Made by a program: the position numbers and the translations under genes. Below the pieces are notes generated by a model. It was not told where the DNA came from. It saw only the letters and a program-made list of their open reading frames with translations, and made no database searches. DNA of 64,000 nt from Limnobacter thiooxidans (GTDB lineage: Bacteria; Pseudomonadota; Gammaproteobacteria; Burkholderiales; Burkholderiaceae_B): positions 1,984,001-2,048,000 of the forward strand of contig NZ_AP028947.1 in NCBI RefSeq assembly GCF_036323495.1, written 5' to 3'. Each line of letters opens with the position of its first letter. The stretch's first letter is position 1. This document shows positions 1 through 64,000 of the stretch, in pieces.

Positions 1-921
1 TTTGCCCACGGCAAACACGTCATGGTGATTCGCAATGGCTGGTTCAGCTACCGCTGGACGCAGATTTTCGACGCCGGCCAAATTCCCGAGCAAACCACAG
101 TCATGAAAGCCCGGCGAACCAGCGATTCAGACCAGTCACCCTGGATTCCCTGCCCCGTGACGGAAGTGGTTGACCGAATACTGACGGACAAACCGTCCCT
201 TGTGTTTGCACCGCATGTGGAAACCTCAGCAGGCATGATTCTGCCGGACGACTACTTGAAAACGGTGGCTGATGCCCTGCATTCCGTTGGCGGCCTCTTG
301 GTGCTGGACTGCATCGCATCCGGTGCAATGTGGGTGGACATGCAGGCCACTGGCGTGGACATACTGATCAGCGCCCCGCAAAAGGGCTGGAGTGGCTCGC
401 CAGCCTGCGCCATGGTCATGCTGAGTGAGCGCGCGCGGCAAGCCATTCAGCACACGCAAAGCAGCAGCTTTGCCAGCGACCTGAAAAAGTGGATGGACAT
501 CATGGAGGGTTACGAGAAAGGCAAGCATGCGTATCACACCACCATGCCCACCGATGCACTGGCCCGCTTGCGCGAAGTCATGCTTGAAACCCGCGATTAT
601 GGTTTCGAAAAAGTACGCAACGAACAGATTGAACTGGGCAGGCGCGTTCGTGAACTGTTTGAATCCCAAGGCTTCGTGAGTGTGGCTGCAGAAGGCTTTA
701 AAGCGCCAGGTGTGGTGGTCAGTTACACCACCGACCCTGACATTCAAAACTGCAGCAAGTTCTTGGCGCTGGGTTTGCAAACCGCTGCGGGTGTACCGCT
801 TCAGTGCGACGAACCGGCCAGTTTCAGAACCTTCCGGGTGGGTTTGTTCGGGCTTGAGAAACTGCACAACATTGACCGTACAGTTGAACACCTGAAGACA
901 GCGCTGGATTCACTGGAATAA
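1..921 (+). CDS. Class V aminotransferase, 5'-truncated by the window edge
   Basis: This is the C-terminal 306 residues of a PLP-dependent class V aminotransferase of the alanine-glyoxylate/serine-pyruvate/cysteine-desulfurase fold. The reading frame is open to base 1, so the Met at position 22 is not a proven start. Visible motifs are a cofactor-binding Asp in VLDCIASGAMWVD and the stretch ISAPQKGWSGSP, whose Lys is the expected Schiff-base lysine. The C-terminal small domain ends in a typical FRVGLFGLEKL segment. The substrate cannot be told from this part; alanine-glyoxylate or related transamination is the family expectation. It converges with the caspase operon, and a bidirectional terminator lies between them. 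Confidence 0.8.
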   Translation, partial: FAHGKHVMVIRNGWFSYRWTQIFDAGQIPEQTTVMKARRTSDSDQSPWIPCPVTEVVDRILTDKPSLVFAPHVETSAGMILPDDYLKTVADALHSVGGLLVLDCIASGAMWVDMQATGVDILISAPQKGWSGSPACAMVMLSERARQAIQHTQSSSFASDLKKWMDIMEGYEKGKHAYHTTMPTDALARLREVMLETRDYGFEKVRNEQIELGRRVRELFESQGFVSVAAEGFKAPGVVVSYTTDPDIQNCSKFLALGLQTAAGVPLQCDEPASFRTFRVGLFGLEKLHNIDRTVEHLKTALDSLE

Positions 922-940
922 CAACGCCAAACTACAATTT

Positions 941-1032
941 TTTTACGATTCGTTCGTTCGAATCTGATCTCAAGCCACAAAAACAAAACCCCGCCGACAT
1001 GTGCATGAGGGCGGGGTTTTGTTTTTGGTGGA
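941..1032. repeat. Direct repeat copy 1, left side of the caspase operon
   Basis: A segment of about 92 bp that is nearly the same as 12358-12451. Both copies hold the inverted motif GATTCG/CGAATC (slightly altered in copy 2), an A-rich spacer, and the same GC-rich hairpin with loop sequence around ACATGTGCATG. Both end with TGG(T/C)GGA; in copy 2 that is the 3' end of tRNA-Ser. The two copies are in the same orientation and bracket the whole 11-kb operon. Confidence 0.7.
989..1016. terminator. Bidirectional intrinsic terminator
   Basis: The 7-bp stem CCCCGCC/GGCGGGG is followed by TTTTGTTTTT on the plus strand, and the A-rich stretch before it gives an equivalent T tract on the minus strand. 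It can therefore end both the aminotransferase (plus) and the caspase operon (minus). It is part of the direct repeat at 941-1032. Confidence 0.8.
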
Positions 1033-1060
1033 CCCTGAAATTGCTATTTCAATCGCTTAC

Positions 1061-2866
1061 TCAGCGAACCTCACGAAGGGTTTTGATAACAGCGCTGTAC
1101 GGCGCATCACACCATTCCCCGCGCGTTGCACGCGAAGGTTTCTGGCATGACTCATCCTGCTCGAATGCAGTTCTGGACAAGCCAAGGTTAAATGCCTGTC
1201 CACCCAATGGGGAAATGGCGACTTCGAAAAAAGGATCAGTCATCTTTCCAACCAGTTGCGCGATGTCTCGGGGATATCTGGACGACACAACCACCAATTG
1301 GCTCTGCCCCTCGGGCCCGCCAGCCACCAGTGGCCAGTCAGCCCTCGGCAATGAAAATGCCGTACCCGCCTTGATCAAATTGTCTTTATCCAGAGCGTTT
1401 GGAAATAACAAGGTAAGACCCTTGCGATCAGAGGATCGATAAAAGATGTACAGGTAACTGTCATCTTTGACAGAAATTTTCCCGGACAGTGGAACGCCAT
1501 TGATTTTGACCTGCGCAGGTAAGTCCACAATGAGACCGGTGGTCTTTCTGGATCCAGCGAGAACATTGCGCAATGCCTCATCCAGATTGTTGGGGACCGA
1601 CATGCCCTTTTTTGCAAGCCCTTGCTGCAGGTTGAAAGATTTCGCAGATTCAGTGCTTTCCCCAGCAGTCACCAAAGATGAATTGGCCACCAAACCTTGT
1701 TTCACTTCAGGCGTTAAATTGGCCCGCATCGGAGCAGTGGACAAATCACCGGTCAAGGTCATGTTTTGTGGCTTGTAAATCTTGCTGTTCTGCACACGCG
1801 CGTTGATGGCTTGCTGAGTACATGCACGCAATTCCTCAACCGAGCTTTTGTTGTCAGCCTTGGCCATACAGCGCAGCCAGTTTGATGTGGCAAGCCCCCC
1901 TGTTCTGGCATCGTCCAGTGATATCTCATCAGGTCTGGCTGCACCGGCATAAACCCATTCCTTGCCAGTGGCTCTTAATGCGGGCTGTTCAGAAAGCATG
2001 TTGACGATCTCGCTGCAGTTGGACGCAGCACCACTTTTTGCGAAAAACTTTGGGCGTAATTCAGGTTCGCCGATGGCGCGCGTGGTGGAGAGGCCACCTG
2101 AATGGCAGGCATCAATGAACACAAAAAGGTTGCCTGTTTTCTGGGAAATTGGCCGAAGCAAATCAGCCATCTCAGTAGCAGTCAACAACTGACCCTCATA
2201 AGTGATCAAGCCTTCGATGCAACGCCCTGCTGCAACTGGATCGTCTACCCGGCCACCGTGTCCACTGTAATAGATCAGCACGGGCTCCTCAGGTTGAACA
2301 TCAAGCGCCAGTTGTGTCAGCAATGCCGACAGGGCTGTTTTGTTCAAGGCCTGGTCACGCTGTACGCTGACACGGTCGGCTGAAATGCCCATCATCTGTG
2401 CCATTGAAGTGGCACTCACCATGTCCACAGGCACACCAGGCAAGCTCGGAATACCTGAATTAGGGGCATAGTTTGAGAGCCCCAGCACCAATGCCCTGCC
2501 CGTGCCTGGCGGAATCGGTGCAAGCACAGCCTTGCCCGCAGCAGTGGTATTCGATGAATCAGCAGGGGCTTGCGCCGCTGCAATTTCCTCGTCAGTCATT
2601 TTCTCGACCAAGGCACGAAGCAGCCAGCCTTCCTGTCCGTTCCAGCGCACTTTCCACCAGAATGGTCCTTTACTTTGCAGGTATTCGGTTTTCTCACCCG
2701 CCGGCACAGACACCACTACAGCACTTTGTACCTCCGGTGTCGCACGCAAGTCAGCACCGAAAAACTTCACCACGCCATACACAGTATCCTCGCTGCTGTG
2801 GACCGGCCCACCGAGGAAGGCGGCGAACACCAGCAACAAAGAAATGATCGACTTAGGGTTTTTCAT
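1061..2866 (-). CDS. Exported SH3-caspase (C14) protein with DUF4384-like C-terminus
   Basis: 601 residues from the chosen start; the upstream in-frame Met at 2887 would put seven residues ahead of the signal peptide. Residues 1-24 form a signal peptide, so the protein is probably periplasmic. Residues 28-88 look like a bacterial SH3 domain (LRATP, WWKVRW, GWLL). Residues 122-370 are a caspase-fold peptidase with both catalytic residues visible: His203 in YYSGHGG and Cys254 in IDACHSGG. Around 450-545 a DUF4384-like region contains YLYIFYRSSD and LLFPN. It is the last gene of the operon and overlaps the upstream WD40-caspase by 14 bp. Members of this family cleave after basic residues, but whether this one is active is inference. 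Confidence 0.85.
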   Translation of the reverse strand: MKNPKSIISLLLVFAAFLGGPVHSSEDTVYGVVKFFGADLRATPEVQSAVVVSVPAGEKTEYLQSKGPFWWKVRWNGQEGWLLRALVEKMTDEEIAAAQAPADSSNTTAAGKAVLAPIPPGTGRALVLGLSNYAPNSGIPSLPGVPVDMVSATSMAQMMGISADRVSVQRDQALNKTALSALLTQLALDVQPEEPVLIYYSGHGGRVDDPVAAGRCIEGLITYEGQLLTATEMADLLRPISQKTGNLFVFIDACHSGGLSTTRAIGEPELRPKFFAKSGAASNCSEIVNMLSEQPALRATGKEWVYAGAARPDEISLDDARTGGLATSNWLRCMAKADNKSSVEELRACTQQAINARVQNSKIYKPQNMTLTGDLSTAPMRANLTPEVKQGLVANSSLVTAGESTESAKSFNLQQGLAKKGMSVPNNLDEALRNVLAGSRKTTGLIVDLPAQVKINGVPLSGKISVKDDSYLYIFYRSSDRKGLTLLFPNALDKDNLIKAGTAFSLPRADWPLVAGGPEGQSQLVVVSSRYPRDIAQLVGKMTDPFFEVAISPLGGQAFNLGLSRTAFEQDESCQKPSRATRGEWCDAPYSAVIKTLREVR

Positions 2867-5800
2867 AAACAGGGATTTCCTTTCCAAAATTCATCATCAT
2901 TGGTTCCTGCTGGTGCCGCAAGATTCTGGCAAGACGGGATGTTTCCTGCTTTGCAATGGCACCCCACTCCGAAGTGTCAATCTGACCATCCTGATTCTGA
3001 TCTGTTTCCGGGTTCTGGATTGATTTCAACAACACATGGGTATACAAACCGTTGCCCTGATACCCGTCCAAAGCTTGCTGGGTCTCGCCTGCTGACGCAA
3101 AAAGATGCAGACCCGAATTGCGGGCCAACACCGAGAAACGGGCATCAAACAAACCACGAAGCCATCCATTCAATCCGCCAGCGTGGCAAGTATCCAGAAT
3201 CAGCAACTGCCGGGCAGCCTTGATCCGGGTAGCAGCGTTGAGTATTTCATCCGAGGAGAACAACTGGCCTGGACTGGTGCTGCCATTCCAGTCATGAAGC
3301 ACCATGCCGTATTGGGCCAAGTCATCGAGCGTGCCATGGCTTGCAACAAACCAGACAAACACATCTTCTGAACTTGACTGTTCTGCGACCCGATTCAGCG
3401 CCTGCTGCAAACCGTCTCGAGTGGCTTGCACATCGATCAGCTCAATTGTTTCCGTGCGTGCAGCTTTCACGGCCCGGGCCAAAGGCAAAGCCAACTCGCG
3501 CGAAAAACTCTGAGCATCTTTGACTGCGAAATTAAGATTTGGCGCCTGCGGATTGGCCTTGAACTGGTCAATCCCCACCGACAGTAGCCACAATGTGGGT
3601 GCCTTGGCTTTTGCCGGATTGAAGAGTGAAACACGAGTTGGCCGACTGCTCAAGTCACCCGCAGCGTTCAGCGCCATCACGGCTATTTCATTCTCTCCCG
3701 GCGCCAGGTCAACGCGTGTTTCGATCGCCAGTTGTTGTACTTCATTGGCCTGACGCACCTTCTCGACCTGCTTTTTGCTGGCCAACTTGAGCGCACGCAG
3801 AGAACCGGCCACGGCCACATCAGGTTTGACCGTTGAAAGATTTGCCATGCCTGGAGTTGGCGCCCGTTGATTGACGACCTGATCGATGGCGGTGTTTTCA
3901 CGCGCTAGCAATTTGCCATTCAACAACAGACGAACTTCTCCGATACCTCCACCTGAATTTTGCAAATCCAGTTTGATCTCAGCCGTACTTTGATCACCCT
4001 CGCTCGTCCCACTCAAATTCACTCGGGGAGGTGGTCGTTTGATCGCGTCTTCAAGCGTAACACTTACCAGATCAGCAATTGGCAAGCCCTGCAAACCCCG
4101 CTGTACGATGTCCGGTCTGTAGAACACATCATAAAACTGTCCAATTCGATAGACCTGCTGGTTGACACGAACGTTGATCCACTCATCCCCTTTGGGAGAG
4201 GCTGCAAAATATCCCTCATTGGAAATACTCAACCACTCCTGCTCATCAAATTGAAAAAGGTTGAGGCGGGTCTTTCCACTTGCTGGATCCAGGATGCGAA
4301 CACGGCCATCATCGCTGGCTGCCACCAGGAATTTCTGATCGTCAGACCACGCCCACAACGATGGAAATGGTTCACTCAACGCGCCGGACCATTTGAGTTT
4401 CATCAGGGATACGTTTGACCAATCCAGCCGTGCCGTCTGCCCGGCCGTATTCGATACCGCCAATTGATTGCCATCGGCTGACACACTGAGTGCCGTGACA
4501 GGCCGATCTGCCCCGCGCCACACCACCTGTTGGGTCAACGCCTTTCGACCAATTTGCGCGACAAGCAATCGACTGTCGCCACCAAAAACCGCGCCACGCC
4601 CCACCGAATGGACCGCCATTTGATACGCCGTCACCCCTTTGGGTAAATTCCATTGACCCAACAACTGGCCTGATTGGGTATCGAATGCAATGGCGCGCCC
4701 CTGGTGGTTGTCTGAATACAATGCGCCTTGAACGCTGATGCTCACCCACACGATCTTCCCATCCGGGCTTACTGCCATTGCAATCGCCTTTCCGGGCAAT
4801 GCCCATTCGCCAGGCAGCTGTCGGGTGTTCGACTTTTTCATCAACACATGAACACGGTGATCGCGCTGCGCAGGGTCAGAATTCAAGCGGGTGGATGCCA
4901 CTGCTGTCACCGTTCCCTCCCGATTTTGACTCGTTAAATCAGCGGCGTAAGATTCATCACCGCCCTGTACCATGTCATCGGTGACTCGGTCAGGTTCACC
5001 CTGATTGCGTTCATAACTGAAGTGTTGAAAACTTGTCTCACCGCTGCTCAAAAGACTGGCTTCACGAATCAACCTGCTTTTCAGCGGCGACACAGTTACA
5101 GTATTCGGAAACAGAGGAGCAAGGGACACAAAGCCAGAGCCACCTTTTGACGTGGACAACCAACTTGTCGGGCCGAGTTGCCAATTCACTGTGGATTTCA
5201 TTTGTCCATCAGTCAAATCCCAGATGGACACGGTTTGACGATGTTTGCGAAATCCTTTAGGACCATACAAAACCGACAGACGAGCCAATTGTTCGCGGGT
5301 GAAATTCGACTCACCACCAAAATCTTGAATCAGTTGGGCAGCCTCATAGTATTCAGCGGCTTTTTTATTGCGGGGGCGGCCCGCTGAAACTGCCAGATTC
5401 TTGCCCTGCCCATCAAGCGCCACTTGAAGTGCTGGCGCACCGCGCCCCTCAAGGACACGCGTGGTTTTCAATTCTGCCGAAAGAGAAGGCAAGGCATACA
5501 AGCGCACAGCTTCATCCCATGCCGCAACAGCCAACGACTGCCCATCTCGCGAAAACTTCAACTGGGCCCTGATGAACGGCGTACCCAAAGCGTTGCGCTC
5601 ATTGATCGCAGTTGACAACAATTGGCCTGTTTCAACAGACCACAGCCTTAACTCTTCCTGCCCTGCCAATGCACCTGCACTGCCAGTCATCAGTTTCTGC
5701 AAATCGATTTGAGCAAGGGTTCCCAATGTTTTGCCATCTGGCGAAAAAGCAATCGACACAGGGCTGCCAGAATGACCTTCAAGGCTGCGAATGACTGTCC

Positions 5801-6551
5801 CCGATGCTGCGTCAAGCAACACGATGGCGCTACTCTTGCTCCCCATGAAGGTTCCCAGGCCCACCGCGATGCGTGCACCATCGGGTGATACTGCAAGGCT
5901 TGACACTTCCTCACCCAAAGAAGCAAGCAGACGAGGCTTTCCGCTTTCTGGCACTTCGAGCACTTGCCCCAGTCGATTACCAACCCACAAACTGGATGAA
6001 TGTTCTGTTCCCGCCAACTGACTCGCATTTCCAAACTGCACAGCTGGAAGGGGCACTGTACGTACAGCTTTTGATCGCCCTGCTTGCCAGAACTTCAAGC
6101 CGTCACTTTCGCCCAAGGTCCACACGCCGTCTTCCTTGACCAACATGCCGACAATCAACCCGGTGTGACCAGTCCACACCTGTCGCAAGGAACCGCTTGA
6201 ATAGTCAGTTTCCACGAGCTGCTGCCCGTCCTTTGCCCCCCCTGTGGAATACACTCGCTGGCCATCACGTGAAAAGGCTGCATTCAGGCAAAGACCCAAG
6301 TGACGATACAAGCCCCTGTATTGCAGGCCGCTCTCGGCATCCCAACCAATCACTGAACCACTTCCATCACAACTGACCAAGCGTTGTCCGTTCGGTGAAT
6401 AATCCACGGCGGTTGTTGACATGGTGTGACCAGTTTGAACAAATACCTCTGCCTGCTCAGTGTCAGCAAAAGCGTAACTGCTCAAGGTCAGGATTGAACC
6501 CAGAAGAAACGGAGGCACCCACAGGCACTTGGCGAAACTCATCAAACCCAT
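2853..6551 (-). CDS. Exported WD40-repeat protein with C-terminal caspase domain and EF-hand loop
   Basis: 1232 residues from the ATG at 6551; the longer frame to 6989 would run into the upstream gene and lacks a signal peptide at its start. Residues 1-29 are a signal peptide ending in AFA. Roughly residues 40-900 hold many WD40-type blades (for example VDYSPNGQRLVS, IAFSPDGKTLG, LSVSADGNQLAVS, WDLTDG), suggesting one or two beta-propellers. Residues 985-1232 are a caspase domain with His1072 (ASHGT) and Cys1122 (DTCHAGG). Near residues 1184-1195, DQNQDGQIDTSE matches the canonical EF-hand calcium loop at every ligand position. The operon position suggests that the propeller senses or scaffolds and the caspase acts in the periplasm; that is inference. 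Confidence 0.85.
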   Translation of the reverse strand: MGLMSFAKCLWVPPFLLGSILTLSSYAFADTEQAEVFVQTGHTMSTTAVDYSPNGQRLVSCDGSGSVIGWDAESGLQYRGLYRHLGLCLNAAFSRDGQRVYSTGGAKDGQQLVETDYSSGSLRQVWTGHTGLIVGMLVKEDGVWTLGESDGLKFWQAGRSKAVRTVPLPAVQFGNASQLAGTEHSSSLWVGNRLGQVLEVPESGKPRLLASLGEEVSSLAVSPDGARIAVGLGTFMGSKSSAIVLLDAASGTVIRSLEGHSGSPVSIAFSPDGKTLGTLAQIDLQKLMTGSAGALAGQEELRLWSVETGQLLSTAINERNALGTPFIRAQLKFSRDGQSLAVAAWDEAVRLYALPSLSAELKTTRVLEGRGAPALQVALDGQGKNLAVSAGRPRNKKAAEYYEAAQLIQDFGGESNFTREQLARLSVLYGPKGFRKHRQTVSIWDLTDGQMKSTVNWQLGPTSWLSTSKGGSGFVSLAPLFPNTVTVSPLKSRLIREASLLSSGETSFQHFSYERNQGEPDRVTDDMVQGGDESYAADLTSQNREGTVTAVASTRLNSDPAQRDHRVHVLMKKSNTRQLPGEWALPGKAIAMAVSPDGKIVWVSISVQGALYSDNHQGRAIAFDTQSGQLLGQWNLPKGVTAYQMAVHSVGRGAVFGGDSRLLVAQIGRKALTQQVVWRGADRPVTALSVSADGNQLAVSNTAGQTARLDWSNVSLMKLKWSGALSEPFPSLWAWSDDQKFLVAASDDGRVRILDPASGKTRLNLFQFDEQEWLSISNEGYFAASPKGDEWINVRVNQQVYRIGQFYDVFYRPDIVQRGLQGLPIADLVSVTLEDAIKRPPPRVNLSGTSEGDQSTAEIKLDLQNSGGGIGEVRLLLNGKLLARENTAIDQVVNQRAPTPGMANLSTVKPDVAVAGSLRALKLASKKQVEKVRQANEVQQLAIETRVDLAPGENEIAVMALNAAGDLSSRPTRVSLFNPAKAKAPTLWLLSVGIDQFKANPQAPNLNFAVKDAQSFSRELALPLARAVKAARTETIELIDVQATRDGLQQALNRVAEQSSSEDVFVWFVASHGTLDDLAQYGMVLHDWNGSTSPGQLFSSDEILNAATRIKAARQLLILDTCHAGGLNGWLRGLFDARFSVLARNSGLHLFASAGETQQALDGYQGNGLYTHVLLKSIQNPETDQNQDGQIDTSEWGAIAKQETSRLARILRHQQEPMMMNFGKEIPVYEKP

Positions 6552-6559
6552 CACATCGC

Positions 6560-7216
6560 TCACTTGACAGTAGATTGTTGAACCCAGCGATCGACTGGCC
6601 AATAACGGAGCAACTGCACCACCGCCACCAGTCCACCCAGGGCTGTTGTTATGAAGACCGCCCGCAATACCTGCCATGGCGAGGTAATTGTAAATGCGGC
6701 GTCCAATGCCAGCACAACGGAACGGTCCGGGTTTACAAGCACACACATTGCCCCCACGCACAGTGGCCCGCTGAGAAGAATGACTGCACAACTCAGGCTG
6801 GTTTGGCAGCACGCCTTTATCCAACCGATACCGGGATAATCGGCAACCCCCAGCCCCACACCGTCCAGATAATCGCGCATTCTGGCATCGGTTTGCTCGT
6901 TGAAATACGGAAAAAAATGCAAGCGCGTGACCGCGAAAATCGCAATCATGGTCAACACTGGGGTCAGGACCCCCATCCATGCCGACCACAAACCTTGCGT
7001 GGCCAAATTAACGGCACTGTCAACAAGCCCGGGCATGACCTGAAAAAGCAACAAGCCACACAACACTGTGCAAGCCAACATGCCTGGCCAAACAACCGCC
7101 AAATGTTGCCCATACGCTCGACTGACCTGGACTTGTACCACGGGACGCTTTAACCGATGCCGTGCCAGCCAGAGCATCGCGAGCCGTTCGGACTGTGCTC
7201 GAAGTAAGCGTCTCAT
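6560..7216 (-). CDS. Small multi-pass membrane protein of the caspase operon
   Basis: 218 residues from the ATG at 7216, which overlaps the upstream stop as ATGA; an in-frame ATG at 7225 is the alternative. The N-terminus is basic (RRLLRAQ, RHRLKR) and is followed by about four hydrophobic segments, near residues 45-65, 80-100, 130-155 and 185-205. I do not recognise a named family, and no catalytic motif is visible. The tight packing between a secreted FecR-like protein and the WD40-caspase suggests an inner-membrane part of the same system. Confidence 0.7.
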   Translation of the reverse strand: MRRLLRAQSERLAMLWLARHRLKRPVVQVQVSRAYGQHLAVVWPGMLACTVLCGLLLFQVMPGLVDSAVNLATQGLWSAWMGVLTPVLTMIAIFAVTRLHFFPYFNEQTDARMRDYLDGVGLGVADYPGIGWIKACCQTSLSCAVILLSGPLCVGAMCVLVNPDRSVVLALDAAFTITSPWQVLRAVFITTALGGLVAVVQLLRYWPVDRWVQQSTVK

Positions 7217-8037
7217 CGCACCCATGCCTGTAAACCTTCATCCTGTGGACGGCTTGCCGCCAGCCCTTTCCATATCAGCCACGCATCGTAAGAAAAACCC
7301 GCCTGATCAAGTGCTGCAGCAGCTTTTACCTGCTGTGCAACAGCACCCCGAACGGGCCACTCAAGCCCTCGGCGACGCGCATCGTTTTTGGCCAGTACTT
7401 CAAAAGAGGCTTCAGCCAATACCGAGTCCTTTGTTTCATCGCGAAGCGACCAGCGATAATTGCCAACGGGTAGAGGTTTACTCAAAATCAATTGCCGTGC
7501 ATCCACAACCTTGCTCATTATTAATTTGCCACTGCCCGCTTCAGTCAACACGACTTTGACTGGGCGATCGTGCTCCCAATACAGGGTGGGCGGGTTCGCC
7601 AGCACCGGGGTATCGAAAGGCCCCAACATCTTGGCAGATGATTCACCGCGCATGACCACAGCGCCCAAGGCCATCTTCTCCTTATGTGGGGCCTCCATTG
7701 CACTCAAGCCCGCTGTATTGGCTGCCTTCATCAACTTCGCTGGCTTTTTACCCTGTAGAAGTTCAATTGAACGGTCTTGAATCACATAACGCCCTGGCCC
7801 TTCCAGCAACCACTCCTGAGAAGCCCTCAGGGAGACCAGCTGCACTTTCCCTTTGCCATCGAGCTGAATCTCTGTTTGCTCGGGCAGATAATCCAGAATA
7901 CTGAGCGACTTGTTGGCAGCCCCAGGAATCTTGACAGAGGCGCCCCCTTGCACGTCCACCACGACAGCCACACTTGCGGCCCAGGTCGACTGAAAGAACA
8001 TTGACAAGGAAACCACAATCAAGACCCGTTGTTTCAT
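7213..8037 (-). CDS. Secreted FecR-like domain protein
   Basis: 274 residues from the ATG at 8037; upstream in-frame codons to 8133 reach back into the CHASE2 gene and lack a signal peptide. Residues 1-21 are a signal peptide (hydrophobic run, cleavage near TWAA). The following region has short beta-strand-like stretches (VVVDVQGGASV, LPEQTEIQLDGKGKVQLV, LEGPGRYVI) typical of the FecR-like periplasmic fold, in which a surface polyanion or polymer is often bound. The C-terminal half has no recognised domain. CHASE2 proteins are often encoded beside FecR-domain proteins, which supports the assignment. The stop overlaps the next start by 4 bp. Confidence 0.65.
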   Translation of the reverse strand: MKQRVLIVVSLSMFFQSTWAASVAVVVDVQGGASVKIPGAANKSLSILDYLPEQTEIQLDGKGKVQLVSLRASQEWLLEGPGRYVIQDRSIELLQGKKPAKLMKAANTAGLSAMEAPHKEKMALGAVVMRGESSAKMLGPFDTPVLANPPTLYWEHDRPVKVVLTEAGSGKLIMSKVVDARQLILSKPLPVGNYRWSLRDETKDSVLAEASFEVLAKNDARRRGLEWPVRGAVAQQVKAAAALDQAGFSYDAWLIWKGLAASRPQDEGLQAWVR

Positions 8038-8048
8038 CAAGTTCACCT

Positions 8049-9830
8049 TCAGTTCAAAATCAATTGATAGGATTTGCCGCCAGTGTCGAGAGCCATTCCA
8101 TGTCCCTTCAAGGCAGCAGCAGTTTGTGGGCACACACGAATGGAAGTCCCCTCAGACAGCGCCGCACTGTCTCGCGCAAGGGTACGGGCTTGCTCGATTG
8201 CCGGGCCAATCACCACAAATGGATTGGCATCTCCGAGCGCAGCGCGGCCAGCGACCAATTCACCACTTGCTATTCCTATTTGAAGGCAATACACCAAGCC
8301 GTCTTGTTGCAGCAGTTGCAGCCAAGTATGCGATTCGCGCCGGATGAACAGGGCAGCCTCCAGGGCTGCCCGTTCCGGATCATCCAGCTTGAGAGGCGTT
8401 CCAAACCACGCCAAAACCTCGTCGTCCTGTAAACGGTCGACCATGCCACCACTTTTATTGACTGCAATTTTGATGGCTTCATAGTATTTGGAGAAACCTG
8501 ACAACCTTACAGACGGGGTAGAGGCCAACAAGCCGGGGGCATGAAGTCGACATGCAAGCACCACGGCATGTACCTGTTCTGTTTTCAAACCAACATCCGT
8601 GTCCGCGGGTTGTTCATGCACCAATCTTTGCAGGGCAGCCTTGCTCAAATGTCCCGTGAACGCCTCCATCAGGCGCTTGCGATGATGCTCAATTCTCAAC
8701 CAGTCCACACCTTGCCGCGTCACGAAGGCAGTTTTTGCCACCAGCAAAATGCCCGCGGGCATGAGAAGAATGCCCAACCACAGCAGGTAAAGACTGAACA
8801 AGGGCAACAAGACAAACAGGCTCCAGTAGACCAGGCTTTTCTGAAAACCGTGAGGCGCAAACCACCACAGACAGGCCAAAGCGATCAAGACACCTTCAAT
8901 CCAGAAAGGCACTTGTTGAATCGGCCCGTGATTGATCAAGGTACGAAGCAACTGTGCATGGGCCATGACCCCCGGCACGCGGCGATTCTCTGGCTCCAGA
9001 GCTTGAAGGGCAACAGGCACCCTCAAACGATCTTCCAAAGGCAAAACCAGGCCCACCAGCACCGGCTTGCCACCCAGCAATTCGCGCAGCTTCCCGTGCT
9101 CGCCTTGCTTGTAAAGATCAATGATGCGGTGCATGGGGATGGGCTCAATCATACCGCCAGCCCGAAAGTCAACGAGCCCAAGGCCGCGATCAGACACGCC
9201 CAGGGCCTGCGCCATTTTCGAAGCCAGGGCGCTGGAAGAACCCGAGTCGGCGCAACCGTCAGCAAGATGCCGACGCAACACGGAATCTTCATCAAGACAC
9301 AGCACTGCTGAAGCAAATCGATCCTCACCGATCAATGCACGAAACCCGGCAAAAATTGGCCGGGGTCGGTTGGTATCATCCAGGGTTTGGGCAAAAAAAA
9401 CAGGTACTTCTGAACGCACCTGGAGCAAGCCGCGCATCAATTCACGATCAATACCTGGGACAACTGCTTCATAGCTTCGGTCGGGAAGCACAATGTCCAT
9501 CCCGACGACACTGGGCTTGGCCAAAACAAAGGCCTGAAGCAGATCAGCAAAGTGTGGATGCCAAAGCGCGAACGGCTCGGAAAACTGTCGAAAGGTTTCC
9601 TCATCAATACCAACCACAACTACATCATTGGCCACGGTACTGGGCGCAAAGGTGCGAATCAGTCCGACCCCGCGATCGTAAAGTTTCCATTCTGCAGCCT
9701 GAAAAGAGGTGAAGCTCTGCAGGGCAAACCCAAACAGGCAAAGACCAGCAAACACCAGCACATTGACCAGCGAGCCGCCCTGAATCAGCCGAAGCTGAAT
9801 GCGATCGATGAATCGCAACAGCCAGTTCAT
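8049..9830 (-). CDS. CHASE2 sensor with degenerate adenylate/guanylate cyclase domain
   Basis: 593 residues. One membrane helix (residues 22-40) leads into an extracytoplasmic CHASE2 domain (about 43-300; VVVVGIDEETFRQF, VVGMDIVLPDRS). Two or three helices follow (309-370), then a cytoplasmic class III cyclase-like domain (about 418-593). Key cyclase residues are altered: where the first metal-binding Asp should lie the sequence reads VVLACRLHA (Arg428), and the substrate-binding NLAxR motif is replaced by IEQART. The Asp pair near 469-470 and the GIASGELVAG stretch remain. It therefore probably senses or signals by interaction rather than by making cAMP. The start overlaps the upstream lipoprotein stop by 4 bp. 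Confidence 0.85.
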   Translation of the reverse strand: MNWLLRFIDRIQLRLIQGGSLVNVLVFAGLCLFGFALQSFTSFQAAEWKLYDRGVGLIRTFAPSTVANDVVVVGIDEETFRQFSEPFALWHPHFADLLQAFVLAKPSVVGMDIVLPDRSYEAVVPGIDRELMRGLLQVRSEVPVFFAQTLDDTNRPRPIFAGFRALIGEDRFASAVLCLDEDSVLRRHLADGCADSGSSSALASKMAQALGVSDRGLGLVDFRAGGMIEPIPMHRIIDLYKQGEHGKLRELLGGKPVLVGLVLPLEDRLRVPVALQALEPENRRVPGVMAHAQLLRTLINHGPIQQVPFWIEGVLIALACLWWFAPHGFQKSLVYWSLFVLLPLFSLYLLWLGILLMPAGILLVAKTAFVTRQGVDWLRIEHHRKRLMEAFTGHLSKAALQRLVHEQPADTDVGLKTEQVHAVVLACRLHAPGLLASTPSVRLSGFSKYYEAIKIAVNKSGGMVDRLQDDEVLAWFGTPLKLDDPERAALEAALFIRRESHTWLQLLQQDGLVYCLQIGIASGELVAGRAALGDANPFVVIGPAIEQARTLARDSAALSEGTSIRVCPQTAAALKGHGMALDTGGKSYQLILN

Positions 9831-10648
9831 GGTTGTGCCCTGCCCTGCAATTGAAGCAAGGCAGCCTTTGCGCGGCGGGCCTGTTCCTCAAACTGACTGG
9901 CCTGCGCGGGCTGTTTCTGCAGCTTGGCAATGGACGCCAGAAGCTCCAGATCCATCACGATCCGGTCGGGCAGACCAAGGCTGCGATCCAACATCAGCGC
10001 CTCTTCAGCAGATTGACGCGCCAGATCATACTGACCTTCTTTCATTTGAACTACGGCAAACAGTCGCCCAAGATTTGCGCGTTCAACCCCTTGGCCTGAC
10101 TCCTGGGAAGCAAGCGCCAACACACCAGACTGAATATGAAGCCGGGCTTCGGCCATGCGCCCCTGCACAATGGCCAATCGGGCCTGCAGCCCATGAAGCG
10201 CTGCAGAGAACCGGCACCGGTTGCCACACAAAGCATCTGCCTGACGCAGATCACTGCCCGCCTTGTCCAAAGTTTCGGGAGTTTGCAAATGGATTCCACC
10301 CCGTCGTGCCAACAATTCAATCTGAATGTCTATTGGCAGTTCTTCAGCCCGCGATAGCGAAACATTCAAGTTCGCCAACGCTTCTGTTCGACGGCCAGAA
10401 TCGACCAGAGCACGACTCAAACCCACGACCGCACGACCAAAACCGACGGGGTCTGCCAGTGCGTCATAACGCAACACGGCTTGGTTCCAGTGTTCTGCAG
10501 CGCGCTCATACTGACCCCGACTTTGGGCTTGAGTAGCCATGTTTTCGGCCTGCCTGGCTTTCAACAACACTGGATTTTCGGGCAGCGGAGAAGCTGCGCA
10601 GGCCACCAGGGCGACACACACACCTGCCATCAAGAACACCGCCCTCAT
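9827..10648 (-). CDS. TPR-like lipoprotein
   Basis: 273 residues with a lipoprotein signal peptide: a hydrophobic run followed by the lipobox LVAC (Cys17). The rest is rich in Ala, Leu and Arg with helix-pair periodicity (for example AENMATQAQSRGQYERAAEHWNQAVLRYDAL and later ARQSAEEALMLDRSLGLP), as in tetratricopeptide repeats. It is therefore probably a membrane-tethered scaffold facing the periplasm. It overlaps the genes on both sides by 4 bp, so translation is likely coupled with the MCE protein and the CHASE2 sensor. Confidence 0.75.
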   Translation of the reverse strand: MRAVFLMAGVCVALVACAASPLPENPVLLKARQAENMATQAQSRGQYERAAEHWNQAVLRYDALADPVGFGRAVVGLSRALVDSGRRTEALANLNVSLSRAEELPIDIQIELLARRGGIHLQTPETLDKAGSDLRQADALCGNRCRFSAALHGLQARLAIVQGRMAEARLHIQSGVLALASQESGQGVERANLGRLFAVVQMKEGQYDLARQSAEEALMLDRSLGLPDRIVMDLELLASIAKLQKQPAQASQFEEQARRAKAALLQLQGRAQP

Positions 10649-11562
10649 GGCGCTGTACCTTCAAAACTTTCCAGGGGAACGGACGATGCCGAAGGCACGC
10701 TGAGCAACGACGAAAACGGCCAGCGTTGCCTGATGCCATCACTCATGTCTTGCGCATCATTGAGCAGTTGCTGACCTGAATCGAGAGCCGGTGGCAGCTT
10801 GCGCTGGATGTCCTGCACAATGCTGTTCACGGCTTCGCTGCTTTGCCGGGCATTGAGCAGGATCGAGTTGAGCTGTTCAAACATCACCGAGCGATTGGCG
10901 GACATGTCCTGAACCATGACATTCACTGCCATGCTTGTCCGTTCGATATTCTTGGCTGTGGTTTGAGCACTGCTGGCAATTTGCAGGCCTGTGCTTTGCA
11001 AAGCGGGCAAGCCTTCTGCCAGCCCGGCAGTTACGCGGTCAACATTTTCCAAAATGGGTTCCACCTTGGCCAAGGTGGTGTTCATCTGCTCCATCAATCG
11101 CTTGACCGTGGCCAGCAGATCATCGATTTCCTGCCCCTCTTCAAAAGTCAATTGATGCCCTTGTGCCAGGCGGACAGGTTGGGCGGGATTGGGATAAAGA
11201 TCAATGTGCTTTGAAGCAACCGGCGTATCACGGGCCATACGAGCTGTAGTGTCAATGCTCAGGAGAGGAAGGCGTTGTGACTCCAACTGAAGCTCGGCCT
11301 GCACGGTGAGGTCATCCTGCAAACGAATGGCCGCTACCTCTCCAATCTGAAATCCTCGCAAGCGCACAGGCGCGCCCACATCGAGACCCGATGCACCGGG
11401 AAGCACAAGATACACGCGAGTGCTGGGGGTGAAGATTCCCTGTCTATAGGCGGCCAACGCAAGCAGGCCAAGCAGCAGAAACAACGTGAGTAACCAAAGC
11501 GAGCGAGCCGTTCGCTTGATCTGCTGATCACGGACTGACAGTGGGGAGGGCACTGAACTCAT
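10645..11562 (-). CDS. MCE (MlaD-like) domain protein
   Basis: 305 residues: a cytoplasmic tail, one membrane helix at about 21-40, an MCE domain at about 46-127 (VYLVLPGASGLDVGAPVRLRGFQIG), and a long helical or coiled-coil region at about 145-260. MCE proteins form hexameric rings that carry lipids between membranes, normally with an MlaE permease and MlaF ATPase. Here no permease gene is present, and the only ATPase-like partner upstream lacks its Walker A half. Its stop overlaps the start of the lipoprotein gene. Lipid binding is known for the family; its link to caspase proteins is inference. Confidence 0.85.
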   Translation of the reverse strand: MSSVPSPLSVRDQQIKRTARSLWLLTLFLLLGLLALAAYRQGIFTPSTRVYLVLPGASGLDVGAPVRLRGFQIGEVAAIRLQDDLTVQAELQLESQRLPLLSIDTTARMARDTPVASKHIDLYPNPAQPVRLAQGHQLTFEEGQEIDDLLATVKRLMEQMNTTLAKVEPILENVDRVTAGLAEGLPALQSTGLQIASSAQTTAKNIERTSMAVNVMVQDMSANRSVMFEQLNSILLNARQSSEAVNSIVQDIQRKLPPALDSGQQLLNDAQDMSDGIRQRWPFSSLLSVPSASSVPLESFEGTAP

Positions 11563-11978
11563 GGGTTTGCATCCACCACGGCAGCGTTATCTGTAGTGCC
11601 CAAGGTCAAACGACGCCAGGGATAACTCCATTGATAAGCGTTCTTGAACTGTTCAATCGTCACATCACAATCACCGGGCCAATCTGATTCAAGAATCAGC
11701 AGGTGTACTGGTGCACTTAAAATGCTGCGCCCCAGCCAAATCATCAACAACTGGCTCGGTGAAGCGTCTTCTGGCCAAGAGCTTTCAAAAAGGGACAAAT
11801 CGAAGTGACAACCGCAACGCTCAAACAAACGCCCCACTTCACGCAATGTGGCCTCATCGATCGCGGTATCTCCCAGCAGTGAATTTTCAAGCAGGAGGTT
11901 TTGAAGAAGACTCAGATCAGGGAACAAACCGGGGCGAGCCCGATGAACAGCAACACTTCCGTTTTCCATGACTAGCAC
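11559..11978 (-). CDS. ABC-ATPase-like fragment (MlaF-like remnant), first gene of the operon
   Basis: 139 residues starting at a GTG preceded by the SD-like AAGGGGG; an ATG lies at 11969. An in-frame stop just before the GTG shows that the frame cannot extend upstream. PGLFPDLSLLQNLLL resembles the sequence after the Q-loop of ABC ATPases. PSQLLMIWLGRSILSAPVHLLILESD resembles the signature-to-Walker B part, with the LSGGQ signature eroded and the Walker B acidic pair changed to ES. The Walker A half is absent, so ATP hydrolysis is unlikely. It could be a decayed MlaF or a repurposed adaptor; its intact frame and 4-bp overlap with the MCE gene favour a retained function. Confidence 0.55.
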   Translation of the reverse strand: MLVMENGSVAVHRARPGLFPDLSLLQNLLLENSLLGDTAIDEATLREVGRLFERCGCHFDLSLFESSWPEDASPSQLLMIWLGRSILSAPVHLLILESDWPGDCDVTIEQFKNAYQWSYPWRRLTLGTTDNAAVVDANP

Positions 11979-12357
11979 GGTGCCCCCTTAATTGACGGCG
12001 TTTCTTAAATTCGAATGCTGCTCGTTTTTTACACCCTGTCAATGTAAGGCAAATTACTAAACATGCATAGATCGGATGACCTTGTATGGCTCAGATTTTC
12101 TACAATTTTAGTTGAAGGATATGAATCGCTCTGAATCAGAGATTGGCCAAAAAGTTGCGCCACGCTTTTTCAGTTTTATTGGCGGCCTTGCGTCAAACTG
12201 ACTGGAGTTAAGCGAGCGAACTGGTCCCGAAAACGTCGCTATTGATTCGGCTCAAGTATGAAAAAAAGAAATAGTTGGTGGAGACCATGAGATTGTTATC
12301 GCACCTGCCGGTGCTCCCTCGTTTCGTTCGCTGGCGCAAACTCCACCGAACTGAAAT
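11979..12357. other. Intergenic region upstream of the caspase operon
   Basis: No convincing gene. On the minus strand a TTGACA (12037-12042) could be a -35 box for the operon, but the spaced -10 is weak. An inverted repeat, AGTTGGTGGAG at 12273-12283 against CTCCACCGAACT at 12341-12352, encloses about 57 bp; it resembles a tRNA acceptor stem but has no T-arm or anticodon arm. Confidence 0.4.
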
Positions 12358-12451
12358 TTTTACGATCCGTTCGTTCGAATCTCCTCACAGGTCGCAAAAA
12401 CAAAAACCCGCCGACATGTGCATGAGGGCGGGTTTCAATGTTTTTGGCGGA
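12358..12451. repeat. Direct repeat copy 2, touching the 3' end of tRNA-Ser
   Basis: Nearly the same sequence as 941-1032 in the same orientation. Its last seven bases are the 3' terminus of tRNA-Ser. It contains the tRNA terminator hairpin. Together the two copies define an interval holding exactly the eight-gene caspase operon. Confidence 0.7.
12407..12432 (-). terminator. Terminator of tRNA-Ser
   Basis: Stem CCCGCC/GGCGGG with the same loop as the terminator at 989-1016. On the minus strand it is followed by a T-rich run (GTTTTTGTTTTTG). It lies 13 bp beyond the 3' end of tRNA-Ser. Confidence 0.75.
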
Positions 12452-12534
12452 AGCTGTGAGATTCGAACTCACGGAGGACTCACATCCTCGGCAGTTTTCA
12501 AGACTGCTGGTTTAAACCGCTCACCCAAGCTTCC
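12445..12534 (-). tRNA. tRNA-Ser (UGA anticodon)
   Basis: 90 nt including an encoded CCA. The acceptor stem GGAAGCT/AGCTTCC carries discriminator G. The anticodon loop CTTGAAA gives UGA, which reads UCA codons. The long variable arm is typical of serine tRNAs, and the T-arm holds GTTCGAATC. A TATAAT (complement at 12544-12549) lies ten bases upstream. Confidence 0.95.
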
Positions 12535-12543
12535 GAGCCCGCA

Positions 12544-12549
12544 ATTATA
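12544..12549 (-). promoter_or_regulatory. -10 box of tRNA-Ser
   Basis: A perfect TATAAT on the minus strand, followed by the GC-rich stretch TGCGGGC just before the tRNA. The -35 is poor. A GC-rich discriminator after the -10 is the hallmark of promoters under stringent control. Confidence 0.55.
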
Positions 12550-12600
12550 ACCACAATATCCTGAAATTGGAAACAAGCAGCCAAGAATTCTGAAAAATAC

Positions 12601-13947
12601 TCAGGCCTTCAGGCCCATGCGCTTCTTCATGGCGTGCATGCTGACGTACGACAGCACCGCAATCACTGGAATGGCGACAGCCGTGACCAAGTCAGGCGAT
12701 ACAGCCCAGCCCAAACCCTTGGCGCCCTTGGCGAGGTAACCCATCAAGCTGGCGCCGTAATAGGAAATGGCCACAATCGACAAACCTTCCACGGTTTCCT
12801 GAAGGCGCAATTGCGCCTTCGCCCGCTTGTCCATGCTGGTCAGCAAACGCTGGTTCTGACTTTCTCGCTCAACCTCAACCCGGGTACGCAGCAACTGGGT
12901 CACCCTGGAAATACGAGCTGCCAGTTCGTCTTGACGGCGCGCTGTCCAAGTGCATGTTTTCATGGCGGGCCCTAAGCGACGGTCCATGAATTCGCCGAAA
13001 GTCTGCATGCCCACCATGGGAATTTCTTTCAACTCGGCGATGCGCTTTTTCACCAGGTCGGTGTAAGCCTCTGCTGCAGTAAAACGTACCCGGTTTTCGG
13101 CACTCAACTGCTCGACCTTGGCGGCCAAGTCAGTCAACTGGCTTAACAGGTGATGATCTATTTCCACATCTGCAGCAGTGACTTCAAGCAAGACCTCGGA
13201 CTGGCTAGTAGCCGCCATTTCGGTGGCCAGCTTCACCAGCCGATCTTCATAGGAAGACAGCTTGGGCAATGTCGCCCTGGCCACCGGAAAACTCAACAGC
13301 GCCATCATGCGGTAAGTTTCCATTTCGATGGTGCGCTGTACCACTCGGCCCAGCTGGCGCGAACCCATTTTCAGGTTGCAGATCAAGATTCGGGTTGCCC
13401 CTCGGTCCGCGATCTTCAAATCAGAAAATACCTGCCCTGCCCCATTGGCAATCATGCCGCCAATCAGGGTGTTGCCGTCGAAATAACCCGCCACAGTGCG
13501 TGGCTCGCGCGGGGTCTCGGTTTTTTGAACAAACAATTCAATGGCCACCAGCATGGTGCCAGGCAATGAAGCCATCCAGCTCGGCGGCAAACGGCGCGTC
13601 ACCGGGCGATCAAACACAATGGCGTGGTCGGCGCGTTCAAAAAAGGTCAAGGTGATGAATTCATTGTGGCGTTCAAGACGCAGGCGCAAGGCAGACTCAC
13701 CACCACACAAACTCAAACTGACCTGGGGTGCAGCAAGCTCGGCATCTGAAACCGGTTTGCACCCACAGTAATCCACCAATGCCAAAAGTTGGGACACAAT
13801 TTGAGGCGTCACATCCCCCTGCACCAGCAAGGCGATGTGGAACACCCGCTCCTGCGGCCACAGGGTTTCCGTGGGCCTTGAATGCACTTCGTCATTCAGC
13901 GATTGCCGCAAGGGGTACTGCTGGGGCAACAGGTTGCTTTTGTTCAT
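12601..13947 (-). CDS. DUF3422 family protein
   Basis: 448 residues matching the DUF3422 family of proteobacterial proteins of unknown function. The N-terminus has the family-typical segment HPLR-like QYPLRQSLNDEVHSRP, and the middle holds coiled-coil-forming stretches (LTDLAAKVEQLSAENR, VEVERESQNQRLLTSMDKR). Two hydrophobic segments at the C-terminus (about 393-413 and 420-440) suggest a tail anchored in the inner membrane, with the bulk in the cytoplasm. It stands just upstream of pgsA on the chromosome map but is read after it. Function is unknown. Confidence 0.8.
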   Translation of the reverse strand: MNKSNLLPQQYPLRQSLNDEVHSRPTETLWPQERVFHIALLVQGDVTPQIVSQLLALVDYCGCKPVSDAELAAPQVSLSLCGGESALRLRLERHNEFITLTFFERADHAIVFDRPVTRRLPPSWMASLPGTMLVAIELFVQKTETPREPRTVAGYFDGNTLIGGMIANGAGQVFSDLKIADRGATRILICNLKMGSRQLGRVVQRTIEMETYRMMALLSFPVARATLPKLSSYEDRLVKLATEMAATSQSEVLLEVTAADVEIDHHLLSQLTDLAAKVEQLSAENRVRFTAAEAYTDLVKKRIAELKEIPMVGMQTFGEFMDRRLGPAMKTCTWTARRQDELAARISRVTQLLRTRVEVERESQNQRLLTSMDKRAKAQLRLQETVEGLSIVAISYYGASLMGYLAKGAKGLGWAVSPDLVTAVAIPVIAVLSYVSMHAMKKRMGLKA

Positions 13948-13966
13948 GGAAAAAGTGGAAAAGAAC

Positions 13967-14536
13967 TCAGCTTCGGTCGCGGATATCAGGCCAGGCTTTC
14001 ATCAGGTAGTAGCACATCGACCACACGGTCAATACCGCAGCCACGTAAATGGCCAGTGTGCCAAGCACATGAAAATCGATGCCCATCCAAACTTCATTCA
14101 CCAACAGCATGGGAATGGCCACCATTTGCGCAATGGTTTTGAATTTACCCAGCCAGTTCACAGCCACGCTGTTGCGCGCACCGATGCTGGCCATCCATTC
14201 ACGCAAGGCAGAAATGGTGATTTCACGACCGATGATGATCAACGCGAGAAAGGGGCCAATGCGGCCCAGATCTACAAGAACAATCAGCGCAGCGCCGACC
14301 ATCAACTTGTCAGCCACCGGATCCAGAAATGCGCCAAATGCCGAGGTCTGATTCCAGCGACGGGCCAGGTATCCATCGACCGCATCGGTGATGGCTGCAA
14401 AAATAAACACCCAGGCACCCACCCAGTTCTGCATGGAAATGGACATGACGGTTTCGGGCAGAAAATAAATGCCAACGACCAGGGGGATGAGAACAATCCG
14501 GACCCAGGTCAGGATCATGGGCAGGTTCAGTGGCAT
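13967..14536 (-). CDS. pgsA: CDP-diacylglycerol--glycerol-3-phosphate 3-phosphatidyltransferase
   Basis: 189 residues from the ATG at 14536, chosen because AAGAAGAG lies just upstream and the protein then starts MPLNLPMILTWVR as in the family. It makes phosphatidylglycerol phosphate from CDP-diacylglycerol, the committed step to phosphatidylglycerol and cardiolipin, in the inner membrane. The CDP-alcohol phosphotransferase motif is complete: DAVDGYLARRW, then a Gly and the two later Asp residues in GAFLDPVADK. Several membrane helices surround it. It follows uvrC on the minus strand, an order found in many proteobacteria. Confidence 0.95.
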   Translation of the reverse strand: MPLNLPMILTWVRIVLIPLVVGIYFLPETVMSISMQNWVGAWVFIFAAITDAVDGYLARRWNQTSAFGAFLDPVADKLMVGAALIVLVDLGRIGPFLALIIIGREITISALREWMASIGARNSVAVNWLGKFKTIAQMVAIPMLLVNEVWMGIDFHVLGTLAIYVAAVLTVWSMCYYLMKAWPDIRDRS

Positions 14537-14618
14537 AGATGCTCTTCTTTTGTTAGGTAAATACACTCTTTAGAGGTACAGAATATATCAGCGCACACAC
14601 CGCTTGAGGCGCAATTCT

Positions 14619-16625
14619 TCAATGCAAACGCCGATAAATTTCTTCAGCCAGTGTTTTGGAGATGCCGTCCACGGTTTGAAGGTCTTCCACACTGGCAGCC
14701 TTCACGCCGCGCAAGCCGCCAAATCGCGTCAACAGCTTCTGCTTTCTACGGGCTCCAATGCCTTCAATTTCATCCAGCTCGGACACCTGCCGCGCCTTGG
14801 CACGCTTGGCCCGCATGCCGGTGATGGCAAATCGGTGGGCCTCGTCGCGAATCTGGGCAATCAGCATCAGGGCCGGGTGACCTGGCCCCAGCTCAAGGCT
14901 TGGCCTGCCATCGGGAAATACCAGCGTTTCAAGGCCCACCTTTCGGTTCTCGCCTTTTTGCACGCCCACAATTAGGCTGATGTCCAGGCCCAGTTGCTCA
15001 AACACCTGCCGGGCCACTTCAATCTGGCCCTTGCCACCGTCAATCAACACAATATGCGGCATCACGATCGGGGTTTTGCCTTCACGCTGGTATCGCCGTG
15101 TCACAGCCTGTCTCATGGCTGCATAATCGTCTCCCGGTGTAATGCCTTCAATGTTGTAGCGCCGGTATTCGCGGCTTTGCATGTCGTGGTTGTGGAACAC
15201 AACACACGAAGCCTGCGTGGCCTCGCCCGCTGTGTGGGAAATGTCAAAACACTCCACACGCAATGTGGCCAGCAAATCCACTTCTTCAGGCGGCGCTTCG
15301 CCTTGTTGACCCAATGCCTGTTCGGTGCCAGCGGGAATATCCGCCTCGGCTGCGGCCTTGCCCACTGAAGGGGTTTTAAGCACGCCGCCCAGCATATTGA
15401 CTGCATCACCGGCTTGATATGCTTCCTCCAGCCGTGCCTCCAGCCCCAGTGTTTCCACCAGCGCACGCGTGCGAAATTGGGCAGACCCCTGCTCCGCAAT
15501 TCGGCGCTGAATGGCAATTTGGGCATTGTCCACCGCCATGTCCAACCACTTGCGTCGCTCGCTTTGCGGTTGGCGAATCAGGTTGATTTTTTTACCCGCT
15601 TGCTGACTCAAGGCCATCAGCAATTCAGGTGCGTCGAGGTCTTGGTTCACAATCAACAGGTTGGGAATTGGCCGGTCCACATAGGCCTGGCTCAAAAAGG
15701 CTTCCAGCACCTCGGGGCCAATATCCTCAGTGGCCTGTGCCACGCTGGGGAACATGGGTTTGTCACCCAGATGGCGACCACCCCGCACCATGGCTAGGTT
15801 GACGCACACGGCACCACCCTGAATCACCACGGCGATCACGTCTGCATCGTCGTCACCACCTGTGGTATCGACCGATTGCTTCTGAAGAACCCGGCTTAGC
15901 GCACCCAACTGGTTGCGGTACATCGCCGCTTTTTCAAATTCCAGCAAACCGCTGGCTTCCAGCATTTTTTCTTCGAGGTTGGCCAACACCGATTTGTGAT
16001 CACCCCGCAAAAAACGGGACGCTGCATCCACATCCTTCGCATAGTCTTCCGGACTGATCCAGTTCACGCAAGGCGCGCTGCACCGTTGAATCTGGGCCTG
16101 CAAACAGGGGCGCGAACGGTGGGCAAACACCGTGTCTTCACAGGTGCGCAACAGGAACACACGCTGAAGAACCTGGATGCTTTCCTTCACTGCCCAGGCA
16201 TTTGGAAAAGGTCCAAAAAACTGCGAGCGTTTGTCCACCGCACCGCGGTAATAGGCCACACGCGGATAAGTGTGATTGGTCAGACGCAGATAGGGGTAGC
16301 TTTTGTCGTCCCTGAACAGAATGTTGTAGCGTGGGCTCAAGCTCTTGATCAGGTTGTTTTCCAGCAGAAGCGCTTCTGCTTCCGTGCGCGTGGGTGTCAC
16401 ATCAACACGCACAATACGCTCGACCATGTGGCTGGTGCGCGGGCTGGCGTGGGTCTTCTGGAAATAGGAAGACACCCGCTTTTTCAGGTTCTTCGCCTTG
16501 CCCACGTACATCACCACACCGTTTGCATCGATCATGCGATACACACCTGGCCGCGTGGTCAGGTCTCTCAGAAACACGGCGATATCAAACGGTGCATCCA
16601 GCGATTGTTGCTCCTGCGTCATCAC
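14619..16625 (-). CDS. uvrC: Excinuclease ABC subunit C
   Basis: 668 residues. UvrC makes both incisions in nucleotide excision repair after UvrA and UvrB have located the lesion. The N-terminal GIY-YIG nuclease is visible ([22 protein letters not shown]), then a Cys-rich part ([13 protein letters not shown]), a UvrB-binding UVR motif ([25 protein letters not shown]), the RNase H-like nuclease ([20 protein letters not shown]) and C-terminal helix-hairpin-helix motifs ([14 protein letters not shown]). An Ala/Gly/Glu-rich stretch of about 35 residues before the RNase H domain makes it longer than the 610-residue E. coli protein. It overlaps the UDG stop/start junction upstream by 4 bp. Confidence 0.97.
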
Positions 16626-17338
16626 TGCCCTTTTGCCTTCAGGTATTGACTGATCGAATCGAGTACCCCTTCGAACATGGGCGTGGTCAAGCGGCCTGTC
16701 TGCGTGTTGTATCGGCTGACGTGGTAACTGTCGAACAGGCGAAACGCGCCCAGGTCATGTTCGGCCGCATGCCCGAACTTGAATGCGCTTTGTTTGAGCT
16801 GCATGGCTTTCAATACGGCCTGGTGGCCCACCAAACCCAATGCCAGCACGGCACGTGGCGGGTGCGCATTGAATTCATGGGCAATATATCCGTTGCAGGT
16901 TTTCACTTCGGCTGGTGTGGGTTTGTTCTCGGGGGGCACACATTTCACCGCATTGCTGACGCGTGCATTCACAAGCACCAGTCCATCACCCACTGCCGTG
17001 GAAACAGGTTTGCTGGCGAAACCGAATTTGTGCAAGGTGCTGTACAACAAGTCGCCGCAGAAGTCGCCCGTGAAAGGCCGGCCACTTCGATTGGCACCAT
17101 GCAGGCCGGGGGCCAGGCCAACAATCAGCAAGTCCGCATCGGCAGGGCCAAAAGGTGGCACCGGGCCATTGAAATGGTCTGGAAACTTGACCCGGTTTTG
17201 TTCATGAAATTGGGCAAGGCGCGGGCACGCTGTGCAATTCACATCAAACACCTTGGCGGGCCATTGCTGATCCATGGCAAGGGGTTGCCATCGGGATGCA
17301 GCGGAAGTGATGGCCGATTTGTCAGGCGCTTTGCTCAT
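16622..17338 (-). CDS. Uracil-DNA glycosylase, family 5 (UDGb)
   Basis: 238 residues. It removes uracil, and in this family other deaminated bases, from DNA at the start of base excision repair. The family 5 motif A is clear: [19 protein letters not shown], with no polar catalytic residue at the position used by families 1 and 4. Motif B reads [15 protein letters not shown] with the conserved His. Cys residues in CTACPRL and elsewhere could bind an iron-sulfur cluster. Its stop overlaps the uvrC start by 4 bp, so the two repair genes are probably co-expressed. Confidence 0.9.
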
Positions 17339-17389
17339 TGAGGGAGGTTCCAGATTGATTGGCCTCCATTCTAACGGTTTTGAGTACAG

Positions 17390-18055
17390 TCAGATTGCGT
17401 GTGGCGCACACAGGTCCGATTCAGGAAACAGCACACTGGCTACCCGATGCATGTGTTGCAAGGTTTGATCCTTCAATTCAGGGGAAATGAATTCGGCCGC
17501 AAAAAGCCGGCTGCCAAGATGCTCAATTGCAATGCAGCAGGCTTCAACAAGTGCTGAAGGTGGTGAATAGCCGGCAAGGCTCGCATGTTCCTGCAATAAC
17601 TGTCCCAAAGCCTGCAACATCTGCGCTCGCGGCGCATAGGCAGGTGAGTCCTCTATTCTTGCTTCACGATAAATGGCACGAACAACAGGGCCCGCATTGC
17701 ACCCCCATTCCACATAGGCCCGAAGGGCAAGGGTCAATTGCTGTTCCGGGCTGTGCGCATGGGCCACTGCATCAACAACACCCTGAAGCAAGGTGTCATT
17801 GGCTTGCCGAACCAGCAACTCCAGCACTTCTTCCTTGTTGGAAAACAGGGAATAAAAGGTAGGCCGGGAAATGCCAGAGGCCTGAATCAAATCATCCACA
17901 CGAAGCGACTTGTAATCGACATTGCCGTAAACACTGGCAGCACAATCCAGTACTTTTTGTCGACTGCGATCTCGATCCTGATCAGTCAACACAGGGCGAC
18001 CAGCCATGCGTTTGACGGGTGGAACAACATCGGATGACTTGGGCATGGTGACCAT
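17390..18055 (-). CDS. TetR family transcriptional regulator
   Basis: 221 residues (218 if the ATG at 18046 is used). The N-terminal helix-turn-helix is typical: QKVLDCAASVYGNVDYKSLRVDDLIQ followed by SGISRPTFYSLFSNKEEVL. The C-terminal half is a ligand-binding helical domain of unknown specificity. It is divergent from the GH31 lipoprotein gene. The AT-rich gap between them has an imperfect 25-bp palindrome at 18085-18109, so it probably controls itself and the neighbouring gene; that is inference from position. Confidence 0.88.
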   Translation of the reverse strand: MVTMPKSSDVVPPVKRMAGRPVLTDQDRDRSRQKVLDCAASVYGNVDYKSLRVDDLIQASGISRPTFYSLFSNKEEVLELLVRQANDTLLQGVVDAVAHAHSPEQQLTLALRAYVEWGCNAGPVVRAIYREARIEDSPAYAPRAQMLQALGQLLQEHASLAGYSPPSALVEACCIAIEHLGSRLFAAEFISPELKDQTLQHMHRVASVLFPESDLCAPHAI

Positions 18056-18084
18056 AGGTAAAATTGCACTTCTATTATTTTAAT

Positions 18085-18109
18085 ATGCTTGTTAAATTAA
18101 TACTTGCAT
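18085..18109. promoter_or_regulatory. Candidate TetR operator
   Basis: An imperfect palindrome with outer arms ATGC..GT and AC..GCAT around a 9-bp AT-rich centre, in the 79-bp gap between the divergent regulator and the GH31 gene. Size and position fit a TetR operator. Confidence 0.4.
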
Positions 18110-18134
18110 TTAAAACTACCAATCATAAAAATTG

Positions 18135-20420
18135 ATGCAAAAAATACTCCTGTCCTTGATGTACCTGATCGCAAGTGGGTTGCTGGTGTCCTGTGTAGAC
18201 TCGGACACAGAACCTGTATCGCGCGGGGTCAGCATTTCCCCCAGTGAGACTGATCCGGTTATTCAGTCAACCCGGTTTAATTACCAGGCTGAATCCACAG
18301 GTTTGCAGTTTCAGAATCAAGCCGGTCAAGTTGTGCTTGAAAGCATGCCTTTTGACCGCCAAGGCGCACCAATCGCGTTGGCAATCAATGAACCGCTAGG
18401 GTCCAACAACCTGCCTGAACTGGCCTCGTATGCCGGTATTTCCTACGAGGTGGGGGGACAGGTCAACCCGGAATGGCCAGCAGGCCCCTGGGTGGGAAAT
18501 ATATTGACGGGTGCCTCTGCTGGCCTGGTTTTTCATGCCCGCGAGTTACTGGAGGACACGCAGGCCAACGGGGTTAGAACACTCACCTACTCCACCAACG
18601 ACCCGGCAGGGCGGCGTATTCAGGTGTCTGCAAAAGCTGCGGAAATGGGTTCACAGGAAGTGTCGGTTTCGGTGGAACCCGCACTGGGAGTCAGCAGCAT
18701 AGGCCTGGCTTTCAAAATGAAAGCCGACGAGGCATTTTATGGATTTGGCGGTCGACACAATTCGCTGAATCAACGCGGCAACGATGTGATCTCATATATT
18801 CAGGCCCAAAACTTGGGTGCAGGCCCGCTGCAACCGGGTGTCAATGTGCTGCCGGGCACTCAGGGTGAAACTTACCTGTTCCCCTCCGGGCCAGATGCAG
18901 CCTATTACGTACAAGCCGGATTTGTATCCAGCAAAGGCTATTCGTTTCTACTGGACGACACACGCCTTGCGGTGTTTCGAATGGGTACACAGCGCGATGG
19001 AGGGGCTGCTGCGCAGGCTTGGCGGGTCTCGGTGGCAGGTGCCTCCACGCGTTTCCTGGTGGCCGCCGGAGATGTGAAGGAAGCCACTGCAAAGTTGTCT
19101 GGCATCAACGGCCGGCATAGAACACCGCCAGATTGGGCGCTTGGCCCAGTGATATCCCGCACCATCCGCACCTTGGGTGCACAGGCAGACAATGCAGACA
19201 CCTACATGGCGAAGGTCAACGACGACCTTGAAATGTTGCGCGTGCTGAAACTCCCGGTGCGCGGCTATGCCTTTGAAGCCTGGGACATTCTTCCCCGAGA
19301 GTTCACCCGGGAAACCATCCGCAAACTCAACAGCATGGGCCTTAAAAGCTATTTGTACATTCGCAATTATGTGGGGGTGGACATTGCCAATACCGAACGC
19401 CCGGAAACTTTCTCGCAAGCAATCCTGAACGGCTACCTTGCACGTACACCCGGTGGTTTGCCCTACTTTTTCGGCTCAACCTTCTTCGTTGGTGTGGGTG
19501 GCGTGATTGATTTTACAAACCCGAAAGCCGTGCAATGGTGGAAAGGTCGAGTCCTGGAAATGCTGGAACTTGGTGCAGATGGATTCATGCAGGACTTTGG
19601 CGAGAACGTGCTAAACAGCATGCAGTTTTCAGACGGCAGCACGGGCGTTACCCTGCACAACGCCTACCCCACCCTGTTTCACAAGGTCACGCGACAAATT
19701 CTGGATGAATACAAACTGGAGACTGGCCGCGATATTTTTTTCTACACCCGTGCCGGGTTCTCGGGTCGACACGCGCTAGGTGGCAGTTCGGCCAGTTTCG
19801 AAAACTCAAATTTCCCCGGTGATGAATCCACCGACTGGTCACGGGCTTCAGGCATTGCATCCCTGACTACAAACATGCTGAACCGTGCGGTTGGCGGCGC
19901 ATGGGGCTTTAATACCGACATTGGTGGGTACATTGACCTGATCACCCCGGTGACCAGCAAGGAACTGTTCATTCGCTGGACACAATGGGCTGCCCTGTCA
20001 CCCGTGTTCCGCGTACACAATTCGGCCAGCAAAGGTGTTCGAATGCCTTGGTCGTTTGATGATGAAACCGTGGAAATTTTCCGAACCTATGCCGCACTTC
20101 ATCAAAGGGCCACGCCCTACATTCTGAAGACCTGGCAGGCGGGACAAACCACGGGCCTACCGCCCACGCGGCCGCTTTGGCTGATGTTTCCAGACGACCC
20201 GCAAGCCGTGACACAAGACCAGATGTGGATGCTGGGTGACGATGTGCTGGTAGCACCCGTGGTGACAGAAGGCAGCACCATGAGGGAAGTTTATTTCCCT
20301 ATTGGCTGCTGGCAAGACCCTGAAAACAAAGCGGAGTACACCGGGCCGTCGACAAAATCCATATCTGCCCCTTTGAACAAACTGCCCTACTTTTTCCGAT
20401 GCGGCAGCAACCCTTTTTGA
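18135..20420 (+). CDS. Glycoside hydrolase family 31 lipoprotein
   Basis: 761 residues from the ATG at 18135; no clear ribosome-binding site is visible. The lipobox LVSC near residue 20 predicts a lipid-anchored envelope protein. The N-terminal beta-sandwich (about 40-300) includes FYGFGGRHNSLNQRG. The catalytic barrel has the nucleophile Asp in GFMQDFGEN and an acid/base candidate Asp in GDESTDWS, plus FFYTRAGFSG. The D-F-G-E and TRAGF motifs recall the sulfoquinovosidase branch of GH31 as well as alpha-glucosidases; the substrate is not decided by what I can see. The gene stops 3 bp before the convergent patatin gene ends. Confidence 0.85.
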   Translation: MQKILLSLMYLIASGLLVSCVDSDTEPVSRGVSISPSETDPVIQSTRFNYQAESTGLQFQNQAGQVVLESMPFDRQGAPIALAINEPLGSNNLPELASYAGISYEVGGQVNPEWPAGPWVGNILTGASAGLVFHARELLEDTQANGVRTLTYSTNDPAGRRIQVSAKAAEMGSQEVSVSVEPALGVSSIGLAFKMKADEAFYGFGGRHNSLNQRGNDVISYIQAQNLGAGPLQPGVNVLPGTQGETYLFPSGPDAAYYVQAGFVSSKGYSFLLDDTRLAVFRMGTQRDGGAAAQAWRVSVAGASTRFLVAAGDVKEATAKLSGINGRHRTPPDWALGPVISRTIRTLGAQADNADTYMAKVNDDLEMLRVLKLPVRGYAFEAWDILPREFTRETIRKLNSMGLKSYLYIRNYVGVDIANTERPETFSQAILNGYLARTPGGLPYFFGSTFFVGVGGVIDFTNPKAVQWWKGRVLEMLELGADGFMQDFGENVLNSMQFSDGSTGVTLHNAYPTLFHKVTRQILDEYKLETGRDIFFYTRAGFSGRHALGGSSASFENSNFPGDESTDWSRASGIASLTTNMLNRAVGGAWGFNTDIGGYIDLITPVTSKELFIRWTQWAALSPVFRVHNSASKGVRMPWSFDDETVEIFRTYAALHQRATPYILKTWQAGQTTGLPPTRPLWLMFPDDPQAVTQDQMWMLGDDVLVAPVVTEGSTMREVYFPIGCWQDPENKAEYTGPSTKSISAPLNKLPYFFRCGSNPF

Positions 20421-20423
20421 TTT

Positions 20424-21602
20424 TCACCCAGTTCGCTTGTGCTTGAAATCAAACACCTTCACCCCATCCACAGGTCGCTTCCTGTTGATCCATTCGGGCT
20501 GTGCGAGCGTGAACTGCACATCCTCCAAGCCCGACTGCCAGTGCTCATTCACCGACAAGCGTGAAAACTCGTAGTCTTTCGAATGCACTTCATATTCTTT
20601 CTGGCGGTAAATCAGGTGTGCAATCGTGATGGCGGAATCGCAACTCCAGTGTTTCAGCAACTTGAGGTCTTTGTCATCCAGCACAGTTTGATCCGGGTAC
20701 TCTCGCAGCAAGCGAGCGATGGTGTGGCGCACCTGTTGGGTTTGTTTGAACACCTTGGTGTTCAAACGGGTTCGGCTTGAATAACGAATGTCACTGATGC
20801 GCTGTGACACATCGAACAAATCCTCGGGCATCGGGCCCTCGGCACTGAACAAATCCACCTGAAAAATACACATGTCATCGCGATACTGCTCATCAATGAC
20901 ATATTGCAGAGGTGTGTTGGAAACCAGGCCGCCATCCCAATACCATTCGCCGTCAATTTCAATTGGCGGAAAACCCTCAGGCAATGAACCGCTGGCCATG
21001 ATGTGTTCTGGCCGTATCTCGATTTTTTTGGAATCAAAATAGGTGAAGTTGCCACTTTTCACATTCACTGCGCCCACGCTCAGGCGTATGTCGCCATTGT
21101 TGATCCGGTCAAAATCAATCAACTCAAGCAAAGTGTCTTTCAGTGGAGACGTGTCGTAAACACTGATTTTGTGATTGCCTGCGGGGTAAAACGGGTTGAG
21201 AAATGCCCATGGGCTGTGGGGCTTGAAAAAACCGGGAACCCCCCAAGCCGCAACCAAACCCGCATTCAGCCGGTTGTACAGCACACGCCCCTGCTCGCCG
21301 AAAGACACGTGGGGCATTTGAAGGTTGGAGGATACAAGCTCCCAAAAAGCGCGCAGTTTTTTGACGCGCTGATCAGGTGGGTTGCCTGCAATGATTGCCG
21401 AGTTGATTGAGCCGATTGATATGCCCGCGAGCCAGTCCGGGTCATACCCGGCTTCGTGAAGAGCCGCATAGGCGCCAGCCTGATACGACCCCAGGGCGCC
21501 TCCGCCCTGCAAAACCAAAACCGACTTTTCTTTCCACTCTTTGTTTGCAAGCAATAGATTTATCCCAAATTTTTTCGCGCATTGTAGAAAATGCGCATCC
21601 AC
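20424..21602 (-). CDS. Patatin-like phospholipase with DUF3734-type C-terminus
   Basis: 392 residues from the ATG at 21602, which overlaps the purL 3' end by 43 bp; a TTG at 21554 is a possible later start. The oxyanion-hole glycines ([13 protein letters not shown]), nucleophile elbow GISIG with Ser, and catalytic Asp in [11 protein letters not shown] are all present, so it is probably an active lipid acyl hydrolase. The C-terminal part ([19 protein letters not shown]) resembles the DUF3734 tail found in bacterial patatins linked with PHA metabolism. No signal peptide is visible, so it is probably cytoplasmic. The lipid substrate is unknown. Confidence 0.88.
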
Positions 21603-24600
21603 GGAGAAAACTCACCGACATCCTTCGGTGACCAGCTCATTTGCACATTGCGGAACACGCGTTCCGGGTGCGGCATCATGATGGTAAACCGACCGTCCGG
21701 TGTCGTAAACCCGGAGAGTGCTTCTGGACTTCCATTGGGGTTGAATGGGTACTGCTGCGTGGGCTGGCCTTGCGAATCGACATACTGCACAGCCACCAAA
21801 CCGGCCGCAGTCAATGCGCGGTGATCGCCTTGCCGTGAAAAGTCTGCACGGCCTTCACCGTGCGCCACCACCACGGGCACCACCGACCCTTCCATGCCTT
21901 GCAGCAAAATCGAAGGTGACTTGTTGATCTTCACATTCACCAGGCGCGCTTCATACTGCTCGCTTTCATTGCGCATCAGCTTGGGCCAGTGCGTGGCACC
22001 GGGAATCAGGTCAGCCAATGTGGCCATCATCTGGCAACCGTTGCACACACCCAGCCCGAACACATCACCCCGACCAAAAAACTCGGCAAACTGATCAGCC
22101 AGAATGCTGTTGTAGCGAATGGTTTTCGCCCAGCCCTCGCCGGCACCCAGCACGTCACCATAGCTGAAACCACCACATGCTGCCAGGCCCTGAAATTCAG
22201 CCAGCTTGCGCTTTCCAGTCAACAGGTCACTCATGTGCACGTCCACAGCCTCAAAACCTGCCAGTGTGAATGCAGCCGCCATTTCCAACTGGCCATTCAC
22301 ACCCTGTTCGCGCAGTACGGCCACACGTGGCTTCACACCTGTTGCAATGAACGGCGCTGCCGGGTTTTCAGTGATGTCAAAGGCAGGCTGCCACACCAGG
22401 CCATTGGGCAATTCAGCCGCGGCCTTGTGTTCACTTTCTGCACAGGCCGGGTTGTCGCGGCGCTTGGCGATCTGGTAGCTGGTGTCGTCCCAGATGCTTT
22501 GCAATTTGCTGCGGCTTTCCGAATAAATGCACTTGGCATCGCGGTAAAACTCGATGACATCGCGGTCGTTGGGCTTGCCAATGATGTTGCTGTACTTGCT
22601 CAAGCTGAAGTCGCGCAGCACTTGCATGGCCTCGCTTTTCTGCGCGGCAGGCACCTGCAACACCACACCCAGTTCTTCGTTGAAGAGGGCCTTCAGCGTC
22701 AATTCACCACGCTGCACACTCACCTGCTCAGGGCGAATCTTGAAGTCGCCCCAGTCGGCTGAATATGGATCAATCGTGATCAGGTCCAGGTTGATCGACA
22801 AACCGGTGCGGCTTGCGAAACTCATTTCAGCCAGCGCGGCCATCAAACCACCGTCTGAACGGTCGTGGTAAGCATGAACCAAGCCCTTCTCGCGCAGGGC
22901 GTTGATGGCGAGTGCAAAATTCTTCAGGTCTGCAGCGTCTTCCACATCAGGTGTTGCGTCGCCCAACTGGTTCGTCACCTGGGCCAGCACGCTGGCACCC
23001 ATGCGCATTTTGCCGCGCGCCAAATCGACCAGCACCAGCACTGTGTCTGCATCGGTTTTCAACACAGGGGTCAATGTGCCGCGCACATCACTAACCTTCG
23101 AAAAGGCTGTCACGATCAGGCTGACCGGTGAAGTCACTTCTTTTTGTACATCGCCTTCATTCCAGCGGGTGCGCATTGAAAGCGAATCCTTGCCTACCGG
23201 AATGCCCAGGCCCAATTGGGGGCACAAATCCATGCCAATCGCTTTGACAGTGTCAAACAGTGCCGCATCCTGGCCCGACGTGCCACAGGCCGCCATCCAG
23301 TTCGCACTCAGTTTCACGTCTTCGAGCTTTTCAATGGGGGCTGCCAACAGGTTGGTCAGGCTTTCGGCAATTGCCATGCGGCCTGAAGCGGGTGCATTCA
23401 ACACCGCCAACGGTGTGCGCTCGCCCATGGCCATCGCCTGGCCGGTATAGCCTGTGTAATCGTCCAGCGTTACGGCCACGTCAGCCACAGGCACTTGGTG
23501 CGAGCCGACCATTTGGTCGCGTGCTGTGAAGCCGCCGACCGTGCGGTCACCAATCGTGATGAGGAACCGCTTGGAAGCCACTGCAGGAAACTTCAAGACC
23601 TGCTCAATCGCCTCAGCCAATGCAGTTTGGGTCAGGTCCATTTCCGCTTTCACTGTTTCAACGCGTTTGTCGTTGCGTTCCATGCGCGGCGGCTTGCCCA
23701 ACAACACTTCCATGGGCATATCCACTGGGTTGCTGGTGCTTTCCGCATCAAGCACTTTCAACTGGCGTTCATCGGTGACCACACCCACCACGCAGAATGG
23801 ACAACGCTCGCGTTCGCACAACTGCGTGAACAGCTCAAGTGACTCGGGCGCAATGCCCATCACATAGCGTTCCTGGGATTCATTGCACCAGATTTCAGCC
23901 GGGCTCAAACCACTTTCGTCCAGGTTCACCTTGCGCAAATCAAATTCAGCGCCCTTGTTCGATGAATCAGCGAGTTCTGGGAATGCGTTGGAGATGCCAC
24001 CCGCGCCCACGTCGTGAATGCTCAAAATCGGGTTGGCTTCGCCCATTGTCCAGCAACGGTCCAGCACTTCCTGCGCACGGCGTTCCATTTCGGGGTTGGC
24101 GCGCTGCACAGAATCAAAGTCCAGCGACTCGGTGTTGGTTCCGGCATTCATGGAAGAAGCTGCGCCACCACCCATGCCAATCCGCATGCCGGGGCCACCC
24201 AGCTGAATCAGCAAACTGCCCGCTGGCAATTCGCACTTGTGCGTGTGCACCTCGCGAATATTGCCCAGGCCACCCGCGATCATGATGGGCTTGTGATAAC
24301 CATAAACCCGATCGCCAACGCGCTGCTCGAATGTACGGAAATAACCACCCAGGTTGGGGCGACCGAATTCGTTGTTGAATGCGGCCGCACCAATGGGACC
24401 ATCAATCATGATTTGTTCAGGCGTGGCAATGCGCGAAGGAATGCCAACTGGCTGTGGTGTATCTGAGCGCTGCTCAAGCGGCACCAGGGCGTCTTGCCCG
24501 CTTTCCCAGCTTTCAGTGCTTCCTTCAAACCGCAAATGGGAGGTAGTGAATCCACACAAACCGGCTTTTGGTTTTGCGCCGCGGCCAGTTGCACCTTCAT

Positions 24601-25612
24601 CACGAATTTCACCGCCTGAACCTGTGGCTGCACCGGCGTACGGCGAAATGGCCGTGGGGTGGTTGTGGGTTTCAACCTTGATCACGAAATGCGTGGTTTC
24701 CGCATGCGGACGGTACACGCCATCTGCATCAGCAAAGAAACGTTCAGCCTGGCCACCTGCAATCACCGCTGCGTTGTCGGAATACGCAACCACTGTGCCT
24801 TGCGGCGTGGTTTTGTGGGTGTTGCGGATCATTCCAAACAGGGTTTCACTTTGTGCTTCACCGTCAATGGTCCAGGTCGCATTGAAAATCTTGTGACGGC
24901 AGTGCTCACTGTTGGCCTGCGCGAACATCATCAATTCCACGTCCGTGGGGGAACGGCCCATCGTGGTGTAGGCGTCCAGCAGGTAGTCAATTTCATCGTC
25001 GCTCAAGGCCAGGCCCAATTCGCTGTTGGCTTTCACCAAGGCGTTGCGACCCCCACCAGCCTGGTTCAATTCTACAATCTGCAGGCTTTTGCCTTGCAGC
25101 GGCAGGAACAGGCTTTTGACATCAAATCCATCAGGCAGCACAGTTTCTGTCATTCGGTCGTAAAGCGCTGATTTCAAGGCCGCGAGCGCCTGCCCATCGG
25201 GCAATTTCGTTCCACCCAACAAACCCTTTTTGAAGCTCAACTGGAATTCAATGCCGCGTTCCATGCGCACCACCTGCGCAAGGCCCGCATTGTGGGCAAT
25301 GTCCGTGGCCTTGGAGGCCCATGGGCTGACTGTGCCCAAACGGGGCACCACCACGCACGCAACATCCACACGATCCAGCGCCGGGGCTGGATGACCGTAA
25401 TCCAGCAACCCTTCCATCACCAGGCGGGCTTGCCCCTCAAGTGCACCTTTGGCTGCCACGAAATGCACAAAATGCGCACGAACCGCAGACACATTGGAAT
25501 CGATCGCCTGAAGGCGCTTCAACAAGCCTTCTGAACGAAATGCAGACAGGGCGGACGCGCCATTGAAGGTGGAAACATCGAATTGATCAGCCGAAGACAG
25601 GGCAAGAGACAT
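21560..25612 (-). CDS. purL: Phosphoribosylformylglycinamidine synthase
   Basis: 1350 residues, the large single-chain form typical of Proteobacteria. It converts FGAR to FGAM with ATP and glutamine, the fourth step of purine synthesis. The FGAM synthetase part shows [21 protein letters not shown] and SIHDVGAGG. The C-terminal glutaminase has the Cys in [10 protein letters not shown] and the His/Glu pair in MPHPERVF. The start at 25612 gives the usual N-terminus, but no good ribosome-binding site is seen. The gene is divergent from nnr with 104 bp between them. Confidence 0.97.
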
Positions 25613-25716
25613 GACAGCAGGAGGGGTGGTTGAGGTAATCTTGAATTATAAGTGCTACAGCCCGCTTGGCGGACCCAAAGCCTTGATAAACCACCTTGAA
25701 TTTCCATGGAAATTAG

Positions 25717-27468
25717 ATGCTCCCATCGACCCGCTTGCAACCTGCCTTGAACCCCGACAACCTCACCCACGCAAACTGGCAACAGCCGGGGCACGACACC
25801 CTGCCCGTGCTGTCGGTGCAGCAGGTTCGTTCGCTTGAACACGCCGCCTTTGCGCAGACCGATTCCTTTCTCTTGATGCAGGCAGCAGGCCTGCGGACAG
25901 CGCTGAAAATCGCGGATCAAATTGCACACAGTGAACCGCACAACCTGCGCTGCGTGGTACTGGCAGGCCCTGGCAACAATGGCGGCGACGCCTGCATTGT
26001 TGCCGGTGAATTGAAACGGCAAGGGCTTGAAGTGGCGCTCTACCAGGTCACAGAAGAAAAAACCGGCAGCAAAGACCGCATGCAGGCTGTGCTGTGGGCG
26101 TTGGCCCATGGTGTTCAACCTGTCGAAATTCAAGACAGTGCACAGTTGCCCGACATCAACACAAATACACTGGTGGTGGATGGCTTGCTGGGCATCGCCT
26201 GCAATCGTGCCCCCGAAGGGCTCATCAAGTCGTTGATTCGGCATGTCAACGACCGCGTGAAGCAGATCAACAGCCAAACGCGACACAAGCAGGTTAGGGT
26301 AATTGCGCTGGATTGCCCCAGCGGGGTGAACTGCGACACCGGCGATGCCCCCGGTGAAGCCATTTATGCCCACACCACATTCAGCTACTTGGCTTGCAAA
26401 CACGGTTTACTGACCGGCCAGGGCAAAACACTGACTGGCGACTTGTGGATTGACGACCTGAATTGTGGTGAGCTGCTGGATGAACTGCTCACCGGGCCGC
26501 TCACGGAGACACTTGAGCAAACAAGCAATAAGCCTGTTTTCGGGAAATCAATACTCGCTTTATCCAGAGTAGACCAATTGCAACGACTACCCCTGCGCGG
26601 TCATGAACACCACAAAGGCAGCTTCGGAAGTATTGCAGTTCTGGGCGGTCAACAGGGCATGGTCGGCGCATGTGTGTTGAGTGCGAGAACCGCACTGCAA
26701 CTGGGTTGCGGCCGTGTCGCCCTAAGTTTGCTGGGCGAGACTGACGCGCATTTGCCTGATGTTCAACAGCAAGGGCAAACCCTGTTTCTCGATCTTGTAT
26801 TTCCCGAGATCATGAACAAAGGCTTGGAAAGCAACCTGGAATTCGCTGACATCGCCACAATTGGCCCGGGCCTGGGCCAAAGCGAGGAAGCCCTTCAAAT
26901 GCTGCTGGCCGTGCTGGAACACGACAAAGGCCTGCACATGGTTTGGGACGCCGACGCACTGAATTTGCTCGCCAACAACGCCAGTTTGCGTGCACGGTTT
27001 AAACATTACCGAAGCAAACACCCCACAAGAGCGCTGGTGCTGACCCCCCACCCGCTTGAAGCCGCCCGCCTGCTTCAGAGCACAACCGAGATGGTTCAGG
27101 CTGACAGGCATGCTGCAGCACAGGCTATCTCAGAACGTTTCAACTGCACCGTGGTACTGAAAGGCCCGGGCAGCCTGATCTGCAATGGCAAAAGCATAGA
27201 AATCAACATCACCGGCGGACCCGCTTTAGGCACCGCAGGCAGCGGCGATGTACTGGCCGGCGCCATCGCAGCCCTGTTGGGCCAGGGCTTGAATGAATTT
27301 GATGCGGCTGCCTTTGGGGTTTATCTGCATGGCCTGGCTGTAGAGCCAACCCATGGGGAACAACATGGGCTGTTGATTTCACACGCCAGTGAAATTGCAG
27401 TAAGAATGAAAAACAGCTTAAACAGCCTCTTGAACCAGCTTGCCCGCCACCACAGTCAATTGCCTTGA
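25717..27468 (+). CDS. nnr: Bifunctional NAD(P)H-hydrate epimerase/dehydratase
   Basis: 583 residues. It repairs hydrated NADH and NADPH: the N-terminal YjeF domain (about 30-235) interconverts the R and S forms and has VVLAGPGNNGGDA; the C-terminal domain (about 285-575) dehydrates the S form using ADP or ATP and has the kinase-like GTAGSGDVLAGAIAALLGQG. GGAAATTAG just before the ATG can act as the ribosome-binding site. Its 3' end overlaps the convergent ABC ATPase gene by 51 bp. Confidence 0.95.
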   Translation: MLPSTRLQPALNPDNLTHANWQQPGHDTLPVLSVQQVRSLEHAAFAQTDSFLLMQAAGLRTALKIADQIAHSEPHNLRCVVLAGPGNNGGDACIVAGELKRQGLEVALYQVTEEKTGSKDRMQAVLWALAHGVQPVEIQDSAQLPDINTNTLVVDGLLGIACNRAPEGLIKSLIRHVNDRVKQINSQTRHKQVRVIALDCPSGVNCDTGDAPGEAIYAHTTFSYLACKHGLLTGQGKTLTGDLWIDDLNCGELLDELLTGPLTETLEQTSNKPVFGKSILALSRVDQLQRLPLRGHEHHKGSFGSIAVLGGQQGMVGACVLSARTALQLGCGRVALSLLGETDAHLPDVQQQGQTLFLDLVFPEIMNKGLESNLEFADIATIGPGLGQSEEALQMLLAVLEHDKGLHMVWDADALNLLANNASLRARFKHYRSKHPTRALVLTPHPLEAARLLQSTTEMVQADRHAAAQAISERFNCTVVLKGPGSLICNGKSIEINITGGPALGTAGSGDVLAGAIAALLGQGLNEFDAAAFGVYLHGLAVEPTHGEQHGLLISHASEIAVRMKNSLNSLLNQLARHHSQLP

Positions 27469-28098
27469 GCACCGGGCGGCCAGCTTTTCATCGTGTGTAA
27501 CCAGGACTAGGGTGGTCCCCTGCTCCTTTTGCAGCGCAAACATCAAATCAATAATGCGTTGCCCGGTTGCGAAATCCAGGCTGCCTGTGGGTTCATCGGC
27601 AAACACCACACTGGGCTTGCGTACAAACGCACGCGCCAGGGCAACCCGCTGCTGCTCACCCCCTGAAAGGGTTTTCGGTGTGTGATTCAACCTGTCGCCC
27701 AACCCGACACGTTCCAGCATGTCCCGGCAGGCTTTCTCGCGATTCGGCATGGCTGTAAGCTCGGTTGCCAGCATCACGTTTTCCAGTGCACTCAAGTGAT
27801 CAAGCAACTGAAAAGACTGAAATACGAAACCGACATGCTCGGCGCGAATCGTTGCCCGCTTGTCTTCGTTAAGTTGTGTCAAGTCGTGACCCAAAAAACG
27901 AACTACGCCGCCCGATGGAATGTCCAACCCAGCGAGCATGCCCAGCAAGGTGGATTTTCCAGAACCGGAAGCACCCACGATTGCGACGGCTTCGCCTTGA
28001 TTTATAGTGAACGAAATGTTCTCAAGAATGGATAGACTGCTTTCGCCATCTTGAACCAATTGATTTAAACCTTCGACTTCGAGGATTGCACGACTCAT
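27418..28098 (-). CDS. ABC transporter ATPase, YbbA/LolD-like
   Basis: 226 residues from the ATG at 28098, supported by AAAGG six bases upstream; the longer frame to 28233 is antisense to tesA. All ATPase motifs are intact: Walker A GASGSGKST, Q-loop FVFQSFQLL, signature LSGGEQQR, Walker B VVFADEPTG, and the switch His in VTHDE. It is closest to the YbbA/LolD/MacB ATPases, which act with MacB-fold permeases. In E. coli ybbA is likewise divergent from tesA and is followed by ybbP, but here no permease gene follows; instead the gene runs into nnr. Confidence 0.9.
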   Translation of the reverse strand: MSRAILEVEGLNQLVQDGESSLSILENISFTINQGEAVAIVGASGSGKSTLLGMLAGLDIPSGGVVRFLGHDLTQLNEDKRATIRAEHVGFVFQSFQLLDHLSALENVMLATELTAMPNREKACRDMLERVGLGDRLNHTPKTLSGGEQQRVALARAFVRKPSVVFADEPTGSLDFATGQRIIDLMFALQKEQGTTLVLVTHDEKLAARCSRQLTVVAGKLVQEAV

Positions 28099-28774
28099 GA
28101 TTGCCTTTACTGTTTCCAGAACTATTGCCTGTACATCAAAAAAAATTAAATCTGCCTTGGTGCTTGGCCTGTTCGCAGTGGGAATGTCATCCAGTGTATC
28201 CAGCTTTGCAGCTGGCACCGCCAAGGACTGCAAAATACTGGTGATGGGCGACAGCCTTTCAGCCGCTTACGGTTTGGCCAAGGAACAGGGCTGGGTTGCA
28301 TTGATGGAGACCCGTTTGGCCGAAAAGTTCCCACACTGCAAAGTGGTGAATGCCTCAGTATCCGGAGAAACCACGGCAGGTGGCAAAACACGGCTGGGTG
28401 CCTTGCTGAAACAGCACCAGCCCACGCACATGATTCTTGAATTGGGGGCGAATGACGGGTTGCGCGGCTTGTCTCTGGACACGATGAAAGACAACCTGAC
28501 CAATATGCTTGTTTCTGCACGTCGAAGCGAAACGCAAGCCGTGTTGATTGGTATGCAAATTCCATCCAATTACGGGCCTGCGTATGCACGCCGATTCGGC
28601 GATACTTTCACGGAAATTGCACGCAAGCAGAAAGTACCCTTGGTGCCATTCATGCTGGAAGGATTTGCGCTTGATCCAGCATCCTTTCAAGCCGACGGAA
28701 TTCATCCGAATGCTGGCGCGCAACCCAAGATTCTTGAAAACTTGTGGCCGACTATTGCAGCGACATTGAAGTAA
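28097..28774 (+). CDS. tesA: GDSL-family lysophospholipase/thioesterase/arylesterase
   Basis: 225 residues. A signal peptide (to about residue 39, ending SSFAAG) sends it to the periplasm, where TesA-type enzymes hydrolyse acyl-CoA, lysophospholipids and aryl esters. The block I motif is MGDSLSAAYG with the nucleophilic Ser, block III is ELGANDGLRG, and block V is DGIHPNAGAQ with the catalytic Asp and His. The ATG overlaps the start codon of the divergent ABC ATPase gene by two bases; GAGGA lies 11 bases upstream, inside the ATPase coding sequence. Confidence 0.93.
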   Translation: MIAFTVSRTIACTSKKIKSALVLGLFAVGMSSSVSSFAAGTAKDCKILVMGDSLSAAYGLAKEQGWVALMETRLAEKFPHCKVVNASVSGETTAGGKTRLGALLKQHQPTHMILELGANDGLRGLSLDTMKDNLTNMLVSARRSETQAVLIGMQIPSNYGPAYARRFGDTFTEIARKQKVPLVPFMLEGFALDPASFQADGIHPNAGAQPKILENLWPTIAATLK

Positions 28775-28830
28775 AGCGCAGGCGGTTCTCTGTTTATTCA
28801 GGCGCATGCCGTTCTTGGTTTACTCAGGCG

Positions 28831-29400
28831 CATGCCCTACTTCCGCCAGAAAGCCTGTATTTCCCTTTTTGAAATTCACACTGACTCAACGTGATTCGGC
28901 AAAAAAGATGGCCGAACACGGTGTCGGCTGATCGCCGAACGTTGCGTGTGAATTCAAAACGGGCAGGCTTTCTTGAATGGCGGTGCGAGGGCAATGCTGC
29001 CTTTGCAAACTTGAAAGGCAGCGCCTGCGACTTGTGGTGAGTGACATGCGACTTGCAACCGTTGGTGAGCACCGACCGCGGACTTATGCGTGATCGCAAC
29101 CCGGGGGTGTTCGTTGTCACAAGCCTTTTACCGGTGTTAGTTACAGCCTGAGATGTGTCCATTGTCACCAGCTGTTAACCAGCGCAAGTTCGCAGCCTGT
29201 GAGGTGTTCGTTTGCTGCATCATCTTGCCGATTCAGGGCAAGGCTTCCCGGCTGATTCGCAGCGCGGGGCGATTGCGCTAGCAATCTATGCGAAGACGCG
29301 CTCGCGTTTCGCATTCCCCAAGCCAGAATCATCAAGACGGGAAAAAAAGCCTTGTCCAAGGCGAGATGAGCGGCAAAGAACTCCGACCCAAAGGCCTGCG
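28831..29400 (+). repeat. Dispersed 570-bp intergenic repeat, copy A
   Basis: Nearly the whole segment recurs at 57467-58018 in the same orientation, with about 90 percent identity by eye in the first 190 bp and in the last 220 bp and a variable middle. It opens with a long imperfect inverted repeat: arm 28841-28881 and arm 28946-28983, with a smaller hairpin (TCGGC/GCCGA) in the loop. The last part contains further palindromes (GATTGCGC..GCAATC, ATGCGAA..TTCGCAT). It lies between the convergent genes tesA and ppiD. Short frames in it look spurious. Confidence 0.8.
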
Positions 29401-29489
29401 CTACGAAAGCACTGATGAGTGGCAACGAACACCGCACAATCGCTGCGCTACGAAAGCACTGATGAGCAGCAACGAACACCGTACAATCG
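29396..29489 (+). repeat. 47-bp tandem repeat, two units
   Basis: Units 29396-29442 and 29443-29489 differ at only three positions, and a few bases of a third unit follow. Each starts CTGCGCTACGAAAGCACTGA. The array fills the gap between repeat copy A and the ppiD stop codon and is not present at the end of copy B. Confidence 0.8.
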
Positions 29490-29503
29490 CTGCGCAACGA
29501 ACG

Positions 29504-31408
29504 TCAGAATGTCTTCTTGATTTCCACTTCAACCCGCTTCTTCATGGAATCACGCGCTGCAAGCAACAGGGCTTCCTGATACACCTGCCCTGCAATGTTT
29601 TCGTAATACTGCACAACCTGAGGGTCAGCCTTGGCCTTGATCTCAGCAGACGGTGCACTGCTTTCCACCCAAGCTACAGCATAACCATTGGCTCCCAATC
29701 CAACCACCTTCGCCTTGGGCAATTCGGACACACCGGTGTTCAGCACAGATTGAGCCACCAACCCAGGCAAACCTGCTGCACCCAAGGCAGACACGGTTTT
29801 TGAATCAGAAAATCCAGCCAATACTTCAGCGCCAGAGACGGGCTTTTCGGTATCGAGTTTTGCAGCCAGTGCTTCTGCATCTTTCAATGCTGCCTTGGTT
29901 GCTTCGTCTTGAGTCAATCGAGCCACGATCGAATTACGAACCTCAGCAATCGGACGCGCAGTCGCTGCCGTGTAATTCACGATGCGTGCTGAAACCATTG
30001 CCTCACCCACCTGAAGGGCTTTGGTGTTGTTCTTGTTCTGAATGGATTCAGTAGAGAAAATCTCTGCTTGAACCTTACTGTCTTTCAATGCGTCTGGCAG
30101 GTTGGGCAAACCGGGCGTCAGCGCGTTGAAAGTTTGAACCTGCAGACCCAATGCCTTGACTGCGTTGTCAAACGACTGTCCACCCTCGTATACCAGCTCG
30201 GTAAAACGACCCTGCGCGTCCGCATATTGAGCAGTCATTTTCTGACTCTTGATCTCATCGGAAATTATCGCTTTCACGGAATCCAGCGCCTGCACTTCGC
30301 CACCACGTATGTCAGTGACCTCAACAATGTGATATCCAAACTGGCTTTTGACCAGGCCGCTCAACTCGCCCTTCTTCTGGGAAAAAACCGCCTGTTCGAA
30401 TTCAGGAACCATTGCCCCTTTGGCGAAGAAGCCCAAGTCGCCACCCTGTACTGCCGAGCCAGGATCAATTGAGTTCTGCTTGGCCAATTCAGCAAATTTG
30501 CCAGGGTTGGCTTTCAACTCCGCAAGTACCTTTTCAGCCCTGGCTTTCAATTCTTCAGTTGTAGATCCTTCTTTCTCCGCATCCATCAGAATGTGACGGG
30601 CACGTCGTTCTTCAGGCGTAGAGAAGCGAGCCTTGTTTTGCTCGTAGTAGGCAGCAATGTCCGCATCAGTCAGCTCAATCTTTGCCTTGATGGAATCAGG
30701 AGAAAGCACAACGTATTCAACATCAGCTTTTTGAGCCGCCATGAACTGAGCTTTGTTTGTTTCATAAAAAGCGGAAATTTGCTCTTCTGTAATCTTGACG
30801 TTGGCTGCATAAGCAGCAAGATCAATATTCTTTACACGAACCACACGGCCCGCCAATTGAACATCGTCCAGCTGGGCTTTAAGTGTTCCAGGGAAAAAAG
30901 AGGCGCGCAAAACCGGATCAAGCACTTGATTGCGCGCAAGTCCAAACCGCACATTGGCTTCATGCTGTGTGGGCGTCAAACCACGGGCTGCAAGCTCTCG
31001 CTTGTAGGTTTCCAGATCAAATTTGCCATCCACCTGAAACAAGGGAGTACGTGAAATGTCTTCGGCCAAAGCTTTGTCAGAGGCAGTCAAATACTGCTTC
31101 TGAACAGACTGTTGCAACAAGTACTGCAGCACCAGGGTATCGAGCAACTGCCGATTGATTTCAGGCGACTCAAACACTTTCGGATCAAAGTTGTCCCCCG
31201 ACTGCGCGCGCGCTTCTTCAATTCGCTGGCGCTTTACTTCATCGAACTCTTCCTGACTGATCGGATAATCGCCCACAATGGCCAGAGCATTGGCATCCGC
31301 GCTGACTGTGTTGTATCCCTCAAGCCCAAACAGGGCAAACGCGGGCGCAATAAACAACAGCAGTACGAACTGCATAATTTTCTGATTGTTTCGGATGAAT
31401 TCAAACAT
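29504..31408 (-). CDS. ppiD: Peptidylprolyl isomerase/periplasmic chaperone PpiD
   Basis: 634 residues. PpiD is anchored in the inner membrane and helps newly exported proteins fold near the Sec translocon. One N-terminal helix (about 12-34; FVLLLFIAPAFALFGLEGY) follows the positive start MFEFIRNNQK. A SurA-like chaperone region (about 35-250) comes next, then a parvulin domain (about 265-365; RRARHILMDAEKEG, GGDLGFFAKGAMVPEFEQAVF, FGYHIVEV). The C-terminal third is helical. Upstream of the conserved hupB-lon-clpX block is the usual place for ppiD in these bacteria. Confidence 0.93.
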   Translation of the reverse strand: MFEFIRNNQKIMQFVLLLFIAPAFALFGLEGYNTVSADANALAIVGDYPISQEEFDEVKRQRIEEARAQSGDNFDPKVFESPEINRQLLDTLVLQYLLQQSVQKQYLTASDKALAEDISRTPLFQVDGKFDLETYKRELAARGLTPTQHEANVRFGLARNQVLDPVLRASFFPGTLKAQLDDVQLAGRVVRVKNIDLAAYAANVKITEEQISAFYETNKAQFMAAQKADVEYVVLSPDSIKAKIELTDADIAAYYEQNKARFSTPEERRARHILMDAEKEGSTTEELKARAEKVLAELKANPGKFAELAKQNSIDPGSAVQGGDLGFFAKGAMVPEFEQAVFSQKKGELSGLVKSQFGYHIVEVTDIRGGEVQALDSVKAIISDEIKSQKMTAQYADAQGRFTELVYEGGQSFDNAVKALGLQVQTFNALTPGLPNLPDALKDSKVQAEIFSTESIQNKNNTKALQVGEAMVSARIVNYTAATARPIAEVRNSIVARLTQDEATKAALKDAEALAAKLDTEKPVSGAEVLAGFSDSKTVSALGAAGLPGLVAQSVLNTGVSELPKAKVVGLGANGYAVAWVESSAPSAEIKAKADPQVVQYYENIAGQVYQEALLLAARDSMKKRVEVEIKKTF

Positions 31409-31526
31409 GTTTTTTGTGGTGGCTAGACGTTAAACGACAAGCGGATACTATACCCGAAGCAGGCCCATTCCTGACTGCGCACCCGGCAGTTTGCGCCAGC
31501 GGCCACCAACCGCCACGCGTACAAGT

Positions 31527-32588
31527 TCAATGCGCAAGATAGCCCGCAATTTCCAAAGCGGTGGATTTGGCATGGCGCTGCACGCCTATTAAAGTAGCCG
31601 ACGCAAAGCCACACCAGTCGCCATAACCCACAAACCACAGACCAGGTATACGGTTGCTGCGGGTACCCGTGGTATCGATGTGACCTTCCTCATCGCGAAT
31701 ATTCAATCTGTTTACATGAGCCGAATCAGCCTGAAAACCAGTACACCACACCACGGCGTCAAACAGCTGTTCCTGCCCGTCCTGCCAAACCACCCCACGC
31801 TTTGAGAATTCCACAAAAGCTTCACGTGCCTGCAACACACCTCGCACGCGTGCGTCTTTGACAGAATCAATCATGACAACGTCACCAAAACCACCTGGCA
31901 GGTCAGTCACTGCCCTCCCCTCTGACTGGGCTTTCCAGCGCAAAGTAGCGCGTTCAAACAACACCCGCCCATCGACATCGTCTGGTAGAAAAGTAGGTGG
32001 AGTTAGCGTCACCCAAGTGGTTTGAGCCACATATGAAATTTCAGCCAGAATTTGTGCAGCGGAATTGCCTCCACCCACGATCAATACCTTTTTTCCAGTA
32101 AAAGCAGCGGGAGTCCGGTAATACGCAGAATGAATCTGTTGACCCTCATAAAGCGCCGAATTTGCATACTGAGGAATGAACGGATTGCCCCACGTTCCCG
32201 TCGCACTCACCAGGGCCCGGCACTGAAACACTTGCCTGTCGCAGGTTTGCACTTCGAACAAGCCATCGCGCTGTTCAACAGAAATGACCCTGGCCGGACG
32301 AATGATTTCAAAGTCATATCGGGCTTCATACGCCTGAAGATAGGCAATCAGCTCGGACTTCGTAGGGTAAATGTTGTTGGATGTCAGCCCCCAACCGGGC
32401 AGAGAACTCCATTGTGCGGGTGAAAACAGCTTCAGGGAATCCCAAGCCTTGAGCCAGGCGCCACCTGAAGATTCCTGACCATCCAGCAGCAAAGTTTCAA
32501 TGCCAAGGCGTTTCAGAAAATAGGCCGTGGCCAATCCGGACTGGCCTGCGCCAACAATGATCAAATCGACTTTGCGGGGTGAACTCAA
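31527..32588 (-). CDS. FAD-dependent monooxygenase, ArsO/FMO-like
   Basis: 353 residues with two dinucleotide-binding Rossmann motifs: FAD site IIVGAGQSGLATAYFL near the N-terminus and NADPH site VLIVGGGNSAAQIL near residue 170. SSGGAWLKAWDSLKLFSPAQWSSLPGW matches the ArsO branch of flavin monooxygenases as I remember it. ATGTWGNPFIPQ is a typical linker. No arsenic resistance genes are nearby, so the substrate is open. It lies after the tRNA-Asp terminator on the minus strand, and its own promoter was not identified. Confidence 0.8.
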   Translation of the reverse strand: MSSPRKVDLIIVGAGQSGLATAYFLKRLGIETLLLDGQESSGGAWLKAWDSLKLFSPAQWSSLPGWGLTSNNIYPTKSELIAYLQAYEARYDFEIIRPARVISVEQRDGLFEVQTCDRQVFQCRALVSATGTWGNPFIPQYANSALYEGQQIHSAYYRTPAAFTGKKVLIVGGGNSAAQILAEISYVAQTTWVTLTPPTFLPDDVDGRVLFERATLRWKAQSEGRAVTDLPGGFGDVVMIDSVKDARVRGVLQAREAFVEFSKRGVVWQDGQEQLFDAVVWCTGFQADSAHVNRLNIRDEEGHIDTTGTRSNRIPGLWFVGYGDWCGFASATLIGVQRHAKSTALEIAGYLAH

Positions 32589-32633
32589 GAACGTGCTCCT
32601 TCACTGGGAATGCACAGTGTACAGACAAGAAAA

Positions 32634-32665
32634 AAGCCCTTGAGATTTTTAGGTCTCAAGGGCTT
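32634..32665 (-). terminator. Terminator of the tRNA-Val/tRNA-Asp operon
   Basis: A 12-bp stem AAGCCCTTGAGA/TCTCAAGGGCTT with an 8-base loop, ending in a T run on both strands. It lies 10 bp beyond the 3' end of tRNA-Asp. Confidence 0.85.
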
Positions 32666-32675
32666 TTCTTACTGC

Positions 32676-32752
32676 TGGCGGAGTGGACGGGGCTCGAACC
32701 CGCGACCCCCGGCGTGACAGGCCGGTATTCTAACCAACTGAACTACCACTCC
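32676..32752 (-). tRNA. tRNA-Asp (GUC anticodon)
   Basis: 77 nt with encoded CCA. The acceptor stem is GGAGTGG/CCACTCC, the anticodon loop CTGTCAC gives GUC, and the T-arm contains GGTTCGAGCC. It is cotranscribed behind tRNA-Val. Confidence 0.95.
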
Positions 32753-32777
32753 AAAGTTGGTTGCTGTTTCGCAATGT

Positions 32778-32853
32778 TGGTGGGTGCTGAGAGGCTCGAA
32801 CTCCCGACCTAAGCCTTGTAAGGGCTCCGCTCTACCAACTGAGCTAAGCACCC
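32778..32853 (-). tRNA. tRNA-Val (UAC anticodon)
   Basis: 76 nt with encoded CCA. The acceptor stem is GGGTGCT/AGCACCC, the anticodon loop CTTACAA gives UAC, and the D-arm and T-arm (AGTTCGAGCC) are standard. It is the first gene of a two-tRNA operon. Confidence 0.95.
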
Positions 32854-32941
32854 GATATTCACTATTTCAGAAGAGTGTTTGCTGTGAAGCTTTGCTCTTT
32901 TTTCTTAGTGACTGTCGTGTTGCGAATCAGCCAAGATCGCA

Positions 32942-32969
32942 ATTATATACAAATTCGCTCAGCCTGCAA
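32942..32969 (-). promoter_or_regulatory. Promoter of the tRNA-Val/tRNA-Asp operon
   Basis: On the minus strand TTGCAG (-35, 32964-32969) and a perfect TATAAT (-10, 32942-32947) are 16 bp apart, followed by the discriminator TGCGATC. The tRNA starts about 88 bp downstream. Confidence 0.7.
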
Positions 32970-32995
32970 TACCTTTTTTCAAAAAAATTTTAAAT

Positions 32996-33268
32996 TTAAT
33001 TCACAGCTTCTTTCAAGGCTTTGCCAGGGCGGAATTTAGGCACTTTGGCGGCCTTGATTTTGATGGTTGCACCTGTGCGTGGGTTGCGGCCGCTACGCGC
33101 AGCACGCTTGCCAACAGCAAACGTTCCAAAACCAACCAAAGTCACTGAACCACCTTTTTTCAAGGTTGTTTTAACTGCAGCAATCATGGCATCCAAAGCA
33201 CGACCAGCAGCCGCTTTGGAAATTTCTGCAGAATCAGCAATTTGATCGATCAGTTCGGTTTTATTCAT
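32996..33268 (-). CDS. hupB: DNA-binding protein HU
   Basis: 90 residues from the ATG at 33268; the longer frame to 33403 includes the promoter and leader. HU is a small dimeric nucleoid protein that bends DNA without strong sequence preference. The sequence is standard: [12 protein letters not shown], then [20 protein letters not shown] and the DNA-contacting arm [14 protein letters not shown], ending [20 protein letters not shown] ribosome-binding site lies upstream. It follows lon, as in many proteobacteria, but has its own promoter. Confidence 0.97.
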
Positions 33269-33300
33269 GTAAAAGGCCCCCTCAAGGTGACAAATAAAAA

Positions 33301-33319
33301 GTGCCTTAAACAAAGGCAC
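33301..33319 (-). terminator. Terminator-like hairpin in the hupB leader
   Basis: On the minus strand GTGCCTT-TGTTT-AAGGCAC is followed by TTTTTATTTG. It lies between the hupB promoter and the start codon, so it could act as an attenuator or stabilise the leader. Only the structure is seen; its role is inference. Confidence 0.5.
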
Positions 33320-33340
33320 CACGTTGCTTCCTGTCCTTAA

Positions 33341-33369
33341 TTTAGACATGCCTGAAAGCAGGCTGTCAA
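33341..33369 (-). promoter_or_regulatory. hupB promoter
   Basis: TTGACA (33364-33369) and TCTAAA (33341-33346) on the minus strand are separated by 17 bp, a strong sigma-70 type match about 73 bp before the hupB ATG. Confidence 0.65.
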
Positions 33370-33436
33370 CACATTTTGCGGGTGGAATGTCCTTATTAAT
33401 CAAGCCAGTAAATACTATTCACAAGACGTAAAAAAA

Positions 33437-33460
33437 GTCCCTGCATTTTCATGCAGGGAC
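33437..33460 (-). terminator. Terminator of lon
   Basis: A 10-bp stem GTCCCTGCAT/ATGCAGGGAC, with GAAA as tetraloop on the minus strand, followed by seven T. It lies 24 bp past the lon stop. Confidence 0.9.
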
Positions 33461-33483
33461 TTTTCAGGGATTAATTATAAATA

Positions 33484-35892
33484 TCAGTGCTTTACGCTTG
33501 GATTTGCAGATGCGTCATCAGTTTTGGCTGCAATCACTTCTGGTGGTTCCGTAATCGCCTCGGGCAGTGATTCAAGAGCATGTTGCAAGACCTGGTCAAT
33601 CCATTTCACCGGAATAATCTCCAGGCTATTTTTGACGTTAGCTGGGATCTCCGCCAGGTCCTTGACGTTTTCCTCAGGGATCAACACAGTCTTGATTCCA
33701 CCACGGTGGGCAGCCAGCAGTTTCTCTTTCAAACCACCAATACCCAGTACTTCTCCGCGCAGCGTAATTTCGCCCGTCATGGCCACTTCCGATTTAACCG
33801 GAATGTTGGTCAAGGTTGAAACCAGTGCCGTTGTCATTGCAATGCCAGCGGAAGGACCATCCTTCGGCGTGGCACCTTCCGGAACGTGCACGTGAATGTC
33901 ACGTTTCTCGAAGGCGTCATTGCGAATACCCAAGCGGTTGGCACGGGCACGCACCACCGAACGGGCAGCTTCAACTGACTCTTTCATCACGTCACCCAAA
34001 GAACCGGTACGAATCACATTGCCCTTACCTGGCATGGACACAGTTTCAATAGTCAACAACTCGCCACCCACCTCGGTCCACGCCAAGCCGGTAACCTGGC
34101 CAACCTGATTTTCTTTCTCGGCCATGCCGAAGTTGAAACGACGAACACCGAGGAATTTATCCAGGTTCTTTGGCGTAACCAACACTTTCTTTTCGTTCTT
34201 GCCCAGCACCATTTGACGCACTACCTTGCGGCAGATTTTGGACATTTCACGTTCAAGGCCACGCACACCCGCTTCACGCGTGTAGAAACGGATCACGTCG
34301 CGAATGGCAGCTTCAGAAACGGACAATTCCTCATCTTTCACGCCATTGTTCTTGAGCTGTTTGGGCAGCAGATACTTTTGTGTGATGCTGACTTTTTCAT
34401 CTTCGGTGTAACCACTCAGGCGAATCACTTCCATTCGATCCAACAAGGCGTGGGGAATGTTCAACGAGTTCGCTGTGGCCACGAACATGACATCACTCAA
34501 GTCGTATTCCACTTCAACGTAATGATCCACGAATGTGCTGTTTTGTTCCGGATCCAATACCTCGAGCAAGGCCGACGCAGGGTCACCGCGGAAGTCTTGA
34601 CCCATCTTGTCGATTTCATCAAGCAAGAACAGCGGATTGCGCACAGCCACCTTGGTGATGCTACTCAACACCTTGCCTGGCATGGAACCGATGTAGGTTT
34701 TGCGGTGACCACGAATTTCAGCTTCGTCACGTACACCGCCCAGTGCCATGCGTACAAACTTGCGGTTGGTCGCCTTGGCCACGGACTGACCCAATGAGGT
34801 TTTACCCACGCCGGGGGGGCCAACCAGGCAAAGAATCGGTGCCTTCAGTTTGTCCACGCGCTGTTGCACTGCGAGGTATTCAACAATGCGTTCCTTGACT
34901 TTTTCAAGACCGAAATGGTCTTCGTCCAACACCTTTTCAGCATTGGCCAAATCATTGTTGATTTTTGTTTTCTTCTTCCACGGCAAGCTGACCAACACAT
35001 CGATGTAGTTGCGGATCACCGTGGCTTCTGCCGACATGGGCGACATCAGCTTCAGCTTTTTCAGTTCGGCCTCAGCTTTTTTCAAAGCTTCCTTGGGCAT
35101 TTTGGCGGCACGAATTCGCTTTTCAAGCTCTTCCATGTCTGCGCCGTCTTCGCCCTCACCCAATTCTTTCTGAATGGCTTTGACCTGCTCGTTCAAGTAA
35201 TATTCGCGCTGGCTTTTTTCCATTTGGCGCTTCACACGACCACGGATGCGCTTTTCCACCTGGAGAATGTCAATCTCGGTTTCCAGCTGGGACAACAAGG
35301 CCTCAAGACGCTGGGCAATACTGAAGGTTTCCAGAATGGACTGCTTCTGCTCCAATTTCAAAGGCAAATGCGACACGATGGTATCGGCCAGTCGACCAAT
35401 GTCCTCGATGCTGGCCAGCGACGTCAAAATTTCTGGTGGAATTTTTTTATTCAGTTTCACATAGGAATCGAACTGCGCCATCACGGCACGCTTCATTGCC
35501 TCGGTTTCGGGGCTTTGTGAAGGGTCTGGCAACAGGGGCAAGGCGGTGGCCGCAAAGTGCGTACCCTCGTCGGTTACCTGTGTCAAACGGGCGCGCTGAA
35601 CGCCTTCAACCAACACCTTGACGGTGCCGTCGGGCAGTTTCAGCATTTGAAGCACATTGGCTACGCAGCCAATGTTGTAGATGTCCTTGTCGCTGGGTTC
35701 GTCTTTGGTCGCTGACTTTTGGGCAACCAAGAGAATACTTTTGCCTGTTTCCATCGCGATTTCAAGCGCCTTGATGGATTTGGGACGGCCCACGAAAAGA
35801 GGAATGACCATGTGCGGGAACACGACTACATCTCGCAGTGGAAGCAATGACAATTCGATGGGTTGTTCCGGAAGCACGTTAGTTGCTGACAT
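33484..35892 (-). CDS. lon: ATP-dependent protease Lon
   Basis: 802 residues from the ATG at 35892, which has AGGTGA six bases upstream; a GTG three codons earlier is less likely. Lon is a hexameric cytoplasmic AAA+ protease for damaged and regulatory proteins. The N-terminal substrate domain (LLPLRDVVVFPHM) is followed by the AAA+ module with Walker A GPPGVGKTS and Walker B LFLLDEID, and the protease domain with Ser in PKDGPSAGIAM and Lys in GIGGLKEKLLAA. A sigma-32-like promoter lies upstream (35921-35949), in line with heat induction known for lon. Confidence 0.97.
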   Translation of the reverse strand: MSATNVLPEQPIELSLLPLRDVVVFPHMVIPLFVGRPKSIKALEIAMETGKSILLVAQKSATKDEPSDKDIYNIGCVANVLQMLKLPDGTVKVLVEGVQRARLTQVTDEGTHFAATALPLLPDPSQSPETEAMKRAVMAQFDSYVKLNKKIPPEILTSLASIEDIGRLADTIVSHLPLKLEQKQSILETFSIAQRLEALLSQLETEIDILQVEKRIRGRVKRQMEKSQREYYLNEQVKAIQKELGEGEDGADMEELEKRIRAAKMPKEALKKAEAELKKLKLMSPMSAEATVIRNYIDVLVSLPWKKKTKINNDLANAEKVLDEDHFGLEKVKERIVEYLAVQQRVDKLKAPILCLVGPPGVGKTSLGQSVAKATNRKFVRMALGGVRDEAEIRGHRKTYIGSMPGKVLSSITKVAVRNPLFLLDEIDKMGQDFRGDPASALLEVLDPEQNSTFVDHYVEVEYDLSDVMFVATANSLNIPHALLDRMEVIRLSGYTEDEKVSITQKYLLPKQLKNNGVKDEELSVSEAAIRDVIRFYTREAGVRGLEREMSKICRKVVRQMVLGKNEKKVLVTPKNLDKFLGVRRFNFGMAEKENQVGQVTGLAWTEVGGELLTIETVSMPGKGNVIRTGSLGDVMKESVEAARSVVRARANRLGIRNDAFEKRDIHVHVPEGATPKDGPSAGIAMTTALVSTLTNIPVKSEVAMTGEITLRGEVLGIGGLKEKLLAAHRGGIKTVLIPEENVKDLAEIPANVKNSLEIIPVKWIDQVLQHALESLPEAITEPPEVIAAKTDDASANPSVKH

Positions 35893-35920
35893 ATAAATCA
35901 CCTATTAAATGCATGACCCT

Positions 35921-35949
35921 ACTGTGGGGTTAAAACGCGCTTATTCAAG
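35921..35949 (-). promoter_or_regulatory. Candidate heat-shock (sigma-32) promoter of lon
   Basis: On the minus strand CTTGAAT (35943-35949), 13 bp, then CCCCACAGT (35921-35929). This is close to the E. coli sigma-32 consensus CTTGAAA with CCCCATNT at similar spacing. It ends 28 bp before the lon ATG. Confidence 0.6.
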
Positions 35950-35990
35950 CTTTATTTCACGACAAATAAACAATACCACTGAAAAGAAAA

Positions 35991-36012
35991 GGCCCAACTG
36001 CAGAGTTGGGCC
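35991..36012 (-). terminator. Terminator of the tig-clpP-clpX genes
   Basis: Stem GGCCCAACT/AGTTGGGCC with a four-base loop, followed on the minus strand by TTTTCTTTTC. It lies 43 bp past the clpX stop and upstream of the lon promoter, so lon is transcribed separately. Confidence 0.85.
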
Positions 36013-36054
36013 TTTTTAATCATTTTGCAATCTGTTTTAGTGTGGCTTTATTCG

Positions 36055-37329
36055 TTACGCCTTGTCTTTACTGCCCACCACTTTGGGTTGGTCTTCGTAA
36101 ATCAACAAGGGCTGGCCTGCACCGGTGACTGCGTTTTCATCAATGACCACTTTCTTGACATTGGTGTCGCCTGGAAGGTCATACATGATGCCCAGCAAAG
36201 CCTGTTCAAGAATGGTTCGCAGACCCCGCGCGCCTGTTTTGCGCTGAATTGCTTTTTTGGCAATGGCACTGAGCGCGGATGGGCGAACTTCCAATTCTGC
36301 ACCGTCCATCTCCAGCAGTTTTTCGAATTGTTTGACCATGGCATTTTTAGGCTTGGTCAAAATTTCGATCAACGCTGGCTCATCCAGTTCTTCCAGTGTG
36401 GCAATGACAGGCAAACGGCCGACCAGCTCAGGAATAATACCGAACTTGATCAAATCTTCCGGTTCAACGTCGGCCAGCAAAGTGCCCACGTTTTCTTCCT
36501 GCTTGCTTTTCACCATTGCACCAAAGCCGATGCCTGAGCGCTCGGAACGATTGCGAATGATCTTGTCCAGGCCTTCAAATGCGCCACCCACAATGAACAA
36601 CACATTGGTGGTGTCAATTTGCACGAAATCCTGATTGGGGTGCTTGCGGCCACCCTGCGGGGGCACGGAGGCCACCGTACCTTCGATCAACTTCAGCAAG
36701 GCTTGCTGAACACCCTCGCCCGACACGTCACGCGTGATGGACGGGTTGTCTGACTTGCGGGAAATCTTGTCGATTTCGTCGATGTAAACAATACCGCGCT
36801 GCGCCTTTTCAACTTCATAGTTGCAGTTTTGCAGCAGTTTCTGAATGATGTTTTCAACGTCCTCACCCACATAACCTGCTTCAGTCAGTGTGGTTGCATC
36901 GGCGATCACAAACGGCACGTTCAACAAACGGGCCAGGGTTTGCGCCAGCAATGTTTTGCCTGAGCCTGTTGGGCCCACCAGCAAAATGTTACTTTTTGTC
37001 AGTTCAATGTCGTCCTTCTTGCTCATGTGGCGAAGGCGCTTGTAGTGGTTGTAAACCGCTACAGCCAGCACGCGCTTGGCTTTGTCTTGTCCAATCACAT
37101 ATTGGTCAAGAATGGCACGAATTTCCTGGGGGGTTGGCAGTTTGTCACCACCGCCAGTGGCAGTGGCCTCTGCGGCCTCGTCACGAATAATGTCGTTGCA
37201 CAACTCAATGCATTCATCGCAGATGAACACAGAGGGCCCTGCGATCAATTTTTTCACCTCATGCTGGCTTTTGCCGCAAAAGGAGCAATAAAGCAGCTTT
37301 TCGCTGGAGCCTTTCTTTTCTGACATCAT
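36055..37329 (-). CDS. clpX: ATP-dependent Clp protease ATP-binding subunit ClpX
   Basis: 424 residues (423 if the second ATG is used). ClpX unfolds tagged proteins and feeds them to ClpP. The N-terminal zinc finger has four Cys (CSFCGKS and FICDEC). Walker A is [13 protein letters not shown], Walker [11 protein letters not shown], and the ClpP-binding loop reads SGIGFGA. It lies 50 bp behind clpP on the same strand and ends at a strong terminator. Confidence 0.97.
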
Positions 37330-37379
37330 TTTTCCTCTGGAAAGCCCCTTGGGGGGGCAATCAAGCAGTGCAAGTTAGC

Positions 37380-38048
37380 TTACTTCTTGTCTGCGGGTGC
37401 TACACGGTGCTTCAACACATCATCGATCAAACCATAGGCTTTTGCAGCGTCTGCGCCCATGAAGTTGTCTCGATCTGTGTCGCGGGCCACTTCTTCCACT
37501 GTCTTGCCAGTGTTTTCCGCAAGGATGCCATTCAGCTTTTCGCGAAGGTACAAAATTTCACGGGCATGAATCTCGATGTCAGAGGCCTGACCCTGAACAC
37601 CACCCAGCGGCTGGTGAATCATGATGCGGCTGTTGGGCAAGGAAAAGCGCTTGCCCTTGGTGCCAGAAGACAGCAGGAACGCGCCCATGCTGGCAGCCAG
37701 ACCTGTGCACAATGTAGACACATCAGGCTTGATGAACTGCATGGTGTCATAAATGGCCATACCTGCCGACACCGAGCCACCAGGACTGTTGATGTACAGT
37801 GCGATGTCCTTGTCAGGATTCTCACTTTCCAGGAAAAGCATCTGCGCCACGATCACGTTGGCCATCTGGTCATTAATCGGACCAACCAGAAAGATAACGC
37901 GCTCTTTGAGCAAGCGTGAGTAAATGTCATAGGCCCGCTCGCCCCGACCACTTTGTTCAATCACCATGGGCACGTACATATTGCCTTGGGTATCCAGCGC
38001 ACCTGAATTGTTCATGTTGTTAGCCATAGAGCGAGGGTTCCACATCAT
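37380..38048 (-). CDS. clpP: ATP-dependent Clp protease proteolytic subunit ClpP
   Basis: 222 residues. ClpP forms the double heptameric peptidase chamber that works with ClpX. The catalytic triad is visible: Ser in [11 protein letters not shown], His in [10 protein letters not shown] and the Asp in RDTDRDNFM. The start codon directly follows the tig stop, so the genes are surely cotranscribed. The N-terminal segment is somewhat longer than the mature enzyme, consistent with the usual self-processed propeptide. Confidence 0.97.
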
Positions 38049-39365
38049 TTATTTATTTCCCATCAGTTCGTCAAACGACAATTTCTTTTCTGTTACCTTG
38101 GATTTGCCCAATGCAAATTCAACCACATTGTCTTCCAGAATAACCGCTTCCACATCCGCCAAACGGGCGCGGTCCTGGAAATACCACTGCATCACTTCGG
38201 CAGGGTTCTCGTAACTTTGTGCCTGTTCTTCAATAAAAGCACGCACTTGCTCAGGCTTGGCCTGCAAGTTGTTGTCTTTTACCAAGTCAGACACGATCAG
38301 GCCCAAACGAACACGGCGCTCGGCTTGTGCTGTGAAAATGTCTTCCGGCAGCTGGATTTCTTCAACGTTCTGCATGCCACGAGCTTTCAGGTCCTGGCGG
38401 GCACGTGAAGCCAATTCAGTTGTTTCTGTCTGGATCAGTGCTTTGGGCACGTCAAATTCAGCAACTTTCAGGAGCGCGTTCATCACGGCTTCCTTGGTTT
38501 GCGCCTTGGTGCGGTTGCTGACTTCGCGGCTCAGGTTCACGCGCACGTCATCACGCAGTTTGTCCAGGGAACCATCGGCAATGCCCATGGCCACGGCAAA
38601 TGCTTCGTTCAGTTCGGGCAACTGTGGGCCTTCAACTTTTTTGATGGTGATGGTGAACTGAGCTGTTTTGCCAGCCACGTCCTTGCCGTGGTAATCAGCC
38701 GGGAAAGCCAGATCAAAAGTTTTCTGTTCGCCGGTTTTCAAGCTTTTGGCTGCTGCTTCGAATTCTGGCAGCATTTGGCCCTTGCCGATTACGAATGAGA
38801 AGTCTTCAGCGGTACCGCCATCGAAGGGCACATCATCGATTTTTCCAACGAAATCAAGTGTGACTTTGTCTTCTTCTTCTGAACCGCGGTCCACTTCAGC
38901 AAAGCTTGCACGCTGCTTGCGAAGAATTTCGATGGTTTTGTCCACTTCAGTGTCAGACACTTCCACCACTGTCTTCTCGATTTCCAGTGTCGCAAAGTCA
39001 CCAAACTTCACTTCAGGGAACACTTCGAAAATTGCATTGAATTCGAATGCGTCATCCGCGGCGTCTTTGGCGGCTTCAATGCGTGGCTGACCTGCCACAC
39101 GCAGATCCTGCTTCTGGACTTCTTCGCTGAAAGTGCGACCAATCTCGTCATTCAGCACCTCGGAATGAACCTGGGGGCCGTAGTTCTGTACGACCATTTT
39201 CATGGGTACTTTGCCTGGGCGGAAACCTGGCATGCGAGCGGTGCGAGCAACCTTTTTCAGGCGCTTTTCTACTTCAGCATTGATTTTCTCAACTGACAGC
39301 TTCAAGGAGATGGTTTTCTCGAGTGAGCTGGCAGGTGTGGCGCTTGAAGTCGTGGTATCAGTCAT
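38049..39365 (-). CDS. tig: Trigger factor
   Basis: 438 residues. Trigger factor is the ribosome-bound chaperone and prolyl isomerase that first meets nascent chains. The ribosome-binding signature is seen as GFRPGKVPMKMV (about residue 50). The FKBP-type domain covers about 155-245 (EEEDKVTLDFVGKIDDVPFDGG). The long helical C-terminal domain follows. It heads the tig-clpP-clpX set, a conserved protein quality-control order. Confidence 0.97.
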   Translation of the reverse strand: MTDTTTSSATPASSLEKTISLKLSVEKINAEVEKRLKKVARTARMPGFRPGKVPMKMVVQNYGPQVHSEVLNDEIGRTFSEEVQKQDLRVAGQPRIEAAKDAADDAFEFNAIFEVFPEVKFGDFATLEIEKTVVEVSDTEVDKTIEILRKQRASFAEVDRGSEEEDKVTLDFVGKIDDVPFDGGTAEDFSFVIGKGQMLPEFEAAAKSLKTGEQKTFDLAFPADYHGKDVAGKTAQFTITIKKVEGPQLPELNEAFAVAMGIADGSLDKLRDDVRVNLSREVSNRTKAQTKEAVMNALLKVAEFDVPKALIQTETTELASRARQDLKARGMQNVEEIQLPEDIFTAQAERRVRLGLIVSDLVKDNNLQAKPEQVRAFIEEQAQSYENPAEVMQWYFQDRARLADVEAVILEDNVVEFALGKSKVTEKKLSFDELMGNK

Positions 39366-39555
39366 TTGTAACTCTTGAACTGGTTGCCTTGGCGCGATAG
39401 GCCAAAGAAAGGTTAATGGGTGAGAGACCGCTGTCCAGTTGAATGGAATAAAGGTTCTACGATTGCCGATATCTTACACAAGTATGAAGCTGCTTTGGCG
39501 GGGGATTGTTAAAACTGGACAGCCCCACAATGGATATTGCCGGGCAAAAGAAGGG

Positions 39556-39640
39556 TGGTGCGGATGAAAGGACTCGAACCTTCACGTATTGCTACGCCAG
39601 AACCTAAATCTGGTGCGTCTACCAATTTCGCCACATCCGC
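39556..39640 (-). tRNA. tRNA-Leu (UAG anticodon)
   Basis: 85 nt with encoded CCA. The acceptor stem is GCGGATG/CATCCGC with discriminator A. The anticodon loop TTTAGGT gives UAG, and the long variable arm and T-arm with GGTTCGAGTCC fit a leucine tRNA. A TATAAT lies 12 bases upstream. Confidence 0.95.
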
Positions 39641-39652
39641 AGGCAGGCGCGA

Positions 39653-39658
39653 ATTATA
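39653..39658 (-). promoter_or_regulatory. -10 box of tRNA-Leu
   Basis: A perfect TATAAT on the minus strand, followed by TCGCGCC. The -35 is weak. The GC-rich discriminator is like those of the other tRNA promoters in this window. Confidence 0.5.
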
Positions 39659-39727
39659 GCCTGAAATCGGCTTCCAAGCCCTTACAATGTCATTTATTGT
39701 ACGCACAAACCAATTTTAGAAGGTGTC

Positions 39728-40573
39728 ATGGCAGTCTCTCTGGAAAACCCGCTGGCTTACTGCCGCGAGAAAGTGTGTGGTGAAACCTCTTCCCTGCACT
39801 ACGCAACCCTGTTTCAGGTCGATGAATTCAAAGCCTACTGGTTAGGTTGCTTTACATTGAATCACGAACTCCGCCAGGCTTGCCTGAAGCAACTGGAAGC
39901 CGGATTGACTCAAGTGAAGCTGGGCTGGTGGCGCAACGCACTTGCAGGTGCAGCCACCAACACCAACCCGCACCCGGTGGTCAGTGCAATTTCCAAGCCT
40001 GTGATCGCCAAAGTACCCGGGGAACATTGGGCAGAGTTAATCAACAAGGTAGCCAGTGCCTGTGAACCTAAGCGCTACAACAGCATGGCAGACTGGCACA
40101 AAGACGTGCGCAGTGAAATGGAGCCCTGGGTGAAACTGATCCAGGTTCGCTTCAGTGACCAGGACACAGACTGTAACGGGCTGTTGACATTCTGGTGTGA
40201 AGCGACCCGCCTGTGCCAGGTTCTCAGGCTGGCCAAATACCTGGATCAGGGGTTTCAACCCATGCCTGTCGAGGTGTTGAGCCAACACGGCGTGACCGCG
40301 GAGCAGATCAAACGACGCGAGCACGATGACGCCACTACAGCGTTGTTCACACAGGTCACAGACGAATTGGTAAGCCAAGCCAACAATGCCTGGAATAAAG
40401 TACCGCTGGATCAAAGGTTGTTTGCAAGGCCCTTGAGGGCTTTGTTCAGAATGCGTGTTGCGGAACTTGAGCAGCACCGGACCAGTGGCTACAAACTTCT
40501 GACCGAGCAGAAAATCATCACGCCGTTCAAGAAATTCAGCACTGCGTGGACCACGCAGGTGCTGAGATGGTGA
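39728..40573 (+). CDS. Squalene/phytoene synthase-like protein without the Asp-rich motifs
   Basis: 281 residues; AGAAGGTG before the ATG supports the start. The fold pattern is that of trans-isoprenyl head-to-head synthases: SSLHYATLF, then KLGWWRNAL and NPHPVVSAI as in RLAWWR...HPV of phytoene synthases. The two catalytic Asp-rich motifs are missing: the first is replaced by GCFTLNHEL and the second by LRLAKYLDQG. It is therefore probably not a working prenyl synthase and may be like the NDUFAF6-type non-enzymatic members. Its stop codon abuts the stop of the convergent RND permease gene. Confidence 0.7.
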   Translation: MAVSLENPLAYCREKVCGETSSLHYATLFQVDEFKAYWLGCFTLNHELRQACLKQLEAGLTQVKLGWWRNALAGAATNTNPHPVVSAISKPVIAKVPGEHWAELINKVASACEPKRYNSMADWHKDVRSEMEPWVKLIQVRFSDQDTDCNGLLTFWCEATRLCQVLRLAKYLDQGFQPMPVEVLSQHGVTAEQIKRREHDDATTALFTQVTDELVSQANNAWNKVPLDQRLFARPLRALFRMRVAELEQHRTSGYKLLTEQKIITPFKKFSTAWTTQVLRW

Positions 40574-43500
40574 TTAGCCGGGTTTTCTGATCTTGTAAGC
40601 CGCTGCATACAAGGCGGGCAGGAAAAACAGGGTCAACAGGGTGGCCACAATCAGGCCGCCCATGATGGCAACCGCCATGGGACCCCAGAACTGCGAGCGC
40701 ATAAGCGGAATCATGGCCAGCACAGCAGCAGCAGCGGTCAGCAAAATGGGTCTAGAACGGCGAATGGTAGACCCGATGATGGCTTCAAACGGGTCTACAC
40801 CCGCGGCGCGGTCCTGCTCAATCTGGTCCACCAGAATCACAGAATTTCGGATGATCATGCCAAACAGGGCAATCACACCAAGCTGTGCCACGAAACCAAA
40901 CGGACGCGCGGTGATGATCAAGGCCAGCGCGGCACCAATAATTCCCAACGGGCCTGTGAAGTAAACCAGCAAGGTTCGACCGAAGCTTTTCAGCTGCAAC
41001 ATCAGCAAGGTCAACACGATGAACAGCATCAAGGGCACGTTGGCCATGATCGATTCCTGCGCTTTGCCGGAATCGGCGGCCAAGCCGTCCAGGTGCACGC
41101 TGACCCCCAAGGGCAAACCTTCACGAAGCGGGTCAAGCGCCCTGTCCATGGCCAGCGCCACGGTGGTACCTTGAATACCCGACACCACATCCGCTTTCAC
41201 GGTGATGGCAAATTCTCCACCCTCACGCCAGATGACGCCGGGCTCGAACCCCATGTCAACCCGCCCCACCTGTGACAAAGGCACGTAGGCTCCGCTGGCC
41301 GTGGGTACATTCGCGTTCATCAATTTGGCCAAGGTGTCCCGTTCGCTTTCAGGGTTGCGGAACACGATGTCGATCAATCGGTTGTTTTCCCGATACTGCC
41401 CAATGGTGGCGCCGGAAAGTATCACCTGCGAAGATTCCGCAATGCTTTGGCTGCTGACCCCCAAGGCGCGTGCCCGGGCCTGGTCCACGGCCACTTTCAT
41501 GACCTTGATGTTTTCGTTCCAGTTGTCGTGAGTGCCCCTGGTGTATTCGCTGGCAGCCACCGCCTGCTTCACTTTGTCGGCCACCACGCGTACTACGCGG
41601 GGATCAGGCCCCTGCACCACAAATTGAACCGGATAGGTCACTGGCGGGCCGTTGGGCAACAGGGTAATTCGCGGACGAATATCTGGGAAGCTGGTTTCAA
41701 GGTGGTTTTTGAGCTTGATGCGCAGTGCTTCGCGATCCTCGAATGTTTTCGGAATCACGATCAGTTCGGCCAGGTTGCTTTGAACAAACTTTTGATCCAG
41801 AGACAGGTAAAAACGTGGCGCACCATCACCCACAAAGCTGGCATACCCGGACACCTCGGGCTGCTGGCCCAACCACTTTTCCAGCTCGATTGCTTGCCGC
41901 TCGGTTTCCTCAAATGCGGTGCCTTCAGGCAACCAGAGATTCACCATGATTTCCAGCCGGTTTGAGTCCGGGAAAAACTGCTGCTCAATGAACTTGAAGG
42001 AATAACCCCCGCCCAGGAAGGCGATCACAGTGACAGTGATGGTGATCCAGCGGTGATTGACACACACTTCAATCCACTGGCGAAAACGCTGGTAAAACGG
42101 TGTGTCAAACACCTCGGCATGGCCCTCGCCATCCTTGGGCTTTTTCAACAGCCAATAACCAATGTAAGGCACGAAGATAACAGCCACGAACCAGGACAAA
42201 ATCAAGGCCAGCGCAGTGACTGCGAAAATGGAGTAGGTGTATTCGCCTGCGGCCGACTGGGCCAGCGCAATCGGCAAAAAGCCGGCGGCCGTAATCAGCG
42301 TGCCTGTCAGCATGGGAATGGCTGTTGAGTCGTAGGCGAATATGGCAGCATCAAAACGAGAATAGCCCTCTTCCAGCTTGCGAACCATCATTTCAACTGC
42401 GATGATTGCGTCATCCACCAAGAGCCCCAAGGCAATGATCAGCGCGCCCAGCGAAATCTTGTGCAGGTTGATGTTGAAAAATGACATGGCCAAAAACGTC
42501 AGCGCCAAGACAAGCGGAATGGTCAGCGCAACCACCAGGCCCGGACGCGTGTCCACGCGAAACGGCTTGCTGTGCAAACCCAGGCTGAGAAAACTGACCA
42601 CCAGCACGATAACGATGGCTTCGATCAACACCTTGACGAACTCACTGACCGATGTGCGGACCGACTCGGGCTGATCTGCCACGCGCTGCAATTCAATACC
42701 CACCGGCAACTCGGACAGAATGCGGCGCTCAACCTTTGCAATTTCTTCACCCAAGCGAATGATATCGCCACCATTCACCATGGAAATGCCCAGCCCAATG
42801 ACCTCTTTTCCATTGAAGCGCATTTTCGAAATGGGGGGGTCTTGGTAGCCCCGGTACACACTGGCGATGTCCTTGAGCAAGAGGGTGTTGTTGCCGGCCC
42901 TAATCGGGGTGTTGGCAATGTCTTCGATCGACTCGAACTGACCCTGTACCCTCGACCAGACTTTCTGGTTTTCCAGACTTAATACACCTTGGGATGCAAC
43001 TGCATTTTGGCTGTTGATCTGATTGAATACTTCTTGCGCTGAAATTCCCAGTTTGGCGATTCTGGTGTGCGACACGTCGATAAAAACTTTTTCAGGCTGC
43101 ACGCCGAACAACTGCACCTTGGCGACATCAGGCACTTTCAGCATTTCCTGACGCACTTGAAGTACAAAGTCTTTCAACTCTGCGTATTTGAATCCGTCCG
43201 CAGAAAATGCCAGCAGTACACCAAACGTGTCACCAAACTCGTCATTGAAAAACGGACCCGCCACACCCCTTGGCAAGGTGTAGGCCATGTCGCCGATTCG
43301 CTTGCGCGTGGTGTACCAAATGTCAGAGACCTGCTGGGGCGGAGCCGTGTCGTCGACCTGCAGAAAGATGACGGTTTCGCCCGGCTTGGAATAGGAGCGG
43401 ATTTTATAGGCGTAAGGGATTTCCTGAATCACCTTCTCGATAGGATCGGCAACCTGCTGCCCCATTTGCATGGCGGTAGCGCCCGGCCAGTAGGCGCGAA

Positions 43501-43648
43501 CAACCATGCCACGAAACACGAAGGGGGGATCTTCCTCTTGTCCCAGCGAGAAAAATGCAGCAACGCCAGCAAAAATGAACACAGCCAACAGGTAGCGAAC
43601 CAAAGGCTGGTTCTCAAGCGCCCAACGAGAAAGATTGATTTTTTTCAT
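40574..43648 (-). CDS. RND efflux transporter permease
   Basis: 1024 residues with the twelve-helix plan of proton-driven RND pumps: one N-terminal helix, a large periplasmic loop, five helices (about 330-550), then the same again. Helix 4 has LGLLVDDAIIAVEMM, with the paired Asp residues of the proton relay. It begins QPLVRYLLAVFIFAGVAAFF and EEDPPFVFRG, a branch separate from AcrB in which drug specificity is not well known. It overlaps the adaptor gene by 4 bp. No outer-membrane channel gene is adjacent. Confidence 0.93.
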   Translation of the reverse strand: MKKINLSRWALENQPLVRYLLAVFIFAGVAAFFSLGQEEDPPFVFRGMVVRAYWPGATAMQMGQQVADPIEKVIQEIPYAYKIRSYSKPGETVIFLQVDDTAPPQQVSDIWYTTRKRIGDMAYTLPRGVAGPFFNDEFGDTFGVLLAFSADGFKYAELKDFVLQVRQEMLKVPDVAKVQLFGVQPEKVFIDVSHTRIAKLGISAQEVFNQINSQNAVASQGVLSLENQKVWSRVQGQFESIEDIANTPIRAGNNTLLLKDIASVYRGYQDPPISKMRFNGKEVIGLGISMVNGGDIIRLGEEIAKVERRILSELPVGIELQRVADQPESVRTSVSEFVKVLIEAIVIVLVVSFLSLGLHSKPFRVDTRPGLVVALTIPLVLALTFLAMSFFNINLHKISLGALIIALGLLVDDAIIAVEMMVRKLEEGYSRFDAAIFAYDSTAIPMLTGTLITAAGFLPIALAQSAAGEYTYSIFAVTALALILSWFVAVIFVPYIGYWLLKKPKDGEGHAEVFDTPFYQRFRQWIEVCVNHRWITITVTVIAFLGGGYSFKFIEQQFFPDSNRLEIMVNLWLPEGTAFEETERQAIELEKWLGQQPEVSGYASFVGDGAPRFYLSLDQKFVQSNLAELIVIPKTFEDREALRIKLKNHLETSFPDIRPRITLLPNGPPVTYPVQFVVQGPDPRVVRVVADKVKQAVAASEYTRGTHDNWNENIKVMKVAVDQARARALGVSSQSIAESSQVILSGATIGQYRENNRLIDIVFRNPESERDTLAKLMNANVPTASGAYVPLSQVGRVDMGFEPGVIWREGGEFAITVKADVVSGIQGTTVALAMDRALDPLREGLPLGVSVHLDGLAADSGKAQESIMANVPLMLFIVLTLLMLQLKSFGRTLLVYFTGPLGIIGAALALIITARPFGFVAQLGVIALFGMIIRNSVILVDQIEQDRAAGVDPFEAIIGSTIRRSRPILLTAAAAVLAMIPLMRSQFWGPMAVAIMGGLIVATLLTLFFLPALYAAAYKIRKPG

Positions 43649-44745
43649 TGCGACAAATCGCCTGTTTCAACGAAACGGCGCACTTTCTGTCCTTCGTTGA
43701 GCACGTGGGTGCCCGCTGTTACTATCAACTCCCCGTTGTTCAACCCATCCTTGACCAGAAAACTACTTTCTGACACGTCGTAGGGTTTGACAATACGTTT
43801 GGAAACAATACCCTTTGCTTCGTCAAAAACCCAGACGAAGGCACCGGAATGCTCGGCCACCAAGGATGAAATCGGTAGTTTGAAAACATTGGCTTCGGCT
43901 GCTTTCCGGAAAACAACGGTGGCGCTCATGCCAAACCGGGACACCTTTTTGGGATCTGACACATCAAGCAACACTGCGAAAGTTCGTGTCACGGGGTCGG
44001 CCAACGGAGACACTTCACGCACGCGGGCAGACAGCACTTCCGCACCTGACCACAACTGAACTTGCGCGCCCTGCCCCACCTGAATGTCCGCTACGCGTCT
44101 TTCAGGTACTGCCATGCTGACCTGTACCTCATTCTCGTTGGCCCACTGCACCACAGGCTGACCTGCGGCCAACACCTGTCCGGCCTCGGCGTATACCTTG
44201 GACACCACGCCATCATTGGGGGCACGCAGGTCGCCATACTGCTTTTGATTGGACTGTGAGCCCAGTTGTGCACGCGCCTGTGTCAAGCGGCTGGCTGCAG
44301 CATCTTGGGCCAGTTGTTTTCTATCAAGCTCAGCCTGGCTGATGAAGTTTTTCTGCTTCAACGTTTTGGCGCGCTCCAGGTCGGTCTTCAGCTGAACATA
44401 TTCCATGTTTGCCGCGTCAAACAGGGCTTGAGCCGCTTGCAGGGCAAGGCTCAAATCCTGGGGGTCGAGTTTTGCAAGTACCTGGTCTTTTTTGACACGG
44501 TCGCCCACATCCACCAGTCTGTTGATCAATTTTCCGCCCACCTGAAAACTCAGACTCGCTTGCAACCGTGGCTCAATCTGCCCAGGAAAACTTTCTTCGG
44601 AGGTGTTGCCGCTGGATTGCAGCTCTACAACCCGAACAGGCCGAATCACTTCGCTGGTATCAATTTCCGGGCGCGAGCATGCCGACATCAAGAGCGACAC
44701 AAACGAGAGCCCGACGATGGGCAATAACAGACGGCTTTTTGACAT
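43645..44745 (-). CDS. RND efflux periplasmic adaptor lipoprotein
   Basis: 366 residues from the ATG at 44745, chosen because a typical lipoprotein signal (MSKSRLLLPIVGLSFVSLLMSAC) then begins the protein; an ATG at 44796 adds 17 residues. The membrane fusion protein plan is clear: a first half of the lipoyl domain (FQVGGKLINRLVDVGDRVKKDQVLAKLD), a helical hairpin (about 85-145), the second lipoyl half (DGVVSKVYAEAGQVLAAGQ) and beta-barrel parts. It joins the permease to an outer-membrane channel coded elsewhere. Confidence 0.92.
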   Translation of the reverse strand: MSKSRLLLPIVGLSFVSLLMSACSRPEIDTSEVIRPVRVVELQSSGNTSEESFPGQIEPRLQASLSFQVGGKLINRLVDVGDRVKKDQVLAKLDPQDLSLALQAAQALFDAANMEYVQLKTDLERAKTLKQKNFISQAELDRKQLAQDAAASRLTQARAQLGSQSNQKQYGDLRAPNDGVVSKVYAEAGQVLAAGQPVVQWANENEVQVSMAVPERRVADIQVGQGAQVQLWSGAEVLSARVREVSPLADPVTRTFAVLLDVSDPKKVSRFGMSATVVFRKAAEANVFKLPISSLVAEHSGAFVWVFDEAKGIVSKRIVKPYDVSESSFLVKDGLNNGELIVTAGTHVLNEGQKVRRFVETGDLSQ

Positions 44746-44819
44746 GAGTCGCTTTAAGGAGTGAATTTTTAGTAATCCGCGCAATTGTCGATGCAAACAA
44801 ATGCCAAGTCAAAAATGAT

Positions 44820-46202
44820 TCAAAAACAATCCAGCTTGTCTCTCAGTGCGGCAAGCGCTTTCTCAACCCGATCCACACCGATGACTTCAATGCCGTCGAT
44901 GGGCTGCTTGGGTGCATTGCTGGCCGGAACGATGGCATGGGTAAAACCCAACTTGGCCGCTTCCCTCAAACGTTCCTGCCCGCGGGGTGCAGGACGCAAC
45001 TCACCTGACAAGCCAATTTCACCAAAAACCACCAGCTCTTTGGGCAAACGCTTGTTCCGCAGGGAGGACACCATGGCCAACACAATCGCCAAGTCAGCCG
45101 CAGGTTCCGAAATTCGAACCCCGCCCACCGCATTGATGAAAATGTCCTGGTCAAAGAACTGCAAACCCGCATGCCGATGCATCACGGCCAGCAACATGGC
45201 CAGGCGGTTTTGTTCAAGCCCCACTGACAAACGCCGGGGTGCAGGCGAATGGGACGCGTCGACCAGGGCCTGAATTTCGACCAACAAAGGTCGTGCCCCT
45301 TCCTGCGTACACATGACACAGGAGCCCGCAACCCATTCAGCCTGTTGAGACAAAAACAAGGCGGACGGATTGTTGACCCCTTTCAAACCCCGGTCTGTCA
45401 TGGCAAAGACACCCAGTTCATTTACGGCGCCAAAACGGTTCTTGAATGCTCGAACCAGGCGGAAAGACGACTGCGAGTCGCCCTCAAAATACAAGACGGT
45501 GTCCACAATGTGTTCGAGAACACGGGGGCCAGCCAAAGTACCTTCTTTGGTGACATGGCCGACCAGAATGGTGGTGATTCCCAAGGCTTTGGCCAGGCGG
45601 GTCAACTGGCTTGCACACTCGCGAACCTGACTGACGGAACCTGGGGCTGCGCTTAATTCACTGGTGTAAAGGGTCTGGATCGAATCGATCACCAGGACCT
45701 GGGGTTTCAGTATTTCAAGCTGAGCAACGATCTGCTCCAGTTGTATTTCCGTTAACACACTGAGGTTGGCGTGCTCCAGACCCAATCGTTGCGCGCGCAA
45801 TGCAATTTGACCTGCAGACTCTTCACCGCTGACATACAGGGCCGAGGTGGTTTTGGCCAAGGTGACCATGGACTGCAGCAGCAAGGTTGATTTACCAATA
45901 CCAGGATCGCCACCCAGCAACACCACCATGCCGGGTACCATGCCCCCACCCAACACGCGATCAAACTCCGGCACACCGCTACTGAATCGCGGGTGGTCCT
46001 GAGCCTGAATATCAGCAAGCTTGATGACGGTGTTGCTTTGCGCGGCAAGTGCAGCAAACCGGCTGGGCTTAGGTGGTGCAGTGGCCGTTACAGCCGATTC
46101 AACCAGTGTGTTCCAGCTGTTGCAATCGGTACATTGCCCCTGCCATTTGGGGAATACGGAACCACACTCGGTGCATTGATATTGACTTTTACTTTTGGCC
46201 AA
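44820..46202 (-). CDS. radA: DNA repair protein RadA
   Basis: 460 residues. RadA is a hexameric helicase-like protein that helps extend recombination intermediates. The N-terminal zinc finger is CTECGSVFPKWQGQCTDC. The ATPase has Walker A GGDPGIGKSTLLLQ and Walker B VLVIDSIQTL, and the diagnostic KNRFG motif is in FKNRFGAVNELG. The C-terminal Lon-like fold is present (KRLPKELVVFGEIGLSGELR). It lies just after alr on the minus strand. Confidence 0.96.
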   Translation of the reverse strand: MAKSKSQYQCTECGSVFPKWQGQCTDCNSWNTLVESAVTATAPPKPSRFAALAAQSNTVIKLADIQAQDHPRFSSGVPEFDRVLGGGMVPGMVVLLGGDPGIGKSTLLLQSMVTLAKTTSALYVSGEESAGQIALRAQRLGLEHANLSVLTEIQLEQIVAQLEILKPQVLVIDSIQTLYTSELSAAPGSVSQVRECASQLTRLAKALGITTILVGHVTKEGTLAGPRVLEHIVDTVLYFEGDSQSSFRLVRAFKNRFGAVNELGVFAMTDRGLKGVNNPSALFLSQQAEWVAGSCVMCTQEGARPLLVEIQALVDASHSPAPRRLSVGLEQNRLAMLLAVMHRHAGLQFFDQDIFINAVGGVRISEPAADLAIVLAMVSSLRNKRLPKELVVFGEIGLSGELRPAPRGQERLREAAKLGFTHAIVPASNAPKQPIDGIEVIGVDRVEKALAALRDKLDCF

Positions 46203-46223
46203 AACGGCTTTTTCCTCTATAAA

Positions 46224-47330
46224 TCAGGGCTGTACTACAGTGTGAAACGGCACGCGTGGGGCAATTGCACACAACAGTTCATAGCCAATGGTGCCACAGT
46301 GGTCAGCCACCAAATCAACTGGAACATTATCGCCCCACAACTCGACGGTGCTGCCCACTTTCGCTTCTGGAATATTGCTGAGATCAATGGTCATCATGTC
46401 CATGGAAACCCGGCCAGCCACCGATGCAATGCGCCCTTCTATCCACACGGGTGTTCCATCCGGCGCATGCCTTGGATAACCATCTGCATAACCACAGGCC
46501 ACAACACCAATTCGACCATCTTCAGTGGCCTGCCAACGGGAACCGTAGCCGACCCGTTCGCCTTTTTTCACTGACTGAATTGCAATGATCTCGCTGCTCA
46601 GGGTCATGGCCGGCTTCAAACCGTAGCTGGCGGCTGTGTGGGGGCCCGGCGAGGCGCCATAAATGGCAATACCGGGCCGAACGATGTCGCCAGCCAGTTC
46701 AGGGAAATTCAATATACCGGCCGAATTTGCCAGGCTGCTTTGCCAGTGTGCTGGCTTTAACTGTGTCAGTTGCTGGTGCTGCGCTTCGGCCAGTGGCCTG
46801 CGATCGCGCGGCTCGGCTTCGTCTGCATTCGCAAAATGAGTCATTAGAACCGGTGAAGACCAGGCATTTCTTGTGGCGAACTGATCCAGCCAGGCAATGG
46901 CGGCTGCCCCATCGGTGGGCTGAAAACCCAGCCGGTTCATGCCCGTGTTCAATTTCAAGTAAATCCTGGGTTTGTAGCCAAGGGGTTTGCTTGCCAGCTT
47001 TTCAAGGTCGTGCAACTGGTCGATGTTGTGAACGACCCAGTCGCATTGCAATTCAATGGCCCGGTTCAAATCGGCGTCATCAAAGCAGCCTTCCAGCAAA
47101 ACGATCGGCTTTGTCCAACCAGAGGCCCGCAGCATCGCTGCGCCTTCTATCTCCAGAATCGCCAAAGCATCTGCATTTTGAAAACCGGGGAAAACCCGCC
47201 CCAACCCATGCCCGTAGGCGTTTGCCTTCACCACAGGCATGACAGCCACACCCTTCAGCAACTGCTTGATTTTAATGATATTGGCTGAAATTGCAGCGGG
47301 ATCGACCACTGCTCGAATGGGTCTCGGCAT
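46224..47330 (-). CDS. alr: Alanine racemase
   Basis: 368 residues from the ATG at 47330; the frame to 47474 runs back into the promoter region. It makes D-alanine for peptidoglycan using PLP. The PLP Lys is in PVVKANAYGHG, the second catalytic residue Tyr is in GERVGYGSRW, and the C-terminal beta domain contains GRVSMDMMTIDLS. It is divergent from lplT with 157 bp between them. Confidence 0.96.
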   Translation of the reverse strand: MPRPIRAVVDPAAISANIIKIKQLLKGVAVMPVVKANAYGHGLGRVFPGFQNADALAILEIEGAAMLRASGWTKPIVLLEGCFDDADLNRAIELQCDWVVHNIDQLHDLEKLASKPLGYKPRIYLKLNTGMNRLGFQPTDGAAAIAWLDQFATRNAWSSPVLMTHFANADEAEPRDRRPLAEAQHQQLTQLKPAHWQSSLANSAGILNFPELAGDIVRPGIAIYGASPGPHTAASYGLKPAMTLSSEIIAIQSVKKGERVGYGSRWQATEDGRIGVVACGYADGYPRHAPDGTPVWIEGRIASVAGRVSMDMMTIDLSNIPEAKVGSTVELWGDNVPVDLVADHCGTIGYELLCAIAPRVPFHTVVQP

Positions 47331-47487
47331 CGGAATGGGAGCTGATTTAAAGGTTGGCTGGAACTTTGTAAAAAGGAGATCGCGTAATACGCTTTCGGTC
47401 TGGATATGATATAACGCCACAACACCGTTGAACGAGCAGCGAAACGGCGAAGTCGCACTTAATGGACTTTGCACAATTCACAGTTGA

Positions 47488-48765
47488 ATGAAACCCGGCT
47501 TTTACACCATCATGGCGGCGCAGTTTTTCTCGTCGCTCGCAGACAACGCACTCTTGATTGCGGCCATTGCATTGCTATTTCAGATCCAGTCGCCCGACTG
47601 GATGACACCCCTGTTGAAACTGTTTTTTGTGGTGTCCTACGTGCTGCTTGCGCCGTTTGTAGGCGGATTTGCCGATACCTTGCCCAAGGGCAAGGTGATG
47701 ATGATTACCAACTTCATCAAGGTCATCGGTTGTTTGATGATGTTCTTTGGCATTCACCCACTGATCTCCTACGCAGTAGTGGGCTTGGGTGCAGCGGCTT
47801 ACTCGCCAGCAAAGTACGGCATTCTCACTGAGCTTCTCCCGCATGACAGGCTTGTTGAAGCCAACGGCTGGATTGAAGGCCTCACCGTTACCTCCATTAT
47901 TCTGGGTACTGTGCTGGGGGGCGTTCTGATTGCGCCGGGTACCAGTGAGTACCTGCTGCAACTCCACATTCCCGGTGTGACCGAAAACATGGACACGCCT
48001 GCAGAAGCAGCGATATTCGTGATCACAGCGGGCTACCTCATTGCCGCCATATTCAACTTCAAAATTCCAGACACGGGTGCGCGTTACGAACCCCAGATGA
48101 GCCACCCGGCGATCATGACCCGCAAATTTTACGGCTGCGTCAAGCAACTTTGGAATGACAAGCTGGGACAGATTTCACTGGCGGTCACCACGCTGTTTTG
48201 GGGTGCTGGTGCAACCCTTCAGTTCATCGTACTGAAATGGGCCGAAGTTGCTTTGGGCTTGCCTTTGGACAAGGGTGCAATTTTGCAGGGTGTGTGTGCT
48301 TTCGGTGTGGCCGCAGGTGCAGTGGCTGCTGCAAAAATGATTCCGTTGAAAAAATCCATGCTGGTTTTGCCAATGGGCATTTTGATGGGCCTGGTGTGCA
48401 TGACCATGGTGATGGTCAACAACCAGGGCATGGCTTATCTGCTCATTACGCTGATCGGAGCTTTGAGTGGCTTCTTTGTGGTGCCAATGAATGCGTTGCT
48501 GCAACACCGAGGCCATGTGTTAATGAGCGCGGGTCGTTCAATTGCCATTCAGAATTTCAACGAGAACATTTCCGTGCTGACCATGTTGAGCATTTATGCC
48601 TTGCTGATCAGCTTCGATGTGCATGTCAACACGGTGATCCTGATGTTCGGCGGCTTCGTGATGTGCACCATGTCCCTCGTTATTCTGTGGCACCGCCGCA
48701 ATCAGCGCTTGTACAACGTGGAAGCTCGCATTGGCGAAGACCGGCCTGTGGGCCTACCCCACTGA
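47488..48765 (+). CDS. lplT: Lysophospholipid transporter LplT
   Basis: 425 residues with about twelve membrane helices of the major facilitator type. LplT flips lysophospholipids across the inner membrane for re-acylation. The start MKPGFYTIMAAQFFSSLADNALLIAA and the motif AAYSPAKYGILTELLP are characteristic. The acyltransferase partner Aas is not in the window. It is divergent from alr and convergent with the family 4 UDG gene. Confidence 0.93.
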   Translation: MKPGFYTIMAAQFFSSLADNALLIAAIALLFQIQSPDWMTPLLKLFFVVSYVLLAPFVGGFADTLPKGKVMMITNFIKVIGCLMMFFGIHPLISYAVVGLGAAAYSPAKYGILTELLPHDRLVEANGWIEGLTVTSIILGTVLGGVLIAPGTSEYLLQLHIPGVTENMDTPAEAAIFVITAGYLIAAIFNFKIPDTGARYEPQMSHPAIMTRKFYGCVKQLWNDKLGQISLAVTTLFWGAGATLQFIVLKWAEVALGLPLDKGAILQGVCAFGVAAGAVAAAKMIPLKKSMLVLPMGILMGLVCMTMVMVNNQGMAYLLITLIGALSGFFVVPMNALLQHRGHVLMSAGRSIAIQNFNENISVLTMLSIYALLISFDVHVNTVILMFGGFVMCTMSLVILWHRRNQRLYNVEARIGEDRPVGLPH

Positions 48766-48813
48766 ATAACGCGACCGCTTTGCCTGGTGCGTCAGTGACA
48801 CATCAGTAACCCA

Positions 48814-49515
48814 TCAAGCACTGCCCTGAGTAAAATCCTGTTGCTTGAGCAGCAACAGGTCATCCCACACTTTGGCCTTTTCTTCGGGTCGCCTGAGCAG
48901 ATAGGCTGGGTGATAGGTCACCACTGCGGGAATGTCGCGCCCCTGAACAGTGACATGATGTAACTGCCCCCGCAACTCCCCAACTGATTTTTTACTTCCC
49001 AACAGGGTTTGAATTGCAAACCGGCCGACCAGCAACAACACTTTGGGCTGGCTCACTGCAATCTGCTGGAAAACAAAAGGGGAACATTTCTCTATTTCAG
49101 CCACTTCGGGGTTTCTGTTTCCGGGAGGTCGACACTTCAACACATTCGCAATGTACACATCGCTGGCTCGGTTTGCGCCCACGGCTGTCAGCATACGGTC
49201 CAGCAACTGCCCTGCTCGCCCGACAAAGGGTAGACCAGACGCATCTTCTTCCGCACCGGGCGCTTCACCCACCACCATCAAGGGCGCATAGGGTACACCA
49301 TCGGAAAACACAGTTTGGGTTCGGGTTTCACACAGGCCACAGGCCCTGCACGCAGCTACGGTAGAACGCAATTGATCCAGGCTGGGCAAATCGCTGCTTG
49401 CAGCCTGCGGCACAACGGCTTCACCCGCCTTTGTGTTAGCTAGGTTTTTCAGTTCCCAAACCGGCCCCAATCCCATGGCATGGAACAATTCAGCCTTGCT
49501 GTTTGACTTGGTCAC
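48814..49515 (-). CDS. Uracil-DNA glycosylase, family 4
   Basis: 233 residues. This iron-sulfur enzyme removes uracil from DNA. Motif A is VVGEAPGAEEDASGLPFVGRAG and motif B HPAYLLRRP. Four Cys that can bind the cluster include CRACGLC near residue 55 and CRPPGNRNP. The N-terminal 40 residues are extra and poorly conserved. It is the end of the ispD-ispF-tsaB-rimI run and overlaps rimI by 4 bp. Confidence 0.93.
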   Translation of the reverse strand: MTKSNSKAELFHAMGLGPVWELKNLANTKAGEAVVPQAASSDLPSLDQLRSTVAACRACGLCETRTQTVFSDGVPYAPLMVVGEAPGAEEDASGLPFVGRAGQLLDRMLTAVGANRASDVYIANVLKCRPPGNRNPEVAEIEKCSPFVFQQIAVSQPKVLLLVGRFAIQTLLGSKKSVGELRGQLHHVTVQGRDIPAVVTYHPAYLLRRPEEKAKVWDDLLLLKQQDFTQGSA

Positions 49516-49973
49516 TCCTGTACTCCTGCAAATCGTTTGAACATGACCAAAGCGTCCTCGCGCCCAAGGTGCGATGGGTAATAATTCTTGCGCGCACCAA
49601 TCAACTTGAATCCTTCCTTGTCATACAGCGTTTTTGCTGTGGTGTTGCTGGGTCGGACTTCAAGCAACATGCCCGTGGCCCCGATCATCCTGGCCTGGGT
49701 CATACCCCACTGCAGCAAGTGCTTGCCGTGCCCCAAACCCTGAAGATCCAGACGTATCGACAAATTCAGCAAGTGAAACTCATCGACCACATGCATCATG
49801 ACAATGTAGCCAGCCAGTTGATCATCCAGCCACATGCAATTCATGTGATATCCCGCACGCAGGGAGTCCAGAAAATTCTTCGCCGACCAGGGAAACTCAT
49901 AGATCTGGTTTTCCACCAGAATGACTGCTGGCACATCGGCCTCGGTCATGGGTCGAATGCTAAACAACGCCAT
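49512..49973 (-). CDS. rimI: Ribosomal protein bS18-alanine N-acetyltransferase
   Basis: 153 residues from the ATG at 49973; the longer frame to 50114 lies mostly inside tsaB. It is a GNAT-fold acetyltransferase that uses acetyl-CoA on the N-terminus of ribosomal protein S18. The acetyl-CoA loop is seen as RLDLQGLGHGKHLL, and EVRPSNTTAKTLYDKEGFKLIGARKNYYP is the typical C-terminal part. It overlaps tsaB by 14 bp and the UDG gene by 4 bp. Confidence 0.93.
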   Translation of the reverse strand: MALFSIRPMTEADVPAVILVENQIYEFPWSAKNFLDSLRAGYHMNCMWLDDQLAGYIVMMHVVDEFHLLNLSIRLDLQGLGHGKHLLQWGMTQARMIGATGMLLEVRPSNTTAKTLYDKEGFKLIGARKNYYPSHLGREDALVMFKRFAGVQE

Positions 49974-50664
49974 GCTTCGCTGCCATTCTTTCAGAAGTGG
50001 TTTGTGCCACTTTGTCACGAACATATTGGGGCTGACAATCAAATGGTTCGCTGACACGCCCTGCTTCCAATTCCTGCCAGGCCAGCAAAGCCAGTTGAAC
50101 GGCCGACACGTCACCTACCTGCACAACCCGATTGTGCGCTGCCAGCAAATTGGCAGTAAAAGAATCTGCAATCACATGGCCTTCGCGAACGGTGTGCAGT
50201 TCACTGACCCCCAGCAAACAAGGTTGTTGGATCCACACAGTACCTTGATGAGGGCGAGAAAGGGTAGCCATGTAAACCTCATTCAAGCGCGCATCCATCA
50301 ACACCGTGACCGGGGATTCGGTATCCATTTTGGAAAGCATGCACTCAAAACTGCTCAAGGGCACCGTGGGTACATTCCACGCAGTCGCCAGGCCTTGTGC
50401 CACACCGCAGGCAGTACGCAAGCTGGTAAACCCACCAGGGCCCACATCCACTGCAATTGCCGCACATTGTTCCGGTTCAAGATTGGCCGCATTCAAGTGT
50501 TGCCTCATGGTGGGCAGCAACAAGGCAGACTGACTTTTGTAATCCACTATCTCAAAACTGAATGCGATTGGCGGAGCCAGTGCATTCAGAACAGGTTTCG
50601 TGACGCAAGCCACCTTGGCCACACCTGAACTGGTGCTGATCGACAGAATGAATTGAGGCGCCAT
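49960..50664 (-). CDS. tsaB: tRNA threonylcarbamoyladenosine synthesis protein TsaB
   Basis: 234 residues. TsaB is the non-catalytic partner of TsaD in making t6A37 on tRNAs that read ANN codons. The ASKHA-fold start ILSISTSSGVAKVA and VDVGPGGFTSLRTACGVAQGLA are diagnostic. Its ATG shares one base with the ispF stop. The order ispF-tsaB-rimI-udg supports one transcript. Confidence 0.93.
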   Translation of the reverse strand: MAPQFILSISTSSGVAKVACVTKPVLNALAPPIAFSFEIVDYKSQSALLLPTMRQHLNAANLEPEQCAAIAVDVGPGGFTSLRTACGVAQGLATAWNVPTVPLSSFECMLSKMDTESPVTVLMDARLNEVYMATLSRPHQGTVWIQQPCLLGVSELHTVREGHVIADSFTANLLAAHNRVVQVGDVSAVQLALLAWQELEAGRVSEPFDCQPQYVRDKVAQTTSERMAAKHGVV

Positions 50665-51158
50665 TATTTGTCCCTGAGCATCAGGACAACTGCCTGGGCC
50701 TCAATCGCTTCCTTGCGCCCCAGATAACCCAACTTCTCATTGGTTTTCGCCTTGATGTTCACTGAATCGACAGGCAGCCCGCAAAGTTGGGCAACCCTCT
50801 GGTGCATAACCGCCATGTGCGGTGCCAACTTGGGGCTTTGACAAATCAGGGTCGAATCCAGATTCATCAGCTTGAATCCCTTAAGGGTTGCTTTTTCAAT
50901 CACTTGTTGAAGCAGAACCCCGCTGTCTGCGTCTTCAAACTGCGGGTCGGTGTCCGAGAAATGTGTGCCAATGTCACCCATGGAACAGGCGCCCAATATC
51001 GCGTCCGTAATAGCGTGCAACAAGGCATCTGCATCGGAATGGCCCAACAAGCCCAATTCCGAGGGAATGTGCACACCACCCAGAATCAGTTTCCGACCTT
51101 CCACCAAACGGTGCACGTCGTAACCCTGGCCAACGCGCAGGCGACTTAACTCGCTCAT
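50664..51158 (-). CDS. ispF: 2-C-methyl-D-erythritol 2,4-cyclodiphosphate synthase
   Basis: 164 residues from the ATG at 51158, which overlaps the ispD stop as ATGA. IspF closes the cyclodiphosphate ring in the MEP isoprenoid pathway as a trimer with zinc. Metal ligands are in GYDVHRL (Asp, His) and in [14 protein letters not shown] (His), followed by [14 protein letters not shown]. IspD and IspF catalyse the steps on either side of IspE. Confidence 0.96.
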
Positions 51159-51886
51159 TGAGAGCACTCCCCGTTCAAATCCAGCAATTTGGCCACCACG
51201 CGCAAGTCGTCAGCCACGGTAATTTTCATGTTCTCCACATGGCCCGGTACGATCAATGGGCCGATCCCCATGGTTTCAATCGCGCTGGCGTCGTCGGTCA
51301 ATTGAACACCCTTGAACAGACATTCTGAAATTGCAAGGCTCAGGGCTTGGGCGCGAAACATTTGGGGAGTTTGCGCAGTCCACAACTGGCTGCGCGGCAC
51401 TGTGTGCTGGGCAACCACCTCACCCTCCTCCGCAACGTTTCCTTTCTTCAGGGTATCAACGACAGGCATGGCCAAAAGTCCACCCGCCACATGTTCACTG
51501 GCTTGATCAATCAAAGTCGCAAGAGCCACACTGTTCAAACCAGGGCGCGCTGCGTCATGCACCAGGATCCAGTCGGTTTCATTCACAATGAAATTGTTCA
51601 GCAAATGATTCAGTGCATTTAAAACCGTATTGGCACGCTCCTCACCAGCCACAGGAAGACACGTCACCTTGGAGTTGCCTTCAAACAAGGCTGCACCGCG
51701 CATGTCACCTTGCGCGAGCACCACGAACACCTTTTCTAGACGGGGATCGGCCAGCAAGGCTTGAACACTGCGCTCGAGCACAGTGGTGGCCCCCAAAAGG
51801 GCATATTGTTTGGGAAAATCGCTACCAAAACGGCGCCCTGCACCGCCTGCCGGCACCAAACCAAAGTACTTGGCAGTTCTTGCCAT
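51155..51886 (-). CDS. ispD: 2-C-methyl-D-erythritol 4-phosphate cytidylyltransferase
   Basis: 243 residues. IspD joins CTP with methylerythritol phosphate in the MEP pathway. The nucleotide loop is [18 protein letters not shown] with the catalytic Arg and Lys. [10 protein letters not shown] and [10 protein letters not shown] are also typical. It is the first gene of the run and is divergent from mfd; the 151-bp gap holds a TATAAT at 51920-51925 on the plus strand. Confidence 0.95.
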
Positions 51887-51919
51887 GAAAGCCTGTTCCT
51901 ATGCGGGCACTTGCCGCCT

Positions 51920-51925
51920 TATAAT
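51920..51925 (+). promoter_or_regulatory. Candidate -10 box upstream of mfd
   Basis: A perfect TATAAT 113 bp before the mfd ATG. The expected -35 position is poor, so it is only a candidate. Confidence 0.35.
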
Positions 51926-52037
51926 GTGGGCCGTGGTTCAGCGAGTGGCGCTAACCTTCCGAACCTTTTTAACCCGAACCCGAACTTTTAGCCCTCTGGA
52001 AAACCAGCGTGGTTGCAGTAGCTGAGCGGGCAAACCT

Positions 52038-55000
52038 ATGCTGTCATATTTTACTTCTTCTTTTCAACTAACCGGTGGACACAAGCTCAGCTTGGCACAC
52101 CCGCCCGGCAGTGCCGACGCATTTTTGCTGGCCCAAGTGTGCTCGCAAGCCCAGGAACAGGGGCGTTTGTGCCTGATCACCTGTGCAAACCCGCACGATG
52201 CCACCCGTCTGCAAGAGGAAATCTCCCTGTTTGCCCCAGCCCTGAAGGTGCATTACCTGCCAGACTGGGAAACACTACCCTATGACAGCCTGTCTGCGCA
52301 CCAGGACTTGGTTTCGGAACGACTGGCCACCCTGTACCAAACCCAACAAGGCGATCTGGATGTGCTGATTACTGCGGCAAGCACCGCCATTCAGCGCCTG
52401 GCACCCCCATCATTTTTGGCGGGTAGCACTTTCTATTTCAAAACCGGCGACAAGCTGAATGAGAAAAAGCTGCGTGAGCAATTGACCATTGCGGGTTACA
52501 GCCATGTGTCTCAGGTCATGACCCCCGGTGAATACTGCATACGTGGCGGCATTATTGATTTGTTTGCGACCGGGACCGCGCTGCCTTTCCGAATTGACCT
52601 GTTTGATGACGAAATCGAGTCCATCAAGACCTTTGACGTGGACACCCAACGCAGCCTTTACCCTGTGCGGGAAATGCGTTTGTTGCCTGGCCGCGAATAT
52701 CCGATGGATGAACAAAGCCGTGCACAGTTTCGCAGCAAATGGCGTGAAAGGTTTGAAGGTGATCCCTCCAAGGTTTCGATTTATCGTGACATGGGCACCG
52801 GTGTAGCCAGTGCCGGCATCGAGTATTACCTGCCCCTGTTTTTTGAACACACAACCGCTTTGGTTGACTACCTGCCCAACAAGGAACTGGTATTTGTTCA
52901 ACACGGCGATGTGGACCAGGCCCTGCAAACATTCTGGGCCGACACCCAAAGCCGCTTTGATTTTTTGTCCAAGGACATTCAGCGCCCCATTCTTCGGCCT
53001 TCCGAAATTTATCTGAATGCCAATGAATTTTTCAGCGGGTTCGAGAACGCAGCACGCGTGAACCTGTCGGTTTCAAAAAATGCATTGGTGCCTGAATACA
53101 GCGGCGCTCTTCTGCCCGACCTTGCTGCAGACCGCAAAGCTGATGATCCAATCTACAAGTTCAGGGAGCTGGTTGAACGCACGGGGGCTGGCGCCTACAA
53201 ACAGGTGATCATGGTTGCGCCCAGCGATGGCCGCCGCGAAACACTGAACCAGTATTTCCTCGAACACCGCCTGAAACCGCACCAAACAGAAACACTGCAA
53301 GGCGCACTGGAAAGTGAACAGCGCTTTGTGCTGTGCACGGCTGTGCTGGATCAGGGTTTTGGCGTGCACCGCGGGCTGGAAGCCCAGGTTGCATTTGTCA
53401 CTGAGGCGGAACTGTTTTCACTGTCACCAAGGCGCCGCGGAGCACGCAGGCAGCAAGAGCGACAAAGCAACGTCGAATCCATGATTCGGGATTTGTCCGA
53501 ATTGAAAATCGGCGACCCGGTAGTACACCAGCAACACGGTATTGGGCGCTACAAAGGCTTGATCAGCATGGACCTGGGTGAAGGCGCATCCGAATTTTTA
53601 CACCTTGAATACGCCAATGGTTCCAACCTGTTTGTACCGGTTGCCCAGTTGCACGTGATTGCGCGCTACAGCGGTTCAGACCCAGAAAACGCACCCGTAC
53701 ATTCGCTGGGTTCTGGTCAATGGGAAAAAGCAAAAAAGAAAGCAGCCAAGATGGTGCGAGACACTGCGGCTGAACTGTTGAATCTGTATGCCCGCCGCGC
53801 CCTGCGCAAGGGTCATGAATTCAAATTGAGCATTGGTGACTACGAAGCGTTTGTCGAGAAATTCGGCTTTGATGAAACTGCAGATCAGGCTGCCGCAATT
53901 CAAGCCGTGATTGCCGACATGACCTCACCCAGACCCATGGACCGGCTTGTGTGTGGCGATGTGGGATTTGGCAAAACCGAAGTGGCTTTGCGGGCTGCGT
54001 TTGTCAGTGTCATGGATGGCAAACAGGTGGTGCTGCTGGCCCCAACCACACTGTTGGCAGAACAGCATTTCCAGACCTTTTCCGACCGCTTTTCAGACTG
54101 GCCGGTGAAAGTGGTGGAACTGTCCAGATTCAAGTCGCCCAAAGAAATTCGAGACGCCGTGGAATTGATCAACAGCGGTCGTGCCGACATCATCATCGGC
54201 ACTCACAAAGTGCTGAGCTCGGACGTCGAGTTCTCACGACTTGGGCTAGTGATTATTGATGAAGAACACCGCTTCGGTGTGCGCCAGAAAGAAGCCCTGA
54301 AAAATTTGCGCGCGGAAGTGGACGTGCTAACACTAACCGCCACACCCATTCCAAGAACGCTGGCCATGAGCATGGAAGGAATCAGGGATTTCTCCGTGAT
54401 TGCCACGGCGCCCCAGCGCCGCCTTGCGATCAAGACATTCGTGCGCCGTGAAACAGACAGCGTGATTCGTGAAGCCGTGTTGCGTGAATTGAAACGCGGC
54501 GGGCAGGTGTACTACCTGCACAATGAAGTCGACACCATTGAAAACCGCCGCGAAGCTTTGGAAAAAATCCTTCCCGAGGCACGCATTGGCATTGCCCACG
54601 GTCAGATGAATGAACGCGACCTTGAACGCGTCATGCGCGATTTCTACCAGCAGCGATTCAACGTGCTGTTGTGCACCACCATCATTGAAACCGGCATTGA
54701 CGTGCCAACAGCCAACACCATCGTGATTCACCGGGCCGACAAATTTGGTTTGGCCCAGCTTCACCAGTTGCGTGGCCGCGTGGGTCGTTCTCACCACCAG
54801 GCCTATGCCTACATGATGGTCAACAATGAAGAAGGCCTGAGCAAAAATGCCGAGCGCCGCCTTGAAGCCATCACCATGATGGAAGACCTGGGTAGCGGTT
54901 TTTACCTGGCCATGCATGACCTTGAAATTCGGGGTGCCGGCGAAGTGCTGGGTGCCAACCAAAGCGGCAACGTACACGAGGTTGGCTTTCAAATGTACAC

Positions 55001-55502
55001 CGACATGTTGAACCACGCCGTGCGTAGTCTGCGTGCAGGAAAAGAACCCGATTTGACCGCACCTTTGAATGTCACGGTTGAAATCAATTTGCACACCCCT
55101 GCCTTGCTGCCAGAAGATTACTGCCCGGATGTTCATGAACGCCTGACGCTGTACAAACGCCTGGCCAGCACCGAAGAAATGGATTTTATTTCTGAAGTAC
55201 AGGAAGAACTGATTGACCGATTTGGCAAACTGCCTGAAGCGGCAAGCGCCCTCTTGGAAACCCACCGTTTGCGCATTCTGGCCAAACCCTTGGGTATCGC
55301 GAAGATTGACAGCTCAACCGATGCCACGGTTATTCAGTTTGACGCCCAGCCCAATGTGGACGCTGGCAAAATCATCCTGATGATCCAGAAAGAAAAAGAC
55401 ATGAAACTGGCTGGCGCAGAACGCCTGCGCATCACCAGGAGTTTTCCAAAAGTCAGCGACCGTGTACAGTTCCTGAAAGGTTTGATCAAACAACTGGTCT
55501 GA
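52038..55502 (+). CDS. mfd: Transcription-repair coupling factor
   Basis: 1154 residues. Mfd removes RNA polymerase stalled at lesions and recruits UvrA. The N-terminal UvrB-like part (LPDWETLPYDSLSAHQDLVSERLATL) is followed by the polymerase-interaction domain (GDPVVHQQHGIGRYKG), the helicase with Walker A GDVGFGKTEVALRA and DEEHRFG, and the TRG region. The C-terminal domain that masks the UvrA site is present. It is paired in function with uvrC at 14.6-16.6 kb. Confidence 0.97.
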   Translation: MLSYFTSSFQLTGGHKLSLAHPPGSADAFLLAQVCSQAQEQGRLCLITCANPHDATRLQEEISLFAPALKVHYLPDWETLPYDSLSAHQDLVSERLATLYQTQQGDLDVLITAASTAIQRLAPPSFLAGSTFYFKTGDKLNEKKLREQLTIAGYSHVSQVMTPGEYCIRGGIIDLFATGTALPFRIDLFDDEIESIKTFDVDTQRSLYPVREMRLLPGREYPMDEQSRAQFRSKWRERFEGDPSKVSIYRDMGTGVASAGIEYYLPLFFEHTTALVDYLPNKELVFVQHGDVDQALQTFWADTQSRFDFLSKDIQRPILRPSEIYLNANEFFSGFENAARVNLSVSKNALVPEYSGALLPDLAADRKADDPIYKFRELVERTGAGAYKQVIMVAPSDGRRETLNQYFLEHRLKPHQTETLQGALESEQRFVLCTAVLDQGFGVHRGLEAQVAFVTEAELFSLSPRRRGARRQQERQSNVESMIRDLSELKIGDPVVHQQHGIGRYKGLISMDLGEGASEFLHLEYANGSNLFVPVAQLHVIARYSGSDPENAPVHSLGSGQWEKAKKKAAKMVRDTAAELLNLYARRALRKGHEFKLSIGDYEAFVEKFGFDETADQAAAIQAVIADMTSPRPMDRLVCGDVGFGKTEVALRAAFVSVMDGKQVVLLAPTTLLAEQHFQTFSDRFSDWPVKVVELSRFKSPKEIRDAVELINSGRADIIIGTHKVLSSDVEFSRLGLVIIDEEHRFGVRQKEALKNLRAEVDVLTLTATPIPRTLAMSMEGIRDFSVIATAPQRRLAIKTFVRRETDSVIREAVLRELKRGGQVYYLHNEVDTIENRREALEKILPEARIGIAHGQMNERDLERVMRDFYQQRFNVLLCTTIIETGIDVPTANTIVIHRADKFGLAQLHQLRGRVGRSHHQAYAYMMVNNEEGLSKNAERRLEAITMMEDLGSGFYLAMHDLEIRGAGEVLGANQSGNVHEVGFQMYTDMLNHAVRSLRAGKEPDLTAPLNVTVEINLHTPALLPEDYCPDVHERLTLYKRLASTEEMDFISEVQEELIDRFGKLPEAASALLETHRLRILAKPLGIAKIDSSTDATVIQFDAQPNVDAGKIILMIQKEKDMKLAGAERLRITRSFPKVSDRVQFLKGLIKQLV

Positions 55503-55506
55503 GAAC

Positions 55507-56541
55507 ATGCACTTTTTCACCCTTTCGCTGAAATCATGGTGTCGCCTGCTTGGCGCAGCGAGCTTTCTCCTACTTGCTGTCAATGCCTTCGCCACACAGG
55601 CCGACAACCAGAGCGACCAGGGCATGGCTGTTTACAAGGCACTTCTGCCCAAGGCAGAAGCAGGTGACCCCGAGGTTCAAACCACGCTGGGCCTGATGCG
55701 TCTGCGTGGCGACACCGTGCCCCGCGACCTTCGCGTTGCCAGGGTGTGGCTGGGCAAAGCTGCCATTCAACAGCACACGCCAGCCCAATATTACTTGGGG
55801 CAACTGTTGCTGTTGGACGTATTCAATGCCAACCCGAGTGACCTCGACAAACAGTTGACCGAAGGGCTGGGATGGCTTCGGCGTGCATCCCGTGACCAAC
55901 ATCCCCAATCGCAATTGCTGTACGCACAAACCCTGCTTGGTAGCCAGCTTGATGATCCCTTTGGTCACAGCAAAATTGAAGCTCAGCAACATCTGAATTC
56001 CTGCGCAGAAGTGCACCTACCTTGCACGCGTTATGCATTGAGCCGCCTGGACCAAGGCAAGGAAGAGGAATACTGCCCCAGCAGAGACGCCTGCGACCAG
56101 AAAAGGCGTCTGCTTTATACGTTGGCGAATGCTGAAGATGCCCACGCACGCTATCGTCTGAGCAAATTTGAAGGAGAGGACAGGATGTTCTGGCTGAGGC
56201 GTGCTGCACGCCTGGCTCACCCGCAAGCCAGTTACGAACTGGCCGATCTGGTAATCCGAAATGAAGCACCTCTTCAACCCGAAGATCCTGCAGTGCTTTC
56301 CCTGCTGAGCTCAGCAGCACAACAGGATGTTCCCCAGGCCATGCACCTGCTTGGCAGCATGTTGGTGGAAGGAACCCGATTTCCGGTCAACAAACCTTTG
56401 GGCATTCAATGGTTAAAACTATCTGCCGAAAAAGGATTCGAGCCCTCAAGGCAGCTGTTGATGCAGATTCAGACCACTGCTGACAGCAAGCCCGCCGCTG
56501 AACAGGTAGAATCCGCGCAAACCCCGGAGAATAAACCATGA
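55507..56541 (+). CDS. Secreted Sel1-repeat protein
   Basis: 344 residues, four bases after the mfd stop. A signal peptide covers about residues 1-30 (hydrophobic run, then AFATQ). Sel1-type helical pairs recur: AEAGDPEVQTTLGLMRLRG, ARVWLGKAAIQQHTPAQYYLGQLLL, and later AMHLLGSMLVEGTRFPVNKPLGIQWLKLSAEKG. Such repeats make protein-binding scaffolds in the periplasm. No enzyme motif is seen. It overlaps serB by 4 bp. Confidence 0.8.
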   Translation: MHFFTLSLKSWCRLLGAASFLLLAVNAFATQADNQSDQGMAVYKALLPKAEAGDPEVQTTLGLMRLRGDTVPRDLRVARVWLGKAAIQQHTPAQYYLGQLLLLDVFNANPSDLDKQLTEGLGWLRRASRDQHPQSQLLYAQTLLGSQLDDPFGHSKIEAQQHLNSCAEVHLPCTRYALSRLDQGKEEEYCPSRDACDQKRRLLYTLANAEDAHARYRLSKFEGEDRMFWLRRAARLAHPQASYELADLVIRNEAPLQPEDPAVLSLLSSAAQQDVPQAMHLLGSMLVEGTRFPVNKPLGIQWLKLSAEKGFEPSRQLLMQIQTTADSKPAAEQVESAQTPENKP

Positions 56542-57410
56542 GCCAATTGTTTTTTTCATCACCTACACTGACAAGTGTGAATGTGCATGTAGCACTGCAA
56601 GCGCTTGGACTGCCTACGCTGGGCGTTGACGTTCAGCAGCAACAGGCCCGTGTTCAAATTCCGGAAGGCTTTGTTCTATCCACTGCGAGCATTACGGACA
56701 CACTTCGCCCCTTGAGCAAAAATCACCAGTTTGATTTCGCCATCCTCGAAAATTCATTTCAAGTACAAGCATTCAAGCTGCTGGCCATGGACATGGACAG
56801 CACCCTGATTACGATTGAATGTATCGATGAAATAGCCGACTTTGCCGGCAAGAAAAAAGAAGTGTCCGAAATTACAGAAGCAGCCATGCGAGGAGAAATC
56901 AAGGATTTCTCTGAAAGCCTGAACCGCCGCGTCGCCCTACTGAAAGGCGTACCCGCCAGTTGCCTGAATTCGGTTTTCGAAGAGCGCCTTCGCCTTTCAC
57001 CCGGTGCGGAAGAATTGATTGCTTTTGCAAAAGCCAAGGGCTGGAAAACATTGCTGGTCAGCGGAGGTTTTACTTTCTTCACCGATAAAATGAAAGAGGT
57101 CTTGGGGTTGGATTACACCCGCTCCAACACACTTGAAATTGTAGACGGGCACTTGACTGGTCGCGTGTTGGGCACCATTGTGGATGCCGACGTCAAGCGC
57201 GAAACAGTGCTGGAAACCTGCGATATGCTGGGCTGCGATTCATCGCAAGCCATTGTTGTGGGTGATGGCTCCAATGACCTGAAAATGATGGAAATTGCCG
57301 GAGCCAGTGTGGCATTTCGTGCCAAGCCGGTGGTGCAGGAAAAAACTGATTTCTGCATCAACCAAGGTGGACTGGACAGCATTTGCAAGTGGTTTGAAGC
57401 GAACGCTTAA
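56538..57410 (+). CDS. serB: Phosphoserine phosphatase
   Basis: 290 residues. SerB makes serine from phosphoserine, the last step of that pathway. The HAD motif I is AMDMDSTLI with both Asp residues, motif II is VSGGFTFFTDK, and motif III-IV is VVGDGSNDLKMM. An N-terminal regulatory-like region of about 80 residues precedes the HAD domain, as in the E. coli form. The dispersed repeat copy B begins 57 bp after the stop. Confidence 0.95.
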   Translation: MSQLFFSSPTLTSVNVHVALQALGLPTLGVDVQQQQARVQIPEGFVLSTASITDTLRPLSKNHQFDFAILENSFQVQAFKLLAMDMDSTLITIECIDEIADFAGKKKEVSEITEAAMRGEIKDFSESLNRRVALLKGVPASCLNSVFEERLRLSPGAEELIAFAKAKGWKTLLVSGGFTFFTDKMKEVLGLDYTRSNTLEIVDGHLTGRVLGTIVDADVKRETVLETCDMLGCDSSQAIVVGDGSNDLKMMEIAGASVAFRAKPVVQEKTDFCINQGGLDSICKWFEANA

Positions 57411-57466
57411 AACGCAAGCTACTTTCTTTGTTTGCTAAGGCGCTTCCTGTTCAGTTTGCACAGGAG

Positions 57467-58018
57467 CATGCCCTACTTCCGCCAGAAAGCCTGTATTTCC
57501 CTTTTTGAAATTCACACTAACTCACCTCGCTCGACAAAAAATATGGCCGAGTCGAGTTGTCGGCTTGCAGCCGAACGTTGCGTGTGAATTCAAAACGGGC
57601 AGGCTTTCTTGAATGGCGGTGCCAGGGCAATGCAGCCTTCGCAAACTTGAAAAGGCTGCGCTTGCGACTTACGACTTACGACTTACGACTTACGACTTAC
57701 GACTTACGACTTGCTGTGGATGTTGTGCGGCTTGCATGCTGCGATGTTGCCTAGGCGATCTGACTTTCACCAGCGCAAGTTCGCAGCTGGTGAGGTGTTC
57801 AATTGCTGCATCATCTCGCCGATTCAGGGCAAGGCTTCCCGGCTGATTCACAGCGAGGGGCGATTGCGCAAGCAATCGATGCGAAGACGCCATTGCGTTT
57901 CGCATTCCCCAAGCAAGAATCAACAAGACGGGAAATCAGCCTTGACCAAGGCGAGATGAGCGGCAGTGAACATCAAACAAGGCATGCGCAACAACGAACG
58001 CCGACCCAAAGGCCGGCG
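57467..58018 (+). repeat. Dispersed 552-bp intergenic repeat, copy B
   Basis: Homologue of 28831-29400 in the same orientation. Arms of the opening inverted repeat are at 57477-57517 and 57582-57619; the loop hairpin here is TCGGCT-TGC-AGCCGA, whose stem differs from copy A yet still pairs. The middle holds a 7-bp tandem array (57665-57712). It fills the gap between the convergent genes serB and bktB and ends 11 bp from the bktB stop. Confidence 0.8.
57665..57712 (+). repeat. Heptamer tandem repeat
   Basis: Six full units of CGACTTA and a partial seventh, without a mismatch. Copy A of the surrounding repeat has only single CGACTT motifs at this place, so the array is a local expansion. Confidence 0.9.
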
Positions 58019-58028
58019 TCAATTCAAA

Positions 58029-59210
58029 TTACATGCGTTCGAAAATCGCCGCAATGCCCTGTCCACCACCAATACACATGGTGACCAATGCATAACGACC
58101 CTGAACACGCTGCAATTCATACAACGCTTTCACTGTAATGATGGCACCAGTTGCACCAATGGGGTGGCCAATTGAAATACCGGAGCCATTGGGATTGACC
58201 TTGGCTGGGTCCATACCCAATTCCTTGGTTACTGCACAAGCCTGCGCAGCAAAGGCTTCGTTGGCTTCAACCACATCCATGTCTTCAATTTTCAGACCGG
58301 CTTTGGCCAAGGCCTTCTTGGTGGCTGACACAGGGCCGATGCCCATAATTGTCGGCTCAACGCCTGTGTTGGCGTAGGCCACCAAACGGGCCATTGGCTT
58401 CATGCCTGCTTTTTCGGCTGCGCCACGTTCCATCAACAGCACAGCACCTGCGCCATCGTTCAAACCAGAAGCATTGCCCGCAGTCACGGTGCCGTCTTTC
58501 TGGAACACGGTTTTCAGCTTGGCCATGCCTTCAACTGTGGCATCACCGCGAACATGTTCATCGGTGTCAAACATCACGGGGCCTTTCTTGCTCTTGATTT
58601 CGATGGGCAGAATCTGCTCTTTGAAATAGCCGTTCGCAATTGCGTTGGCTGCACGTTTGTGGCTTTCAACAGCCAAGGCATCCTGGTCTTCACGGCTTAC
58701 ATTGAATTCCTTGGCCACGTTTTCTGCAGTCACGCCCATGTGAATCACATGGAATGGGTCATGCAGTGCGCCAACCATCATGTCGATGCCTTTCATGTCG
58801 CCCATGCGTGCACCCCAGCGGGCGGCGGGCAAAATGTAGGGGGCACGGCTCATGCTTTCAGCACCGCCACCAATGGCTACATCGGCGTCGCCCAGCATGA
58901 TGCTTTGCGCAGCAGTCACAATGGCTTGCAGGCCAGAACCGCACAGGCGGTTCACGTTCATTGCGGGCGTGGACTTATCCAGACCGCCTTCAATGGCAGC
59001 CACGCGTGACAGGTACATGTCGCGCGGCTCTGAATTCACTACATGGCCAAATACAACATGGCCTACCTGGTCGGCGCTTACACCTGCGCGTGCAACCACT
59101 TCTTTCACAACCATGGCACCCAACTGTGTCGGGCTGAAGTCTTTCAGACTTCCACCAAAGCCACCCACTGCGGTGCGCACACCGGCTACAACTACGACTT
59201 CACGCGTCAT
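58029..59210 (-). CDS. bktB: Beta-ketothiolase BktB
   Basis: 393 residues, highly like Cupriavidus BktB as I remember it (MTREVVVVAGVRTAVGGFGGSLKD, EPRDMYLSRVAAIEGG). It condenses acetyl-CoA with acetyl- or propionyl-CoA and so supplies C4 and C5 units for PHA, or works in reverse in beta-oxidation. Catalytic residues are Cys in LCGSGLQ (near residue 90), His in GHPIGATG and Cys in MCIGGGQG. It lies beside the pha cluster, behind rimO. Confidence 0.93.
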   Translation of the reverse strand: MTREVVVVAGVRTAVGGFGGSLKDFSPTQLGAMVVKEVVARAGVSADQVGHVVFGHVVNSEPRDMYLSRVAAIEGGLDKSTPAMNVNRLCGSGLQAIVTAAQSIMLGDADVAIGGGAESMSRAPYILPAARWGARMGDMKGIDMMVGALHDPFHVIHMGVTAENVAKEFNVSREDQDALAVESHKRAANAIANGYFKEQILPIEIKSKKGPVMFDTDEHVRGDATVEGMAKLKTVFQKDGTVTAGNASGLNDGAGAVLLMERGAAEKAGMKPMARLVAYANTGVEPTIMGIGPVSATKKALAKAGLKIEDMDVVEANEAFAAQACAVTKELGMDPAKVNPNGSGISIGHPIGATGAIITVKALYELQRVQGRYALVTMCIGGGQGIAAIFERM

Positions 59211-59252
59211 TGCTCTATCTCCGTTTTTAATTAGAAAACTTGTACTGAAAAC

Positions 59253-60617
59253 TCAAGGAACAATCTGACCCCACAGGTCATGCTCGTCACAATCGTCGAT
59301 CAACACATTGACAAAATCGCCCGGCTTAGGCTGCTGTGCCGAGTTTTCAGGCATGGGTATGAACACATTGCCGTCAATTTCAGGGGCATCGGCTTTGCTG
59401 CGCGCCACAATGCCCTCATCATCCGTTTCATCCACCAGCACTTGCATGACTTTGCCCAACTTGGCCTCGTTGCGGCTCAGCGAAATCTTTTCCTGCAGTT
59501 CCATCAGGCGTGCACGGCGCTCTTCTTTCACTTCCTCAGGCACCGGGTTGTCCAGTTCATTGGCCTTGGCACCATCCACGGGGGAATAGGCAAACACACC
59601 CACGCGATCCAGTTGCGCTTCTTCAATGAAGTCAAGCAGGTGCTTGAACTCGTCTTCCGTTTCACCTGGGAAGCCGGTGATGAATGTGCTGCGCAATGTG
59701 ATGTCGGGGCAGGCTTCACGCCAGGCACGAATTCGCTCAATGTTGCGCTCGCCGCTGGCCGGGCGCTTCATGCGCTTGAGCACGTCGGGGTGTGAATGCT
59801 GGAATGGAATGTCCAAGTAAGGCAGAATTTTTCCCTCTGCCATCAAGGGCACGACACGATCCACATGCGGATACGGGTACACATAGTGCATACGCACCCA
59901 GATGCCCAACTCACCCAACTCTTCAGCCAATTGCTGAAACTGGGTTTTCACGGGGCGGCCGTTCACAAAGTCGGTGCGGTATTTCAGGTCCACGCCATAG
60001 GCGGAAGTGTCCTGGCTGACTACCAGCAATTCCTTCACACCCGATTTTTTCAGGCTTTCCGCTTCACGAATCACTTCGCCAATTGGACGGGACACCAAAT
60101 CGCCACGCATGCTCGGAATAATGCAGAACGTACAGCGGTGGTTGCAACCTTCAGAAATTTTCAAATAAGCATAGTGCTTGGGCGTCAGTTTGACACCATG
60201 GTCAGGTACCAGATCGATGAATGGATCATGCGGCTTGGGCAGGTGGATGTGAACCGCCTGCATAACTTCTTCCGTGGCATGTGGCCCTGTTACTGCCAAT
60301 ACTTTAGGGTGCAGGCTGGTGATCATGTCTTTGCCTTCGTTGCCATTTTTTGCACCCAGGCAACCGGTCACGATGACCTTGCCATTGGCGTGCATGGCCT
60401 CACCGATTGCGTCCAGGCTTTCCTGAACGGCACTGTCGATAAAACCGCAGGTATTCACCACGATCAGATCAGCACCTTCATAGGAGGCGGAAACGTTGTA
60501 CCCCTCCACCTTCAATTGGGTCAGAATTCGCTCGGAATCCACGAGGGCCTTTGGGCAACCCAAAGAAACAAAGCCCACACTCGGTGGGCGCTTGGCAGAA
60601 AAGGTGTCGTCTTGCAT
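59253..60617 (-). CDS. rimO: Ribosomal protein uS12 methylthiotransferase
   Basis: 454 residues from the ATG at 60617; the frame to 60695 includes bases of phaR. RimO adds a methylthio group to an Asp of ribosomal protein S12 by radical SAM chemistry. The N-terminal domain has three cluster Cys ([26 protein letters not shown]). The radical SAM motif is [10 protein letters not shown]-terminal TRAM domain ends the protein. It sits between bktB and phaR on the same strand. Confidence 0.96.
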
Positions 60618-60627
60618 GTTTAAGGCG

Positions 60628-61245
60628 TTATTTTTTGGTGGGGTCCGGCTTGGCTTTTGAAGCACTAGGCATACCTGGCATTCCGGGCATACCACTCATG
60701 CCGGGAAACTCACCGGGGTTTGGAAATCCAAAGTTTGTGAACATGCTGCGGGTCTGGTTCTGAAACTGATCCTGCATTTGTACAAACATGTTTTTGCTTT
60801 GTTCAATGTAATTGCTCATCATGCTTTGGATGACGGGCGTTTGCACACTCATGAACTGCGACCACAATTCCGGGTTGGCAAACTGGCTGCCGTCGGCCAC
60901 ATTTTTGCCCTGGTCTTGAAAGCTGTTCTGAATGTCCATGAACGCCTGCAAATTCTTTTCCAGAAATGTGCCCATGATGCCTTGCATGGCATTGCCATAA
61001 AACCGGATGATCTGGGACAGCATGGGTGAGGTGAAAATCGGCGCACCTGCAGTTTCTTCTTCCAGAATGATCTGAAGCAGAATACTGCGGGTCAGGTCTT
61101 CACCACTTTTTGCATCCACGACATGAAAGCCTTCGTTCTCAAGCACCAACTGCTTCACATCGCCCAAAGTGATGTAACTGCTGGTCTGGGTGTCGTACAA
61201 GCGTCGGTTTGGGTACTTCTTGATCAGTCGTGTTGCGTCAGCCAT
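60628..61245 (-). CDS. phaR: Polyhydroxyalkanoate synthesis repressor PhaR
   Basis: 205 residues. PhaR binds both DNA and PHA granules and frees phasin gene expression when polymer accumulates. The DNA-binding start is diagnostic: [28 protein letters not shown]. The second PHB-binding domain follows ([30 protein letters not shown]). The C-terminus is rich in Gly, Pro and Met ([14 protein letters not shown]). AAGAGG lies before the ATG. Downstream of phaB, it closes the phaCAB-R order. Confidence 0.96.
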
Positions 61246-61365
61246 GCCTCTTATCTCTTTTTTGTGGTGTTATACGCCGCCGCACCTGCGTGGGTGAACG
61301 GTCTGGTTCCAAGCCGCCAGATGTGCAAAACAATCTTGCACAAACAAGCACTTACAAAAAACAAA

Positions 61366-61394
61366 GCACTGCACGCTTTTTCAACGTGCAGTGC
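61366..61394 (-). terminator. Terminator after phaB
   Basis: A perfect 10-bp stem GCACTGCACG/CGTGCAGTGC; on the minus strand it is followed by TTTGTTTTTTG. It lies about 50 bp past the phaB stop, so phaR probably has its own promoter. Confidence 0.85.
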
Positions 61395-61443
61395 AACATC
61401 ATACCGCCTTTTTGGCATCTGTTTGCCAAAAATGCAGTAGTGA

Positions 61444-62196
61444 TTAACCCATGTGCAAACCACCATTCAAGGAAAAGTCTGCGCCTGTGGAAAAACCGGA
61501 GTCCTCTGAGGCCAACCAGGCACAAATTGAGGCGATTTCTTCAGGAGTTCCCAAACGCTTGACTGGAATGGTGTTCACAATTTTTTCCAGTACGTCTGGA
61601 CGAATTGCGCGAACCATATCGGTGCCAATGTAACCGGGAGAAACCGTATTCACGGTGACACCCTTGGAGGCCACTTCCTGCGCCAGCGCCATGGTAAAAC
61701 CACGCAAACCTGCTTTGGCCGTGGAGTAGTTGGTCTGACCAAACTGCCCTTTCTGGCCGTTCACGGAGGAAATGTTGATGATACGACCAAAGCCTTGTTC
61801 AACCATGCCACCGATCACCTGCTTGGTGACATTGAACAAAGAGTTCAGGTTGGTATCGATCACAGCAGACCAATCGTCACGGCTCATTTTTACAAAGGTG
61901 CCGTCGCGGGTAATGCCCGCATTGTTGACAAGAATTGATACGGTACCGTGTTCCGCGCGCACTTTCTCAAATGCAGTCACGGTGCTATCCCAGTCGGCCA
62001 CATTGCCTTCGCTGGCATACACTTCGTAACCGGCACTGCGCATTTCGCCCAGCCATTTTTCCTTGCGTGGAGAATTGGGGCCGCAACCGGCAATTACCCG
62101 ATATCCTGACTCGCACAGCTTCTTGCAAATGGCCGTTCCAATACCACCCATACCGCCGGTTACATAGGCCACTTTGGGCTCATTTGTTTCACTCAT
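61444..62196 (-). CDS. phaB: Acetoacetyl-CoA reductase
   Basis: 250 residues of the short-chain dehydrogenase family. PhaB reduces acetoacetyl-CoA to (R)-3-hydroxybutyryl-CoA with NADPH. The cofactor loop is VTGGMGGIG, followed by NNAG. The catalytic Ser is in NISSVNG, and Tyr and Lys in NYSTAKAG. The C-terminus GADFSLNGGLHMG is typical of PhaB. It is the third gene of the phaC-A-B set. Confidence 0.96.
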   Translation of the reverse strand: MSETNEPKVAYVTGGMGGIGTAICKKLCESGYRVIAGCGPNSPRKEKWLGEMRSAGYEVYASEGNVADWDSTVTAFEKVRAEHGTVSILVNNAGITRDGTFVKMSRDDWSAVIDTNLNSLFNVTKQVIGGMVEQGFGRIINISSVNGQKGQFGQTNYSTAKAGLRGFTMALAQEVASKGVTVNTVSPGYIGTDMVRAIRPDVLEKIVNTIPVKRLGTPEEIASICAWLASEDSGFSTGADFSLNGGLHMG

Positions 62197-62252
62197 GATT
62201 CACATCCCTTCTCTAATTATTTGATTTGTATTAAACGCACTACAGGCAATGC

Positions 62253-63431
62253 TTAGCGAGACACGGCCAACGCCACACCCATGCCACCGCCGATACACAG
62301 CGAAGCCAAACCTTTCTTGGCATCGCGCTTGTTCATTTCATGAATCAGGCTGACCAGCACCCGACAACCTGACGCACCAATCGGATGTCCCAAAGCAATT
62401 GCGCCACCGTTCACGTTGATCTTCGACGTGTCCCAACCCATTTCCTTGTTGACCGCGCAAGCCTGCGCTGCAAAAGCTTCGTTGATTTCCATCAAATCCA
62501 GCTCAGACGCAGACCAGCCTGCCTTTTCAAGGCACTTTTTGGAAGCAGGCACCGGACCCATACCCATAATCGTTGGGTCCAGACCCGCGCTGGCATAGGC
62601 CTGAATTTTGGCCAACACTGGCAAGCCCAGTTCCTTGGCCTTCGCTGCGCTCATCAACATCACCGCTGCCGCACCATCATTCAAGCCGGATGCATTGGCT
62701 GCAGTCACACTGCCGTCTTTCTTGAAAGCGGGCTTCAAGGCAGTCATATTGTCCAGTGTCGCACCAAGACGAGGAAACTCGTCGGTGTCGAATACCAAAG
62801 GGTCGCCTTTGCGTTGGGGGATACTCAGGGGGAAAATCTCGTCCTTGAACTTACCCGCATTGATAGCCGCCTCAGCCTTGTTCTGGCTTTTCACGGCGAA
62901 CTCGTCCTGCTCTGCACGGTTAATGCTGTATTTCTCCGCCACGTTTTCAGCAGTAATGCCCATGTGGTACTGGTTATATACATCCCACAGACCATCCACA
63001 ATCATGCTGTCAACCAGCTTGGCATCACCCATACGGAAACCATCGCGGCTGCCCATCATCACGTGAGGTGCGGCACTCATGTTTTCCTGTCCACCGGCAA
63101 TCACGATTTCTGCATCACCGCAGGCAATGGCCTGCGCGCCCAGCATCACCGCCTTGAGACCCGAGCCACACACCTTGTTGATGGTCATCGCCGGTACCGT
63201 GTTGGGCAAACCTGCCTTGATGACGGATTGACGTGCAGGGTTCTGGCCCGAACCTGCTGTCAACACCTGCCCCAATATCACCTCGGAAATTTGTTCGCCT
63301 TTCACGCCTGTTTTTTCAAGCAGGCCCTTGATGACATGCGCACCCAAATCAGGGGCTGAAATTTTTGCGAGTGCCCCGCCAAACTTGCCCAATGCCGTGC
63401 GGCCTGCTGCAACAATAACAACTTCAGTCAT
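62253..63431 (-). CDS. phaA: Acetyl-CoA acetyltransferase (beta-ketothiolase)
   Basis: 392 residues. PhaA condenses two acetyl-CoA to acetoacetyl-CoA, the first step of polyhydroxybutyrate synthesis. The active-site Cys is in [10 protein letters not shown], His in GHPIGASG and the second Cys in LCIGGGMG. It starts 21 bp after phaC and stops 56 bp before phaB, so the three genes look like one transcript. BktB at 58-59.2 kb is a second, related thiolase. Confidence 0.95.
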
Positions 63432-63452
63432 GTCTACTCTCCTTTTGGTATT

Positions 63453-64000
63453 TTACGAAGCACGCTGTTTGACGTAACGTCCAGGCGCGGGCTCAATCGA
63501 TTTGTATTTTGCGTTGCCTGGCTTTGCAGGGGCCTTGACTTCGCCTCCTTTCATAGGCTCTAACCACTGCGCCCAATCGTTCCACCAGCTTCCCGGCACT
63601 TCCTTTGCTTCTTTGAACCATTGCTCGGGCGTGTCGGGAATTTCACCCTCACACACCCAGTAATTGCGTTTATTTTTGTTGGCCGGGTTGATCACACCCG
63701 CGATGTGCCCGCTGGCACCCAACACAAAACGCACATCACCACTAACCAGGTGGCTTGTCTGAAAGGCACTGACCCACGGCACAATGTGGTCTTCGCGAGT
63801 GGCCAGGACATACACCGGTACATCAATCAAACTCAAGTCCACAGGCAAGTCACACACCACTGCTTTGCCAGGTTGACACAACTTGTTTTCCAGATAGGTG
63901 TTACGCAAATACCATGCGAACATGGGGCCAGGCAAATTGGTGCTGTCGCTGTTCCAGTAAAGCAGGTCAAAAACCGGTGGCTTTTCGCCTTTCAGGTAAT
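63453..64000 (-). CDS. phaC: Class I poly(3-hydroxyalkanoate) synthase, 5' end outside the window
   Basis: The last 181 or so residues of PhaC, with the frame open to the window edge (PPVFDLLYWNSDSTNLPGPM). PhaC polymerises (R)-3-hydroxyacyl-CoA on the granule surface. The catalytic Asp is in REDHIVPW and His in GASGHIAGVINP; the active-site Cys lies outside the window. The ending PGRYVKQ is typical of class I enzymes. It heads the phaC-phaA-phaB set. Confidence 0.96.
   Translation of the reverse strand, partial: YLKGEKPPVFDLLYWNSDSTNLPGPMFAWYLRNTYLENKLCQPGKAVVCDLPVDLSLIDVPVYVLATREDHIVPWVSAFQTSHLVSGDVRFVLGASGHIAGVINPANKNKRNYWVCEGEIPDTPEQWFKEAKEVPGSWWNDWAQWLEPMKGGEVKAPAKPGNAKYKSIEPAPGRYVKQRAS

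Follow-up and report, generated by a model that had tools for sequence, protein, structure and literature searches.

The locus studied here raises the question whether eight adjacent genes, which bring together an MCE protein, a CHASE2 receptor and two caspase-fold proteases, constitute one envelope system, and how such a system might work. We analysed a stretch of 64,000 nt from Limnobacter thiooxidans (the window, whose numbering is used for all coordinates). The eight open reading frames run exactly as claimed in a preliminary description of this DNA, on the minus strand from 11978 down to 1061:

11559..11978, minus strand: pseudo-ATPase, 139 aa, GTG start; remnant of a MlaF-like ABC nucleotide-binding domain, without Walker A
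10645..11562, minus strand: MCE (MlaD-family) protein with a single N-terminal hydrophobic segment (PF02470, 48 bits; hydropathy scan)
9827..10648, minus strand: TPR lipoprotein, lipobox ..ALVAC-A by eye (TPR_12, 31.5 bits; alignment)
8049..9830, minus strand: CHASE2 receptor whose C-terminal third is a degenerate class III cyclase domain (PF05226, 79.5 bits)
7213..8037, minus strand: FecR-like/MtxA-like protein with a signal-like N-terminal segment (profile match to MtxA, E 0.0091)
6560..7225, minus strand: probable diverged MlaE-family permease with four hydrophobic segments (via relatives: Pfam on the L043 ortholog, hhalign)
2853..6551, minus strand: WD40-propeller caspase with a signal-like N-terminus (Pfam WD40 and Peptidase_C14)
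1061..2866, minus strand: SH3_3-caspase-DUF4384 protein with a signal-like N-terminus (Pfam SH3_3, Peptidase_C14 and DUF4384)

Judged from this arrangement, the eight genes are a real, tight operon. The most likely starts give 4-bp overlaps at three of the seven junctions (11559/11562, 10645/10648 and 9827/9830) instead of the five reported before; two further junctions have longer overlaps of 13 and 14 bp (7213/7225 and 2853/2866), and at the remaining two the genes are separated by just 11 and 8 nt (ATG 8037 after 8049 and ATG 6551 after 6560). The full ORF of the WD40-caspase spans 2853-6989, with ATG 6551 as its likely start; the SH3-caspase starts at ATG 2866, TTG 2887 being possible (ORF 1061-2887). 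Membrane or export signals had been ascribed to seven of the eight proteins, which is plausible overall: a hydropathy scan finds N-terminal or several hydrophobic segments in six, but the N-terminus of the WD40-caspase, signal-like by eye, falls under the cut-off of 1.6. The same scan finds one internal hydrophobic stretch in the pseudo-ATPase.

A search of other genomes for co-occurrence, as proposed in the preliminary description, returned a conserved neighbourhood and not scattered homologues. Seven of the eight genes are found in the same order and strand in L043 and L044, loci from two Methylophilaceae genera with identities of 25-50% for the shared genes, and the set is therefore beyond chance. 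Between L043 and L044, dN/dS values of 0.05-0.26 correspond to purifying selection (pseudo-ATPase 0.257, MlaE-like gene 0.054, CHASE2 gene 0.082); since the degenerate genes are included, these parts are maintained. As far as gene order in relatives can tell, the operon is a combination of three recurring modules. Module A (pseudo-ATPase-MCE-TPR-CHASE2-MlaE) is ordered in 21 of the 31 loci of another family, f24; its first four genes are ordered in 25, with MlaE next in the said 21. Module B (CHASE2-FecR-like-caspase/CHAT) occurs in 20 of 29 order-level loci. For comparison, the 150 kb of these loci that lie beyond 6.5 kb from CHASE2 contain one CHAT match and zero C14 or FecR-like matches; a more general link, far above this background, is thus supported. 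Module C consists of paired caspase-fold genes. A second union of MCE, CHASE2 and caspase genes exists in three relatives (L193, L194 and L197). A caspase-fold gene is absent in 28 of the 31 f24 CHASE2 loci (within the stretch read, which several times ended at a contig end), and the profile made here detects no FecR-like gene in the Mla-type operons of f24.

Pfam confirmed the identities given earlier to the MCE, TPR, CHASE2, WD40-caspase and SH3-caspase proteins. The label FecR-like is retained for convenience: the protein has no Pfam match at all and no FecR match in NCBIfam, and sigma-factor models (Pfam, NCBIfam) match none of the eight genes, hence neither the Pfam FecR domain nor the partner sigma factor of a FecR anti-sigma regulator is found. 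The top PDB sequence for a seven-row profile of the family is MtxA (4z29), a weak match at E 0.0091; with a three-row profile, MtxA is not matched at E<=1. The membrane protein of the preliminary description indeed has four hydrophobic segments, but its probable identity as a diverged MlaE permease had been missed. The window gene is strongly diverged: its product has no Pfam match and none with the MlaE profile made here, and its fold model (pLDDT 55.6) is too poor to use. The L043 ortholog matches PF02405 with 37 bits (cut-off 22.5), and the family alignment matches true MlaE in hhalign (E 2e-5, probability 77%). Likewise, the gene described as an ATPase-like fragment does encode an ABC-type domain, namely a conserved one without Walker A. 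Its N-terminal part is absent, hence Walker A is absent; the motif is missing in 25 of 25 pseudo-ATPase relatives of f24 and present in the canonical MlaF of the host. In hhalign the pseudo-ATPase matches, at E 8.4e-6 and a probability of 83%, a 184-aa gene from L108/L109, which itself matches ABC_tran at 0.0013, below the cut-off of that model; in Foldseek ABC proteins account for all 50 among the matches listed, the best E being only 6.5e-3. We note that the MlaE-like and pseudo-ATPase genes of the window are recognisable only via relatives.

The Mla/MCE transporters (MlaFEDB) share with this operon a MlaD-type MCE protein, a probable MlaE-family permease and an ABC-type cytoplasmic subunit. 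They differ in that the ABC subunit here lacks Walker A, that a CHASE2 receptor and proteases lie within the operon, and that STAS and MlaC models match none of the eight genes. The earlier notion of a single envelope system stands only in part: the MCE, CHASE2 and FecR-like genes are co-inherited with those of the caspases, whose N-termini are export-like, but lipid pumping by the MCE part is improbable with an ATPase of its own that has no Walker A.

A comparable loss affects the CHASE2 receptor. Its description as a CHASE2 sensor is upheld by Pfam, but the cyclase-like C-terminus had been overlooked. In the CHASE2-family profile, which was made from a mixture of degenerate and intact relatives, it is the C-terminal part that PDB cyclases match. 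At the D/D/N/R positions, which we take to be the two metal Asp as well as the Asn and Arg of the cyclase active site, the window protein has R/D/E/T, that is, one of four kept, and hence no class III adenylate cyclase active site. The full set D,D,N,R is found in 31 of 33 FecR-linked CHASE2 loci, in 3 of 28 scorable Mla- or MlaE-linked loci (the exceptions L193, L194 and L207), in neither of two union loci, and in 0 of 20 sampled relatives at 40-51%. L193 and L194 are also two of the three caspase-bearing f24 loci. In the CHASE2 tree the window falls within a 27-row clade (support 97) that includes the four Mla-linked rows. Because the cyclase residues are lost, cAMP signalling by this protein is unlikely.

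In both caspases the His/Cys motifs are intact. Both match PF00656 and contain a p20 domain with His/Cys. His1072 and Cys1122 of the WD40-caspase do not vary among the 13 aligned sequences, of which the window protein is one; one relative, P0135, has no C14 match at 1e-3, yet keeps both residues. In the SH3-caspase the motifs YYSGHGG and DACHSGG are intact by eye. A CHASE2 relative on a contig of equal size and source accompanies 4 of the 13 WD40-caspase clusters (contig sizes 16377, with an MCE relative, 57584, 63521 and 13646).

The operon is bounded by a pair of repeats that the preliminary description had overlooked:

940..1018, no strand: left 79-bp direct repeat (hairpin), island end (repeat search)
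12357..12435, no strand: right 79-bp direct repeat, lying immediately downstream of tRNA-Ser (repeat search)
12445..12534, minus strand: tRNA-Ser(TGA), hotspot (tRNA call)

The repeats are 89% identical, and the eight operon genes are the sole genes between them. With direct repeats on the 3' side of the tRNA gene, and with relatives that lack the cargo, the locus has features of an integrative island; no integrase lies inside the island of the window, and phage-type integrases occur at the tRNA-Ser site in the relatives G159 and G152. The repeats were not necessarily made by the insertion: G066 and G147, which lack the cargo, carry two copies as well (shorter matches, about 104 bp apart beside tRNA-Ser), and the integrase-bearing G159 has one only.

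Clusters of CHASE2, FecR and TPR genes are already published. In Campylobacterota, a CHASE2 cyclase clusters with FecR-domain and TPR proteins, for which one pathway was proposed; these clusters share the three protein types with the window but have an adenylate cyclase and a phosphodiesterase, and the available text mentions neither MCE nor caspase (PMC9239204). CHASE2 and the cyclase fold are likewise shared with CyaD1/CyaD2/CyaK of S. meliloti, which have the outer partner NsrA (PMC13001267), and with Magnetospirillum, where the secreted FecR/MtxA-like protein MtxA adjoins a CHASE2 cyclase (PMC4439547); as far as these accounts describe, the window differs in its lost cyclase residues and in its partners, namely MCE, MlaE-like and caspase proteins. 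The Burkholderia BiofilmReg operon also places an exported FecR-domain protein beside a CHASE2 receptor, but there the receptor, a histidine kinase, is paired with a response regulator, and the words caspase, CHAT and TPR are absent from the main text (PMC5192318). Prokaryotic caspase homologues include cyanobacterial WD40-caspases and a CHASE2-caspase fusion reported in Trichodesmium, with a proposed model of CHASE2/WD40-triggered death (PMC2853523, PMC3501461, PMC7475262). In the portions of these papers considered, they share the p20 domain with His/Cys and WD40 or DUF4384 accessory domains; the window caspases differ by export-like N-termini and by sharing their operon with an MCE gene and a CHASE2 receptor of pseudo-cyclase type. 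Full-text searches returned no paper combining MCE and CHASE2, and we found no name in the searchable literature for the eight-gene set or for the CHASE2-FecR-like-caspase/CHAT arrangement.

From the anatomy and co-conservation of the genes, which can be read directly from sequence, we infer as most likely a periplasm-facing sensor with a protease output, signalling by conformation and not by cAMP. The pseudo-ATPase, the MlaE-like permease and the MCE protein would build a platform in the inner membrane that hydrolyses no ATP and either reads envelope lipid or holds it, and CHASE2 together with the FecR-like and TPR proteins would sense the state of the periplasm or outer membrane. Contact of the dead cyclase domain with the dead ATPase, made on the cytoplasmic side, would render the signal conformational. 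The output would be caspase-type proteolysis in the periplasm, activated or released via the WD40 propeller and the SH3 protein. That the operon is one envelope complex of this kind, with MCE platform, conformational CHASE2 signal and periplasmic caspase output, we put slightly below an even chance. A bolder version, which we consider doubtful, would make it a new class of envelope signalling: the dead-ATPase MCE/MlaE part would be the transducer for the dead-cyclase CHASE2, and therefore lipid or outer-membrane state would be read mechanically across the inner membrane, with exported caspases answering.

Pqi and Yeb/Let are MCE-type systems that work without an ATPase of their own. The operon might similarly serve lipid transport without its own ATPase, or do so with the chromosomal MlaF borrowed for the purpose, with caspases and CHASE2 regulating or maturing it; another MCE locus of the host encodes MlaF (Walker A), MlaE and MlaD, and the partners that accompany CHASE2 most constantly in f24, mostly without caspases, are MCE, the TPR lipoprotein and MlaE. 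We regard this as rather unlikely, given that the pseudo-ATPase is kept under constraint and not simply dropped and that the MlaE-like gene of the window has diverged so strongly. Somewhat less probable is that the two caspases form an exported protease pair of their own, with nothing but the shared operon to connect them to an Mla-CHASE2 module. All 14 SH3-caspase relative loci read contain another C14 or CHAT gene in the same stretch, and only one lies beside CHASE2-FecR. G158 keeps both caspases without the remaining genes (no CHASE2 relative better than 23%), dS between G000 and G158 is unequal (SH3-caspase 0.118, WD40-caspase 0.515), and no SH3-caspase was found in the two Methylophilaceae genomes. 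Against such a separation stand the excess of module B adjacency over its background and the two known arrangements in which MCE, CHASE2 and caspase genes are united, whereas G158 and the caspase-free f24 loci speak against a strict dependence of caspases and CHASE2.

The position of the operon as sole cargo between repeats at tRNA-Ser, with phage-type integrases there in two relatives, would also suit a mobile defence or competition island. Once the envelope is breached, e.g. by phage entry, its caspases would kill either the cell itself or a rival. PADLOC matches both proteases with its generic caspase model, but otherwise gives only weak PycC matches. Moreover, a ThrS motif lies close by in 18 of the 26 f24 loci checked, in most cases together with PheS/PheT motifs, which is a core-chromosome address. 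The export-like N-termini also set the window caspases apart from known cytoplasmic caspase defence systems, and we consider this explanation improbable.

The conformational sensor with a protease output would join three questions that are seldom posed together, namely the function of MCE systems without a working ATPase, signalling by CHASE2 without an enzyme, and the targets of exported bacterial caspases. The parallel loss of ATPase and cyclase sites in two proteins that are both kept hints that the dead domains may talk to each other, and the operon offers a concrete entry point for the widespread CHASE2-FecR-like-caspase/CHAT arrangement.

The operon occupies positions 11978-1061 and, as the preliminary description claimed, consists of eight minus-strand genes, in transcription order:

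11559-11978, minus, pseudo-ATPase gene
10645-11562, minus, MCE gene
9827-10648, minus, TPR lipoprotein gene
8049-9830, minus, CHASE2 gene
7213-8037, minus, FecR-like gene
6560-7225, minus, MlaE-like gene
2853-6551, minus, WD40-caspase gene
1061-2866, minus, SH3-caspase-DUF4384 gene

Overlaps of 4 bp are found at three of the seven junctions, rather than at five as initially stated; the others are two overlaps (13 and 14 bp) and two gaps (11 and 8 nt), all tight. The parts are all from known families, and the whole eight-gene set is not named by any Pfam, NCBIfam or PADLOC result. From tRNA-Ser to the first operon gene, a consensus scan of the minus strand detects nothing promoter-like, and it is barely informative because it yields 8 sites in the whole stretch versus 5.4 in shuffles.

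The conserved neighbourhood of MCE, CHASE2 and WD40-caspase genes that had been proposed as a check is found in Methylophilaceae. An MCE profile search of the genome_contigs collection returns two loci, L043 (Pseudomethylobacillus aquaticus) and L044 (Methylobacillus flagellatus L1B), each with seven of the eight operon genes together in identical order and strand. Identities to the window (tblastn) are 39% for the pseudo-ATPase, 45-46% (MCE), 36% (TPR), 49% (CHASE2), 38-39% (FecR-like), 25% (MlaE-like) and 44% (WD40-caspase); neither genome yields an SH3-caspase match at 1e-3. All seven genes are maintained, as judged from dN/dS between L043 and L044 of 0.054-0.257 (pseudo-ATPase 0.257, MCE 0.135, TPR 0.21, CHASE2 0.082, FecR-like 0.238, MlaE-like 0.054, WD40-caspase 0.176). 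CHASE2 matches at 1e-20 occur in 3 of 120 sampled Methylophilaceae genomes (two at 51%, one at 32% identity). Relatives of the WD40-caspase in the protein collection fall into 13 clusters at 39-95% identity and almost full coverage, below which matches with at least 80% coverage reach at most 31%. Four of these clusters equal a CHASE2 relative in contig size and source (16377, 57584, 63521, 13646), one of them also an MCE relative; no such contig-level agreement with CHASE2 is visible for the other nine.

We note that the putative MlaE-like and pseudo-ATPase assignments in the window rest on relatives. The product described simply as a membrane protein is one, and is now read as MlaE-like through its ortholog in L043, which matches MlaE (PF02405) with 37 bits (cut-off 22.5), and through a three-row profile compared with true MlaE proteins (E 2e-5, probability 77%). 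Taken alone, the window's protein is recognised by neither Pfam nor the MlaE profile, and its fold model is poor. For the supposed ATPase-like fragment an ABC-type relationship is probable, with loss of the ATPase motif: Walker A, present in the host's canonical MlaF, is absent in all 25 pseudo-ATPases of another bacterial family, f24. In loci L108 and L109 the corresponding position is taken by a 184-aa gene, which the pseudo-ATPase profile matches (E 8.4e-6, probability 83%) and which itself matches ABC_tran at 0.0013, under that model's cut-off; the local family profile also retrieves ordinary ABC ATPases, including the host's MlaF (8.5e-5), and the 50 listed Foldseek rows are all ABC proteins, none below 1e-3. 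FecR-like is a name of convenience; the best PDB sequence for a seven-row profile is MtxA (E 0.0091), whose gene adjoins that of a CHASE2 cyclase in magnetotactic bacteria (PMC4439547). The CHASE2 C-terminus has a class III cyclase fold, according to a profile mixing degenerate and intact relatives. The catalytic residues D, D, N, R are kept in 7 of 7 sampled CHASE2 relatives at 30-38% identity, and the full set in none of 20 at 40-51%, single residues being left in some. All 13 aligned WD40-caspases (window included) carry the caspase His and Cys. Export of the operon proteins is predicted from their N-termini.

The operon unites three modules. Module A (pseudo-ATPase-MCE-TPR-CHASE2-MlaE) is found in f24, where a threshold of 1e-40 gives CHASE2 matches in 30 of 130 genomes (31 listed matches, all read). 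The first four genes occur in order in 25 of the 31 loci, with MlaE after CHASE2 in 21 of these; the remaining six are short contigs (L179, L217, L218), MlaE only (L207) and CHASE2-FecR (L211, L216). A ThrS motif lies nearby in 18 of 26 f24 loci checked, mostly with PheS/PheT motifs, which suggests that these loci may sit at an old core-chromosome address. In a separate locus (L110:1237-6486), CHASE2 and MlaE genes lie near a protein that combines the domains Lnb_N and DUF7840.

Module B combines CHASE2, FecR-like and caspase or CHAT genes. CHASE2 matches at 1e-20 occur in 26 of 399 order-sample genomes (own included). Genomes G000 (own) and G034 aside, 32 matches are listed, of which we read 29 and left out three weak partial ones. 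FecR-like and C14 or CHAT genes lie within 6.5 kb in 20 of these 29 loci (a few matches weak or on the other strand), the others being four with FecR-like only, four Mla-/MlaE-linked without FecR-like or caspase, and one union of Mla-type, CHASE2 and caspase genes itself (G345). Profile matches, with overlapping frames counted separately, number 31 (FecR-like), 9 (CHAT), 14 (C14), 4 (MCE) and 5 (MlaE) within 6.5 kb of CHASE2 (327 kb), versus 0, 1, 0, 0 and 0 beyond (150 kb); profiles were built from 3-6 rows, including loci later counted, which match by construction. Seven own-family CHASE2 cyclases of another type (L034-L040) have no FecR-like, C14 or CHAT neighbour. Locus L029:391-9994 (G051) holds a two-partner secretion pair: a ShlB-type transporter and a 1723-aa TPS-domain protein with a terminal caspase domain, followed by FecR-like and CHASE2 cyclase genes, an arrangement with a caspase as TPS passenger beside a CHASE2 sensor.

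Module C consists of paired caspase-fold genes. Among the 399 genomes, 17 besides the own one have SH3-caspase relatives. In each of the 14 neighbourhoods read, the stretch (up to ~20 kb) includes a further C14 or CHAT gene; only one (L160) adjoins CHASE2-FecR.

The cyclase state follows the partners in part. The full set D, D, N, R is present in 31 of 33 FecR-linked loci and in 6 of 7 controls, against 3 of 28 scorable Mla-/MlaE-linked loci (L193, L194, L207) and neither of two union loci. L219 is unscorable; L043 (near-identical to L134) and L041 were left out, as were L032, L033, L139 and L218, for which no FecR-like or Mla partner was found. In a CHASE2 tree, built by a quick method with a single kind of support value, the four union rows group together (support 98) within a pseudo-cyclase clade (19 rows, 100), nested in a 27-row clade (97) with L107-L110 and four proteins of unplaced context. 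A second union comprises L193, L194 and L197 (three genomes, one f24 genus), with C14 genes beside pseudo-ATPase-MCE-TPR-CHASE2: C14-DUF4384 like the window's SH3-caspase (L193, L197), C14-PDZ-S41 (L193) and C14 with FGE-sulfatase domains (L194). A profile search finds neither MlaE nor FecR-like there. The cyclase residues are nevertheless retained in two of these three loci, which weakens the simple rule that Mla linkage equals cyclase loss. The caspase, PDZ and Peptidase_S41 domains in L193 belong to one protein (L193:2607-5042), encoded directly upstream of pseudo-ATPase-MCE-TPR-CHASE2, and a subtilase gene (L197:6852-9398) directly 3' of CHASE2 in the MCE-CHASE2-caspase locus.

The operon, with no other recognised gene, lies between two direct repeats (89% identical):

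940-1018, left direct repeat, 79 bp
12357-12435, right direct repeat, 79 bp, directly 3' of tRNA-Ser(TGA)

No further copy of their hairpin core occurs within the window. All 16 genus genomes (own included) match a tRNA-Ser/repeat probe; of the 15 others, 13 (all but G153 and G154) supplied the 17 stretches that we compared. Cargo-free sites exist, since in G066 and G147 two repeat matches (49-57 of 79 bp) are only ~104 bp apart; these sites thus already have two repeat copies. In G159, ~6.4 kb with an Arm-DNA-bind_3/Phage_integrase gene separates tRNA-Ser from one repeat, no second copy being found beside the tRNA; in G152, an integrase of the same type adjoins a repeat, but on another contig than its tRNA. 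The tRNA-Ser site is therefore a hotspot. No integrase remains in the window's island. Cargo at this site (L059, L064, L066) includes a primase-like gene with the G159 integrase, the G152 integrase and a Na+/H+ antiporter gene in G112. Operon genes occur in one of the 17 stretches, L061 of G158 (WD40-caspase 88%, SH3-caspase 97%), a genome with no CHASE2 relative above 23%. Just upstream of its two kept caspase genes, transposase-like ORFs are seen by eye (L061:1-793), which we take to be IS21-like. Between G000 and G158, dS is 0.118 for the SH3-caspase (1061-2866 versus L061:4710-6515), far lower than for the WD40-caspase (0.515), an aminotransferase (0.75) and a DUF3422 gene (0.49), perhaps reflecting a separate recent exchange. 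In the family sample, the CHASE2 search gives matches in six other genus genomes, none an ortholog by identity; of the genus genomes first met via the tRNA-Ser/repeat probe, it covered G158.

The CHASE2-FecR-TPR link is not new, since a study of Campylobacterota (PMC9239204) already describes clusters in which CHASE2 cyclases lie with FecR-domain and TPR genes. CHASE2 is also described as fused to a caspase in Trichodesmium (PMC2853523), as part of caspase architectures in cyanobacteria (PMC3501461; PMC5756287), as clustered with WD40 in one cyanobacterium (PMC5587647) and as a module that varies among TRADD-N systems (PMC8195603). Kinase operons combine FecR with CHASE2 (PMC5192318), and a proposed model of cell death involves receptors with CHASE2 and WD40 (PMC7475262). 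No paper on MCE/Mla with CHASE2 was found in open-licence PMC.

The genes show presence, order, co-conservation and constraint; ATPase and cyclase motifs are lost and protease motifs intact. In the preferred reading, a sensor with protease output, an inner-membrane MCE platform would work without ATP hydrolysis, the CHASE2 receptor would relay by contact, the FecR-like and TPR proteins would be periplasmic partners, and the caspase output would be placed in the periplasm. Rival readings are a lipid conduit that is free of an ATPase, a defence island, and a pair of proteases with nothing but the operon in common with the other genes. Most Mla-linked loci have lost both cytoplasmic activities in parallel, which suggests, as a hypothesis, that the dead ATPase and dead cyclase domains may bind each other.
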